Position numbers and translations under genes: made by a program
Notes under the pieces: model-generated
Databases searched by the model: none
What the model was told of the DNA's origin: nothing
The model's input: the letters and a program-made list of their open reading frames with translations, nothing else
In this document: positions 1 to 64,000 of the stretch, piece after piece
How the letters are laid out: each line of letters starts with the position of its first letter
Numbering within the stretch: the stretch's first letter is position 1
Assembly (NCBI GenBank): GCA_961205875.1
Contig: OY540817.1
Location: forward strand, 3,755,001 to 3,819,000
Direction: 5' to 3'
Length of the DNA: 64,000 nt
DNA from: Sialis fuliginosa
Lineage: Eukaryota; Arthropoda; Insecta; Megaloptera; Sialidae

Positions 1-430
1 ATGACAAAGTCATAATGGATTTAATATTAATTATAATGGATTTAATATTAATAAGTGTTCAATTTTCAGTATCGACCAATAATTACAATGGTTAGCAGTC
101 ATTTTGCTGCAGGGTAACTATTTCATTGAAAATAACAACTATTTTTCCAATCTCTACTTATTAATATTAAACCGATTATTAAATAAATGTACCTATGGGT
201 TCTTCAGATATTAAATAAAAACTAATCATTTTTTAGGAGCTGTAACTCCCTCAAAAAGAATTTCCGGACGCATGTCAGTATGACGTTTTTTGCTTGTATA
301 ATATCCTTAATCCATTGTCAAAGATTTTTAAATTCGTTGTAAATCATCCTGTATACGGATTAATAAATTACTTTTTCGGTGTATTGTGGACATTTTCGAC
401 TAATTGTAAATTGATTTAGATTATTAAGGT
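1..430. other. AT-rich repeat-bearing flank, no gene
   Basis: No coding exon is recognisable. Positions 112-156 hold, in reverse orientation, about 45 bp from one end of the MITE seen complete at 14,131 and 57,652. It is therefore a truncated copy. The rest is plain AT-rich sequence. Confidence 0.6.
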
Positions 431-606
431 TTGGCACTTTACAGAAACAGCTCTGTCACCGCTTCGACCTTGCAAATCTATTATATGTGATTTAATACAA
501 GTGGCATGTTAGCTGCATCGAAACGGCGCTGCGTTTTGACGCAGTTAACATGTAATAGATTTGCAAGGTCGAAGCGGTGACGGAGACCGTTTCTGTAAAG
601 TGCCAA
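431..606. repeat. Short palindromic element (MITE-like)
   Basis: The terminal sequence TTGGCACTTTACAGAAAC at 431 returns in reverse complement at 589-606. The inner parts also pair (ACCGCTTCGACCTTGCAAATC against its complement), giving long imperfect arms. No target duplication was identified. Superfamily unknown. Confidence 0.75.
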
Positions 607-923
607 GGCTTTAAGCTTGACAATGAAAGAGTTCGGATGGATTGATGAAAGAAAATAAAGATATTTTCCATTTATTTAGGATTATACCAAAGTAAAATAT
701 TTTTATTTCTGTCAGCTTCAATGGAAATTTTCATTAATAATTATAAAACAGTTATCTCTTTGTTATGATGTTTGAAACAAAAAAATATTTCTATAAAAAG
801 ATTAGAGGAAATATTCCATAACCCAGTTTAAGAAAACAATAAATAAATAATATAACAAATATATCTTTAATAAACGGATATACATAAATACAATTATAAA
901 TCTATTTTTATAACAAATATAAA

Positions 924-1743
924 CAGTGGCGCGTTATCCCATGGACAAAAAGGGTAATTGTCTGAGGCTCCCACCAACAACTGTAAGAATACTTGCAACA
1001 AATATTTGACGCCATACATTTTGTTTATTCATCCCTGTAATCTGTCGTGGAACTTTTAGTTTTTTCGTTGTAATTGCGATTTTTTTAAAATTTATGTTTT
1101 GTTAAGAATTATGTGCATAGGCGCATGCCGTTTTTTTTGTCCATGGGGGTAAGATTTTCGTAACTAGTGTTGAAGATCTGGATGCGGGCCATGAATATTT
1201 TGGGTCACAATTCTAACCCGAAGTGAACATAAGCGATTTTCAAATCTTGGATTGTGATCGTGCATTATTGGATATTTGAATATATCAATTAAAGCGATAA
1301 GTTAAATAAATGTGATTTAAATACAAAATTTCGTGAAAAATCGAAAAAATATCGATTTTTATCAATTTCTTTTATCGAATTTTAAAGTATAATACATGTT
1401 ACTATATAGATTTTGACGCGCTGATTTCAAATCCTTCAACTAAAATCATATCCGACCACCCGTTCAAAAGTTACGACCATTTTTCTGAAAAATTTCGAGA
1501 ACGGTTTCAGATACAGACGAAATCAAAAACACAAAATTTTTTAGTCAGATTTCATAGTTTAAATTCTACTTTTCATAGAAATATCAATATAAATACATTT
1601 TAAAATGTACAGTTTTAGCTGAAAAATTCATTAACTCGGTGACAAAAACCGTAGAATAAATAGATCTCCCAAAAAAAATTCTCCGAAACAATAAATATCT
1701 TAATTCAACACTGTATATGTGGCCCCAAAATAACGCGCCACTG
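924..1743. mobile_element. Non-autonomous hAT-like element, 820 bp
   Basis: The element begins CAGTGGCGCGTTAT and ends with the inverse ATAACGCGCCACTG. It is flanked by the perfect 8-bp direct repeat AATATAAA (916-923 and 1,744-1,751). An 8-bp target duplication with CAG...CTG termini is the hAT hallmark. An inner palindrome around the CCATGGACAAAAA motif (940-1,150) may be a second insertion or a subterminal structure. No transposase frame is present. Confidence 0.85.
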
Positions 1744-1751
1744 AATATAAA

Positions 1752-3272
1752 TAGAAACTTAATACTTATATCTTTTCTTATAAAATATAGTAAATTCACC
1801 TAGGTTTCAAGTATAACATATTGGAAAATCTTAAACTGTCTATAAACATGCAAATGTAGCAATTAAAATGCGTTGTGTCAGACGACGACAACAAACATTA
1901 TAATAGAATTTTGGGCAACAAGTAAAAACATATGGATCTGGAAAATAATAGAGCGATAAAAAACACCGACCTTCAAATACAAATAACGCGATTCAACAGT
2001 GGTGTAATAAGGGCACATCAAAAATAACTTATAAATATCTGCATTGGGAGCCACAGGACTTTCTTATACGTAATCTTGACAGTGAACAGTGTACTTGATT
2101 CAAACTAATAAAAGATAAAATAAAATGAATGGGGCATAAACTATAGATAATATTTTAACCGAAAACGAATGTTTACTCTTGTCAATTTTTGAATTTTCGA
2201 ATTATTTTTGAAATAAGAAAAAATGTTTTAGATAAAAAATCTATAATTTATTCCCCATATATTTGTTTTCAACATTTATGATTTAGTCAGAAAGAAAGAT
2301 TTTTTATTAATAATTATTTAGACTCACCCACACTGTTCACTCTCAGTATTACGTATAAGAAAGTCCCATGGTACCTATGGCAAACACGTACACTGTTCGA
2401 TCTCTGTAATACGTATAAAAAAGTCCTATGACATTCATGGTCGATATTTCTTCTCTGTTATGAACCATTTGAATATAATTTAATTTTTTTTTTCGAAAAA
2501 ATGAATAGAATATAAACAATAGACGATAATATTACCTACAATTTTTAACTTGACCCTTAATCCAACTATGTATATTATTGATTTCGTCCGACATTATTGC
2601 TTTAAAGAGAAACTATAATAATTGGATTAAGAGTATATTCTTATATTAAGAGAATATATTGTTTTCGTTATAATATAAAACAAGGATTTCTGGGCACAAG
2701 TCAATTTTTACGAATATAATCGATGTGAAATTTAAAATTATATTAATTTATTTCAAAATGGTTTACTTCTACATGAACATAACATCATTCTAACAATAGA
2801 GTATTTAATTATGAAATCTCCTATTTTAATTGATACGAGAATTACCAGAGTTACAAATAATTAGGGAGGAAAACGTTCCATTATAAATATAATTATGTAA
2901 ATTCAGCATAAAGGACACAATATAATTATCTACAAGATTGTCTGTATCAAAAGAACGTTCTCTTAAGTTGGTATCAAAGATAACGAGATCGTTATAGAGA
3001 TAAAAGTATATGTTTATTAAATATTTACTATTTAATTACTTAAAAAGCTTTCATCGCCTTGAGAATTCAATTACTGTAAATGAATTACAGCTTAATGTTT
3101 ATGTCAGTTATCATATTATGACCTAAGTATAATAAATAGAAACAAGCTTGGGGTGGGGTGAGACCCTTTAGGTCCACACAATCAACTTCCCAACACGGTA
3201 TGATTATAAATACTTGAATACTGATTATTTATTGTTACCCTATAGTTTATGTGAATATTTTTTTAATATGTA
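1752..3272. repeat. Intergenic AT-rich DNA with one inverted-repeat element
   Basis: At 2,057-2,095 the motif ACTTTCTTATACGTAAT followed by GACAGTGAACAGTGT recurs inverted at 2,328-2,367, and again in part at 2,390-2,430. This marks a small fold-back repeat of about 380 bp. A related fragment lies near 54,370. The remainder to 3,272 shows no gene or clear repeat. Confidence 0.5.
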
Positions 3273-3460
3273 AGGTAACGGCACCAGTAATGGACAACAT
3301 CCCAATGGTGAACATTTTAAAATTAATTGTTCTGAAATAGAAATATTCGTTGGTATTTGATTACTGTCATTACTGAATATTAAACTATATACATTCAACT
3401 GTCTTACAACGTAATTTGATGGCAATTGATCATTTTGTTTAAAAATAGTGGACAAATTAA
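3273..3460. repeat. Partial copy of the TA-flanked 'CACCAGT' MITE
   Basis: It starts AGGTAACGGCACCAGTAATGG after a TA dinucleotide and matches the ends of the fuller copies at 13,585-14,124, 43,875-44,402, 48,070-48,363 and 55,548-56,090. A minus-strand reading frame here resembles a plus-strand frame inside the 13.9-kb copy. That likeness is shared repeat sequence, not a conserved protein. Confidence 0.65.
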
Positions 3461-5099
3461 CAACACGGGACGACAGACTATTAAGAAATGTGTATTTTCT
3501 TATGTAAACGGTTAGTGAAGTGATTACATTTCAATCATTTTTTATGTAACTAACATTCTTTGTTTTAATGAGAAATTAAAATGTTTGATTCTTGAGCATA
3601 GTTTTAAGGTAGTTTAGCAGTCAAATATAGTATTTTTATTTTAGAGGGGGGTTTGCGTTCAATGTTCATTACTAGATACGATTTTTGTATAATACCCAGT
3701 TGTGAACACGACGTTTATAAATTATCTTGTACTCATTACTGGATTTGAAAAATGATGGGCAAATAGATTAAAATTATTAAACAACATAATAATAAATTTG
3801 AAATCATCGTATTTGAATAAGGTCAGGACAGTATAAAGAAAAATTTATAATTGGTAGGTATACTATTTTATTCAAAAATAATATTAAATAAGCTGGAAAA
3901 AAATGCACATTCATTATAGTTTAATTAGAATAATAATAATTTAATTAGTTAATATTAATTAACTAGGGCAAGACCGTATTAAGATTTTATTTTTGATATA
4001 TTTATATTACAAATACACAAAAATGTAAAGAAAACTGTATAGTTGATATAATTAAACTAAATTATAATATTTAGTAATTTAGACAGACCCGTATTTACGA
4101 AAATTTAAAAATGATATATTCATATAAAGAAAGTAAAAATATTGCGTTTTTTGAAACACCCTAATGTATGTAGTGTACGTTTACGATGTATGTATGTGTC
4201 AGAACTTGTAAAATATCTTTATTGTGGTATGCAAAGCACTCTGTTCTAGATCCAAAGGGATTATACCCCAACTTCGGTCTCTACATTAACAAAGTTATAT
4301 GAAAAAACAACAGAGACACATTCCATGTGTTTTTTTAGGATGTCTGCAATTAAATTATGAGATAAAATGGCAAAAAATTATATACGTTTTCCAACCGACA
4401 AGATGAAAAAATAAATAAAATAAACAAAATAAATTCGGCTTTATAACAACGAACTTTTAAAAAAATATTGGTGACCTCTAGTTTAGATCACAATTTAGTT
4501 TACCGATAACACGATCAACTGCGGATTATACCCAGAAGCCAAGATTAAAATCTTTTATTTATTAAATAAACCGTATAAGAGAAAAAAATTACAATTTATA
4601 AAAAAACATTACATTTTTAAACCTATAAATTTAAGCATGTTTAAGGGGTATAGAGGGGTGGGGTGATTTTTCTATATTTTTTCTTTGTACTATATTTATT
4701 ATATCGGATTGAAGCAAACTACAAACCTATATGGATTATTTCTTATTTTATTTATGACACAACTAGTTGAATTTTAACGTAGTGGGATGGGGGAGTTCTA
4801 AAAAATGACGAACATGTGCTTACAGCATTCACTTATGATTGACCTATTATATCAATAACAGTGGTGCACTCAGAAAAAACATCTGCCAAGTAAATGCACA
4901 GTGATTCCTTGTGCTAAATTCGTCAAATGTAGTTAATTATTCAACAATTTAAATAAAAACCGATAGTGTTCAGATTTTCTGGGATTGGTTATAAGGATTT
5001 AATTTTTATACAATTTTACTAAAAAATATTCGTTCCAAATTTTTCTTAAGAACATTTCGTACATTTTATATTTTTTGAAAATTAAAAAAACAAATGACG
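3461..5099. other. AT-rich intergenic DNA, nothing recognised
   Basis: No exon, RNA gene or complete element was seen. A short stretch near 4,525-4,545 (CCCAGAAGCCAAGAT) is a fragment of the palindromic family found complete at 10,173 and 60,591. Confidence 0.5.
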
Positions 5100-5525
5100 A
5101 TTTTTTAAAGCAAATTGAGATAAATCTGTAACGTTGTGTGACCTATATTATAGGAAATTAAATGCTCTACAAAAAAGATTCTATGCAATTTTCGCGTAAC
5201 ATGTGTCGTTTTTGCGATATCTTGAAAAAAACATAATTTGAGATGTCAACCCTATCCCTTACACACGATTTTGAAATGGGACCGTCCTCAAGCCAGACCC
5301 AACCAATCAACCAAGTTACATTAATATCGTTTCAGTGCTTCATTAGTTATGCGTGTGACAAGGATTCAGGGGACAGACACACAGACAGATAGAAATGGAA
5401 CGAAATGTGTTTCTCTTAACCTAAACGGAAAGATTGAGTTAAAATATTGAAATCGGAGAACATTTTTGTCTCATTCTAAAACGATCACAAAGCTTCTCGT
5501 ATCTTTGATATTGCGAGGAAGAAAA
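5100..5525 (+). repeat. Dispersed repeat family A, copy 1
   Basis: This copy matches ones at 22,000-22,410 (reverse), 41,480-41,925 and 61,870-62,225. Shared landmarks run in order: a GGAAATTTAATGCTCTACAA-like start, AACATGTGTCGTT, a pyrimidine-rich block, AGCCAGACCCAACCA, a 'sequence GGTTCAGTGGTTCATGAG'-type block, GACA/GGAC tandem units, and an end resembling AGCTTCTCGTATCTTTGATA. A diverged relative is at 31,195-31,420. No coding capacity or terminal inverted repeat was found, so the class is unknown. Confidence 0.8.
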
Positions 5526-5730
5526 ATTGAGTGTGTTAAATTTTGTAAATGTAAATTTAATTTTATGTATCGCATTGTTAAATTAAACAATATATATATA
5601 TTGATTAATTCAGGTCCAATCCCACTAGTTAATAATAATTAAATAACATGATATTAAAATTATATGATATGAAAAAATCGATGATTACGATAGACAGAAA
5701 ACGTGCTCTGAATGTAATAACTTCACGTAC

Positions 5731-5880
5731 TTTCCTGTTAATTGGAGAGCCTCTAATTAACTCAGGCTCGGAGTCAGTGTCGTTCAGCAGCCAGGAGCGT
5801 ACCCGCGAGTACAGTGAGGGGGACTCGGGGGAGGCGTCCAAACATTTTAGATTGTAGTCATTATCCATTACTTCTTCCAT
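5731..5880 (-). CDS. Candidate first coding exon of an unrecognised gene
   Basis: From an ATG at 5,880 a 50-codon frame runs to a donor-like AAA|GTACGT at 5,731-5,730. Its base composition and codon use look coding: it is clearly GC-richer than its surroundings and rich in acidic, Ser, Pro and Leu residues, with the stretch YSRVRSWLLNDTDSEPELIR. An in-frame stop lies about 30 bp upstream of the ATG with no acceptor AG between, so the ATG would be the true start. No downstream exon was identified to the left and I do not recognise the protein. A chance open frame remains possible. Confidence 0.35.
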
Positions 5881-6117
5881 TTTTATTTTGTGTAACAGTT
5901 TTTAAAATTTCACATTCAATTATTTTAAGATGATATTGGAAAATTTTTTTTGGTCACATTAAGTTGTTACTTTTTTATTTTAGAGTATTTATTATTGAAA
6001 CTTATGTTAATTAGTTTAGTTTTAACTAATGAAAAAAAGTTAATTAATTGAAATGATTTTTCATTTTTAATTAATTAATTAAATTACTATAGTCCATTCG
6101 TTAATGAATTTCGCATA
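5881..6117. other. Possible promoter/leader of the 5.8-kb exon
   Basis: AT-rich sequence with no repeat ends recognised. If the exon at 5,731-5,880 is real, its 5' untranslated region and promoter would lie here on the minus strand. No specific promoter motif was identified. Confidence 0.25.
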
Positions 6118-7178
6118 CAGTAATCCCTCCATTTATGCGGTTAATTGGTTCCATGAAAACAGCGCGTAAATGAGGCAATAGAAATCCATGTAGAAAATAG
6201 ATATCTGTTCCATATTCTCTTGGATTCTGATAAAAAAACCGTTTTTTATTACCACCTTAGTAGGAAATGCCAGCCTTGATGATGGGCCGAAGTTTCACCC
6301 AATATTGGGTTGCCAAGTGTTGCTTTTCGGTATTGGTCCCAGTCTAGGCCAACCTTCAGATACCGAAATTCGGATCACTTATTGGGAGCGTTCACGACTG
6401 ACCAAAAAACAGAACAACAAGCTTTGATTGGTTGATTCATGGAATTTCTGGTGGAATGTACCAGAAATTTAGAGAATGTCATTGTTTGCGTGTAAGGAAG
6501 TGAGAAAGAAGTAACCAGAAAGAGATAGAAACTAGTGACCAGGCTAACCAAAGAACTTTTATGTTCACTTCATGTTGAGCGTTTCTGTCAGAACACTAGT
6601 TTCTATCTCTTTCGGGTTACTTCTTTCTCAATTCCTTACACGCTTAACAAATGATATTCTTTAAATTTCTGGTACATTCCACCAGAAATTCCATGAATCA
6701 ACCAATCAAAGCTCGTTGTTCACTGTTTTTGGTCAGTCGTGAACGTGACCATTGTTTACCCAAGATTTGGCCAACTCTGGGCCAGCCTTGGTACGACAAG
6801 CCTTGGCCGAGTCTTGAACGAAGTTATCATTTGTATCTTGGCCCAGTGTTGGTTAGCATTGGCGTAAGCCTGGGCCAACCGTGGTCCCTTTGTAATTTCT
6901 TACATGGGTAACTATTATAAAAATATATAATCTTATTGTTAATGTTTATTCAAAATCAATTAAATTATTAATAAAAGAAATTCACTGTTATATTATGTTT
7001 ACTATAAATTGACAAATACAGAATAAATACACGTCTTGAAGAATCAAAGTTTGGGGAATATTTGAGTTCCGTTATACATGTGCGTGGTGACAACCGGTGT
7101 CTAGTAGATTAGTGAACATGTAAAACATTTTCAACCGCGTAAAAGTAAATGGAGACCGCATAAATGTAGGGATTACTG
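6118..7178. mobile_element. Non-autonomous pogo/Tigger-like element with inner fold-back
   Basis: The termini CAGTAATCCCTCCATTTATG and its inverse (CATAAATGTAGGGATTACTG) are bounded by TA on both sides, as in the Tc1/mariner-pogo group. Inside, a large inverted repeat (about 6,380-6,730, with GGAATTTCTGGTGGAATGTA near 6,441 pairing with its complement near 6,668) and TTGGCC-rich flanks suggest a second palindromic element. The short copy at 36,602-36,726 has the same ends. The 86-codon frame at 6,651 is an accident of the repeat. Confidence 0.8.
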
Positions 7179-7187
7179 TATATGTAT

Positions 7188-7383
7188 TAGAGATCAGATC
7201 GGACCTTAAAAAAGTCGCTCGACCCGATCCGAAACTTTTTTTTTCGGCCCGGTCCGATTTATACGATTTATATTAAGTTACGATCCGACCCGGTCTGGTT
7301 TATACTAAGGTCCGATCCGATCCGATCCGATCCGGTCTGAACATTACAAACAAAAATTAAGCTCGGCCCGAACTGATCTAAGA
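7188..7383. repeat. Degenerate GATCC/GGCCCG-rich repeat
   Basis: Interrupted repeats of the GATCCGATCCGATCCG type, with CGGCCCGGTCCGA variants. The ends TAGAGATCAGATCGGA and TCGGCCCGAACTGATCTA are loosely inverted, so this may be a small transposon with simple internal repeats. No clear target duplication. Confidence 0.5.
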
Positions 7384-8826
7384 AAATTGTATTGTATTAC
7401 AATACAATTTTTTTTTGATAGTTCATATAATAAATTATATATATTAAAAAGGAAGTATATAATGAGTCACCTCAACCCTGATGTTTTTATTTAAATTTTA
7501 GTAAAAAGGTAGTTTTTAAAAAATTTACGTTACTTACCCATAAACATTAGCGATTTTCATTGGTTAAGCTATTAATATATTTTTTTAATTATGGTTGATC
7601 ATTATTTTTTGGAACTTCGGGAACAATTTGAGACCAATTACGAGTCATTTGGATGATTTTAACAAAAGTTATTAATTTTTAAAGTATTTTCCCCGAAAAA
7701 AAGCATTTTTACTTTTCTCAAACCCTCTAGAAAGAGTAATTTTTGGTCAAATTCAGTATATGTGGTCCCAATCAATTTGTTTGTGTCCCTAACAAATATC
7801 AACCATAAAAAAAAAACCATCATCGATTTAGATTTTGAGATAAATTGAAAAAAAGGTTGGAAACGGGGTTTCCACCCTTCAACCCCATTTTTAAGGGTGT
7901 GGCACCATTTTTCTCCAGTCCGGGTTATTTTTTTCGAATTCTACGCCCCAAAATCTATAATATTCAACCATACAATTGCTTTTGTTCGAGTAGGTGAGGT
8001 AGCCAAGTGCGTGAATGTGCTTGTGTGCCTCGCACTTAAATATTTGTAACTTTTTTGTTTATGAAATGTACTAAAAATTTTTTTCAGGAAAAAGTTAAGT
8101 AGATTTTACAGAACAATACTGTGAAAAAATTTTGTTTCTATACATATGAGAAGTTGGTTAAATTTCTATTTGTTTATTAAAATATTTATTATTTATAAGA
8201 AAAAATTAAAACTTTTATGAAAACTTTATTTCATCTAAATTGAGAATTATTTTTAGTCCTACCATAAAAATTTCATTATTTTTTACTCAGTTTTTACAGA
8301 GAAATCACAATTTTAAAAAAACCCTATATAAAAATTCATTTGCTTATAACTTTTAAAAAAATCAAAATTTTCAAAAAATATCTCAGAACATTAATTTTGG
8401 ACAATAAAACTTCAAAGTTCTACAATAAAAAGTTTAAGTGTAAGAAGTTGATTTTTAGTGTTCCCACTTCAGAAAACTTAACTCAATATAAAAATATACT
8501 AATTCATTGATATGCAACGCGATGGTAGCGAGTAATATGTATTGAGGTAGCGCTGGAAAAATAACATAGGTATAGGAAACTTAACATAGAACAGAACAAA
8601 AACTTTTTTAACTTTGATGCTTAAAATATATTCCACCGTTATTAGTTTTATGAATTTCAAATTAGTATTTCTTTTATAATTCTATTTTTAAACATTGTAT
8701 GTAATTTTTATTAAACTTTTGTTCATGAATTAATTATGTATTCAAATTATTTTAATATAAATTCTGTACACATGTAAAATAATTGAATTCAAATTAGTTT
8801 ATTAATTTAAATTTTCGTTACCTATA
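7384..8826. other. AT-rich intergenic DNA, no gene
   Basis: No exon recognised. The block at 7,850-7,950 (CCACCC and GGGGTT runs) and GCCAAGTGCGTGAATGTGCT at 8,002 look like old repeat fragments; the latter recalls the 5' end of the repeat family at 10,057 and 50,033. Confidence 0.45.
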
Positions 8827-9679
8827 CAGAGCGTTCACGATGAAAGGAACAAATTCGTTTAAAATTCAGGTAATTATTTTGTGGAAAAACGCTCGGACCC
8901 GTCGATTAGTATTTTTAGTTGCGGATTTTTTGACATAAGAAAATTCTATACAAGGTGTCTCAGAAAAAACATATGCAGTCATCATTGATTTTTTTAAATG
9001 GAACACCCTATATATTATACCATTTTTGAATTGTGCGATAAATTCTGAACACTTTTTGTACAGCATATCATATCTCTAAAATCAGTGGTTTTCGGAATAA
9101 TGACGTTTGAAAATTGGCATTTTGAAATACACACAAGTCAAATAAAATGTTTAAATTGAAAAAATAAACTTTGAACATTTTTTTAAAAGCCAACAAAAAC
9201 ATCCTAGTATTGCAAAAAAAAGAAGAAAAAAAGAAAAAAAAATTTAAAAAAAAACATTGAACTTTTTTTTTCCTTTTTTTTCTTTTTTTTTTGCAATACC
9301 AGGATGTTTTTGTTGGCTTTTAAAAAAATGTTCAAAGTTTATTTTTTCAATTTAAACATTTTATTTGACTTGTGTGTATTTCAAAATGCCAATTTTCAAA
9401 CGTCATTATTCCGAAAACCACTGATTTTAGAGATATGATATGCTGTACAAAAAGTGTTCAGAATTTATCGCACAATTCAAAAATGGTATAATATATAGGG
9501 TGTTCCATTTAAAAAAATCAATGATGACTGCATATGTTTTTTCTGAGACATCCTGTATAGAATTTTCTTATGTCAAAAAATCCGCAACTAAAAATACTAA
9601 TCGACGGGTCCGAGCGTTTTTCCACAAAATAATTACCTGAATTTTAAACGAATTTGTTCCTTTCATCGTGAACGCACTG
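8827..9679. mobile_element. Fold-back element, 853 bp, TA-flanked
   Basis: Two near-identical arms of about 410 bp meet at a purine-rich/pyrimidine-rich centre near 9,240. The ends are CAGAGCGTTCACGATGAAAG and the inverse of CAGTGCGTTCACGATGAAAG, each next to TA, suggesting a Tc1/mariner-type insertion. Because the arms match almost perfectly, the same 66-codon frame appears once on each strand (8,866-9,066 and 9,440-9,640). These are mirror images, not genes. Confidence 0.9.
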
Positions 9680-10056
9680 TATAAAGTATGTTTTAATTTA
9701 TTTAATTCATTTCATTATTCATTGAAATGCAAAAATAAAATTAATAATAAATATGAGGTACATTAATATGGAATTGATATAAATTTTAATTAGTAGCAGT
9801 TTAAATATTTTATTCAAAAGGTAAAATTTGTTAATCAATTTTAAATTAAAATATGTAATGCCAGCACCATTATACATATTTTCAATTTTTTCCAGATTTT
9901 TCTCACTACCATTTACGGATATATGAGCAAAATATTTTTACGATTATTTTGAAAATTTGTTAAACGAAGATTTTAATAATAATAATAAAACATTTACATA
10001 TTTAAATTCCTTAAATTGTCAGCTTTCATTTGACATCCTTCGACAGGATTTAATTT
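9680..10056. other. AT-rich intergenic DNA, nothing recognised
   Basis: No gene, repeat end or RNA structure was identified. Confidence 0.5.
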
Positions 10057-10740
10057 TAAATAAAACAGCCAAGTACGTGTTGGGAACGTACATGATAGGT
10101 TTCCGTAGTCATTACGATTTATAAACAAGAGTTATTTCAAAGGACGCTCTGATAACGACATTTAAATGCAAAGTCTTGAGGCTTCCGCGGTGATCTTGAT
10201 ATGAATCTTGGCTTCTGGGTGTAAGCCGCGTCGGTTTGGCCGTTTTATCGGCCACGTTTCGTCACACATTGCAGTGGACATTTTCAGGGCACAAACCGAC
10301 GCGGCTTACACCCAGAAGCCAAGATCCATATTTAAAAGCAAATATATCGTGACTGAAGGGTTAAAATCAAAAGGTCATTTAACATTTTTTGTTGCATTTT
10401 AGGAGACCTATCTAAAGATACCCTACTCAATGGGGTAAGTGAGAAAAAAAATGTGAGTTCACTTTTCAATTTATGGGAGGGGGGTCCAAAATAAATTTGA
10501 TAGTGTTCGTTATAATTTTCAGTGAAAGTACTAATTAAAAGCTATATTCTCGAATTTTTTCAGATTTTTTATTTTGATAGTTTAGAAAATAGAGGGGGGT
10601 GGGTGGAAGCTATGATAACGACATTTAAATGTAAATATATCGTGACTGAAGGGTTAAAATCAAAAGGTAATTTAACATGTTAACATTTTAGGAGACCTAT
10701 CTAATGACACCCCACTTAATAGGGTAAGTGAAAAAAATGT
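10057..10740 (+). repeat. Dispersed repeat family B, copy interrupted by an insertion
   Basis: It begins near CAGCCAAGTACGTGTTGGGA with a short hairpin (GTACGT/ACGTAC) and shares blocks with 50,033-50,718: GATAGGTTTCCGTAGTCATT, ATATCGTGACTGAAGGGTTA and GGAGACCTATCTAAAGATAC. Part of the module is repeated at 10,610-10,740. It is split by the palindromic element at 10,173-10,329. The start resembles a repeat common in lepidopteran and other insect genomes; its class is unresolved. Confidence 0.75.
10173..10329. mobile_element. Palindromic insertion, about 13-bp target duplication
   Basis: The flanks ATTTAAATGCAAA (10,160-10,172) and ATTTAAAAGCAAA (10,330-10,342) match at 12 of 13 positions. 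The uninterrupted paralogue near 50,125 contains one copy, so this is a true insertion. Inside, GCTTCTGGGTGTAAGCCGCG and its reverse complement form the palindrome, separated by CGTTTCGTCACACATTGCAG. Same family as 47,451 and 60,591. A duplication this long suggests retroelement-type insertion, possibly of Penelope type (inference). Confidence 0.8.
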
Positions 10741-11905
10741 TCAGTCCGATATTGGTACAGAACACTAACACTAACTTTTTTATATTATTATATATTTTTC
10801 ATAATTATAGCCAATTAGCTGTTACCCGCAACTTCGTCTGCGTAGAATTTGTATTTTTTTTATCTAATCAATTATCGGGATTTATCAAGATCGCGTGCTC
10901 GGTAGGCAACTTTTTTTTATTAAATGGAATGGTATATTTTTTATTTCATATAATTATAAAACATGTTATTCTGGATAACTTTTATATAAAATATTTTTTT
11001 CTTAGAGCAATAATTTAGACATCATTTAATATTAAAAAAAATTTTTTTTTTTTTTTTTTAATTTAAATTATTGGCTATCGGGCGTAGCCCCTCAGCCAGA
11101 CTTGAACTGTAGTGTTATATATTATATATATATTTTTTCTTCTGTTTATTTTTATTTTTATTTCTGTTGTTATTTTTTAAATTTTTTTTATTAAAAAATT
11201 GAATTTACGAATTTAAAGTTGATTTTATTTGCTAGTTACATCAAATAAACTAAAATAATAATAATCAGTAATTGTTGAAATGCATGTATTTATTATAAAA
11301 AATACAATTATATGTAATTTAAATTTTACTTTTTGAATATAAATTAATTTTCAATGTGTAATAATAAAAAAAATAAAAACAAAAAACAAACTCTTTAATA
11401 TCTCAGTTTAAACATAAATGGAGTTAGGTCACTTTCAAAATAAACAGCTCATATAAAAAAACCAGAGATATTTTTTATTTAAACTTTTTTGGTATTCTCA
11501 ATAGTAACAGAAATAAATGACTGATCCTATAATAATTATACACCCTGTTACTTTCGCACTTATAATATGTGTATGGAAGTATGGATTAATAAAATCATTG
11601 TCGACGCGCCTGAATTTAATATGGCCCGTGATAATATTCACACGTTTCTCGCGACACAAAAGTTTAATAATTCAGAGAAAACTCGTCGGCTGAATAAAGG
11701 AATAAATAAAACATAATATGATAAACGTGTGTGGTACAAATCCGTGACAATCTAAAACACAACTCGTCGGATATTTTTAATATTTAACGTTCAAAGATTA
11801 TTTTTTCTTTATAACATATTACTGCGAATATTATTATTTAATTATTAATAATTAATAATAATAATAAGACGTAACCTAAAATAATAACAAAAATATGTTA
11901 TAGTA
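10741..11905. repeat. AT-rich DNA with a retroelement-like tail fragment
   Basis: ACCCGCAACTTCGTCTGCGT at 10,826, followed by ATTTGTATTTTTTTTATCTA, is an old fragment of a repeat family widespread in insects; relatives lie near 17,335, 21,185, 27,870 and 63,455. The rest, including the 96-codon frame at 10,728, is low-complexity AT sequence and not credible as coding. Confidence 0.5.
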
Positions 11906-12008
11906 AGGTACTGGCACCAGTCTTGGACGCTTTAAGAGCAAGGTATACTGATTTTTGGGATTGGTGGTCTTCTTTTTGTAACTCTCATGAACTCATGTTA
12001 CAAATAAA

Positions 12009-12813
12009 ATAATTCGGGCTAGACATACACGAGTGTATGCCATAAGGGTTCCGAAGTACGTACTACGTGGAATGTTTGGAACCACTTACAGGTGCATGTT
12101 TAAGTTAAAGTTAAAGTATATAAAAGTGTCAAGTTCTACTAATTGAAATCTATATTTTGACACCCCACTTGCCTAGATATCAAAATAAAAAATTATATGA
12201 CGCCCCTCCTTATAATTCCAAAATTTAAAATTATATTGTTGACTTTAGTATTTGTCGTTGGTAGTCCCACCAAAGCCTCGTTACCAAATTTTTTTCAGAT
12301 TTTTTGAGACAGTAGTTACAGAGTTAGAGGGGGGGGGGGGGGGGCAAAATAAACCACTACTTTTAGCCCCCTACAGGCGCCATTTTAGAGTTAGAAAAAA
12401 AATAAAAAATATATTGTCAAATTCTACTAATTGAGATGTAGGTACATTTTAACATGCCACACATTTGGTATACAATTTTTTTGTTTTTTTTTTTTAATTT
12501 GCTTTAAAGCCCCCTACAGGCACCATTTTTGATTTAGAAAAAAAATAGAAAAAGGGTCAAATTCCGCTTTTTTGGTTATACATTTTAACGTGCCACATGC
12601 CTTGGTATAAAAAAAATATTTTTTTTTACCTAGCTTTAGCTTTTTATTGCCCCCTCTGAAAAATGATTTATTCAATTTTGTACATATTTTACTAGAGAGT
12701 GTCATTTTACATGTTCAGTAAAAATTTCAAGTTTCTAGCTTATATAATTTACGAGTTATTTAGATTTGAGTGAAAAGGACGAACGGACGGACGACAAAGT
12801 TCATCGGAACCCT
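12009..12813 (+). repeat. Nested dispersed repeat related to family B
   Basis: It opens with GGCTAGACATACACGAGTGT (hairpin CATACAC/GTGTATG), followed by AAGGGTTCCGAAGTACGTAC, and closes with GACGGACGACAAAGTTCATC. This is the layout of family B: hairpin, GGTTTCCG-like box, GGAC tandem units, GGAAACC-like end. A 16-base G run lies at 12,329-12,344. The short frames at 12,252 and 12,514 fall inside and are not genes. Confidence 0.65.
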
Positions 12814-13085
12814 AACAAGTAACTCTTTATTAAATCAATTTAATTACCAAAGTCCGAAAAAAGAGTTTGTTTTTTCAATTATAGCCTTTTATTTTGTTTA
12901 TGTTTTTTCTCCAGTACTAGGATAAAGTAAAACCAGTAATGGGCATCCAGTGATGGACAATTCCTAATGATAACAAAATGATAAGTACTATGACACAAAA
13001 GTTATAATAAAGAATCATCAAATTTGAAACAATGTAAAGCAGATGTTATGATAATATAATAAATAATAAATAGATTACACTAATA

Positions 13086-13331
13086 CAGTAATGGTTAACC
13101 TTTTTAGCTTGGCGTGTCAAAATTCTGAAAAATCCTAGTTTAACTCGGATGCCATAATCAGGAATATTGCGAGTAAGTATTTTCTAATAAAATTTTTAAA
13201 GCTATGTCTAAACTGACTGAGATCAAAAACTTAAAGGGCGAAGATCGTCTGTAAACGATGTGTATCACCCAAAATGTCTTGGTGTGTTATCTCTGACATG
13301 TGTATCATAGGTATCCCAATACTCATCAACG
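13086..13331. mobile_element. Small hAT-like element, 8-bp duplication
   Basis: A perfect 8-bp duplication CACTAATA (13,078-13,085 and 13,332-13,339) bounds a 246-bp insert. The insert starts CAGTAATGGTTAACCTTTTT, similar to the start of many hAT elements, which begin CAGTGGTT..AACCTTTT. The right terminus is diverged. Confidence 0.75.
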
Positions 13332-13584
13332 CACTAATAATTAGTTTAAATGTCCACTATTTATATACCCATTGGTCGATTTAAGGTGTTTTACAATCGT
13401 GTCTATAGATTATGATTCAATAATGGCAGTAATCAAAAATCAACAAACATTTATAATTTAGTACATTTAATTAAACAAGTTTCCAACACTGGGGTGTATT
13501 ATCCAAGACTGGCGCCAGTACTTTCTTATACATTAAATTAAAGAAAGGCATAGCCTTTGCTGGTTAAAATAATAACAACAAATA

Positions 13585-14124
13585 AGGTAAATGCACCAGT
13601 TATGGATGTTATAAGAGTAAGTTTGATTTGTTTTTTGTAATTCTCATGAACTCATGTTACTAATAAAACAAATTACTTTTTATTTAATTAATTTAATTAC
13701 CACAGTCCGCAAATATAGTTTGTTTTTTTAAATTATAGCCTTTTATTTTGTTCATGTTTTTTCTCCAAGGTAAAACCAGTAATGATCACGCAGTGATGGA
13801 CACTTGCTAATGATTACAAAATGATAAGTACTACGACACAAAAGATATAAAAGAAAGAATCGTCAAATTTGAAAACAATTTGAAGCTGTTTCTATGATAA
13901 TATAATAATTAATAAATAAATTATACTAATAATTAGTTTAAATGTCCACCATTTTGACACCTCATGGCCGATTGTCATCAAATCACGCTGTAAAACAGTT
14001 AAATGTATATAGATTTATATTCAGAAATGGTAGTAATAAAATATCAACACATATTTCTAATTCAGTACAATTAATTAAAAATTTGCCATTACTGGGGTCC
14101 TTGCCAAGACTGGTGTTACTGCCT
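13585..14124. mobile_element. 'CACCAGT' MITE, intact 540-bp copy
   Basis: TA | AGGTAAATGCACCAGTTATG ... GACTGGTGTTACTGCCT | TA. It is colinear with 43,875-44,402 and 55,548-56,090. The 63-codon frame at 13,942 is repeat-derived. Its right end abuts the target duplication of the next element. Confidence 0.8.
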
Positions 14125-14130
14125 TATATC

Positions 14131-14410
14131 TAGAGATTGGAAAAATAGTTGTTATTTTCAATGAAATAGTTACTAGTTGATTTTTTTTTTCGGAAAATAG
14201 TTGATAAATAGTTTTTTTTACGATTTAATAATAATTAGTGCAAACAAAGCAGTAAAAAGTGTCGCAAATAGTTGGAAAGGTAGTTACAAATAGTTGATTT
14301 CAAATTGTGTTCAATCAAACCGATTTTCTGAAAACGGTGGAGATATGTAATAAAAATTACAATAAATGTATTTTTACGCAATAGTTGAAAAACTATTTTT
14401 CCAATCTCTA
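14131..14410. mobile_element. hAT-like MITE, 280 bp
   Basis: The ends TAGAGATTGGAAAAATAGTT and AACTATTTTTCCAATCTCTA are perfect inverses. The flanks CTTATATC (14,123-14,130) and CTTATATG (14,411-14,418) are an 8-bp duplication with one change. The copy at 57,652-57,941 is over 90% alike by eye and has a perfect 8-bp duplication. Confidence 0.9.
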
Positions 14411-14925
14411 CTTATATGTTATAATATAATATAATAATGTCTTAAATCAACAAATTGTTAAGTCCAAGTACATATTATTCATTAAATTGTATACACGTAT
14501 ATCTGGTTTAGTTTGGCATGTTTTATAAATAAACAGTCATTGATAAATAGAATAAACACAACCAATGACCTATCAAATTTTAATAATAAAATCGCTTATC
14601 AAAAATCAACAAAATGTAAAGTTTATAATAATAAAAACAATATAGTAAATAGTTACTTTATTTTTACTGGTCTGTTTGGCTCTTCCCTTTTTCTTATAAT
14701 ATGAAAACATCGCAGTTGAATATTAAACAAAATATACTTTAAAACTATAGCTACACATATCACTTGTAAGAAATCATTGATTGACTGAATAACAAAATTA
14801 AATAACTCAAAACAAGAGTTTGAGATAAAACTAGATAACGCATGTTTAACTTTTGTATAATTGATTTTATACGAAAATTAATTGGGATTGTTTTTTGTGC
14901 CCCTTTCCTATTTCTGCAATAATCT
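14411..14925. other. AT-rich DNA, no gene
   Basis: No exon or repeat was recognised. The 63-codon frame at 14,513 is low-complexity (Asn/Ile/Lys-rich) and unsupported. Confidence 0.45.
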
Positions 14926-15808
14926 ACACTCATCCAAACAATTAAAGGAACAAGAAATTAAACATTTTTTTGGGTGTTTTTTGAAGTGCTGTATTTTGTG
15001 AAAAATGGTCGTATCGAAATAAATAAGTTTATCGCGTAATCATAAGAAATAGTGGGACACAAAAATTTTCCAATTTTTAAAATTTTTTTTAAGGGTCCGC
15101 GGGCTCGGGAAATTTTTTTTCAGTTAAACCAATGCATTGGTCAGTTAACTTGTTTATTCAGCTTTAATTTGTTTTTTTTTTGGTCTCTCTCAATTTTTTT
15201 TTGCCGAGATATCTCACTTTAAATGAAAAATGATTCTTTTGTCTTCGATCATCAATATATCAGCAACTACTGATAGTAAATATAAGGGCAGTTTTAAAAA
15301 TTTGAATAAATTTCCTACAAGACCATTTCATGACTTTATTAGAAAAAAAAAATTTTTACCCTCACTATTAGTTTGAAAAAGTACAAAAAAATGACCTTTT
15401 ATGGTCTTTTAGTAAATCTATCACTACTTTATAAATATTGATGGGAAGACTAATGTTGCCAGGTATATTTACAGCTTAATGTGCCCCCAACAGTCCTGTA
15501 AATTTTGAAATTGATCCATAGAAACGTTTTTCCGGACCGATTGATCAAATTTTGCTTGCGTATTAAAATTTCCCGAACCCGCGGACCCTTAAAAAAAATT
15601 TAAAAATTGGAAAATTTTTGTGTCCCGCTATTTCTTATGATAACTGTAACTCAAAAAAAAATTATGCTAAAAAATCTCAAAACTAGAAACTTGAAGCTTT
15701 AAAATGCTTTTTTATTTATTTCGGTACGACCATTTTTCACAAAGATACACTTCAAAAAACACCCCAAAAAAATGTTTAATTTCTTGTTCCTTTAATTGTT
15801 TGGATGAG
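14926..15808. mobile_element. Fold-back element, about 880 bp
   Basis: CTCATCCAAACAATTAAAGG near 14,929 and AAGGGTCCGCGGGCTCGGGA near 15,092 recur as reverse complements near 15,790 and 15,575. The arms are about 240 bp and the loop about 400 bp. The flanks contain TA on both sides. No coding frame. Confidence 0.85.
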
Positions 15809-15902
15809 TATATATTGTCTTCATTAAAAATATTGTATATTAAATATTTTATGGGTTTCTACATTTTGTATTATTTTTTTCAATGAGATGAAAGTTATTT
15901 AA

Positions 15903-16582
15903 GGGGAAAAGCCACTGTGACGGATCAAAAAATTATCAATGTTTGGAAATTTTTTTCACAAGTATAACTAATTATTTTAGGATCAGGTAGAGAACATTTT
16001 ATTCAATACCAATTTTTATTGAAAAATATTAAAAAATTACAAAGTTATGAACCTCGATGTGACAACCAAAAAAAATATTTTTCTCCATTACTCCATCGAA
16101 ATTTCGAAATTTTTTTTTTTTATCAATATCTATGAATGTAGCTATGGTTGTGTGTAGCCGTTTGTTTATTTAATTTTTTCACAAAATGGTGACGGTTTGA
16201 AATTTTTTTCATTTTTTAACACCTTTTTTTAATTCAAACGGTCTTAAAAAATAGTAAATATCAAAATTTAAAAAATCGGCAACGCACAGACTTAGCCACT
16301 GTAATTACGAAAATTTAAAAAATTAAATTTTTTTTTAAATCGGTTCATTAGTCTGAGGATTCGCTGGAACAAGGTCGAAAAAAATCGATTCGAGAAAACC
16401 GCGTTTAAAGTTTTCGGAGGGTCATAACCAGCTCATAACGCTACCTGCTATCACTAAATTGACTGTAACTTATATTAGGTAATTTTCTGAGTTTTAACTT
16501 TTATTTTTAACATATTTCTGAATAAGTATACATTAAAAAAATGTGTAAAAATCGATTTTTTTCGTCGCAGTGGCATTCTTCC
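15903..16582. mobile_element. TTAA-flanked element (piggyBac-like MITE?)
   Basis: The ends GGGGAAAAGCCACTGTGACG and the near-inverse CGTCGCAGTGGCATTCTTCC are each bordered by TTAA (15,899-15,902 and 16,583-16,586). TTAA duplication is the piggyBac signature. Because TTAA is frequent in AT-rich DNA, a TA-type element is an alternative. Confidence 0.65.
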
Positions 16583-16671
16583 TTAAATATACATATTTAA
16601 TATAGCGAACAATATCTTAGGTTTCCTAGGCTCTAAACAATTTTATTTCTACTACGTAGTTTTTAATTATG

Positions 16672-17310
16672 TATATTATGGTGTTTTTTTTTATTTTTTT
16701 TTTTTCGGTCCCATTGGCCTATGTTTTAGCTTTGAATCAAAAGTTAATTGTCCCAAAATTTCAGATTCATAGATCAAACCTGTGAATGGCGCAAACCGAG
16801 TCTTTTTCCCATTTGATTAACATGGGAAAAATTACTTTTTTACTTACGCGTGAATATCTCGTTGAAAAATGTATTCATTTTAATTTCTTACAGCAGCATA
16901 TCATAGAGAATTAAATTTCTTACAAAAAAGATCCCAAGTGCTCAATTCATAGATCGAATATTTTTAAAGATATATTCGTTTAAACATTATCATACAAAGG
17001 AAAATCCAATTTTTATGATAATTTTTAAACAAACATTTCTTAAAATTTATTGAATTTATGAATTGAGCACTTAATTCTCTACAAAATATTCTCCTGAGAA
17101 ATTTTCAAAAAAAAAATTTCAACGAAATATTCACGCGTAAGTAAAAAAGAAATTTTTTCCATGTTAATCAAATGGGAAAAAGACTCGGTTTGCGCCGTCC
17201 ACAGGTTTGATCTATGAGTCTGAAATTTTGGGACAGTTAACTTTTGATCCAAAGTTAAAACATAGACCTGCGAGACCGAAAAAATAAAAAATAAAAAACA
17301 CCCTAATATA
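16672..17310. mobile_element. Fold-back element, about 640 bp
   Basis: The ends TATATTATGGTGTTTTTTTT and the inverse of TATATTAGGGTGTTTTTTAT define the element. The arms include GGGAAAAAGACTCGGTTTGC (right, 17,173) and its complement on the left near 16,800, and ATTCACGCGTAAGTAAAAAA with its complement. The loop is near 16,880-17,100. Confidence 0.85.
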
Positions 17311-17319
17311 CAAACTAGC

Positions 17320-17475
17320 TGACTCGAGATTTCATCTGCGTGGAATTTGTATTTTTTTTATCTAATCATTTTTCGGGATACACAAAGTAGTCTGTCCTTT
17401 CTCATGACATTTCATCAAGATCGGTTCAGCGGTTTAGCCGTGAAAGAGTAACAATGTTCACATTCGGCAACATAA
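17320..17475 (+). repeat. Insect-wide repeat tail fragment
   Basis: TTTCATCTGCGTGGAATTTG, ATTTCATCAAGATCGGTTCA and GCGGTTTAGCCGTGAAAGAG follow the order of a very common insect repeat tail. Fragments of it recur at 10,826, 21,185, 27,870 and 63,455. Confidence 0.7.
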
Positions 17476-19001
17476 TTTCTGAATAATAAATTTTAATTAT
17501 TTATATATATTTGAAAAAGTTTAAATGAGTATTATTTGTATTATATTTAATTTGTTCATTTTTAAATGATTTTAATTATTAACATATTTTTTAGTAGGTA
17601 CGGTTAATCAATATTAATTGCTTTATTTTGTATGATTTTTTAAAAGCAAATAATTTATATTATTAATTAATAAAAATTAATTTTTAAAAATGTGCAATTT
17701 TCTATTCAAAAAAATTTATTTTCATTTACATTTTAATAAAATTATTATAAATAGTATAATTATTAATGTTAATAGTTTTATTTTATTTTTTAGCGCAGAT
17801 TATTTTTTACGTTACCACAAATTTTCCCCTATACTAATTAAAAATTTAAATTAAATAGGATGTAATGCAGCACTTGCGATAATAGAACTTCAATAACTTG
17901 GTAAAAAAAATCGTAGAAAAAAAATCAAAAAAATATTTTGAAGCTGAGGGTCTAAGCTTCCAAATAACACGTTTCAAATTCAGCTGCAATTTTTTTACAC
18001 TCAGCGCACGCTGACAAAGTTGAAATTTTCCGGCACACCTTTAATCGGCCTGTAACTTTTTAAGATGCCAATAAAAAAAATCTTAAGGAATCTTACAGTT
18101 TTTATTTTATTGTGATCATTTTTACCAAAGTTATTTAAATACTGCACACATTTTTAGGAAACTTTAAAATTCCTTTAATTGCAACACAACCTTTTAATGA
18201 TATTAATTATTAATCGAAACTTGAAAATAAAAATACATAAAATAAATCAGATATATGAAATAAAATAAATAAAAAACAATAAAAACAATTCTTTCATTCA
18301 TTTTTATTTGCCATGAAAATACAAAAAAGCAAATAAATATAGAAACGAAATAAACTTGAGTGAATTTAATTGATATTTACATATTTGTTTATTGCATTTA
18401 TAAATACGCGAACAGAGATACCCGTATAAAATCGATAATATTGTACGAGAGATGAAACGCGCGTAAGATACCAAGCGCTGATGTAACAAAAGCGTAGCGC
18501 GTTTGTTAGAGAACCGTCGACAACTGGACTAGTATTCACCCTTCTTGACATTGCAGCGGATCGGATGCGAACCTGCGCTCTACGAGACACACTCCGAATG
18601 CACAGTCAGGACCAAATGTGTGTACATTGTATATAGGATTATTGGTTCAAGGTCTTGTGGGATGTCCAGTTTCACTAAATATAAATAACTAGCGCATTGG
18701 ACCCGGTGTTACCCGGGTTAATATTTACAAATTATATACCAAAACTTTCCTCGTTTAACATTATTCACACAACATGTCCACCTAACACATTTGACCCACT
18801 ACCCCCTTTTCAGCAATAAAAAAATCACAAGGCTCCCCTGATAATTTACATTTTTAGTAGTGAACATTTTTTCAAATACTTATGTACAGTCGCCTGCAGA
18901 ACTCGTCTGGCACCCTAAAGGCTAGAATCGCTTACAACAGATTCCAAATTTAAAGACAAACATCATCGGTTATCTTTTTCTATCAAGTTTAATATATTTA
19001 A
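17476..19001. other. AT-rich DNA with a GC-richer patch
   Basis: The patch 18,480-18,600 is GC-richer. On the minus strand it includes GCAGGTTCGCATCCG, reminiscent of a tRNA B-box, but no tRNA fold or A-box is apparent; a degraded tRNA-derived SINE is possible. TAGCGCATTGGACCCGGTGT at 18,693 looks like another repeat tail. The overlapping 61- and 74-codon frames are not supported as genes. Confidence 0.35.
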
Positions 19002-19783
19002 ATGTTACCGGCAATGTGAAATACGGCATTCTATAGAATTCCTAGGTATTCTATAGAATGCCTAAAATCACCAGGCAATGTATGAAATGAATTTAATTAT
19101 ATACGTTTCCTAGGCATTCTATAGAATACCTAATTGATGGCCGGCAATGTATGAAATATAAACTTAAATAGGGTGAATCGATCAATTTTGGTCCAGGTAC
19201 AGATGTTGCCTTACTTTATGTTATAATATACTGATGCAAATATACAATAAAAAAATCTTGGTTCATTCTCGATAGCTGTAGGTAGGTTTCTAGATTATAA
19301 TTCAGTATTGTCGGTACAATACTGAATTATTTATCAAAATAAACATTTTATATTTACGCGTTATAGGTATAATAGAAAAAATGTATGTACTATGTATATT
19401 GTTTCTGTGAATTTGTTATTTTTACAATAAGGGCCTTAAATCTTACTTAATACACGTCTGGACTAATATGATTATTTTATTTTATTTATTATAATAAATA
19501 TCAAATGTTATACTATTGTTTATGTGGTTTTGTTATTTTAACAATGAAAGACCTAAATCTTACATAATATGAATTTGGACTTTTTAAAATTAATTAAATA
19601 ATACCTATCTGCTTTATTAATATCATTTTGTCTTTTATTTCATACATTTCCTAATATTATCTTGGCATTCTATAGAATTCCTAGGGATTCTATATAATGC
19701 CTAGGCAAAGTATATAAACAAATATTTCATACTTTGCCTGAAATCGTCAGGCATTGTATAGAATTCATACATTGCCGGTAACA
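19002..19783. mobile_element. Element with repeated internal palindromes
   Basis: The ends ATGTTACCGGCAATGT and the inverse ACATTGCCGGTAACAT define a 782-bp unit. Inside, the palindromic motif GGCATTCTATAGAATGCC and close variants occur about six times, clustered near both ends (19,025-19,135 and 19,664-19,760), often joined by CCTAGG. Such subterminal repeats are typical of transposase-binding sites (inference). Superfamily unknown and no coding frame. Confidence 0.75.
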
Positions 19784-20945
19784 TAAATACTAAAATTCGG
19801 AATATCAAATATTTATTGCCACAAAATTTACGTATACAATTTTCAATAGATTACATAATAATTTAATTGCACAAATATATTGAGTACCTACTATAAACGA
19901 AGAGTAGTTCTTTATCTAGCAAATGAATTTCAAAATATCTTTCTTTGTTTGATACATGAAGAAATTATTTAAATATTATAATCAAATGGGAGAAGCCTAC
20001 TAAGTTTGTGATAAACGAAAATGAATACAAACTGCAAGACCATTTATGCAGGTGACTGTACATTGTACATATCTAGTGTTATATAATAGTAATATAAAAT
20101 TGTTGTACGTTTTTTTAGTATTTATTATAAAAGGAGGCGAATGAAACTTATGTCATTCAAAAGGTACTGTGCTATAGATGTGCAAAAAAATCATGTTTAT
20201 ATGTTGCCGTTAAGACAGATAAAATAAAGTCAACATACACACATGATTTCCTCTCTCGCGTGTGTATGTTGCCGTTAAGGCAAGTAAAATATTGGCCGAA
20301 TTTCGACCATGGTAATAATAATATAAAATCATAATTATAATTAGGGGTACCAATAAGAAATCGTTTTTTAATGAATTTTTGTTAAAAAAACTAACATTTT
20401 GGATTGGCTGGTCGTAAAAACGAAGAATGGAAATCTACTGTTAAAATGCCGGATAAATGTTTTTTAAGTAAGAATAATTCCAATAAACATAAAATACGTA
20501 TATAATAAAAAAAATGAATTTATGTTATTTTTTAATTCTTAAGTTATACATATATTTATCTTAAGCAATATTTGTGAAAAATCGTATTGCAGACATTACG
20601 TCCCTAAAGTTACACCAGCATCTATAGCTCACTAAAAACTATTTCAACATTTTTTAAATTTAGTTACAATTTATTACAACTGGAAGTTTTATTAGTTGCC
20701 GTTTTATGGAAAATTAGGCGTGGTGTAGCTACACCACAACTCTAAGATCGCAACAAAAGAATGTCTAATGGGGCTCTAATATTTTTTACAAATTAATTAA
20801 CCTGAAGTCTCAAAAAACAACTCTTAGGGTAAAAATCCTGTAAAACGAAATGAAAAATGTAAAAACTTCAATTTATTTTATAATATCCCCCTTTTTAACA
20901 AATTGCAACAAATCTAATACATTTTTCGTAATACAAAGTAACCTA
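19784..20945. other. AT-rich DNA with small inverted repeats
   Basis: GTGTGTATGTTGCCGTTAAG at 20,260 is mirrored around 20,200-20,245, and GTGGTGTAGCTACACCAC near 20,713 is a perfect 18-bp palindrome. No gene recognised. Confidence 0.45.
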
Positions 20946-21171
20946 ACCTTGGGTTGCATAAAGCAAAATTAACCACAATTAGTTAACCAGTTGTTTTAAA
21001 GCCATTATTACTTAAATTCTAAAAAACAACCACGGTTATGATATATTTTATAAGGTAAAAAATCAGCATATTTAGTGAATTGTTCATTTACAAATTGAGA
21101 TTAAGTTTAAAACATTAATCATGGTTTGATTAACTAATTGTAGTTAATTTTGCTTTGTGCAACCCGAGGTA
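20946..21171. mobile_element. Small MITE, 226 bp
   Basis: The left arm (ACCTTGGGTTGCATAAAGCA, then AACCACAATTAGTTAAC) pairs with the right arm ending TTTGTGCAACCCGAGGT. Arms are about 45 bp. Superfamily unknown. Confidence 0.7.
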
Positions 21172-21235
21172 AGTCCTTCCTCAACGGTTTAATCGTGAAA
21201 AGGTAACAAACAGATAAACAGAGTTACTTTCGCGT

Positions 21236-21417
21236 CAGTAGCGTACCGTGAGAGGGCAAAGGGGGCAGTTTGTTAAGGGCGGCAAAATTGTGGATTGCTA
21301 GCGACAAATTCGAAAAAAAAATCTACACATTTTTTATATTTAGCATATAATGCAAGGGAAGGGGGCCGGAAAATTTGCCATCTGCCCCGGGTGGCAGAAA
21401 CCTACGGTACGCCACTG
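21236..21417. mobile_element. hAT-like MITE inserted in a repeat tail
   Basis: Perfect 8-bp duplication TTTCGCGT (21,228-21,235 and 21,418-21,425). Ends CAGTAGCGTACCGTGAG and CCTACGGTACGCCACTG. The duplicated target lies within an insect-wide repeat tail (GTTACTTTCGCGTTTATAAT when rejoined), giving a clear insertion order. Confidence 0.9.
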
Positions 21418-21966
21418 TTTCGCGTTTATAATATTAGTAGTATTAATTAAGGTAGAATTTTAAATCTATTTCCTAGAATCACGTTGTATTATAACTTATT
21501 AATAATATTTTAATTAAATTGATTGCGTTCAAAACTGTTCGACAGCCATTGTATATTGACCACTGGTTTAGTGCAGATATTTGCGATACATTATCCCTTT
21601 TTTGATACATATTTAAAATTGGTTATTCTTGTAACGTATCGTTTTTACAGGCGACCCAACAACACTGTTTTACAAAGGCTAAATAGTTGGAAAGTTTTTA
21701 AAGCGAGATGAAAATTTATACAAACTCTAGAACATTATTCAAAATGTTATTTTAAAAGTTTGGTGAAAATATTCGACGTTAGTTTTAGTTTTATTTTTTA
21801 AATTTTATATAAATTTTAGGAATTCAAATCAAAATTGAACCAAAATGTTTGTATTATGAATATTCTATAGCTATATAAAATATGTATTTACGTTTTCAAT
21901 TATAATTATATTTCTTTCTTTATAAACAAAAAAAAAAAACAAACAATATTTTCAATTCAATATTGC

Positions 21967-22410
21967 TTCCTCGCCGTATTAAAGATACAAGAAGCTTTGT
22001 GATCGTTGAGAAAAAAATGAGAAAAAAATTTGTTCTCAGTTTCAAAATTTTAAATTGATCTTTTCCATTTCAGGTCAAGACAAACACTTTTCGTTCCGTG
22101 TCTGTCTGTCTGTGTGTGTTTGTCCCCTGAATCCTTATCACACACATCACTAATGAACCACTGAATCGATATTAATGAAACTTGGTTGGATGGTTGGGTC
22201 TGGCTTGAAGACGGTCTCATTTCAAAATCTTGAAAATCGTGTGTAAAGGGGAGGGGCGACATCCCAAAATATAAATATAGATATCTCAAGAATGACACGT
22301 TACGTGAAAATTTTATAAAATCTTTTTTGTACAGCATTCAATTTCCTGTAATATAATGCTACAATGTTTGTTATAAAATATTCCCTTGCAAAGATTTATG
22401 TCAATTTGCT
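21967..22410 (-). repeat. Dispersed repeat family A, reverse copy
   Basis: Reverse-complement match to the copies at 5,100, 41,480 and 61,870. Seen on the plus strand are GATACAAGAAGCTTTGTGAT at the left and ATTCCCTTGCAAAGATTTAT at the right. The 95-codon minus frame at 22,050-22,337 is an open stretch of the repeat; frames in other copies differ. Confidence 0.8.
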
Positions 22411-23366
22411 TTGAAAAATCATCATTTTTTTTTAAATTTCTATTTACTTTGGTATATTAAATATAATTTTGACGTTTGCATAGCAGAAGTAAATGGTTAA
22501 CCAATGACAGTTCATGAAAATACTTTAACGGTGTTTATTAAAATGGTCAAAGAAACTTGGTGTGTACAGGGTACAGAACATTAAAAATTTTAGTAATATT
22601 TTTTAATATTGAAATAATTATTTTATATTAAGCATATTTTTGTCGATTTTGGATCCCCCCTCTCCAACTCTACCCTCCTAAGTAAATCTATGATGTAATT
22701 TGAAAGCAATTTTTGCACAAAAATAAATTTAAATAAGTATAATGTAAAATATTATATCAGTTGACTTAAGTTGACTTATTTTATGCCTCCCCTCCCATAC
22801 ACTCCTTAAAAACATTTACGTTATACTTGGATAAAATAAACTAGGTACATACTATACTTTTATATAGTAAATAATTGTTATTATTACTACATAGTGTGAT
22901 GTACTTTGCTCATATTAATGTATATAATAATAATATAGGTATAAATAATCACATATTAATCTACTATTAGTATAATGATAATGTATACATTGTTGAAGAT
23001 AAATATTATTATATTAATTATAAAAAAATATAGGTACAATATTAATTTAACAATGTTAATGTTACATTTTTCACCTTGAAAATATGGTTATAGATTTCCT
23101 ATAATTTGATATGTATAACATACAATACATGGCACATTGACCTTTATAAATGTAGTTCAACAATGTTCTATAATAACCCAACAATTAAAAATATTTTTAA
23201 TTTAACTATGCTATGATAAAGATAAATAATGTTCATTTTCTGCTATATATTTAGTATTAAAAAGTATAATTTCATTTTTATACATATAAATACGATAATA
23301 TGGAAATATTGTATGTTGACATTAATGTCTGTTGATAACATGGAAAGATAAAAATACGAGACTTAC
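22411..23366. other. AT-rich DNA: intron of the minus-strand gene starting at 23,396
   Basis: If the donor at 23,366-23,361 is used, this is the beginning of a first intron on the minus strand. No second exon was recognised anywhere to the left, so that intron is either very long or the downstream exons are short and unrecognised. Confidence 0.35.
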
Positions 23367-23396
23367 CTTAGGGGTTCGGATGAGGTCCATAGCCAT
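23367..23396 (-). CDS. First coding exon of an unknown divergent gene
   Basis: On the minus strand ATGGCTATGGACCTCATCCG encodes MAMDLIRTPK and runs directly into AAG|GTAAGT, a consensus splice donor (GT at 23,366-23,365). The start has a good context (ACAACATGGC) and an in-frame TAG eight codons upstream. The ten-residue peptide is too short to name. The exon is divergent from the zinc-finger gene, whose ATG is 327 bp away, fitting a bidirectional promoter. Later exons were not found; the 5.8-kb candidate exon does not splice to it, because it has its own start and no acceptor. Confidence 0.5.
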
Positions 23397-23723
23397 GTTG
23401 TAGCAATTCTGTGACAACTATCCCGAACCAATATAATTTATAAAACGAATATGAGAAAAATAGTCGAACACAATTTTCCGCCACATAACCTGAGCACTTT
23501 TGACAAATGGTTGACAAACAGTATAGGGATTTTTGTATCTTGGATATCGACAGTTGCCACTACTGATTCAAAATGACAAGTAAAAATGAAACTGCGAAAA
23601 CTGACATATGATTCTGACGTATGAGTCATAAATTTCACCACCGTCCGTAAAATTACAATAGTTTCGTTTATAAAAGCAAATCATTCATGCAAAATTACAT
23701 TAGTGTAAAAATTTCCAGCGACC
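23397..23723. promoter_or_regulatory. Shared promoter interval between divergent start codons
   Basis: 327 bp separate the minus-strand ATG (23,396) and the plus-strand ATG (23,724). The interval is GC-richer than the neighbouring intergenic DNA and free of recognised repeats, as expected for a bidirectional promoter. No TATA box or named factor site can be asserted. The 67-codon minus frame 23,438-23,641 is not supported. Confidence 0.45.
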
Positions 23724-24807
23724 ATGGAGTTCCCACATTTAGGAAAGCAGTGTTGTGAATCTTCTTGTAATAAATTGGGTATGTACCTATGTGTTTGTTA
23801 AATAATAAATGTGTTTAAACAATTATATTCTTGTATTATAGATTTCTTACCTGTGAAATGCGACGCCTGTGAACAAATATTTTGGTATGTAATTGGAAAA
23901 ATTTTATGTCTGTTAATATTTTAACTAAATAAAACTGTTTTTTCTTTTCAGTAATGAACATTATTTCTATTCAAATCACAACTGTCCATCATCTTATAAA
24001 AAGGATGTCCAAGTGCCTGCATGCCCTTTGTGCAATGCTTTAGTGCCTGTACCTCGAAACCAATTACCAGATATAGCGGTAGGTGCACATATTGACAACG
24101 ATTGTCAGTCAGATCCTGCAAAAAGTCGTCGGAAAGCATACACCAACAGATGTACAAAGAAAGGCTGTAAAGTGAAAGAGATTGTGCCAATATTGTGTAG
24201 AGAATGTTCGTTAAACTTCTGCTTGAAGCATCGGCATCCCACTGATCATGCTTGTGAGGGAAAAACTGCCGCTTCCAGGCGAAAAGTGGCGTAAGTAATT
24301 AAACTGATTTGATTTGTAACAGAAATATAATATCATTGCTTATTACTTACCTTCATACTATTTTCTACATTAACAGTAGCTAAAAAAATTGTATACGTAC
24401 AGAAAGAAAGTAAAAACATGTTGTTAGTGAGAGTTAAGTCACATTGAATGTAATTGTTTTACAGCGAAGCAGCAATTTCGAGGCAAATGAATAAAACGAA
24501 TAAAGCAATCAGAAATTCACCAGTAAGTTCAAGATCTATTGCTCAAAATCCATTTACATCAGTACAAGGCTCAATGGTAATTATTTTGTACAATTAAACG
24601 TCGTTGAGTACTAATTTTCTAATTTAATAGAGTGAAGATGAAGCATTGGCGAAAGCTCTAGCATTGTCGATGCAAGATCAAGAAGGAATGAGTCAAGAGG
24701 ATGCAGATTTAGCTATAGCACGTTCTCTCCAACAAGCTGAAAACCGACAAGTAGCCGGTACAGCTGGCGGAAGTCGTAACACAAAAGACAGGTGCTCCCT
24801 CTCGTAG
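23724..24807 (+). CDS. ZFAND2: AN1-type zinc finger protein 2 (AIRAP/AIRAPL family)
   Basis: Five exons: 23,724-23,778; 23,842-23,884; 23,952-24,290; 24,465-24,576; 24,631-24,807. All have GT-AG junctions and consistent phase, giving 241 residues. It starts MEFPHLGKQC, as the family does. Two AN1 zinc fingers follow: residues about 10-57 (with DFLPVKCDACEQIFC) and about 100-135 (ending FCLKHRHPTDHAC). Two ubiquitin-interacting motifs lie at about 185-199 (EALAKALALSMQ) and 206-220 (ADLAIARSLQQAE). The C-terminus is CSLS, fitting a CaaX prenylation box, as known for the membrane-anchored AIRAPL (ZFAND2B) branch. Family members associate with the proteasome and p97/VCP and help clear misfolded or stalled ER-translocating proteins, especially under arsenite stress (established for mammals and worm). 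Its tail converges on malate synthase. Confidence 0.95.
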
Positions 24808-25351
24808 CATAATATAGAAACCCAATGCTCACTTGTAAAGGTTTCTGACATGTTGTGATAATTGTTGACAAACACACAGAAAATATAATTACCAAAGTTT
24901 CTTTTAATAATAATCGTCTTCAGAGATTGCCCCTCATGATTAAGGATAGTTAAGTTAAGTGAAGTACCAATATTTGTTATTGTTGTGTATTGTTTTTATG
25001 CACAGCAATTAAACTATTTAAAATTTAAATGAGATTGATATTTTGGTAATTATGTTTGTTAAACAAAGTGTTCAGTAAATATTTGAAACGAATCACGATT
25101 TAATCTTGTTAATTAAATTATGCACTGTGTTAAAATATATTATACCTATATTTATAATTAATTGCATAGTTTGAAAGTCAAACTTATTCATTCAAATAAG
25201 GGAAATATGATACTAACTTACAGTTTTGATAAAATATATATTTACTTTTTATACATCTTATTATTTGTTATAATGATTCTACATTTAAATATAAGAAAAC
25301 AAAAAAAATACAATAAATGATCTGAAAACCTCTCTAGAAGTATATTTCCCC
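24808..25351 (+). other. 3' untranslated/intergenic region after ZFAND2
   Basis: AT-rich. Candidate poly(A) signals are ATTAAA near 25,009 and AATAAA at 25,312-25,317. The end of the transcript cannot be fixed from sequence. Confidence 0.45.
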
Positions 25352-25570
25352 TATTAATATTAAATAGTATAACCCTGAGTTTCACTAAAGTCTGTTATTT
25401 CTAACAGCCTTGTAAATTTCTCAAATAGACCAATCAGAACCCAGCATTCAGAAGTATGCTTCTAAATGCTGGATTCTGATTAGTTCATTTTGTTAGATGT
25501 TCTTATTTGAAAAGAATCTGACGGTTACAGTGATTGTTACAAAGTTAAACATAACCTCAAATAATATACT
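25352..25570 (+). repeat. Dispersed MITE-like repeat between convergent genes
   Basis: It begins ATATTAAATAGTATAACCCT and contains GACCAATCAGAACCCAGCAT and AACATAACCTCAAATAAT. The whole unit reappears inverted at 26,726-26,911, with a core-only copy at 26,080-26,165. No clear terminal inverted repeat. Confidence 0.75.
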
Positions 25571-25641
25571 TCAAAAGAGGTTTTTATATAGTATGTCAAA
25601 TGTGTTGTTGGTTCTTGTAGTGTTTTAAGGATATTAATAAG

Positions 25642-25647
25642 TTTATT
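25642..25647 (-). terminator. Candidate poly(A) signal of malate synthase
   Basis: AATAAA on the minus strand, 27 bp past the stop codon (25,674). It is a canonical hexamer at a plausible distance, although such hexamers are frequent in AT-rich DNA. Confidence 0.4.
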
Positions 25648-25673
25648 AAATATTTGCATGCATTTCTTACCGT

Positions 25674-28600
25674 TTATAAATTACTTTTAAACATTTGAAA
25701 ATCTGTTTGTTGACTTTGTTTAAACATATAATGCTCGTACAGATAAGTGGTTATAAAATCAGGGAAGTCTTTCATTGTAATTAGATCAAAGAATATTTTG
25801 ACTGCTATCAACAATGTTGCTCTGTTTAACTTGGTTCCCATTTCATTTTCTATATTGCGTAAAATATGGTATGTCATTTGTTCTACTAATGATATCGTTA
25901 CGTTGTTTTCGTTATCTTCTATTTTAGCCTATTATAAAAGCATTGCTCTATTATTCCAGTTGTTTAGTTTTATTTATGATTATTATTGGTAATACTTTTA
26001 TAACATTTGTTTTTTTACAAAATTAGGTAAGTAGAACCTCTCTAAAAGTATATTTCCCCTACTACTCATTCCATAATCTAACAACCTTGTAAATTTTCAA
26101 ATAGATTAATCAGAACCCAGTATTCAGAAGTAAACTTCTAAATGCTGGATTCTGATTAAACAAATTATATACGTTTAATGAGATTCTACTGTATAAACTG
26201 TATTTATTATTTTCGCTTTACAGATGTATTGTAGCTTTATTAAGAGTAAGTTATTTGCTATATTTGACACAATGTTGCTACGTTTAAATGAATTTTTAAA
26301 TATTTGTTGTAAATGAATATATTTCATGTTTGATAAAGTTATAGATATTTTTGTGTATACTTTAAAGTAAATAAAAGGTGTTTACATTTGAATAAAATAA
26401 TAGTTTATTTACCTGATGTCTTATCCATTGCCAGATTTGTGAACGAGATATTTCAGCTGTAGCAGAATCTTCAACACTGTTATTAAAGAAATAATGACCA
26501 TTTCCATATAACCAATGATAAATAAACATAATCGATACAATTATATTGTTCTTTAAACCGTTCATTGTTACACCTCCTTTAGGAATTTCTAGTAAATGCG
26601 ATTCAATAATTACAATATCACAAACTTTTCTATTTATTTGATTTGGATTGCTTCCACATTGTTCCTTCCACAACTGAAATATTATTATATTGTAAATGGT
26701 TATGATACAAAATTATATACTTCAATTATTTGAGGTTATGTTTAACTTTGCAACAATCATTGTAACTGTCAGATTTTTTTAAACGGACCAATTAGAATCC
26801 AGGATTTGAAACATACTTCTGAATGCAGGGCTCTGATTGGTCTATTTGAAAATAGACAAGGCTATTAGAAATAACAGATTTTGTGAAACTCAGGTTTATA
26901 CTATTTAATATAAACGATTATAAATAAAGTGACCAGAATTCTAAAACCCTGATGCGGGACACCTCCCTCCCACATACGAAAACGAAAAAATATTTTTAAC
27001 AGAAATAATTTTTTATAAAAATTTCAATACAGTTTTTTTATTTTAGATGAATAAAAGTATATTTTATAGTTTGAATAATCCAAAGACCTTTTTTTTTTTT
27101 AGTTATCAAATTGAAATTCAATTCTTAATTATTTTATAAATAAACAATATGTATACTAAAATATAAAAAAAGGTCTTCAAATTGAGATTTTTTTATTGAT
27201 GTAAATAAAATTATAGTATAATGTTAAAAATGTCTAATCCGGGACGTTTTCCGGAACAATTTGTGATGCGGGACAGGCCACTCAAATCCGGGACTGACCC
27301 GCACAATCCGGGACGTCTGGTCACTTTAATTATAAACCAAATATATAGTTTATAGTTTTATTTGATGTAAAATGAGTTCAATAACACAAGAGAGTAAACA
27401 TACTTTTAGAGAGATTTGTATACATTTGGAGAGGTTAATTATGTTTTACCTTATTTATATATGGTACAAGTGTTATATCATACACCATAAAGCCATCAAC
27501 GCCTTCGATAATTTCTTTTTTTTTGGCATCCACGATTTTCATAATATCTGAACTGAAAACAAATATCAACAAAAAGTGAGGTTAAGTTAGGAAACCTTTG
27601 AGAAATACATACTGATTTCGAACAATTCCAGCTGCCATTCCACCTGTGGCATGGGCGCTTCTTGAGTGACATGTTCGGATAACTAACTGCATGTATTTCT
27701 TTAAAAACGTCTTATCCATATTAACATACTTACTTCTATCCGGAATAAGAAATTTCTTGTCGTTACCTGAACATATTAAGTAAAATAAAAAATTTATTAG
27801 ATAAATGCGTTTTTTTTAAATTTATTTACTGCCTAGCTATTTTGAGTGATATGATGATTATATATATCTAATATACTATGTTTGAGTTTTTGGTGGAAGT
27901 TTCATCAAAATCGGTTCAGTAGTTTTAATGTAAAATTAATTACCAAATTTACAAATTATCGAAGCAGCGTAATCCCAAATACCACAATTTAACCCCAGCG
28001 AGTGTTTGCGTAATTCATATAAAATTTCATCCATTTCGAAAGATGCAAATATGTTCTCAATTAAAACACACGCCTTTATCGTTTCTTGCGGGATATTCAA
28101 ACGGTTTTGCGTCCAAACGAATATGTTATTCCATAATTTGGCTTCTTCCGCAGATTCGACTTTTGAAAGATAAAAAAACGGGCCACTTTTATTTTCGGCT
28201 AATATTTTTCCATTGTGGAAAACCAATATTGTAAAATCAAACAATGGACCTGGTATCATTTGTCCTCTTATCTAAAAATAAAAAAAGATATTATTATTTG
28301 AGACTTTTCGTAGCATATTCCGTTACCATAAAATTATTTTCAATCATATTCCATGCTCTAGGCCGTAACATTAGAATTGGGGCTGATGTTATAACAGGAA
28401 CACCAGGTAACTCGTTATGTACTGCTTTGTAAACGTTATACAAACCATCGATTTGATTCTTCCAACTCGGACAATGCCCATCATCGAAGTCAACCTTAAA
28501 ATAGTATTTAACAAATAAATTCAGAGATTAAATTAAATTAATATGACTAACCTACCTGTATACCCTGGACGTTTGCATTTAGAGCATCTGTAAAATGCTT

Positions 28601-28993
28601 TAAATTTGTTGGAGATACGTCACCTAAATCTAAACGTCGATTAATAAGTCTTTCCGGAACAGGAGATATTTTCCAGCTCTTATCTGAACGTTCGGCTGAC
28701 TTTTTAAATGATAATGAAAAATCTGGGTTTTGTAATAGACATTTTCTAAGTAATCTAGCTTGATAAATCTATAATATTGCACAGATTTTTAGTTTTACTC
28801 GCATTTTAACAAATACCAATAAATAAAGTTAACTTCTTCTGACCTTATCAATATTTTCATGGAACTCATCATATGCTTCAATAATGAAGTTAAATAGTTC
28901 TTTTGTAAATAATACATGTATTGCTGGTGCAGATGATTTTGGAAGTGGTTTATACGTTATATTTTTATTTAAAACACTGGTATTAAAAATCAT
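25674..28993 (-). CDS. Malate synthase, complete eight-exon gene
   Basis: Exons (5'-3', minus): 28,993-28,844; 28,768-28,556; 28,494-28,327; 28,271-27,944; 27,766-27,613; 27,552-27,450; 26,673-26,413; 25,928-25,674. All phases agree, giving 543 residues, the usual size of A-type malate synthase (about 530-560). The enzyme condenses acetyl-CoA with glyoxylate to malate in the glyoxylate cycle. Motifs in order: VDFDDGHCPSWKN (122-134), RPRAW (165-169), GPFFYLSKVES (207-217), HSLGLNCGIWDY (267-278), HSRSAHATGGMAA, EDSATAEISR (440-449). Counterparts of the catalytic Arg (R167), Mg ligands (E249 and D277, spaced 28 as in the family) and catalytic Asp (D441) are present. The C-terminal SNL could act as a PTS1 peroxisomal signal. 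The first donor is GTCAGA, the weakest junction. Introns rule out simple bacterial contamination. No isocitrate lyase is in the window. Confidence 0.95.
26726..26911 (-). repeat. Inverted copy of the 25.4-kb repeat, malate synthase intron
   Basis: Reverse complement of 25,352-25,570, with TGAAACTCAGGTTTATACTA at its right edge. It lies in the intron between exons 6 and 7, so the two copies flank exons 7 and 8 in opposite orientation. Confidence 0.75.
26925..27328. mobile_element. hAT-like element in malate synthase intron 6
   Basis: Perfect 8-bp duplication ATTATAAA (26,917-26,924 and 27,329-27,336). Ends TAAAGTGACCAGA and TCTGGTCACTTTA are inverse. Inside are GGGACA/CGGGAC repeats. It shares its GTGACCAG terminus with the element at 54,685-54,952. 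It ends 122 bp from exon 6 and leaves the splice sites intact. Confidence 0.9.
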
Positions 28994-29051
28994 ATTAAAA
29001 TTTTCAGTACTTTTGTATGTAATAAAAAATATTTAATTTTTAAATTCTAGA
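28994..29051. promoter_or_regulatory. Interval upstream of malate synthase start
   Basis: Only 58 bp separate the malate synthase ATG from a plus-strand ATG at 29,052. A plus-strand acceptor-like sequence (TTTTTAAATTCTAG) lies immediately before the latter. The malate synthase promoter must overlap this interval and the transposon beyond, unless a non-coding 5' exon exists upstream. Confidence 0.35.
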
Positions 29052-29109
29052 ATGGAGTTGTCTACTACTAGTCCAAGTAAATTAGATATTTTAGAAGAAC
29101 AAATTCATA
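29052..29109 (+). other. Possible exon fragment cut by a transposon
   Basis: ATGGAGTTGTCTACTACTAG opens a frame reading MELSTTSPSKLDILEEQIH, preceded by an acceptor-like AG. It is interrupted at a TA by the 2.8-kb element (29,110-31,958). Across the rejoined site only nine further codons follow before a stop. I do not recognise it. It could be a remnant exon of a plus-strand neighbour or chance. Confidence 0.25.
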
Positions 29110-31958
29110 AAGTTTTGATACTTTGTCCACGAACTCTTATGCCCGGTATTATAAAGGACCTAACAAAATTTGTTAGCTAGCAATTACATTCATATGGGGT
29201 ATTAATACTGTACTAGTATCTATGGATTAGTTATGGAATTTAGAGCAGTGACACTTCAATTAATTGTAACACAGTTGGCATCTTTGACCGTACAAAATAA
29301 TTTTCATAACATCACCACTGTTTTAATACCGTTTGTATTTACCTTCAACGCGTGCGCGAAACTTGTCAAAGTCATCAACAAACTCCAAAAGAACTGTCAT
29401 ATATGTTTGATACCTCAGTTGAAAGTGTTTGTTAGCTAACAAATTTGTTAGGTCCTTTATGATACCGGACATTAGTAGGGTTTGAAATAAGAGCCCGAAA
29501 AGTTCCCACCTAAATCGTGGATGGAACATCCCCTTTCACGTAAAAAACTACCCCCGGAATGAAATTTATTCCAGTTTTTCCCATTTTTCATCCGAACCGC
29601 TGTTCGGAGAAAAAAATATTACAGGAATTAAAGATTCTACATAAAATTCTACGTAAAAAATGTCAGGTTCACTATTTGGTTAATTCCCAGCCTACTCTCG
29701 CAATCGTTGCTCAAAGTGAAGGGTAGTTTTGGGAACGCAGCGAAAAATCGGCGTAACAATAGTTTTCAACATACATATTTCGAAAACGGCTGATTTTACG
29801 TAAAAAATGATTATGATAAAAATTATAGAACTTAATCTTCTCTATGAGATCCATGCACCACGAACTTTTTTCAAACGTTTTTCATTGATTTTTTTGCTCT
29901 TTTTCACAAACGTACATTCCATATTTTGAGCTCTTTTCCATACAACCCATTGAGTACAGCTTTTAACAAACTTTAATTTAGTGGTTTACCCTCGTAAGTC
30001 TATTCCACTAAGTTTTGTATATTTTTATTGATTTTATTTATAAATTTGACATTTACGCGTGAGTTGTAGATAACCATATTTCCACAAAAAAACAGCTGTC
30101 ACCTATGACTATGGCTGCCACAATTTATTCTAAGTACCACGTGACCAAGTAAATATTTATTCCTTGCAAAAAGATGGGAATAAATTTAATGGTATAATAT
30201 AGTGATATTTATAGTGAATTTGTTATTTTTATTCCGTTTTTAGTAATTTTTTGTTCCAAATGTTGATCTAGTCGACATCAGAAAGAGAAGAACTTATCTG
30301 TAGCAAGTGAAACAACAATACTATTTTTACTACCTAGTACTGTCGCTATTTATTCATCGAGTAAACTTATCTGCCTTTTATAATACCGGCCCTAAGTTTT
30401 GTATATTTTTATTGATTTTATGTTGGCTTCTTGGATTAATTCCTCTTCGGTTGACGAATTTAGACAACCTTCTCTATGGTAGTTGAAATACATAGTTAAG
30501 CAGCGCAAACCAATTTTAATATAGCCGCATCGTTTCCAGCAACCCACTTGACAGTTCTGGTTTAAAATTTTGAAGATGTAAGGTAGACATTGTGCCTCTG
30601 TAGTGAAAATAAATGATAAAATGTTGTTCGTTTTCATTTTAACCCCATTTTGTAGCACCTATGATAACTGTCTGTCAAGATTTAGTTTGGTAAAATACCC
30701 AATAGGAATGTGGTTGATAAACTGCATATATCGATGAGATAAAATTATAGCATGTTTCTAATGGACAACCAACTTATGAAACGAACTAATTTTTTGTGGA
30801 TTTAAATATATTTCCTTTCGTGAACCTTTCTACAATATTTTTCTTCCGAACCGTCATTCGAAGAAAAAAATATAGCAAGAATTAAAGATTCTATATAAAA
30901 TTCTGCGTACAAAATGTCATATGTTCTATTCGGCTAATCCTCAGCCTACTCTCGCAATTGAAACTCTAAGTGAAGGGTAGTTTTGAAAACGAAGCGAAAA
31001 ATCTGCATAGCATGATTTTTCACCGTAAATATTTTCGTAACGGTGAACTTAACGTAAAAAATTATTATTATGAAAATTATAGAACTGAATCTCTTCTATG
31101 AGATTCATGTGCTACGATTTTTATTTCAAACGTTTTTCATTGATTTTTTGGCTTTTTTTTACAAATGCACATTGTACACTCCATTTTTTTTACAAAATAT
31201 AATACAATTTAAACAAACGATGCGTCCTTTTGAGATATTTTGAAAAAATACTGATTTTGAGGTACTACCTCCTTACCTTCCACACGATTTTGATGATTTT
31301 TATATGGGATCATCTACTAGTCAGAACCAACAAAGAAAGTTTCATTAAAATCGGTCCAGTGGTTTATGAGTTAAGCGTGCGACAAAAATTCAGGGGACAG
31401 GCACACATACACATACGCACACACATAGACAACATATTTTACCATATTTTGATGATAATTTTTACTACAAAATCTTCTCCATGTAAATTAATAGAATGCG
31501 CGTTTGTGAAAAATGGGCAAAAAAATCAATGAAAAATATTCGTGGTGCATGGATCTCATAGAGAAGATTAAGTTCTATAATTTTTATCATAATCATTTTT
31601 TACGTAAAATCAGCCGTTTTCGAAATATGTATGTTGAAAACTATTGTTACGCCGATTTTTCGCTGCGTTCCCAAAACTACCCTTCACTTTGAGCAACGAT
31701 TGCGAGAGTAGGCTGGGAATTAACCGAATAGTGCACATGACATTTTTTACGTAGAATTTTATGTAGAATCTTTAATTCCTGTAATATTTTTTTCTCCGAA
31801 CAGCGGTTCGGATGAAAAATGGGAAAAACTGGAATAAATTTCATTCCGGGGGTAGTTTTTTACGTGAAAGGGGATGTTCCATCCACGATTTAGGTGGGAA
31901 CTTTTCGGGCTCTTATTCCGAACCTTACTGAGAGTTCGTGGACAAAGTATCAAAACTT
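29110..31958. mobile_element. Fold-back element, 2.85 kb, TA-flanked
   Basis: Long arms: AAGTTTTGATACTTTGTCCA at 29,110 returns inverted at 31,939-31,958, and TCGTGGATGGAACATCCCCT, CCCAGCCTACTCTCGCAATC and GAGATCCATGCACCACGAAC pair with complements at 31,890, 31,700 and 31,545. Arms total about 450 bp apart from the nested insertion at 29,140-29,471. A diverged extra copy of the arm sits inside at 30,830-31,170, followed by a family-A relative (31,195-31,420). No transposase frame. It lies directly upstream of malate synthase. Confidence 0.85.
29140..29471. mobile_element. PIF/Harbinger-like (Tourist-type) MITE
   Basis: TTA | TGCCCGGTATTATAAAGGAC ... GTCCTTTATGATACCGGACA | TTA. Three-base TWA duplications are characteristic of PIF/Harbinger. 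It is nested in the left arm of the larger fold-back element, whose right arm lacks it. Family copies: 36,962-37,249, 49,409-51,433 and, diverged, 54,627 onward. Confidence 0.8.
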
Positions 31959-32360
31959 TATAATTTTTTTCTTCTATTTGGCGAATTTTAATCTAAATAT
32001 CGTGGACTATTATACAAAATAAATATTTGTCTATGACTTGACCTTTGTATTAACAATAAGATAAGAATTTGTATGAAAGTAATAAATGGACTGTAATGTT
32101 TTATACAAGTTTTAAGGCTTCCGTGGTGATCTGGATATGGATCTTGGTTTCTGGGTGTAAGCTGCGTCGATTTGGTCGTGCAATGTTTTATTTGGTTAAT
32201 GTTTTGAGATAATGCAAAGGTAAAATAACATGAGTTTTTGCAATGTATTAATAGAATTGTTAAGTTTTATCAACTAAATCCGTTGCTAAAAATTAAAATA
32301 CGATTTGTAATATGTACCCAAGGTTATTATATGTATAATACATATAATAACCTTGATATG
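31959..32360. repeat. AT-rich spacer with a truncated palindromic-family copy
   Basis: At 32,106-32,175, AAGGCTTCCGTGGTGATCTG and GTTTCTGGGTGTAAGCTGCG are a one-armed, diverged copy of the 10,173/60,591 family. A short perfect palindrome around ATATGTATAATACATAT lies at 32,328-32,345. Confidence 0.6.
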
Positions 32361-32707
32361 CAAGGTTAGTATATGTATAGGTTGCCTCATAACTTTTTGA
32401 CCAATCAGCGGCTGCGTGTGATGACGTCACCCTGAGGAACCTTTAAACGTAGTTTCATATATTAAGTTTTTTTTCAAATTATTTCGAATTTTTGGATATT
32501 TGTATTTAAAAAAAGTAAATATTATTGTTTATTACAGAAGTACAAATTATTACATATAATATTTCTTCATAAAAACTTTAAAATGATGTCAGAAATCAAT
32601 GCTTAAAGAAAATACATTTATTGGTTACACATAAAAAAACACTTGTTTAAAACTATAATTTATAATAATAAAATAATAAAAATTTAGATTTAAAACTCAG
32701 TACACTA

Positions 32708-34934
32708 CCCAGTAATCAAAAAAGTAATCAAACAGAATGAAATACCATTCTGTTTTATTCCGGAATCTGAATTCCATTTTTTGTATTAATACGGAATGAG
32801 AAATCAAACTAACCGAACTAAAACGAATATTACCGGATTCAGGAAATACGATACAAATATAAGTCTATGGATGCAAATGACGCGGGTACACATATAAGTC
32901 TATGGGTGTAATTGACGCGTGATAAAATTAATATTTATTTAAATAATTTCACCTGAAATTTATTTTATACAATAAATACACATTCAATATAATATTTTAC
33001 AAAAAAACAACAATAAATAAATAATATTCACATCATTTAATACATATATTGACATTTTTTTATAGGTTATGTAAACAAGGATAGATATATTAGCATTGAT
33101 ATATCGATCATGCGTGCAAAACAAAAATTAGTGGTTTTTAAACTGTTTTTACTTGTAAATTATATAAAAATAAGTTGAAATGATACCTAATATTTAATTT
33201 GGTACTGTTTTGTGCTTTGAAATAGTCATGCGCAATTAATCATATTTTAATACTGCGATCAACTGATTTTTTAGTAAGCTTTTTTTTCTTAAAATTTTTC
33301 TGTTAACAATTTAGTAAAAATAATACTTAGACGTTCGGTAAATACGGAGTGTATGGGTGTCCCCTGTCAGAATTGTTAAAAATTACGTATATAGTAATTT
33401 AGAATAGTTTATGCGCATGCATGACTAGAACATTTTTACATTCATGTTTATTTTAATTGATAAAATTATTTTAAAACAGTTCGTTGTGGCGGAGATTGAT
33501 TCTCCGTTTTTAACCTAACCGAACCTAAAAAAAACTAATCAACTCTAACCAAGGACAGTTAACATGTATATTATTAGAGCATCAACTCTATTCTGAATAA
33601 TTATTTACGTGATTATTGATAAATCTGACAGTGGACACCCATACACTCCGTATTAGCCAGACATTCAAGTTACATTAATAGTTTCAAGATATATAACGTT
33701 TTTTTGTCCTTAAAATTATCACTTTCACAGACGGCACCTGTTCGTTTCACTAGTTAAAGGTTAATAATTAATCTTGGAATACGCTCGATGTACTCTTTTT
33801 CGCTCTCAAACTACTGGACTCCGTCAAAAATTCAACTGACATTCTTCATGTATTATTAATATCTAAATTTCAATAATCACTTCTTATTTTCTTTGTCAGA
33901 TTGGAAACTAAAAAAACATTTATTTGTTGAAAATTAATTATCTAAATAAAATTATGTACATATTATTGTTATAAAAAATTCCATAGCCCTTTACCTTTTA
34001 TAATATATTGAAAATAAGAGAGATATCTTCATTTTTCTTGTATTCGAAAGTTCTGTAATAGTCAATCATAACCAATTAGAACGGAATATTTCAATTTTCA
34101 AACTTCTGTGACCACAGTTTCCAGTTTCTCGCCACATTTTTGTCGAAACTTTAGTTCAATATAGTTTTAAAATCGAGTAAACTCATAATTATTTTTTAAC
34201 ACTATTTACAGAGTATAATACGTGTCGACATTAAGTAATTGCGTCATTTTAAGAAAAAAAAAAAAAAAAAAAATGGCGTCTTCAATTGTATCAATGTTGT
34301 ACTCGTTCTCTATTACCTCTTATATGCCAAACGACTCAAATTTTATCATGTCATCCCCGTGATATAATAAAAAAAGGTGATGTAAACTATTAAATTAACG
34401 TTCAAATGCTACGTTTTGAAAATTACAATGATAATATCTAATTTTTATAGTAACTGAATCTTTCGTCATAAACCGTATTCATTTAGTGCTGACATTCAGT
34501 AAACTGAATTTGTTTAATTACGATTCAGTTCCAAAAAACGTATTAAAACGAACATAGTTGAGAACCATAATGATCCGTATTCGAAACCTCCAATCTGAAT
34601 TCCTTAAAACATAATAAACCGGATTCAAAACACCGAACGTAATAATACGTATTGAATATTTTCAAACTGAATGTCGTTTACCGGAACGATACGGATTCAA
34701 CGTAATCATTCGAACTAAATCGGAATCAAAATTTACAGTTAAAAGAAAGGTTGGCAATGTGTATTGGTAAATTGTATCATGGATTGGTAGTACTGCAAAC
34801 ATCTTCAGACCGCTTGATCGTATTAAATCATAATTAAACAGATTGACATTATTACATTTGATTACGGAATTTAACAGATTCCGGAATGAAACGTCAAAAT
34901 ATGATTCTGTTTGATTACTTTTTCGATTACTGGG
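32708..34934. mobile_element. Nested 2.2-kb element with long inverted ends
   Basis: CCCAGTAATCAAAAAAGTAA followed by TCAAACAGAATG at the left pairs with TTCTGTTTGATTACTTTTTC and GATTACTGGG at the right. The subterminal regions are rich in variants of CGGAATC/ACCGGA (32,755-32,840 and 34,580-34,740). No clear target duplication, no coding frame. Confidence 0.7.
33325..33670. mobile_element. Third-level nested MITE, 346 bp
   Basis: The arms share AATACGGAGTGTATGGGTGT (33,340) and its reverse complement ACACCCATACACTCCGTATT (33,635), with about 37 bp of matching ends. Located within the 32,708-34,934 element. Confidence 0.75.
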
Positions 34935-35126
34935 ATATCAATATCAAATGAAAATATTTAAAAACAACTTACAATAAATCAGCTTAACTAAAATAAAGAG
35001 TAAATATAGTTTGACAGCCATTTATAATGTCAAAGAGTTCCTCACGATGACGCGTTCTCCCCTATCATGCCACTCCCCGCCAGAGTAATGAGGCAACCTA
35101 TTACTTTACTAACCTTGCTTGATATG

Positions 35127-35841
35127 TACCTACAAATTAATACAGGCCAAGTAAACATAAAATTAGGTTAGAATTGGAATAAATTATTGTTTTTTTATGT
35201 TTTAAAAATGTAAGCATAATTTTATCTTGATTAAAGATATAATGTAATGAAATATGTACGATGCAAGATAAACGTTTTAATGATTGTAAATTGCAAAAGT
35301 CTTTACAACAAAACAAATTTCAAATGGCGCTGCTTTCATCGGAAATTTTTAAAAGTTCGTCATTACCATGGGCAGTACATGTAAATATTCTTATGTCCAT
35401 ATTTGGAATTTTGCGATGTCCAAAACTCGACATATTGAACTTTGTTTATATTTTTATAACAGAAAATTAAAACCAAACGATATTAAACTAAATAAAAATG
35501 AAGATTGTAATGTGCTCTTTCGGGAAATTAAAATTTTTAAAAGGGTTCCTGATGAAATTTAAGCAATAACTTTTGTTGGCGCCACTGTGTAATAAATTTT
35601 TAGTTATAACGATGGCCGTGTGGAACGCAAGGCGTTTGCGTCAGAGTTTAGTTTTGAATAAAGGTCCATTTTGAAAAGTTTCAACAATCGTTGTTCAAAC
35701 CGTTTTTATTTTGTTAATTTGAGCCTTGACTAAACTCGGTACGTGTTTATTTTGTTTAAAACGTCAATTTAGAACAACCTGTAATCGTGGAGTCGAATAC
35801 ATACTGTGTTGGGTACATCTAAAATAACTTGCAAATTATTT
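35127..35841. other. AT-rich DNA, one unsupported open frame
   Basis: The 69-codon frame at 35,261-35,470 has fairly protein-like composition, but no recognised domain and no convincing splice sites linking it to anything. A second frame overlaps it out of phase. Treated as non-coding. Confidence 0.4.
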
Positions 35842-36077
35842 GAGGAGCTGCGGAACAAAATCGGATAAATCCATTTTGAAACTTAATGATTTTTTTTCCA
35901 TTCAGCATTTTCAACCATTACTGACCAAAGATCACAAATCAAATATTGCTAAAACCTCTTTAAAAATGGTTTCAAAAACGTGTTGCGGAACAAAAGCTAA
36001 TAAATAATAAATAATAAAAAGACAAAAAGTTTTAATTTGTAAAAATGGAGTTATCCAGTTTTGTTCTGCAGCTCCTC
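35842..36077. mobile_element. MITE, 236 bp
   Basis: GAGGAGCTGCGGAACAAAAT and its near inverse TTTTGTTCTGCAGCTCCTC, with arms of about 38 bp. Flanks are AT-rich without a clear duplication. Confidence 0.75.
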
Positions 36078-36601
36078 ATTTATTATTACCTCCTTGAATT
36101 TGTAATTTCTTCTTGTTTAAATTCAGGTAGAATCAGCAACGTAGTGGTTTTAGCATTGAGTCGAATGTTACAGTTTTGTCTCGGCTTACACAATACTGAT
36201 TTTATCATCATATATGCAAACTGCAGGTTATATTTATAAATAAAACAATATAATTTCATATAAGCTTTTATTTCTGAAAAAATAACCATTTGACACAAGG
36301 ATCATTATATTTTATATAAAGTCTTAAATATCTATCTCATTTTTAACATAACTATATACATTCTGAATCTATAAAAACATATTCATTTTATTTTTATACT
36401 TTTAATATTTTCATTTGTAAAATCACAAGACATGTTTGAGATCACAGGAGAAAGTGTGAATACTCAACAAGTAAATGCATTTCCATTTTGCATTGCAACT
36501 TTTGTAATCGTTTACAAATTATCAGGTCAACCGCCATCGCAATAAATATTTGCAAGAAAATGTGTTTGCGTTTTATAATCAGATGATTTTTAATTAGAGT
36601 G

Positions 36602-36726
36602 CAGTAATTCCTCTATTCACACGGTTGAAAAAAAGACTTAAAAAACACAATGTAATGGAACAATTTGTATTGTTCTATCTACGCATTGTTTGGAACCAAT
36701 TAACTGCATAAATGGAGGGATTACTG
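36602..36726. mobile_element. Short pogo/Tigger-like MITE, 125 bp
   Basis: CAGTAATTCCTCTATTCACA at the left and CATAAATGGAGGGATTACTG at the right match the termini of the 6,118-7,178 element. TA is present only on the right side. Confidence 0.75.
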
Positions 36727-36961
36727 TATTTGATTTTATAAATAATATTAAATAATGTAATATGAAAATTAACCTGATATAGAGAATTTAAAATAATCTA
36801 CATATATTTATGCTACCACAAATAAACTCTGGAATGTGGTTTAGATAAACTCTTGTATAAGGAAAAAATTTTTGGACCCTAAAATAGGGGACGAGGAACA
36901 TTGTCTCTGATAGCTGTAGGTGGATTTTTCTTATAAAAAATTCTTAAAACTAAAAATCTTA

Positions 36962-37249
36962 TGTCCGGTATTACAGCCTAGCTAATAAAATTTACTAGCT
37001 AGCTAGCACTTTCAAACGGGGTATCAAATTTAAATGGCAGTTCTCTTTGACTTTTTGATAGATAGTTGCGTGCACAGTAAGTTGGTTTTTACCATTTTTA
37101 CTCAAGGTTAGTAAAAATACTTTACATAACTTTGCCTTTACTTGCTTACTGTCAAAAACTCCAAAACAACTATCATATAAGTTTGATATCCCGTTTGAAA
37201 GTATTGGTAAGCTTGCAAAAATTTGTTAGGTAGACTGTAATACTGGACA
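36962..37249. mobile_element. PIF/Harbinger-like MITE, 288 bp
   Basis: TTA | TGTCCGGTATTACAGCCTAG ... CTGTAATACTGGACA | TTA. Internal sequences match the nested copies at 29,140 and 49,409 (GGGTATCAAA and ACTGTCATATAAGTTTGATA blocks). Confidence 0.8.
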
Positions 37250-37252
37250 TTA

Positions 37253-38266
37253 GTTTGTTTTTTATATATATTTTTAAAATAGTCTTTTCGCATTAAAAAT
37301 AGGAATTTATGATAATATATTTTAAAATATCAATAATAATTGCACATTTTATTAATGTTAAATGTTATTTTGTGCACTATACTAAATTGAACTTTGCTAA
37401 GGGACATTGGTTCCTTACCCCTTGCTTTACTAAACACTGTAAGTCACTATATTCCATTAAAGATTGTCCCATTATTTACATTAATTTGTACAGTAGCTAC
37501 AATGTACCTACACACTTTATTGTCCTAATATCTTCAGATGGTGGATATTTTGAAAATAAAAACACTTTAATAATTATTTATTAACAAACCACACTGTTCA
37601 AACTTCAAGAAAATAATAAGGTCAATAAATAAACCACTATTTCAACTATGTTTTGCAGAAATGTATCAACCCACATACAAACAAAAATACATTTGTGATT
37701 TTATTACATTATTGGAAAAAAGTAATTTGTTGTCTATTTGGTTAATTAGATATATATTCCAATAAAATCATTCTCTCTTCAACCAAACCATTAAATTATA
37801 ATTTAAATAAAGGAGGTGGGTAGATAAGGCCGAAAATTTATTAATAACATAAATTTTATATGTTCATAAAGGACACATTCTCAATAATACAATATTTTTA
37901 TATTTTTTTATATTTTAACGTTGGGACAAAAAAACTGGCCTTATTTACCCAATATTTTTTGTATAGTTATGAACATAACCTCAAAAATAAATAGGTTGAT
38001 ACATTAGTGCGTAACATAGTTTAATTATATATTCGATGACAATGATTGAGCAATAACGTATTTTTTCCAGAATATCCACAAATCTATAATAAAATTAAAT
38101 TAATATTAGAGCTGCCCTTCGCAGTTCATTTATAGAAATATTCTATAAGTTGGCACAGAATCGTTGAATACATTATAAAAATATACAACACTCACAATGT
38201 GATTTCAGTCAAGTTGTTTAATGTTGGCACTATGTATTTGTATAATCACTAACTAACTATTATTTA
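37253..38266. other. AT-rich region downstream of aop (3' UTR and intergenic)
   Basis: The aop stop is at 38,267-38,269 and the 3' untranslated region runs left from here. No poly(A) site can be assigned with confidence. The 91-codon frame at 37,309 lacks support. Confidence 0.4.
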
Positions 38267-41200
38267 CTACTGATCACTGTTCATCGTACTGTATTTGTTT
38301 ATTTCTGGAGCACACAAAATACTGATTCTATGTTTATCTGATTTACTGCTCAGATCTGTAGGATGGTGGACCATACTTAGATCTGTTGGCATTTCTTCAT
38401 CTTCATCTGAATGACGTCTTTGCATAACTTCATGCTCTTCTGTTTTAATCGTCTGTTGTTCCATTTGTTTAGCGACCAACATGTTTTGACTTTGACCGGA
38501 TGCAAGAGGTGAATTAGTTTGTTGTTGTTGGAAAATCGATATATTTTTGGTATTTTTCAAATCGGCTGGACTTCTTTGATAAAAGAAATGGTGTGTTTTT
38601 GTCTGGTAATTTTTCATTGAGTCTTCATCTTCCATTTGGTGACGTTGTTGTTGCATTGATTCGTGTTCTTCGGTTTTGATGTTCTGTTGTTCCATTTTCA
38701 TGTTTTGGTTTTGAGCTGAGGATAAAGGTGTTATAGGCGCGTTTGTCTGAGTCGGTGACATTTGTTGCCGTAATAGGGAAATGTTCTTGATGTTTTTCAA
38801 TTCGGTCGGGTTTCTCAAAAATCTGTAAAGAAAATTTAATATATTAAAAAAAACTGAAGCGAAACATTTTTGTTTTTTAATTGATTAAATTATATCCAAG
38901 ATTTCCATATAGTGAATATGTTATTTTAACAATAGAGGTCAAAGATATTAATTAATACACATCTGGACTATTTTTTTCCATATAGTTTATTTTATTTTAA
39001 TAATAGGGCCCCTAAAATATCACTTAAGACACATCTGAACTGTTTTTTTTTAATTGATTAAATTATATATAAGGTTTTCATATAGTTTATGTGAATATAT
39101 TATTTTAATAGTAAAGGCCCAAAATATCACTTAATACGCATCTGGACTATTTTTTAAACTGATTAAATAATTTAAATAATAAGATTTGCGCCAGCGGCCT
39201 TCACCCCCGCCCCCCATCGTTTCATGTTAAAACGCGTCGAGGTTATTCATTTATTAGCCTCACTAAAGAAGTTTTACTTCAAAAATTTATGAATATTTCA
39301 CTTACTGGTAACAATGTCGCTCTCCTTGTACTTTTCTCAAAATATTTACACGATAATAATATCGTAAGGCACGTGACATTTTGTCATAGTTCATTGAAAG
39401 GTGATTCTTCTGAATTCCCCATAACTTGGCTAAACCAGCCGGGTCGACTATTTTAAATACACCGGTATCACGGTTCTTCCACGCAATATAACTGGTGTAA
39501 CGTTGAGTAGGGTCGTTTAACAATTGTTGTAAGAAGTCCCAAAGAAGACGACCATCTGTAATTTAAAACAAACATTTAATAATCATGCTCTGAGGTTATC
39601 CATTGCGTATATATATATATAATACAGTAAAACCTGCCTAAAACGAAACGCAGTATTTTTTTTCTGTTTTAACAGGTCTTACAACGGATTATTTTATAGT
39701 TATTAGAAGGCATTGTTACCGAATTGCATACATAAATACAGTAAAAAGTAAATTTAAAAATCACGCGGATATGGGCACACATAACGAAACTGTCAAGGGT
39801 ACGTTACGATGCTTGGTCAGCTTTTGGGAGGTGAAACAAGAGTAAAAATTACAATAACTTCCAGTTGGGAAGTTAATAAAAATACATGTATCCGAGCATT
39901 CAATCTCATGGGCATTATTAACCCTTGTGTTAATGGATAGGAATTCGTGTACCTTTTTTAATTTCATTTGATGAGTTTTGTATTTAATTTTTTTTTGATT
40001 TTATGGGCATCCAGGAAAGCCAAGATCCATTTATTGCTAAAAAGTTAAAAAGTATTTGGAACTAAAAGATTTTTGAGCCTAGATTTAAATGGTTAATGGA
40101 TAAGTACTCGGGTATCTTAATTATCTCATTTATAAACTTATTAAGATGAAATTTGGTATACGGACGTAGATTGATGATTCAAAACAGAAATTATGAGATT
40201 TTTGAAAAAAAACATTTTTTTGGACCCTCTTCCATACATTACTTACGTGGGGTGTCTTTAGATAGGTCTCCTAAAATGCAACAAAAAATATTCTAGGAAC
40301 TTTTGATTTTAACCCTTCAGTCACAAGAACAGAAAAGAAATATAACTGAGAAATTTATCTATTTTGTAAAAGAATATAATATTATTTAGTTGTGTAAAAA
40401 TAGTTCCATAGTTTGGTATGTACTCTCTCTGTCCCATAATACTTGATAGTTTTCTCCTTTTTTATTGTCCCATATTACTGTATGTTTCTTTAAAATTAAT
40501 TTTTTAACAAAAAAATTAGTATATTTTTATTTAAGAGTAGTTTATTTTTCAAAAATGATAGTTCTACTACAAAAGTACATCAATAAAAATAGTATGATCA
40601 ATTAAACTCATAAGAAAAAAATATTGAGATAGAGCCATATATTTTGATAAGCCGCGGCCACGAAACAAAAAGAATCAAGTATTATGGGACAGAGGGAGTA
40701 CTATTTATTATGCATTAAATAAACCGTCTTACAATTAGTTAGGTTATTTATACAAATGGTTCCCGATAATTATTCTGTTTCCACATTAGGAAGTTTTCCG
40801 GTTTAGAGTATTATTTTGTTTGTTCAGGTTTCCGGTATGTAGAGGGTCAGGTTTCATTGTAGATATACTTACTTGTATTAGGTTCAGGTGTATCGCTGGG
40901 AAAGAATTCTCTGGCAACAGGTCTGAACGGGGACGGACTAGGCACTAGCATCTCTTTCTTAGGACTGCGCAGAGGCTGCTGGGGTATGGCACTTGGTGTC
41001 AGAGGTGGACTGCCACTCGAGTGGCCTCCGGAGGGACTCGACTCTGCATAACTGTCTTCGTCAGAGTCAGACTGTGTGCCGTTACCGTACCCGTGCCATT
41101 CCTGTTTCGGTACGAGTGTTGGAGCGTTAGCGTTATCAGCGTGATGAGGACTGCCAGATTGACTGTCGACAGAGGGTGCGGGGCTTAGCGTCACAGAGTT

Positions 41201-44200
41201 ACTCTGGCTCATGAAATGCGCTAGACTGGCCGCGTGCGCTGCGTTCTGAAATTAAAACACACATGGTAATATGTGCAACCTTTTTCTTTCCATTTATTAA
41301 CCGACTTATAAAATATAATATATACAATCAATTAATATTAGATTTAAAACAATTACATTATAATGCACGTACTGAACTTAAAATATAAATAAGGGAACCT
41401 TATCTTTACATTTATATTGTTGACAATAAAACCTATATACTTATTTTTTGTTTTCTTTACTCCCACTGTTATGCAAACGTCAAAAATGAGAGATAAATCT
41501 TTGTAAGGGAATATTTTACAACAATGTAGATCCATTTTATAGGAAATTTAATGCTCTACAAAAAATATTCTATAAAAATTTTACGTAACATGTGTCGTTC
41601 TTGAGATACTTTGAAAAAATTAATATTTTGGGATGTCACCCCTCCCCCTTACATACGATTTTGATGATTTGGGGGGGACCGTCCTCAAGCCAGACCCAAC
41701 CATCCGACCAAGTTTTAATAATATCGGTTCAGTGGTTCATGAGTTATGCGTGTGACAAAGATTCAGGGGACAGACGGACGGACGGACACGGAACGAAAAG
41801 TGTTTGTCTTGACGTGAAACGGAAAGATCAATTTAAAATTTTGAAATCGAAGAACATTTGTTTTGTCTCAATCTGAAACGATCACAAAGCTTCTCGTATC
41901 TTCGATATTGCGAGGAAACAAAATGTGTTGTAATTAAATTTACCTGGAAATGGTCGTGCTGTAGTACACTCCAGGCAGCGGCCGCTACTGTAGCTGCAGA
42001 TACGGGCACCTGTGACTGTCCGCCCCCGTTAGCTACTTGCTGTTGCGTCTGGTGATGATGGTTGTGGTGATGCGTAGGGGGCGGCGATAGCTGGTACGGT
42101 GAGGGCGTCAGAGGACTCGACGGTAACGAGGAAGCTGCGTCACGGAGCAACAGTCGCAGCACGTTGTGAAGGAGGTCGCCGGCCGGGGGACATCGCGCGG
42201 CTAGGTCTGCGCGAGTCAATAGACACATCGCTTTACCGTTCATACGGAACGCGTCCATGTCGAGCGGCTGGAGGTCGAACTCGCGCTCGCACCAACGTAA
42301 GAATGTCACCACATCGTCGCGGGACCACGTACGGGGATCTGTAGCTGTAAACAGTGAAAGTATTATGTTTAACAAAAAATGGAGAGGAGACAACTCAATT
42401 AAAGGAATCTTATAATAGTAGTCCACTCAAATTATAATATTCGCCTCGATTGGCAAATTATGCCCTTAATAAAATACCAAAAATGCAAGACTGTAGGCCC
42501 TGAGAAACACACTAAAAAAAAAAAAAAAATGGTACTCTGGTTTATAGCTAAACCTAAAACAGTCGAGTCTCGTTTATCTGAAATGCCGAGTTTCGTTTCT
42601 TCGAATTTTTCTCCTCTTTCACCTCCCAGCATTCTCGAGTCATGGCGTAAACGAACATATTTTTGAAATTTTTGTAGATTTAATTAGAGACACTTATCAC
42701 CGTCGTCACTCGCCACCTTGCTCATATTCGAAATTAAAAGTAAAATAAAATTATTTCACTATCACGATTAACTATTAACGATAAATATTAAATACCAAGG
42801 TATATAAAGACATTAACGTACATAGTCTCTATAGCTCCTTGACCAATCAGCGCGAGAATTGAAGTCACCACGAAGACGTATTCAAATGTTATAAATGTAT
42901 AATAGAATATCAATTACAAAAAAATCCATCATTTATTCTTATTTTCGTATTTTTTTTATATTTTAACAACGGTTATTTCAAAACGATTCAAAACGAGTCC
43001 CGACTGTAGTTTAGTTATAGTTAAACTATTTTTGAGTGTTATTTATTTATTAATTATTATATTATCATAGCATCTGATTTTACGATTCTTTATTTTATAA
43101 CTTTTGTATCGTAGTAACCATTACTGGAGAAAAAAAAAAATAAAAGGCTATAATAAAAAAAATAATTGCGAACTTTGGTATTAAATTTATTTAATAAAGA
43201 GGTAGTTGTTTTATTAGTAACATGAGTTCATAAGAATTACAAAAAAGAAGCCTGTCAATCCCAAGAAACCTTGCTCTTAAAACGGCCAAGACTGATGCCA
43301 GTACCTTAATTAATATTTTACTCAAAACTAAAATTAGGTCGTTTAAGTTTCTAAAATTGGTTAGAAAATAACTGAACGAATTTGTGAATGTACGCAGACG
43401 AAGCCGCAGAGAAATGTTTTTGATAAAAGTACTTGTTTTAACATACTATGTTAATGTATGATAATTCGTTTACGTGTATTCGATAGTCAAAGTGTTAATA
43501 TATGATAAATAAAACGTGCCCCGTTACACAATCATCTCTAATTATAGTTATTTATTTCTAACAATAAGTAAATTACAAAGAAATGAGTATTTTGTAAAAA
43601 AATATACAACAAATGATTTATTATTTAAAAATCACGTTTATTTTGATCACGTGTAAATTACAAATCTTTTCAATTGATACATTGTTTTGATAATAAATAA
43701 TTCCTCACAAATAAAAGTTTAAATAAAATGTAGAGAAAAATAATGTACGCTACTGATTGTGCGATTATTGAAAATTATTAAATAATAAATGGTGATATGA
43801 AAGATACATAATTAATAATTAAATAAATCGAATTGAAATTACAATGAATTAACAATAACGAAAAATAAATTGAAAGGTAAAGGCACCAGATATGGCCGCT
43901 GTAAGAGCAAGTTTTTGGCTTTTTTTTATTAAAGGCATGTTTTTTGTAATTCTCATGTAACTAATAAAACAAGTAACTCTTTATTTAATCAATTTAAATA
44001 CCAAATTCCGCAAATATAGTTTGTTTTTCAAATTATAACCTTATATTTTGTTCATATTTTGTCTCCAGTAATGGCAAAGGTAAAACCAGTAATGAGCACG
44101 CAGTGATGGACACTTGCTAATGATTACAAAATGATAAGTACTACGACACAAAATATAGAAGAAAGAATCGTCAAAGTTAAAACAAATTCATAAATAAATT

Positions 44201-46614
44201 ATACTAATAATTAGTTTAAATGTCCACCATTTTGACACCTATTGGCCGATTGTCATCAAATCACGCTGTAAGACAGTTAAATGTATACTGATTAATATTC
44301 AGAAATGGTAGTAATCAAATATCAACACATATTTCTAATTCAGTACATTTAATTAAAAATTTGCCAATACTGGGGTCCTTGCCAAGACTGGTGTCACTAC
44401 CTTATTAATTAATACATTAGAATCGTTAAGTGCAATGTCAAAATAGTGTATGGTGTATAAAATAAAGATTATATAACGTTGGCAGTATTGATTCTAAAGT
44501 ATAGATTGCAATAATGATGATGCGATTTCGTAACACTTGAAAATGTTTAAACTGGGACATTACAAACAGTAATATGAGATAATCAATACCGGAAGTAGAT
44601 AAGTTTTTATGCGATTGCTCTCCTCTTTGGATGCCAGCCATAAAACCTTTAAAAGTCTGTGTAATTTTCACTTTAGAGTGATATACAATTATATTTATCA
44701 GTTGATATACTACGTCGTTATTAACATATTATTGCATTTATATAAACAATAAATGCTCTATGATTAGTCACTACTTTAGAGTACTTTAGACTAGATTTCA
44801 TTAAAATTGTCAATTGCGAGTCGAGTCTCGCGCTTTAATGTCCCGTACCGTATAGTTTTTTTAAACTATATTCGATTATGTTAACTTATTTTTAGCAGAG
44901 TTAAGAATCACTAATTGTAAGTAGTTATATTTAATAGTTCGTCTATTAGAAAATAAATTATTTTTGAAAAAAAATAATGTATACACGATCACATTTTTTG
45001 TATATTAATGAGTTCCTTATAGTTAAGAACGTTCGTTAAGATAACATTGGAAGATAAAACGAATGTAAGCGTTACAAATTTTTGGATACTTCATTTACTT
45101 TTTCTGAATTGAATTGTCAATTAAATTTTTTGATTTTTTTTCTATACTAAGTGATTACACACTATATTATTTTTAACGCAAGCTATAATTTAAAGTATTT
45201 TAAATATAAGGAATATTTTAATGAGTCATAACACTTTTTATTAATAAATATAAAAATATTATTGTATTGCATGAAAAAATTAAAATAAATATAAATCAGA
45301 TCGGTTGGTAAAAAGTCTTTAATTAATATGTATATCTTTATATTTTATATCGTTAGGTGTGGAGAACAAAAAAAAAGAATCATATTTATGTCATGAACTA
45401 CTTTGATAAGTGTTTTTTTTAAATACTAAACAGATAATTACATATTTGTTAATTTCTGAGCATAACATATTATGATATTTATCTTAAATAGTTTTAAATT
45501 TGCGTCATGTGATACTTTATTTATATAACAAGTGTTTATTTTATCTAACTATACATATATCAACTATACAAACATTTCCTCAAAGTGGGTATGAATAAAG
45601 ATAGAATCAGGAAATATGATTTTTATTTTAAAAATTAGAAAAACTAATTTTAACTTCCCTGATAACCCACACACGGAAAAATATACGCCCAGTATATAAC
45701 AAATATATAGGGTCGAGCGGGGTAAATATGAAACACCAAAAAAATGGGGTAAAAGTGAAACAAGCTTGCAACTAAAAAACTAATTTGTTTATAGGAGAAT
45801 TATAAAAACTGGCATCATCATTAAAGGTTTGTTAAAGCGACCTGAAAATATGAATCGCCTAATAAGCGATGTGTCACCCCTACAGATTTCCCTGTTAGTC
45901 GATGTCAAAACGTGTGAATTAAATTTTAATTCTTTGCACATAACTTTCTGTATAGTTCAGATATTAATTAAAGTTACAATTTCACATTGATATGCCACAA
46001 AGAAGATAAATCAAAGTTGCCTTTGTAGTTTTTCTTTTAATTTTTTGAGAAATATTTTCCATTAGAGACCTGTTTCACTTTTTCCCTTAACTGTTTCACC
46101 TTTTCCCAAATTAGATATTAAAAATGAAACACACATTTTTCATTTTTAAAGTCCGTACAGTTCAAATGACGTAAGTATTTAAAATAAGCGCATCTAGTAG
46201 AAAAAATTAAAGTATGAATTTGTATCGTTAACTGTCAAAAAACGTGAAAGATTTGTATTTTGTTTCACTTTTACCCCAGTTGACCCTATGTTTGGGTTTA
46301 TAAAGCGAATCGAATAACTCTCGCTAATGAAGTGTATTTGCAATTATTATAAAAAATAAAATAAATGATAGAAATGCGACTAACCTAATTGAGCAGGAAG
46401 GTGCGTCTTGAAGTCTAGCAATGGCGATGCCGGCGTCGGGGGCAATCCGAGCTGGTACCGCCACAATAGATCGGTGGGGCTGAACGGCAATGGGGGCAGA
46501 CGCTCCATGCCGGCTGGGGTGACGCCCTGCGACGCGCACACAGGTGGGAGAGGCACTGGCACCAGTTTCATTCCAGGTGACAGGATGATTGTGTTGGAGA
46601 TTGAGCTACACCGA
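38267..46614 (-). CDS. aop: Anterior open/Yan (ETV6-like ETS repressor)
   Basis: Exons (minus): 46,614-46,385; 42,344-41,944; 41,245-40,873; 39,555-39,306; 38,822-38,267, all in phase with GT-AG. From the ATG at 46,571 the protein is 588 residues. The frame is open back to the 46,614 acceptor, so an upstream coding exon may exist and was not found. Domains: PNT/SAM about 64-133 (TWSRDDVVTFLRWCEREFDL ... GDLLHNVLRLLLRD), His/Gln-rich and Ser/Pro-rich linkers with many SP/TP sites, ETS about 322-408 (recognition region NHLSMNYDKMSRALRYYY). Sequence and domain order fit Yan rather than Pointed. Yan polymerises through its PNT domain, represses RTK targets and is inactivated by MAPK phosphorylation (established in Drosophila). 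The tail holds an internal duplication (407-473 and 487-548), two IKTE motifs and two PTDLS motifs. Confidence 0.93.
40195..40330 (-). repeat. Fragment of dispersed repeat family B in an aop intron
   Basis: GTCTTTAGATAGGTCTCCTA and GATTTTAACCCTTCAGTCAC are reverse complements of blocks in the 10,057 and 50,033 copies. Confidence 0.75.
40433..40698. mobile_element. Stowaway-like MITE in an aop intron
   Basis: TA | CTCTCTCTGTCCCATAATAC ... GTATTATGGGACAGAGGGAG | TA, 266 bp. About 27 bp of terminal inverted repeat with roughly two or three differences. The right-end inverse, CTCCCTCTGTCCCATAATAC, fits the plant Stowaway consensus (CTCCCTCYGTYCC plus AT-rich), including the TA duplication. It lies between the linker exon and the ETS exon. 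Its interior is AT-rich and unremarkable. Confidence 0.85.
41480..41925 (+). repeat. Dispersed repeat family A next to the PNT exon
   Basis: Colinear with the 61,870-62,225 copy (AAATCTTTGTAAGGGAATAT, then ACGTAACATGTGTCGTTCTT, then AGCCAGACCCAACCATCCGA). It ends about 20 bp from the splice donor of the PNT exon (exon end 41,944). Confidence 0.85.
42345..43874. repeat. aop intron: repeat fragments
   Basis: Contains a truncated 'CACCAGT' MITE (about 43,110-43,313, ending GATGCCAGTACCT|TA) and a CAGTCGAGTCTCGTTTATCT block at 42,559 that is partly mirrored near 42,995. The reading frames at 42,432-42,666 overlap on both strands within repeat sequence and are rejected. Confidence 0.5.
43875..44402. 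mobile_element. 'CACCAGT' MITE copy in aop intron
   Basis: AGGTAAAGGCACCAGATATG ... GACTGGTGTCACTACCT | TA, 528 bp. Colinear with 13,585-14,124. Confidence 0.8.
44405..45709. other. aop intron, AT-rich, nothing recognised
   Basis: No exon or complete element was seen. The 77-codon frame at 44,438 has no support. Confidence 0.45.
45710..46286. mobile_element. TA-flanked mariner-like MITE near aop exon
   Basis: TA | GGGTCGAGCGGGGTAAATAT ... CACTTTTACCCCAGTTGACCC | TA, 577 bp. Interior repeats of GGGTAAAAGTGAAAC and TTTCACTTTTTCCC type continue inward from the ends. It ends 98 bp from the donor side of the 46,385-46,614 exon. Confidence 0.8.
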
Positions 46615-47441
46615 CTGAAAAATAATAAAAAACAATAATTATTATATATACAAATATAGTAACATTAAAACCATTGATATCATTATAAACATTTTTATAA
46701 TCAGATGGAAACAGTACAAGTAAACTTATGGTAAAGATCTTAGATTAGGAAACATTATGAATACATAACAACCAATGCTAGTCCGTATATGAAAGTGTTA
46801 CCAAAATTTGTCGGCCGTCTTTTTTTAATTGTTAAATTCGCATATTATTTAGTATGTATGAGAGATGATAGTTCAAAATAGACGTTTGTCTGTTAATTAA
46901 TTATCACTGAAATACTTTTAAAGACAATATAAAACATTTATTATTAATTTAATTTTATAATTCAAAACAATTGATATTTATTTTAAAATCTGAATGATAC
47001 GCCAATGACTCGTGGAGTGATATGGTAACAACGCTAGGTGTCTAAGGTAAAGATAAAGAAAGGACTTAAGGAGGATTGTAATAAAAGTAATTCCAAGATA
47101 TTTTGGATTATTATTTTTAACAAGAGTTTGTATAACCGACTGTATAAATTATACAGAACAAAAATTCAGTAGCATTTAGGATCTCTCTACTCGAAGTGAT
47201 TAAATAGTAAGTCTAATGTATGATACATTTATCGTGTTTTGTCAAAGAGGTCGTCACAATTATTCAGAGAAGGGTTCATTAAAGATAATCATAGCAAGAG
47301 TTAAATATACTTCATATTATTGCATTACGTACAATTTTAATTGTATTTTTCTTATGCTTGTTAAAAATAATATTTTTGAACAAATTGCGTCCACCACTTG
47401 CACTGGTTTAACTAAAAATATTTTTTTAATAAATATATTAA
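46615..47441. other. Upstream of the first recognised aop exon
   Basis: A pyrimidine-rich acceptor precedes 46,614, so this is intron (coding or 5' UTR). No further upstream exon was recognised between here and 64,000. Confidence 0.5.
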
Positions 47442-47450
47442 AATATGTTG

Positions 47451-47574
47451 GATCTTGGCTTCTGGGTGTAAGCCGCGTGGATTTGGCCGATAACACGACC
47501 AAATCGACGCGGTTTACACTCAGAAGCCAATATCCATACCAAGATCATCGCGGAAGCCTCAAGACTTGTGTTAG
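47451..47574. mobile_element. Palindromic insertion, short form
   Basis: Direct repeats AATATGTTG at 47,442-47,450 and 47,575-47,583 flank a 124-bp palindrome built from GGCTTCTGGGTGTAAGCCGC and its complement, ending in GCGGAAGCCTCAAGACTTGT. It lacks the outer left arm present in the 60,591 copy. Confidence 0.8.
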
Positions 47575-47896
47575 AATATGTTGATTCTTCTAATGCTCTT
47601 CAGATGTGAATTTCATGAATTTTATTAGTACAACATAACTAAGATTTCTTTCCGTGCGATATATATCGCTAATTAAATAATTAAGTATTCCATAACGTAT
47701 TGCAAATTATATATCCCTTGTGTAATATAAGGTAACCATCATGACTGTGTAATTGTAACGGGGAAGAGCGCCACAAACATGATTTTATGATGAAACGTTG
47801 TCGAAACCCAGTTACACTGCGATGGTCGTACACACGTACGTACTTTGAACCAGTGCAGTGGCGTGCAAGGTACATAAATATACAATTAAATTATTT

Positions 47897-47996
47897 AAAC
47901 TAAAAATATACACCTTAATCACAATAAAACAATGTCACTCGACACGTGTTTCGACTTCACATTGTTTTATTGTGGTTAAGGTGTATATTTTTAGTT
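47897..47996. repeat. Perfect-stem palindrome, 100 bp
   Basis: AACTAAAAATATACACCTTA with a following CACAATAAAACAATGT pairs with its inverse across a loop containing CTCGACACGTGTTTCGAC. Stem about 40 bp. It could be a hairpin MITE; transcribed, it would make a long hairpin. Confidence 0.8.
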
Positions 47997-48069
47997 AAAG
48001 TGACTAAGAATCCACAGTTTCTCCGTTTTTTCAGTAGTAATTAAATTATTAAATTACATTTAGATAATA

Positions 48070-48363
48070 AGGTACTGGCACCAGTCTTGTATCATACCCC
48101 AGTGTTGGTCTTTTGTTTAATAAAAATGTACTAAATGATAAATATTTGTTGATATTTGATAACTGCCATTACTGAATCATAATCTGGAGAAAAAAAACAA
48201 ACCATATTTTCGGATTCTGGTAGTTAAATTGATTTAATAAAGAGGTCGTTGTTTAAGTTGTTTTATTAGTAACATGAGCTGATGAGAATTACAAAAAGAA
48301 ACCCATCAATCTCAAAAAAAGTATACCTTGCTCTTAAAGTTTCCAAGACTGGTGCCAGTACCT
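48070..48363. mobile_element. 'CACCAGT' MITE, internally deleted 294-bp copy
   Basis: TA | AGGTACTGGCACCAGTCTTG ... CAAGACTGGTGCCAGTACCT | TA, a perfect terminal inverted repeat. The middle part found in the 540-bp copies is missing. Confidence 0.85.
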
Positions 48364-48365
48364 TA

Positions 48366-49408
48366 TCACTTGTTTGCCCCGTATCTGTCTACAGTCCAAA
48401 GCTTTCCAAACTGTAGTCATCAGAAAGCATGTTTAATTTAGGAAGAATTCGTGCCGGTTAATATGAATCTATTTATTTACCAGGTATCAAAATTCTTCCG
48501 TAGATATTTTTAACAAAATATTTTTTTTTAATCAACGCTGGCACTGCGGACAGCGGTGCGCAGGTAATAATAATTGATGCAGTTATGTAATGTGCTGCTA
48601 GGAGTGTTATTTATTGGCAAGTGAATAATTATGATAAATATGCGGAAATGTAACGCGTTTAATAGTTCAGTGGCCATTCATAATGCTCAGTGGCTACAGG
48701 GATCCATGAGTCGGTTGTTATGTATTGTATACAGTTAGGCGTAGGTTTTATATGGGCGGGTGTTCCACACAGCGTTTTTATTTTTTTTTTCAAATTTTGA
48801 CTACGAGAAAAACGTATTATTTTTAATAAGGTCGAAAAATCGTACCCGAAATAAGACCAGATTCTGATTGTACTACCTTCAAAACTTAAAGAAAAGTTGA
48901 TTTCCGCATGGCAGCTGTGCGTGTGACTGTGTGTAGAATTTTCTTATGTTCACGATAACTACTGTAAAAATGCACAGATCTAAATTATTTTTGGGGAAAA
49001 TGTTTGTCTCAGTGAGTACTTGGTGCTAATCGGATAAGGAGTTTTGGAAATATTCGTTTAGTAACTTTTATCGTTTAAAATTTTTGATAAGACTTGGTAC
49101 ATTTATAGTACAATTGAACCTAAGGGACATTTATTATTTGTACGTTCCTAAACAGCTATTGAAGAGGTGAAAACCACCCTCAAAATTTGAATTTTAAATA
49201 CTAATCACTGATTCATGTTACCTATGCAACTAAATTCAAATCGTCAAATTAGGACATTAGAAAACTAATATTTATAATACAAATGTAGTTTTATTTCTGA
49301 CAAATCTCATTGAAATTTTTCATATATTAAAAAAATTTAAAAAGATATTAAAGAACATGGAAGTCATGTATGGTTCCCCATACCGGTATTTATAAAAAGA
49401 TTCTTTAA
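48366..49408. other. Repeat-rich intron/upstream DNA
   Basis: Positions 48,895-49,030 (CGCATGGCAGCTGTGCGTGT; TTCACGATAACTACTGTAAA) match, inverted, 61,425-61,580. This is another dispersed repeat, ends undefined. No gene. Confidence 0.5.
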
Positions 49409-50032
49409 TGTCCGGTATTATAAAGGAGCTAGCAAATTTGCTAGCTAGCAAGTAGGGTTGTTAGGGATATGACATATCGGTTACGGATACGGATAAGGAT
49501 ATATTTTTTTCTTGGTTTCGGTTTCGAATACGGATATGGATTTTTTTCTTTCTTGGTTTCGGTTTCGGATACGGATATGGATATTTTTTTTCCTTAGTTT
49601 CGGTTTCGGATACGGATAGGGATATTTTGCCCCCTTGAGTTTCGGATATGGATACGGATACGGATTTTTTTTTTGTATTTTTCAGCCCGTAGTATAGTTT
49701 TTGTTGAAATTCGATACAGTCGAAAATTTCGAAATCGGTTATAACGATATCGTTTAATACAACATATCGGTTTTAACGATCAAAATAAAAGTTCGGAGTG
49801 AATCCCATATATGGTAATTGCCTAGTTCCCGGTTTTTACGACTTAATATGACTGGTCCCCCTATCTGATTTAGACTCTCTGTATATTCCTTTTACTTATA
49901 ATCTATAAAAATTTACATTTCTAGCTATATGTCTAATTTCCAGATTTAAATAATATAAGTAATTTTTTGTGACAACAATAAAACGAATTCTAATAAAATT
50001 GAAATATGATGATAAACTTGATATAATAAAAC

Positions 50033-50718
50033 GGCCAAGTGCGTGTTGGGCACGCACATGATAGGTTTCCGTAGTCATTACGATTTATAAACAAGAGTTA
50101 TTTCAACGGACGCTCTGATAACGACATTTAAATGCAAATATATCGTGACTGAAGGGTTAAAATCAAAAGATCATATAACATTTTTTGTTGCATTTTAGGA
50201 GACCTATCTAAAGATACCCCACTCAATGGGGTAAGTGAAAAAAAATTTGAGTACAATTTTTAGTCTATGGGAGGGGAGTCCAAAATAATTTTGACAGTGT
50301 TCGTTCTAATTTTCAGTGGAAGTACTAATTGAAAGCGACATTCTGAATTTTTTCAGATTTTTTGAATAAATAGTTTAGAAATTAAGGGGGGGGGGCGCTT
50401 TTATCCCGACTTTGAACGCAAATATATCGTGACTGAAGGGTTAAAATCAAAATGTCATATTACATTTTTTATTGCATTTTAGGAGACCTATCTAAATACA
50501 TCACACTTAATGGATTAAGTGAACATTTTTTTTTTAAATACTTTTCAGTCTATAGAAAGGGGGTCCAAAAAATTCTTTTTTTTTAAATTTTATCATTTCT
50601 ATTTTTGGGCTATCAGTCTTCGTCCGTATACCAAATATCATCTTAATCGGCTTAAAAATTTTGTGGACGGACGGACAGACGGAAATAGCGAAACTAGTTT
50701 TCTACGGAAACCTAAAAA
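50033..50718 (+). repeat. Dispersed repeat family B, uninterrupted copy
   Basis: It starts CCAAGTGCGTGTTGGGCACG (hairpin GTGCGTG/CACGCAC), then GATAGGTTTCCGTAGTCATT, and ends with GGACGGACGGACAGACGGAA and TTCTACGGAAACCTAAA. The box near the start (TAGGTTTCCGTAG) is the inverse of the end (CTACGGAAACCTA), a short terminal pairing. Poly-G and poly-T tracts lie inside. Confidence 0.75.
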
Positions 50719-50974
50719 TTGATGTTTCATTTACAATTTTTAAAAATTTTTGAGTAGATTTAAAAAAAAGTGATTATTGCAAATTTATTTAAAAAATCAT
50801 CTGTTCTAATCTATGGTAGCGAATTTAAAAATAGAGACTAAATAAAAGTACATGATACGCCAATTAAATTTCAGGCGGTAAATACAAATTTATAATCTGC
50901 TCGTATGTTTTGTTTGTGTCTCGAGGCTTGGGGCAACAAGTAGGAAACTATCCGAAATAATATCCGAAATAATC

Positions 50975-51140
50975 ATTTCGGATACGGTTTCGGTTTCGGA
51001 GTTCAGAATCTAATTATTTCGGTTACGGTTTCGGTTTCGGAGTTCAGAATTTAATTATTTCGGTTACGGTTTCGGTTTCGGAGTTCAGAATTTAATTATT
51101 TCGGATACGGTTTCGGTTTCGGAGGTCAAATCTTTTCGGA
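50975..51140 (+). repeat. 41-bp tandem repeat, about four units
   Basis: AGTTCAGAAT begins units at 51,000, 51,041 and 51,082, exactly 41 bp apart; each unit carries CGGTTTCGGTTTCGG. It lies in the right subterminal region of the hAT-like element. Confidence 0.9.
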
Positions 51141-51436
51141 TATCCGATAGTTTCGGTTTCGGATACGGAGCTCCGTAACATCCCTACTAGCAAGCACTCT
51201 TAAATAAAGTATCAAACTTATATGACAGTTCTCTTTGAGTTTTTAACAGATATTTGCAAGCGCAGCAAGTTAGTTTTTACCGTTTTTACTCAAGATTAGT
51301 AAATATACTTTACATATCTTTAATTTTACTTCCTATGCATGAAATTATCTGTCAACAACTCCAATAGAACTGTCATATAAGTTTGATACCCCATTTGAAA
51401 GTGCTTGCTAGCTAGCAAATACAATACCGGACATAA

Positions 51437-53376
51437 GTAGAGTTATAAAATGTAAACATTGAGATTAGTAAATAAGAAAGAAGACAGCAGTAATTAACAT
51501 TAGATATATTAATAGCACGCAATCGCAAAATTAAGTCGTTATTTTTTTACAAGTCCTGTTATAATTTGTAAGATAGACCATATTGTGATACGTTACAAAT
51601 ACAATATGCATCACCTGCAGATATAAATGTTAAGTTGTAATATGTATTTCCTGGTAGAACTAACACTAACTGTAATCTTGAACTTACAACCAACAATTCT
51701 ATGGAATGAGGAAGTCGAGATATATATTTTGTTATTTCGTGATTGCAGAAATGAGATCTTGTTGATTCCGTTTTATAGATTAGATCATGCTTCCGCGATT
51801 TCAGAACGTGGGCGCAAATTAATTTTATATTAAAAAAATGTACTTTAGTTATAATATTTATCTAAATCCAGTGGCCTGGCGTGATATTTTTAATAAGGGA
51901 AGCATATTTTGTAAAATAAATTTTTTTTAAAATAACCCAAAAAACACTGAAAAGTACATAGGTAATAATTAAATATAATAAAAGTAGTTTTTTTTCTTTT
52001 TTCAAAAGTATTTTTTTTTTTGAGTGGCGTATCTTTGTCCATGGTCGGATTCTGATAAAATTTATATGGGGACCACCTCGAGAGTATACTCTTTCAAACA
52101 AACAAAAAATCGTCAAAATCGGTGCATGTTTGTCGGAGTTATGTCCGTCCTTTTTTTAAATCGATTAAAAATAGGGCATTGACCCAATCGATCATAAGTT
52201 AATTTTATATGTTTGAGAGAATAGGTTATAAATAAAAAATAATTAAATAATCAATAATAATTATGCATTCTTATTTTTAGAATATTATTTTTATTTATTA
52301 TTAATTTTTTAATTGTATGTAATAACTTATTTTCTTTGAATTTTCAACACCGTTTTGTATAAGTGCGCGCGAGAAAGTGAATAATAATATATATTAACGA
52401 TCTATTATAAATACGTCAAGTTAAAAATAGCAACAACTATATCACGGCTTTAAATAACGTCGCTAAAAGAATTTCAAATTAAAATTCCTTCGTAATTAAC
52501 TACAAACAGTATGACAATAAAATATTCAAGAAAACAGGCGAAAATATATTACAAATCGTGTATAACATGATGCAGTAAATAAACAATATTATTTATAGAT
52601 ATAGAGAAGCTACAATTTTAGATAGTAATATTCATATTTAAAAGATTTTCTTCTTTGAAATATATAAACAATAAAAATTGATAACATTCAACTTCCGTTT
52701 CCGGTTTAATGGTGTTTTTATAAAATACCCAAAACATGGTGACAGCCCAACTAAGAATGGCCGAAAAATAATTCATAAACATATATGTAAAAGTTAAAAA
52801 AATTGAAAAATTATGTTTGCTAAAAATAATACATAAATATGCCAGTAACAAAGTATCACTGAAATTATGATTTTAAATAATGAAATAGGTTAAAAAGATT
52901 CTAAAAAATGTATTTATTTTTATATTAAAAGCGAGATTAATATGTTTTTTGTTAAAATAAAAACACAAAATACAAATCCGCCCTACTGTTAAATAAAACA
53001 CCAGTCAGAGTGGATGACGTCACGGCTAAGTAAACATCATTTTTGTTTTATTAATATCTGCACAGTTTATAAATTATTTATTTTTCAATTTGCTCAGTTT
53101 TGTGTTACCAAAACTATAACCGAGAAACGTTAGCGATGGAACAAGGATTTATTATTGTTGACAAGGAGTCTTTACATAGGCGTGACGTCAAAAATGCGCC
53201 ATGACACCTACGAGCGTTTTGGCGTCAAATTCAAAATTAGTTTTAAAAGAGTCAATTTTTGTGATTAAACCTTTATTTTCTGCAGAAATAAGTATTTTTT
53301 TGGAAATAGGAGATACGTAAGATCATCATAAAATAGTTATTAAAAATAAGGCATCATGCCTATTCTCTCTTTTAGG
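51437..53376. other. AT-rich DNA with a repeat fragment, no gene
   Basis: Positions 52,025-52,150 (GGCGTATCTTTGTCCATGGT; AAATCGGTGCATGTTTGTCG) look like a degraded dispersed repeat. The 60-90-codon frames here lack splice sites, domains or coding-like composition. Confidence 0.45.
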
Positions 53377-53697
53377 CAGAGGCGTATTTACCATGGGGCC
53401 ATGGGGGTCATGGCCTAGCGCGGCTGACCGAGAGGGGTGGTAGATTTTTTAGTATATTTAAAAAAATATAGGGAATCAAAAAATGAGTAGCAACACTAAA
53501 AAAAAGGTCATCGGTTTTTTATGTGGCTTATATTTTCCATTATTTATATAAACATCTCACTTTTCAGTTACAGTGGTACAGGGGCGGCAATTTTTTTTTA
53601 CCAAGGCGACAATTTTTTTGACCAGAACGGCAATTATTTTTTACCCAGGGCGGCATTTTTTTGGCCCAGGGCGGCACTTAACGTAAATACGCCACTG
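53377..53697. mobile_element. hAT-like MITE, 321 bp
   Basis: Perfect 8-bp duplication CTTTTAGG (53,369-53,376 and 53,698-53,705). Ends CAGAGGCGTATTTACC and GTAAATACGCCACTG. Four irregular GGCGGCA/GGCGACA units precede the right end. Confidence 0.9.
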
Positions 53698-53705
53698 CTT
53701 TTAGG

Positions 53706-54626
53706 TGCTAAGAACATATACATATCCGATGATGGCAAGTTTTTCTACAAACACGGATATTTGAGTGTGCGTTACCAAGAGATAACAACACGTTTTATTT
53801 AAGCTGACATAGCTGTTTAACGCTGCTATTTTTCCTCTACCACACACTCACACACACACTGTTGTTGTGTACTTAGGCCACTGATTCCACCGCGACCTTG
53901 CCACTCACATGTTTCATGGTTTTTCTATCGCTAACGTATATATATTTTATATTTGTTTTAGTATTATTATTATTAATTGCAGTGGTGTAGTGGAAAATTT
54001 GCACGTGAATGTATTTATATTGTTATTGTTGAGTTAACCCTCTCATGCATGATGCCCACAAATGAAAACATTTATATTTAAATTGTATATTTCAGTTCCT
54101 ACTGATTTAATTAATTTTTTAAATATGATGTAATAACTTTTTTTGTTTAATACTTATTTAGACCGCAATTTAGCAAAAATCAGAAAATCTGAGCTACAGG
54201 GTGTTTAAAAACTTCCTTCAGAGTAATATTTACAAACAAAGATTATCTCATAACTTCCAAAGTAACGCAACTAGAGCAACCAGTCAGTTCCATAGGTAAT
54301 AATTAACTAACGTATTATTCAGTATTAGCGTTATTGCTAGCCGTGTTTTCAGTTCAAAGTTATTGCTCATGTTCAGTGTCCGGATTACGTAAAAGAAAGT
54401 CCCGTAATTGTTAACCAATCGTAACAAGTTAAAGTTAAAATTTTAAGTCGATCGGATGCAAAAAGGTCAAGATACGTTTTCCGCTGTTTTTGAGATATTA
54501 ATTATATTTTTAAAGATATTTATACACCATTTAAGCCAATAAAAAAATTGTCGAAAATTTGTTAATACATTTGACATAAGACAAGGTAGGTGAGTAGGTG
54601 TATATTGTTTTTTTCGCTGTATATTA
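53706..54626. other. AT-rich DNA, (CA)n tract, no gene
   Basis: A short CACACACTCACACACACACT tract lies near 53,843. GTGTCCGGATTACGTAAAAG at 54,378 is a fragment of the repeat at 2,050-2,435. No exon recognised. Confidence 0.45.
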
Positions 54627-55080
54627 TGTCCGCTATTATAAAGAATTAGCTTAGAGCAAAAGTTAAGCTAAAGCTATCTGCAAGTAGGGTGACCAGGTCT
54701 CAGGTTTTGACCAGGAGTTTCAGGGTTTGCATACTGGTTCTCCGGGCTCAGGGTTTCAGTGCAATTTCTCCGGGTTTTGCAAAAAAATGATGACGCCTAA
54801 AAAAAAGTGCAGATTAGGGTAGTAAATTGTTTAATAAATTTTATGAAAAAAATAAAATAAAAAGAATAAATTAAAAATAAAAAGGAAAAAAACTAAAAAG
54901 GGGTCTTCATTTACATGTCAGGATTTACAAAAACTAAAATCTGGTCACCCTATCTGCAAGGTGTTGGGATTTTAGAACAGTAGTAATAAATATATAATAA
55001 TATTTATGAGGTACATTTGTCACCATTGTTGATATCTTATACAACTGGAACTGTTATATTTAATACCTCGCAGATAGCGT
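54627..55080. mobile_element. Diverged PIF/Harbinger-like MITE with nested hAT element
   Basis: The left end TTA | TGTCCGCTATTATAAAGAAT matches the family. The right end is eroded and placed only approximately. It holds the hAT element at 54,685-54,952. Confidence 0.55.
54685..54952. mobile_element. hAT-like MITE, 268 bp
   Basis: Perfect 8-bp duplication TCTGCAAG (54,677-54,684 and 54,953-54,960). Ends TAGGGTGACCAGGTCT and ATCTGGTCACCCTA. Same GTGACCAG terminus as the malate synthase intron element at 26,925. Confidence 0.95.
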
Positions 55081-55547
55081 TAGCAACTATATAAATAAAA
55101 ATAAAATTTGAATTTTTTTATCGGACGCGCCGTTATAAAGAAAATAATTAACATGATAAAGACAGACCCTTTTTCATGCTTTGTGTTTGTCGTGGCCTTG
55201 CATCAAGTTATTTCTATTGAATCTATTTGTAGAAACTATTGCACAACTGCAAATAAAATATTGTATGCATAATGGCGATATTTAATATATTATATTTTTA
55301 ACAGATGGGATCAGTTTAGTGTATGTTTTGAAGCCAAGGTTTATATATTACACATTTTTATATTTTGACACGTCATTAGCAGAAACAGATCGAGCATTTA
55401 TTTAAATCGCACAAAGGTATTAGCTATGCATATTAATAATAGTAAAAATACAAAAGTAATTTATTCATTGCATATTTAAAACTGTACGAAACATTAAATC
55501 TATTGATTTTTATAAATGGTTTCATTTTGAATTAGAAAAGCTGTTTA
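55081..55547. other. AT-rich DNA, nothing recognised
   Basis: No exon, RNA gene or repeat end was seen. Confidence 0.5.
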
Positions 55548-56090
55548 AGGTACTGGAACCAGTCTTGGACAATACCCCAGTGTTGGACACTTGTTTAATT
55601 AAATGTACTAAATTATAAATATTTGTTGATATTTGATAACTGCCATTACTGAATCATAATCTATAGACACTTAACTGTAAAATAGCTTAAATTGCACCAT
55701 CGGCCAATGGTGTCATAATGGTGGACATTTAAACTAATTATTAATTATATTATCATAGCATCTGCTTTACATTGTTTCAAATTTTACGATTCTTTATTTT
55801 ATAACTTTTGTATCGTAGTTCTTATCATTTTGTAATCATTAGCAAGTGTCCATCACTGGGTGCACGTTACTGGTTTCACTTTGTCCATTACTGGAGAAAA
55901 AACATAAATAAAATAAAAGGTTGTAATTAAAAAAATTATATTTGCGGATTTTGGTAATTAAATTGATTAAAAAAAGAGGTATTTGTTTTATTAGTAACAT
56001 GAGTTCATGTGAATTAAAGAGAAACCGCCCATCAATCCCAAAGAACAGTATACCTTGCTTTTAAAGCATCCAAGACTGGTGCCAGTACCT
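55548..56090. mobile_element. 'CACCAGT' MITE, 543-bp copy
   Basis: AGGTACTGGAACCAGTCTTG ... CAAGACTGGTGCCAGTACCT. Full length, with TA on the left only. It is the reverse-oriented counterpart of the 13,585 copy. Confidence 0.85.
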
Positions 56091-57651
56091 CAGTTATATT
56101 TCAGTTTCAGAAAAATATCTGAAGAATGTTCAATGTTTAATTAGTAAATATTTAATAACAAAGATACGTAACAACTTGCTATAACTTCAACAATCCGTAT
56201 AGGAAATATGAAATTAAGTAATAGACGTATATTTGCATAATTATACATATCACACAATTAGATAGATAAGAGCCTGTTTCAAACAAGGAAACGGAAACCA
56301 ATTGTCATGCATAAATCAATATTGACGCTTGAAGGTGACCTTGGTAATTACTCCACTCTTCGTAATGTCAGACTAACTAACTAAAGAATATAGTTTATAA
56401 TAATCAACAATCAATAAATATGCTGTTGTATTTATGGTTTATTATAAAAGAAGGTGTAGTTTTGTCTAATACAAACAAACGTATACAGGGTACCCCATGG
56501 TCTTCATGGGGGGGGGGGGGGGGGTCTCTAGCTTGGGGAGGGCGAAAATTGCATATTCGGAATAATAAACTATAGAACAAAAAACATTTCAGTGAAGAGC
56601 TAAAAATTGAATCTTTGACATCAGATATAACCATTGTCATATGATTGCTCAAAAAATATTCTATTATTATTAAAATTTTCTGAAAATATTTGGCCGTACA
56701 TTTTAAATTTATAATTTTTTCGCTTGCTTAGACAACGGAATTATTGTTTACGATTTTTGAATTATTTTAAATCTTTTTATTCTACACAATTCTTGACTAC
56801 ATTATATTGATTGATTTACTATTATCGTCACTGCTTATTCCTTATGTTACCTAACGTAACAAAATACATGAGGAGGTGTTCCAAAACTCGTTCGTTCAAT
56901 TAAAAAAAAATCGAGATATCAGTGGATTTTTAAAGAATTTTTGGCATTATTTCATATGGTAATGTCAGTTTTCAGCAAAACTCACTCAATCATATTATGA
57001 TTAAGCGAGTTTTGCTCAAAAAAACCTGGGTAAAGAACATATTTATGAATTAAAAAAGAAAACACGTAAATCGGATAAGTAGCTCTCGAGTGATAAGCGC
57101 ACTAACGGACAGACAGACAGAGAGACGTTGCGTTTTATAATATATTATATATAGATTTAATATTTTCATAAACGTAGTAATATTTCTTTCGTTTATAATA
57201 ATTCAAATTTAAAACTTCTACGACGTATATTCGATTGAATTAGTTACACAAAATCAATAAAATTCATTATAATAATGACGCATTTATATATATGTTAGCT
57301 GACTGAGACAATATGCATTGTAAATGTTGTAAATAAGGTAACAGAATCGATGTGAGTATATAAATTCGGTTGTCTATTTATGCGTTTATATTTAAATTTC
57401 GTCACTTTTGATTTTCGGTGACGCCATGAGTGAATATACCGTTACTCACTTGAATCGTAACAACAGCTCTCGATGTGGCAATAAAAAACAAGTCCTTTCG
57501 CTTTTTTGTATAAATTTGTACCGCATTTGTATGCAATTATATGAATCTTTTATTCTTGTTTTATTACACGTAATATATAATGATATTTTTCTTTTGTTTT
57601 GACTTAATCCACAGCTTTAAGAAATAAACCACTTATTATTATTATTATTAT
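56091..57651. repeat. AT-rich DNA with a 17-base G run and repeat tail
   Basis: A run of 17 G lies at 56,508-56,524. The interval 57,095-57,160 (GCGCACTAACGGACAGACAG; AGACGTTGCGTTTTATAATA) is a repeat tail of common insect type. The 64-codon frame at 57,408 and the 82-codon minus frame at 56,404 are not supported as genes. Confidence 0.5.
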
Positions 57652-57941
57652 TAGAGATTGGAAAAATAGTTGTTATTTTCAATGAAATAGTTACTAGTTG
57701 AATTTTTTTTCGGAAAATAGTTGATAAATAGTTTTTTTTACGATTTAATAATAATTAGTGCAAACGAAGCAGTAAAAAGTGTAGCAAATAGTTTAAAAAT
57801 AGTTAGAAAGGTAGCTGCAAATAGTTGATTTCAAATTGTGTTCAATCAAACCAGTTTTCTGAAAACGGTGGAGATATGTAATAAAAATTACAATAAATGC
57901 ATTTTTACGCAATAGTTGAAAAACTATTTTTCCAATCTCTA
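57652..57941. mobile_element. hAT-like MITE, 290 bp
   Basis: Ends TAGAGATTGGAAAAATAGTT and its perfect inverse. 8-bp duplication ATTATTAT (57,644-57,651 and 57,942-57,949); the left side lies in an (ATT)n run, so the match alone is weaker evidence than in the 14,131 copy. Confidence 0.9.
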
Positions 57942-59697
57942 ATTATTATATTGAATTAATTAATATCTATAGATTCGTAATAACTTAGTTTCTGATATAA
58001 TGTTTTTTTCGAATATTAACTACTTATATACCGGCCATTTTTGAATAAATTCAAATAAGCTACATCACAATGACATGTCGCAATGTGAGTTATTTTGTAT
58101 AAAAAAAACTCGAAAAATATCAAATTTGAGTAATTTGAGTAGATATAAGAAAAATAAAAAATCGTTTTTTTTCGTTATTTGGTTTTATAGTAATAAACAA
58201 AAAGTATGACTCGTATCAATGGTGGCTATAAGTACTTTAGGTACTGGAGGGTCCGAGTTAAATATTAAATATTATAAATTTTAATGTTTACCCATCTAAC
58301 AGTTGAGTTATGTGTATTTATTATTAACCAAAATTGATTTTTCGTTGGTTTCACGATCATAAAATTACACCAATTCAAACTAGAGACGCTCATAGTTAGA
58401 ATTCTGACAACCCAAATCATCAAACAGCCGTATTTTCTCATTTTATCAATAAATATCATTAAATATACACAGTAGTGGGCTGTACTCTGTTAAATTATTC
58501 TATAATTTGTGAGCTCTTATTTGTTCTTATTATTGACCGTTTTCATATACGGTATTATTTTTATAAATAAACAATATAATAACATATAATTAACATTCAT
58601 TTTTTTATTTAACTTTTGTTAAAAAATTTATAGCTCACATATTATTACATAATGTTCAATTTTAATGCTTACTAAAAATAATATATTAATGAATTTTTGA
58701 ATAAATCACGTCACTGCCGGTGTGACTAAAAATGGCGGTACTGTCATAACTCTTACTGGAGTGACTCTAATTTAAACAAGATGGACTAGATTCATTACTC
58801 AGTTTTTGCCCATTAGTCACGTGTAAATAAAAATAAAAACATTTTTTTTATTTGACATAATAATACCATGAAAATATTGCATGCAAGGAATAATAAACAT
58901 ATTCAAGAATAACGAAAGTAAATATTTAAAATCGATTTATAAAAGAGGGCAAACGGCCACCGGAATTTCCTGCTGGAAATAGCGTTTATATAATACAATA
59001 GGTGAGTCGTCAAACAATATATTATTATTCAAAATTGTGGCAAGTTCATGTCTGTATTGACCTGTATATTGTGATTTTCAGAATATTTTAGATTCAAACG
59101 TGCATACAACATCGAATTTTAATTTTTCTATTCCTGTTGAAATATTTAGAAGATTTTTTGTTATCGGGCCCCTAAGCTTCAAGGCCTCGAAATTTATTTA
59201 TATTTTACGTAAATATTTATAATTTATATTTTCTTACATAACTAACCAATTTTGTAGATTTTCTAGTATTTTATAATATATACGAGTAAAGGTTAGGTTA
59301 CTTTAATTTAGGAAATTATTGATATTTACATTGTAAATTTAAAGGACAATAAGAATTGGCTAAAATATTGATTATAACATTTAGCTTTAACTAACAAACA
59401 GAGCAAGTTCAGAAAAACGTGCTAATAGTAAAAACCGCTGAAACATCAGCAATCTTTACGCGAAACCCTTGCGAAACGAGTGCACGTTCACTGCTTTACC
59501 ATAGGCGTTATTAGAAAGTTCAAGGGGACTGATAATTTGTTTATTTTTAGAAAAATTTAATTGGTCAATAAATATTATCAATGCAATTAATAAAATTGGT
59601 ATAAAAATTATATATACAGTGAATCTTCGACATAATGCTCCCGTTTATAACGCATTTTTGCAATGGTCCCGACCACGACACGTAAATATCCGGGAAA
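57942..59697. other. AT-rich DNA, nothing recognised
   Basis: No exon or bounded repeat was identified. The short minus frame at 58,265 lacks support. Confidence 0.45.
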
Positions 59698-60055
59698 AAA
59701 TGTCAGATCTGAAGTGATCAAATCAGATCTTGTTAGATCTGCATTTTGAGACATATTTTTTCACTGGTTTTTGATCTGTGGAGACCTGCAAAGATCTACA
59801 ACGATTTACAAAGATTTCTACAGATCGTGATAGAGATTGAATCGTTGAAAATTCATGAAATGTCAACGTTGAAAGTTCATGAATTTTCAACGATACAACG
59901 ATCTTTGTAAATCGTTGTAGATTGTTGTTGATCTTTGTAGATCGTTGTGAATCTTTGCAGGTCTCCACAGATGAAAACCAGTGAAAAAATATAATGTCTC
60001 AAAATGTAGATCTATCACGATCTGCTTTGATCACTTTAGGTCATTTCAGATACAA
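59698..60055. repeat. Palindromic element with GATC-phased repeats
   Basis: The left arm (TCAGATCTGAAGTGATCAAA; TTTTTTCACTGGTTTTTGAT; GAGACCTGCAAAGATCTACA) pairs with the right arm (GCAGGTCTCCACAGATGAAA; CTTTGATCACTTTAGGTCAT). The centre holds units of GATCTTTGTAGATCGTTGT and TTCATGAATTTTCAACG. The 81-codon minus frame is read through these repeats. Confidence 0.75.
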
Positions 60056-60279
60056 ATATTCCCGTTTTTTAACTTGCAAAAGTTTGTTAATACCTTTTGT
60101 GTTGACAACGAAAACTTTTTGTCAAAATTCTTCAAATCAACTTCGCAAAATGTGATGAAAATAAAGTGTTGAAACCAACAAGATTTAGCGAAGACTTGAA
60201 ATTCCGGGTTCAACTCTCCGTTCTATTCTTAAAAATCGTCAAGAAATCGAGAAAAATGCTTCAAGTACATAATTTACAT

Positions 60280-60493
60280 CATAGGTGTCCAATCTTTTGA
60301 ACCTTCTGGGCTGCATAGCAGACATTTTAATAAATTTAGATAGGAAAAATAAAACTGAAGACCTTTTTTTTTTAGTTCTACTGCTTTCAATATAATTTTA
60401 TTATTATAAATTTTTTTAAATTATCCACGCGGGCCGCACCGAGAACCCTCGAGGGCCGCATGTGGCCCGCGGGCCGCAGGTTGGACAAGCTTG
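60280..60493. mobile_element. hAT-like MITE with GC-rich end
   Basis: 8-bp flanks ATTTACAT (60,272-60,279) and ATCTACAT (60,494-60,501) differ at one base. The right end, CGCGGGCCGCAGGTTGGACA then AGCTTG, is of a type known from hAT elements. The left end GGTGTCCAATC is its diverged inverse. Confidence 0.75.
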
Positions 60494-60590
60494 ATCTACA
60501 TATCGTAGGTATACAATTTCATTTTTTATATTATAATAAAATTATGATTCTACATTTAAACATATTCTTACGAAAAATATATATTTTGTA

Positions 60591-60805
60591 TACAAGTCTT
60601 GAGGCTTCCGCGGTGGTCTTGATATAGATCTTGGCTTCTGGGTGTAAGCCGCGTCGGTTTGGTCGTGTTATCGGCCAACGTTTCGTCACACATTGCAGTG
60701 GACATCTTCTAGAAGAGCTCTGAAGATGTCCACTGCAATGTGTGACGAAACGTTGGCCGATAACACGACCAAACCGACGCGGCTTACACCCAGAAGCCAA
60801 GATCT
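60591..60805. mobile_element. Palindromic insertion with perfect 14-bp target duplication
   Basis: The 14-bp direct repeat ATATATATTTTGTA (60,577-60,590 and 60,806-60,819) is perfect. The two arms, each containing GATGTCCACTGCAATGTGTG, CGAAACGTTGGCCGATAACA and GCGGCTTACACCCAGAAGCC, are reverse complements around AGAAGAGCTC near 60,712. The left arm has an extra cap, GTCTTGAGGCTTCCGCGGTG. CTGAAGA...CGAAAC spacing recalls a hammerhead ribozyme core, as found in ends of Penelope-like elements (hypothesis). Confidence 0.85.
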
Positions 60806-60819
60806 ATATATATTTTGTA

Positions 60820-61869
60820 ATTTATTTCCCGCCTATTGCGCTATTCCGTTTATAATACGTTTTTGATTCGATCCGTTTAAGAGCGTTATAACGAAGTTTC
60901 ACTGTAAGTGTTTATTTATCAATAACTGTTTATTTAAATCGACCTTGCACCCGCCCTAGAAAAATGCCACTGGCGCTTATGGCTGTAGCTGTTATCAATA
61001 CACGGTGGTTTCAATAACTTTACAAGATAAGCAAATTCGTGTTTTGTCTCCAAACAAACATCTCTCTTGTTGCAGATACAGCACATTACCAGTTGTAAAA
61101 ATGTGTAGAAAAATACCTATCGTTAACCGTGACCGTTGTCGTGTGACTTGGTTACTTTTAAGTCATATGTACTAGCGAGGTTCGCGTATATATAAAAAAT
61201 GTAATTATTACGTAATTTAAATCAATAAAACAAATTCAATATTTACATAGCTACACAAAAAAAAGTGCGGAGCCAAAAAAGCGACCTATATGCCATTGTA
61301 GTATTGGTCGAGCATAGTCGAAATCCTATTTTTTGGGGTATGTTCTATATAATCCCCCTCCCTCTCAAATGTATTGTATTATTTAATTTGCTTTTGATTT
61401 CATAAAAAAATTTTTTTTGTGGGGTCTGGAGTACTCACTGTGACAAACGTTTCCCCTAAAAATAATTCAAATCGGTGCATTTTTACAATAGTTATCGTGA
61501 ACGAAAGAAAATTTTACATTCAGACACACACACACACACAGCCGTCATGCGGAAATCAACTTTTCTTTACGTTTTGAAGTAAGTACAATCAGAATTTGCT
61601 CTTATCTCGTACACGATTTTTCGACGGTATTACAATACTTCCATTTCTTCAGAACATGTAAGTAAAAATAAATGTTGACTGTTCCTAAGTTCTTAAAAAT
61701 AATTATTTAATATAATAGATAAAATCGAAATTTTAACGCACCTGAATATTTTTTCATTCATTTTTAATTTTGTGACAATTTTAATCTAAATCTAAATTTA
61801 CGCAAATGTCAAAATGACATTTAACATATCCAAGCAAATATCAATTTAGAAAAACAAAACACGAATTAT
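60820..61869. repeat. AT-rich DNA with a dispersed repeat
   Basis: Positions 61,425-61,640 (GAGTACTCACTGTGACAAAC; AATAGTTATCGTGAACGAAA; CATGCGGAAATCAACTTTTC) match 48,895-49,030 inverted. It includes an (AC)n run. No gene. Confidence 0.55.
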
Positions 61870-62225
61870 TAAAATAAATTGAGATAAATCTTTGTAAGGG
61901 AATATTTTACAACAAACGTTGTAGACCCATATTATAGGAAATTTAATGCTCTACAAAAAATATTCTATAAAATTTTCACGTAACATGTGTCGTTCTTGAG
62001 ATATCTTGAAAAAATAAATATTTTTGGGTGTCACCCCTCCCCCTTACACACGATTTTGATGATTTTAAAATAGGACCGTCCTCAAGCCAGACCCAACCAT
62101 CCGACCAAGTTTCAATAATATCGGTTCAGTGGTTCATGAGTTATGCGTGTGACAAGGATTCACGGGACAGACAGACGGACGGACAGACAGAATTTTGAAA
62201 TCGGAGAACATTTTTTTTGTCTCAA
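61870..62225 (+). repeat. Dispersed repeat family A copy
   Basis: Colinear with the 41,480 copy up to the GGAC/GACA tandem units, then ends in TTTGAAATCGGAGAACATTT without the AGCTTCTCGTATC end of other copies (internally deleted). The 77-codon frame at 62,143 starts in this repeat. Confidence 0.8.
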
Positions 62226-62661
62226 TCAAAAATATCCGCACTTTTTCTTGCGAATGCAAGTGCGAATGTTAAAAAAAATGCGAATAATCACTAATAAATA
62301 CACTTATGACGTTGATTGTACGTACGACTGTATCTACACACATCTTGTCGAAGAATTTATGCCATCTCAGCATTAAACATACAACGGACATACGTAGTTA
62401 CACACTTCTCTTTATCTCTGGCTCTAATTTTAGTTACATTGCTAATTAAGATGATGATGAAGCTAGAGGCTGACTAATAATCTTCTTGCAGTTTTAAAAT
62501 GTGTCTGTACGTACATACACATACTAGAGCGTACGGAATTGAAAAAAATGTCCGTGAGATGCGTTTTTAATTGCAATTGTGTATTAATTGTTATGATAAA
62601 TTACGTACATGTAATTTAATAAGACTTATTACATGTAATTCTAGATGTTAGTAAGTATATA
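62226..62661. other. AT-rich DNA, no gene
   Basis: Nothing recognised apart from a short CATGTAATTTAATAAGACTTATTACATGTA palindrome-like stretch near 62,608. Confidence 0.4.
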
Positions 62662-63140
62662 CAGTGCCGGATTAACAACGTAGCAGGAGTAGCAAATGTT
62701 ACGTGCCTCGCGTCTCTGGGGGCCCGCGACTTTGCGGAAAAATATCTCTTATTGGATTTACCACTTAATGGTTGATACGGAGTGTCCAAATCTACAGTAA
62801 TTAATAATTTAAATTTAGGATTTCCGATGTCGATTCGATTTAATCGAAAATCGATTTTTGAATCTTTTGATCTTTTTTTTTGACTTCTTTTATTATTGAA
62901 AGTCGATAGAGGTGATGATCATCCAATTTATTTAAAAAATAGATCCCACTGATATTTTTTATTATGTCGTTAAAAATTTACAGGGAGTGACACCCGCTTA
63001 ATGTGCAAAAAAAATCCTATTGACTTTTTTCGGGGGGAGTGGGTGAAACTATCGATTTACTCCCCGAGTTTCCCCCCCCCCCCTCTAGCGACGGGTCTCA
63101 TTATAACATTTGCTAACATTGCTTGCTTAATCCGGCACTG
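62662..63140. mobile_element. hAT-like element with CAGTGCCGGATTAA ends
   Basis: CAGTGCCGGATTAA and TTAATCCGGCACTG are perfect inverses. No matching 8-bp flank was found, so target duplication is not shown. The interior includes GGGGGCCCGCGACTTTGCGG and a C-rich run near 63,075. Confidence 0.75.
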
Positions 63141-64000
63141 GACTGTTTTCAATATCGTTCGAAGGCCAAAATGAGTAACGCTATAACTATAATTGTGGTA
63201 TGGGTTTTAAAAAAATTAATTAACTCATAATATTTTTATTTAAATCAACAAACTCGATAATATTACGTTAAAAATATAGAAAAATTTCAAACTAATATTT
63301 TTTAGTAAAATTGTATAAAAGTTAAATGGATAACCAATTCCAGGGAATTTATCTGAACACTTTATCGGTTTTTATTTTTAATTGTTGAATTATTAACTAC
63401 TTTTGGTGAATTTAGTACGAGGAAGCACTGTGTATTTACTTGGTTGATGTTTTTTTATCTAATTAATTTTTCAGGATACAAAATACATATCATGTTATTC
63501 TTCAGGATGCAAGCTAAATTTCATCAAGTTCGGTTAAGCGGTTTAGCCGTAAAATGGTAACAGATAGACAGACAGATTTAGTAGGTACTTATATTTTTAA
63601 AGTCAACAAGAGACAAAAAGAAAATGCACTATATAATAAATCGATCTTAAATTAAGTTTTAGTTTTTTTTTTAGTGACATGTATTTTGTAACCCCTTGAG
63701 TTTGTGATTACAAAACAATAGATAGTAAAACATGGTCTGATATCATAAAATAGTTATAATAGTTGTAATGATATTGTGTAAGGCGACCGTAGCGACATCT
63801 ATTGTATAGTGCAGAAATACTCGATTACAATTTTGATTTTTATGTCAAATATACACATGTATTAATTGTTAACACGTATTTTTAATCAATAATGTATTTA
63901 TTAATTAAACTAGAACACATTGTATACAATACTCGGTACATAATAAAATCATTAGGTATAAAATTATGATATGTGTCATGATGAGGGCATGTTGGGTAGG
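63141..64000. repeat. AT-rich DNA with an insect-wide repeat tail
   Basis: Positions 63,455-63,580 (TTTCATCAAGTTCGGTTAAG; GCGGTTTAGCCGTAAAATGG; ACAGATAGACAGACAGATTT) are another copy of the tail at 17,320. No exon recognised to the window end. Confidence 0.55.

Follow-up and report, generated by a model that had tools for sequence, protein, structure and literature searches.

The presence of a malate synthase gene in the genome of the megalopteran insect Sialis fuliginosa raises the question of what the enzyme does in an animal and whether its product is malate at all. The gene is located in a window of 64,000 bases, corresponding to bases 3,755,001-3,819,000 of contig 9 (23,282,099 bases) in a genome of 392,097,322 bases and 20 contigs, and positions below are counted from the first base of this window. 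The original prediction regarded such a gene as surprising in an insect, a view that has to be given up, as malate synthase genes from Anopheles gambiae, Aedes aegypti and Bombyx mori, together with a Spodoptera EST, were published in 2006, and the same survey extends the carriers to sea urchin, fishes, frog and opossum (Kondrashov et al., PMC1630690). According to the sections of that survey consulted here, nonsynonymous rates in animal malate synthase are well under synonymous ones, Drosophila shows no trace of the gene, and Tribolium, the genome of which was searched, is absent from the list of carriers (PMC1630690). Of the sequenced animals, the same sections credit nematodes and cnidarians alone with isocitrate lyase, alongside malate synthase, and the isocitrate lyase annotated in Anopheles, with a partial one in Aedes, was judged to be bacterial contamination; the function of the remaining malate synthases was left open between a new role and an unrelated isocitrate lyase (PMC1630690). 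Named transcripts are also on record, one from Helicoverpa pupal brain (PMC3277317, excerpt) and one from Aedes, tabled in Zika-exposed mosquitoes among several trypsins and above the down-regulated heading, with a value of 6.87 that belongs, to judge from the layout of the excerpted table, apparently to the 36-degree columns (PMC7303344). Among the matches listed from the open-licence literature, no enzymology of an insect malate synthase was recognised, and the literature matches listed gave no answer as to why animals retain the enzyme without isocitrate lyase. Insect malate synthase is known ground; what is new here is a set of altered residues on the substrate side of the active site.

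The splice model on the minus strand comprises eight exons spanning 28993-25674, with 1632 bases encoding 543 residues and a stop codon, and it recovered the same coordinates as the intact gene of eight in-phase exons that had been predicted earlier. Exon 1 (28844-28993) starts with the ATG at 28993, encodes residues 1-50 and is followed by the donor GTCAGA; exon 2 (28556-28768) encodes residues 51-121, including the RRLDLGDVSP loop, S102 and H108; exon 3 (28327-28494) encodes residues 122-177 with the VDFDDGHCP stretch and the catalytic R165; and exon 4 (27944-28271) covers residues 178 to about 287 with the Mg ligands E249 and D277. Exon 5 (27613-27766; residues about 287-338) carries M330, exon 6 (27450-27552; residues about 338-372) carries M360 and I364, exon 7 (26413-26673; residues 373-459) holds the catalytic base D441 within VEDSATAEISR, and exon 8 (25674-25928; residues 460-543) runs to the C-terminus ...MFKSNL and the stop codon, which ends at 25674. 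All seven introns (75, 61, 55, 177, 60, 776 and 484 bases) are bounded by GT..AG. An in-frame stop is situated 42 bases upstream of the ATG, and a polyadenylation-type signal AATAAA (25642-25647, minus strand) begins at the 27th base past the stop codon. None of 2000 base shuffles of the coding sequence kept an open frame, with a mean of 44.3 stops per shuffle, and the G+C content is 32% in the coding sequence and 25% in the introns. An intact, intron-bearing animal gene with GT..AG introns and malate synthase motifs is what the locus has in common with the coelomate malate synthases described in 2006, and isocitrate lyase is not known in coelomates according to the consulted sections of that survey (PMC1630690).

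One repeat family is present in three copies (25354-25565, 26077-26158 and 26725-26914), distributed over the 3' flank and the last two introns (6 and 7) of the gene. The copies at 25354-25565 and 26725-26914 are mutually inverted and 81% identical over 212 aligned columns, and the one at 26077-26158 matches 25400-25482 at 92% over 83. A second repeat (29092-29600) starts about 100 bases upstream of the malate synthase ATG and may extend past 29600, where the query ended; it recurs in inverted orientation at 31803-31976 with 93-98% identity, and pieces of it are found near 36954-37254, 49406-49454 and 51187-51420. A plus-strand frame of 42 codons (29052-29180), whose ATG lies 58 bases from that of malate synthase, enters this second repeat and is possibly a remnant of a divergent gene or a product of chance.

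The gene is resident in the insect genome, as had been claimed on account of its introns and its position amid ordinary insect genes. Besides the seven introns and the 23.3-Mb contig, it is flanked on the left by a ZFAND2-like gene on the plus strand (about 23709-24804) encoding C2H2 and AN1 fingers and a UIM motif, and on the right by minus-strand frames encoding an Ets domain (39305-39562) and a Pointed domain (41836-42426). The two frames probably belong to one gene, which we take to be of the Ets98B/SPDEF type; Ets genes are animal genes. When the whole genome was searched with the Pfam model PF01274, this locus alone scored, via two exons of the malate synthase gene, in a search that scores exons singly and that a heavily fragmented copy could escape. 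Elsewhere in the window, a minus-strand frame at 5632-5901 containing MEEVMDNDYNLKCLDASPESP has the look of a coding exon and matched no Pfam family at 0.01.

Family membership is clear at the level of domains. The 543-residue product matched PF01274 with an E-value of 1.2e-65 (221.4 bits against a cut-off of 26.4) and PF20659 with 1.2e-22 (81 bits against 23.1), and among solved sequences it matched 3cux, "Malate synthase", at 2.6e-108 and 3cuz, "Malate synthase A", at 1.3e-86. The NCBIfam model TIGR01344 for malate synthase A, an equivalog model built for prokaryote annotation, gave an E-value of 2e-123 and 412.4 bits, which is 182 bits short of its curated cut-off of 594.5; the shortfall counts against assignment to malate synthase A and is a first sign that the protein lies far from the bacterial norm. 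The catalytic set is complete, with R165, E249, D277 and D441 aligned to R166, E250, D278 and D447 of Escherichia coli and the Mg ligands E249 and D277 spaced 28 residues apart, so that the catalytic Arg, Mg ligands and catalytic Asp named in the original prediction all find their E. coli counterparts. The same catalytic Arg, Glu, Asp and Asp are present in malate synthase G and the archaeal isoform H. The retained set argues for a malate synthase-type condensing enzyme that would use Mg2+ and acetyl-CoA. The C-terminal ...FKSNL presumably resembles a weak peroxisomal signal and is a candidate for one.

For comparison, 14 bacterial malate synthase A sequences were hand-picked for a spread of taxa and for the inclusion of distant full genes from 79 matching plasmid records, the other 65 being left unaligned, and all 79 matches are below 60% identity to the window protein. 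Two alignments were made, with nine bacteria and then with 14, the larger set including three sequences with 29 to 43% identity to E. coli. The alignment of nine has 118 invariant columns, of which the window protein retains 76 and changes 42; in a leave-one-out comparison, each bacterial sequence retains 90 to 98% of the columns on which the remaining eight agree. The alignment of 14 leaves 57 invariant columns, 41 of which are retained. One of the losses is a gap in the window protein, so the tally by exon covers the 56 columns at window residues: 0/3 in exon 1, 3/5 in exon 2, 5/5 in exon 3, 9/13 in exon 4, 8/9 in exon 5, 2/6 in exon 6 and 14/15 in exon 7, with none in exon 8. Exon 4 is the best-conserved exon, its identity to bacteria reaching 59-60%.

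Compared with E. coli AceB, the protein is similar in length and has both domains, the counterparts of R166, E250, D278 and D447, and M330. The two are 34.6% identical, and E. coli W365, P369, M102, T95, G96 and R276 are replaced in the insect protein, which also carries a two-residue insertion in the loop corresponding to RRVEITGP and a five- to six-residue deletion past GGMAA. Past the aligned Tyr523, its tail has 20 residues compared with four in E. coli, so that the protein ends 16 residues later; two of the 14 bacterial copies have long tails too, with 12 and 19 residues. No relative was confirmed in viral contigs, which were scanned both with the complete protein and with joined motif pieces totalling 57 residues. 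The DNA pattern for DGFMV[YH]D matched seven loci, the best with a tblastn E-value of 0.24 to the protein and none being malate synthase, and the pattern for N..GIWDYA gave no match.

The reading preferred here, with a probability of roughly 0.6, is that this resident nuclear gene, which probably exists in one copy, encodes an A-type animal malate synthase that salvages glyoxylate as malate outside the glyoxylate shunt. By the known mechanism of the family, Mg2+ would hold the oxo acid, D441 would take a proton from the methyl group of acetyl-CoA and R165 would steady the resulting enolate, which would attack the oxo carbon, followed by hydrolysis of the thioester. With less confidence, the oxo acid would be glyoxylate and the product malate. 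It is likewise with less confidence that the enzyme is proposed to act alone, in the salvage or detoxification of glyoxylate from purine, glycine or hydroxyproline breakdown, rather than as one half of a shunt. Breakdown of purines, glycine and hydroxyproline is an established source of glyoxylate; that the insect enzyme works alone, and that purines would be its source, is suggested by other animals and by bacteria.

The bacterial side of this analogy comes from Deinococcus plasmids. In Deinococcus sp. QL22, malate synthase A is encoded next to allantoate amidohydrolase, allantoinase and allE, and genes for xanthine dehydrogenase lie nearby; in D. psychrotolerans it lies near genes for allantoinase, allantoate amidohydrolase, glyoxylate carboligase and glycerate kinase. 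The plasmid records with malate synthase A in such ureide-breakdown clusters are L018 (8401-14613) and L019 (1-11865), and the 20-21 kb around the two Deinococcus loci show no annotated isocitrate lyase, in gene tables that are incomplete and that cover stretches of plasmid only. Isocitrate lyase adjoins malate synthase in other plasmid copies. The clusters suggest that glyoxylate may be used without isocitrate lyase in bacteria. The insect and Deinococcus genes are alike in standing among genes other than isocitrate lyase, an analogy of use only. The Deinococcus enzymes are bacterial; the one in records L014 and L018 is short, at 461 residues, and has diverged strongly, with 29% identity to E. 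coli. Unlike the window protein, they keep the tryptophan and proline discussed next.

An argument against salvage as malate comes from the substrate pocket. The tryptophan beside glyoxylate (E. coli 365) is replaced by M360 and the proline backing the adenine (E. coli 369) by I364. All 14 of the 14 aligned bacterial enzymes have this tryptophan and this proline, even one whose identity to E. coli is no more than 29%. The stretch WVAHP reads MVYDI in the window protein (DGFMVYDI against DGTW[VI]AHP), with no adjacent gap and within a single exon. The earlier reading dealt with the catalytic residues alone, and these are retained, whereas several of the substrate-side residues around them have changed. 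In a profile alignment, Trp534 and Pro538 of isoform G fall on the W and P of the isoform A stretch WVAHP. According to the structural account consulted in part, the aldehyde carbon of glyoxylate lies next to a tryptophan (Trp534 of isoform G, Trp257 of H) and the adenine of CoA is backed by a proline (Pro369 of A, Pro538 of G, Pro261 of H); the account also lists Ile94, Thr95, Gly96, Met102 and Met330 around CoA in isoform A (PMC3112382). Isoforms G and H thus keep both residues and the window protein neither; the presence of this Trp and Pro in isoforms A, G and H was adopted as a mark of malate synthase by the analyst's own choice and not from a published rule. At other aligned places, V101 matches isoform G and S102 matches isoform H, in a protein much shorter than G.

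The remaining changes in the CoA site are less telling. E. coli Thr95, Gly96 and Met102 correspond to V101, S102 and H108, and these say little because the loop has a two-residue insertion and because some bacterial enzymes differ there too (3/14, 2/14 and 3/14, respectively). H108 could pack on the adenine, as a tyrosine does in isoform G, and M330 is retained. Taken against the salvage reading, the replacement of W by M360 and of P by I364, and with less weight that of M by H108 and of T by V101, means that malate may not be the product.

The alternative in which the acceptor has changed, acetyl-CoA or another acyl-CoA being condensed with pyruvate or another larger 2-oxo acid to yield citramalate or a like acid, is considered unlikely. 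A methionine at the position of the tryptophan, which crowds the oxo carbon, may make space for a bulkier oxo acid. In the archaeal isoform H, as described in the excerpted account, pyruvate inhibits without reacting, its methyl group being pushed up against the tryptophan and a proline, where it apparently cannot settle (PMC3112382). The concentration of losses in exon 6 (two of six invariant columns retained, compared with 14 of 15 in exon 7) points the same way, as does the universal W and P of the bacterial set and their match to W534 and P538 of isoform G. A lyase with related chemistry, Rv2498c, is described in the part of its report consulted as holding the methyl group of citramalyl-CoA against Gly, Met and Val side chains (PMC6689899), a description that offers no more than a lead for the window protein. 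Against a changed acceptor, losses extend beyond the pocket to exons 1, 2 and 4, three of the 14 bacterial enzymes also differ at T95 and three at M102, the loss of the tryptophan may be common to all animal malate synthases, and the other partner in isoform H, Pro231, corresponds to Met here as it does in isoforms A and G. It is just as conceivable that the window protein is an ordinary malate synthase able to accommodate the pocket change.

Next to be weighed against glyoxylate salvage is one half of a working glyoxylate shunt, with a known or an unrelated isocitrate lyase supplying glyoxylate for the conversion of fat to sugar. The malate synthase is intact, and nematodes and cnidarians possess both enzymes, but these are the only sequenced animals to which the consulted sections of the 2006 survey assign isocitrate lyase, the mosquito copies having been dismissed as contamination (PMC1630690), and this reading is considered very improbable. 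Slightly more improbable still is the reading of a gene in the course of being lost, recently silenced or under relaxed constraint, in which the substrate-side changes would be early signs of decay. The 42 changes among 118 columns invariant in nine bacterial enzymes and the three copies of one repeat in introns 6, 7 and the 3' flank would fit such decay; against it stand 543 codons with no stop or frame break, where shuffles carry a mean of 44.3 stops, splice sites that are all intact, the retention of all four catalytic residues, and the unevenness of the changes, as exon 3 keeps five of five invariant columns and exon 7 14 of 15.

Contamination by bacteria or a recent bacterial gene transfer is given a negligible chance, for although the malate synthase family occurs in 79 bacterial plasmid records and PF01274 scored in six of 14 control genomes, all six of them prokaryotes, the gene has seven introns, eukaryotic neighbours and a 23.3-Mb contig around it, by which contamination was ruled out together with the identity to bacteria of less than 60%, and its best exon matches fall below 60% identity in 76 of 76 plasmid records. 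A bacterial source of the DFDDGHCP motif was likewise rejected, as a DNA-pattern scan of 84,980 prokaryote species with one spelling of the motif returned a single match (record L010), which is unrelated to malate synthase and lies in a frame with stops nearby.

Salvage of glyoxylate as malate is retained as the best explanation, and the altered residues M360 and I364 offer a way, accessible to direct test, into a long-standing question. If malate proves to be the plain product, glyoxylate salvage would be favoured, while a preference for a larger oxo acid would establish a new metabolic step in animals. A broader proposal, held as rather doubtful and a little less probable than the changed acceptor itself, is that animal malate synthases, or at least this one, kept their condensing chemistry after the loss of isocitrate lyase while the pocket was re-cut and lost the tryptophan that helps to exclude pyruvate, and that they now make another acid, such as citramalate, from acetyl-CoA and a larger 2-oxo acid. 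If true, such a re-cut pocket would account for the retention of malate synthase in animals that lack isocitrate lyase, a question left open in 2006 (PMC1630690).
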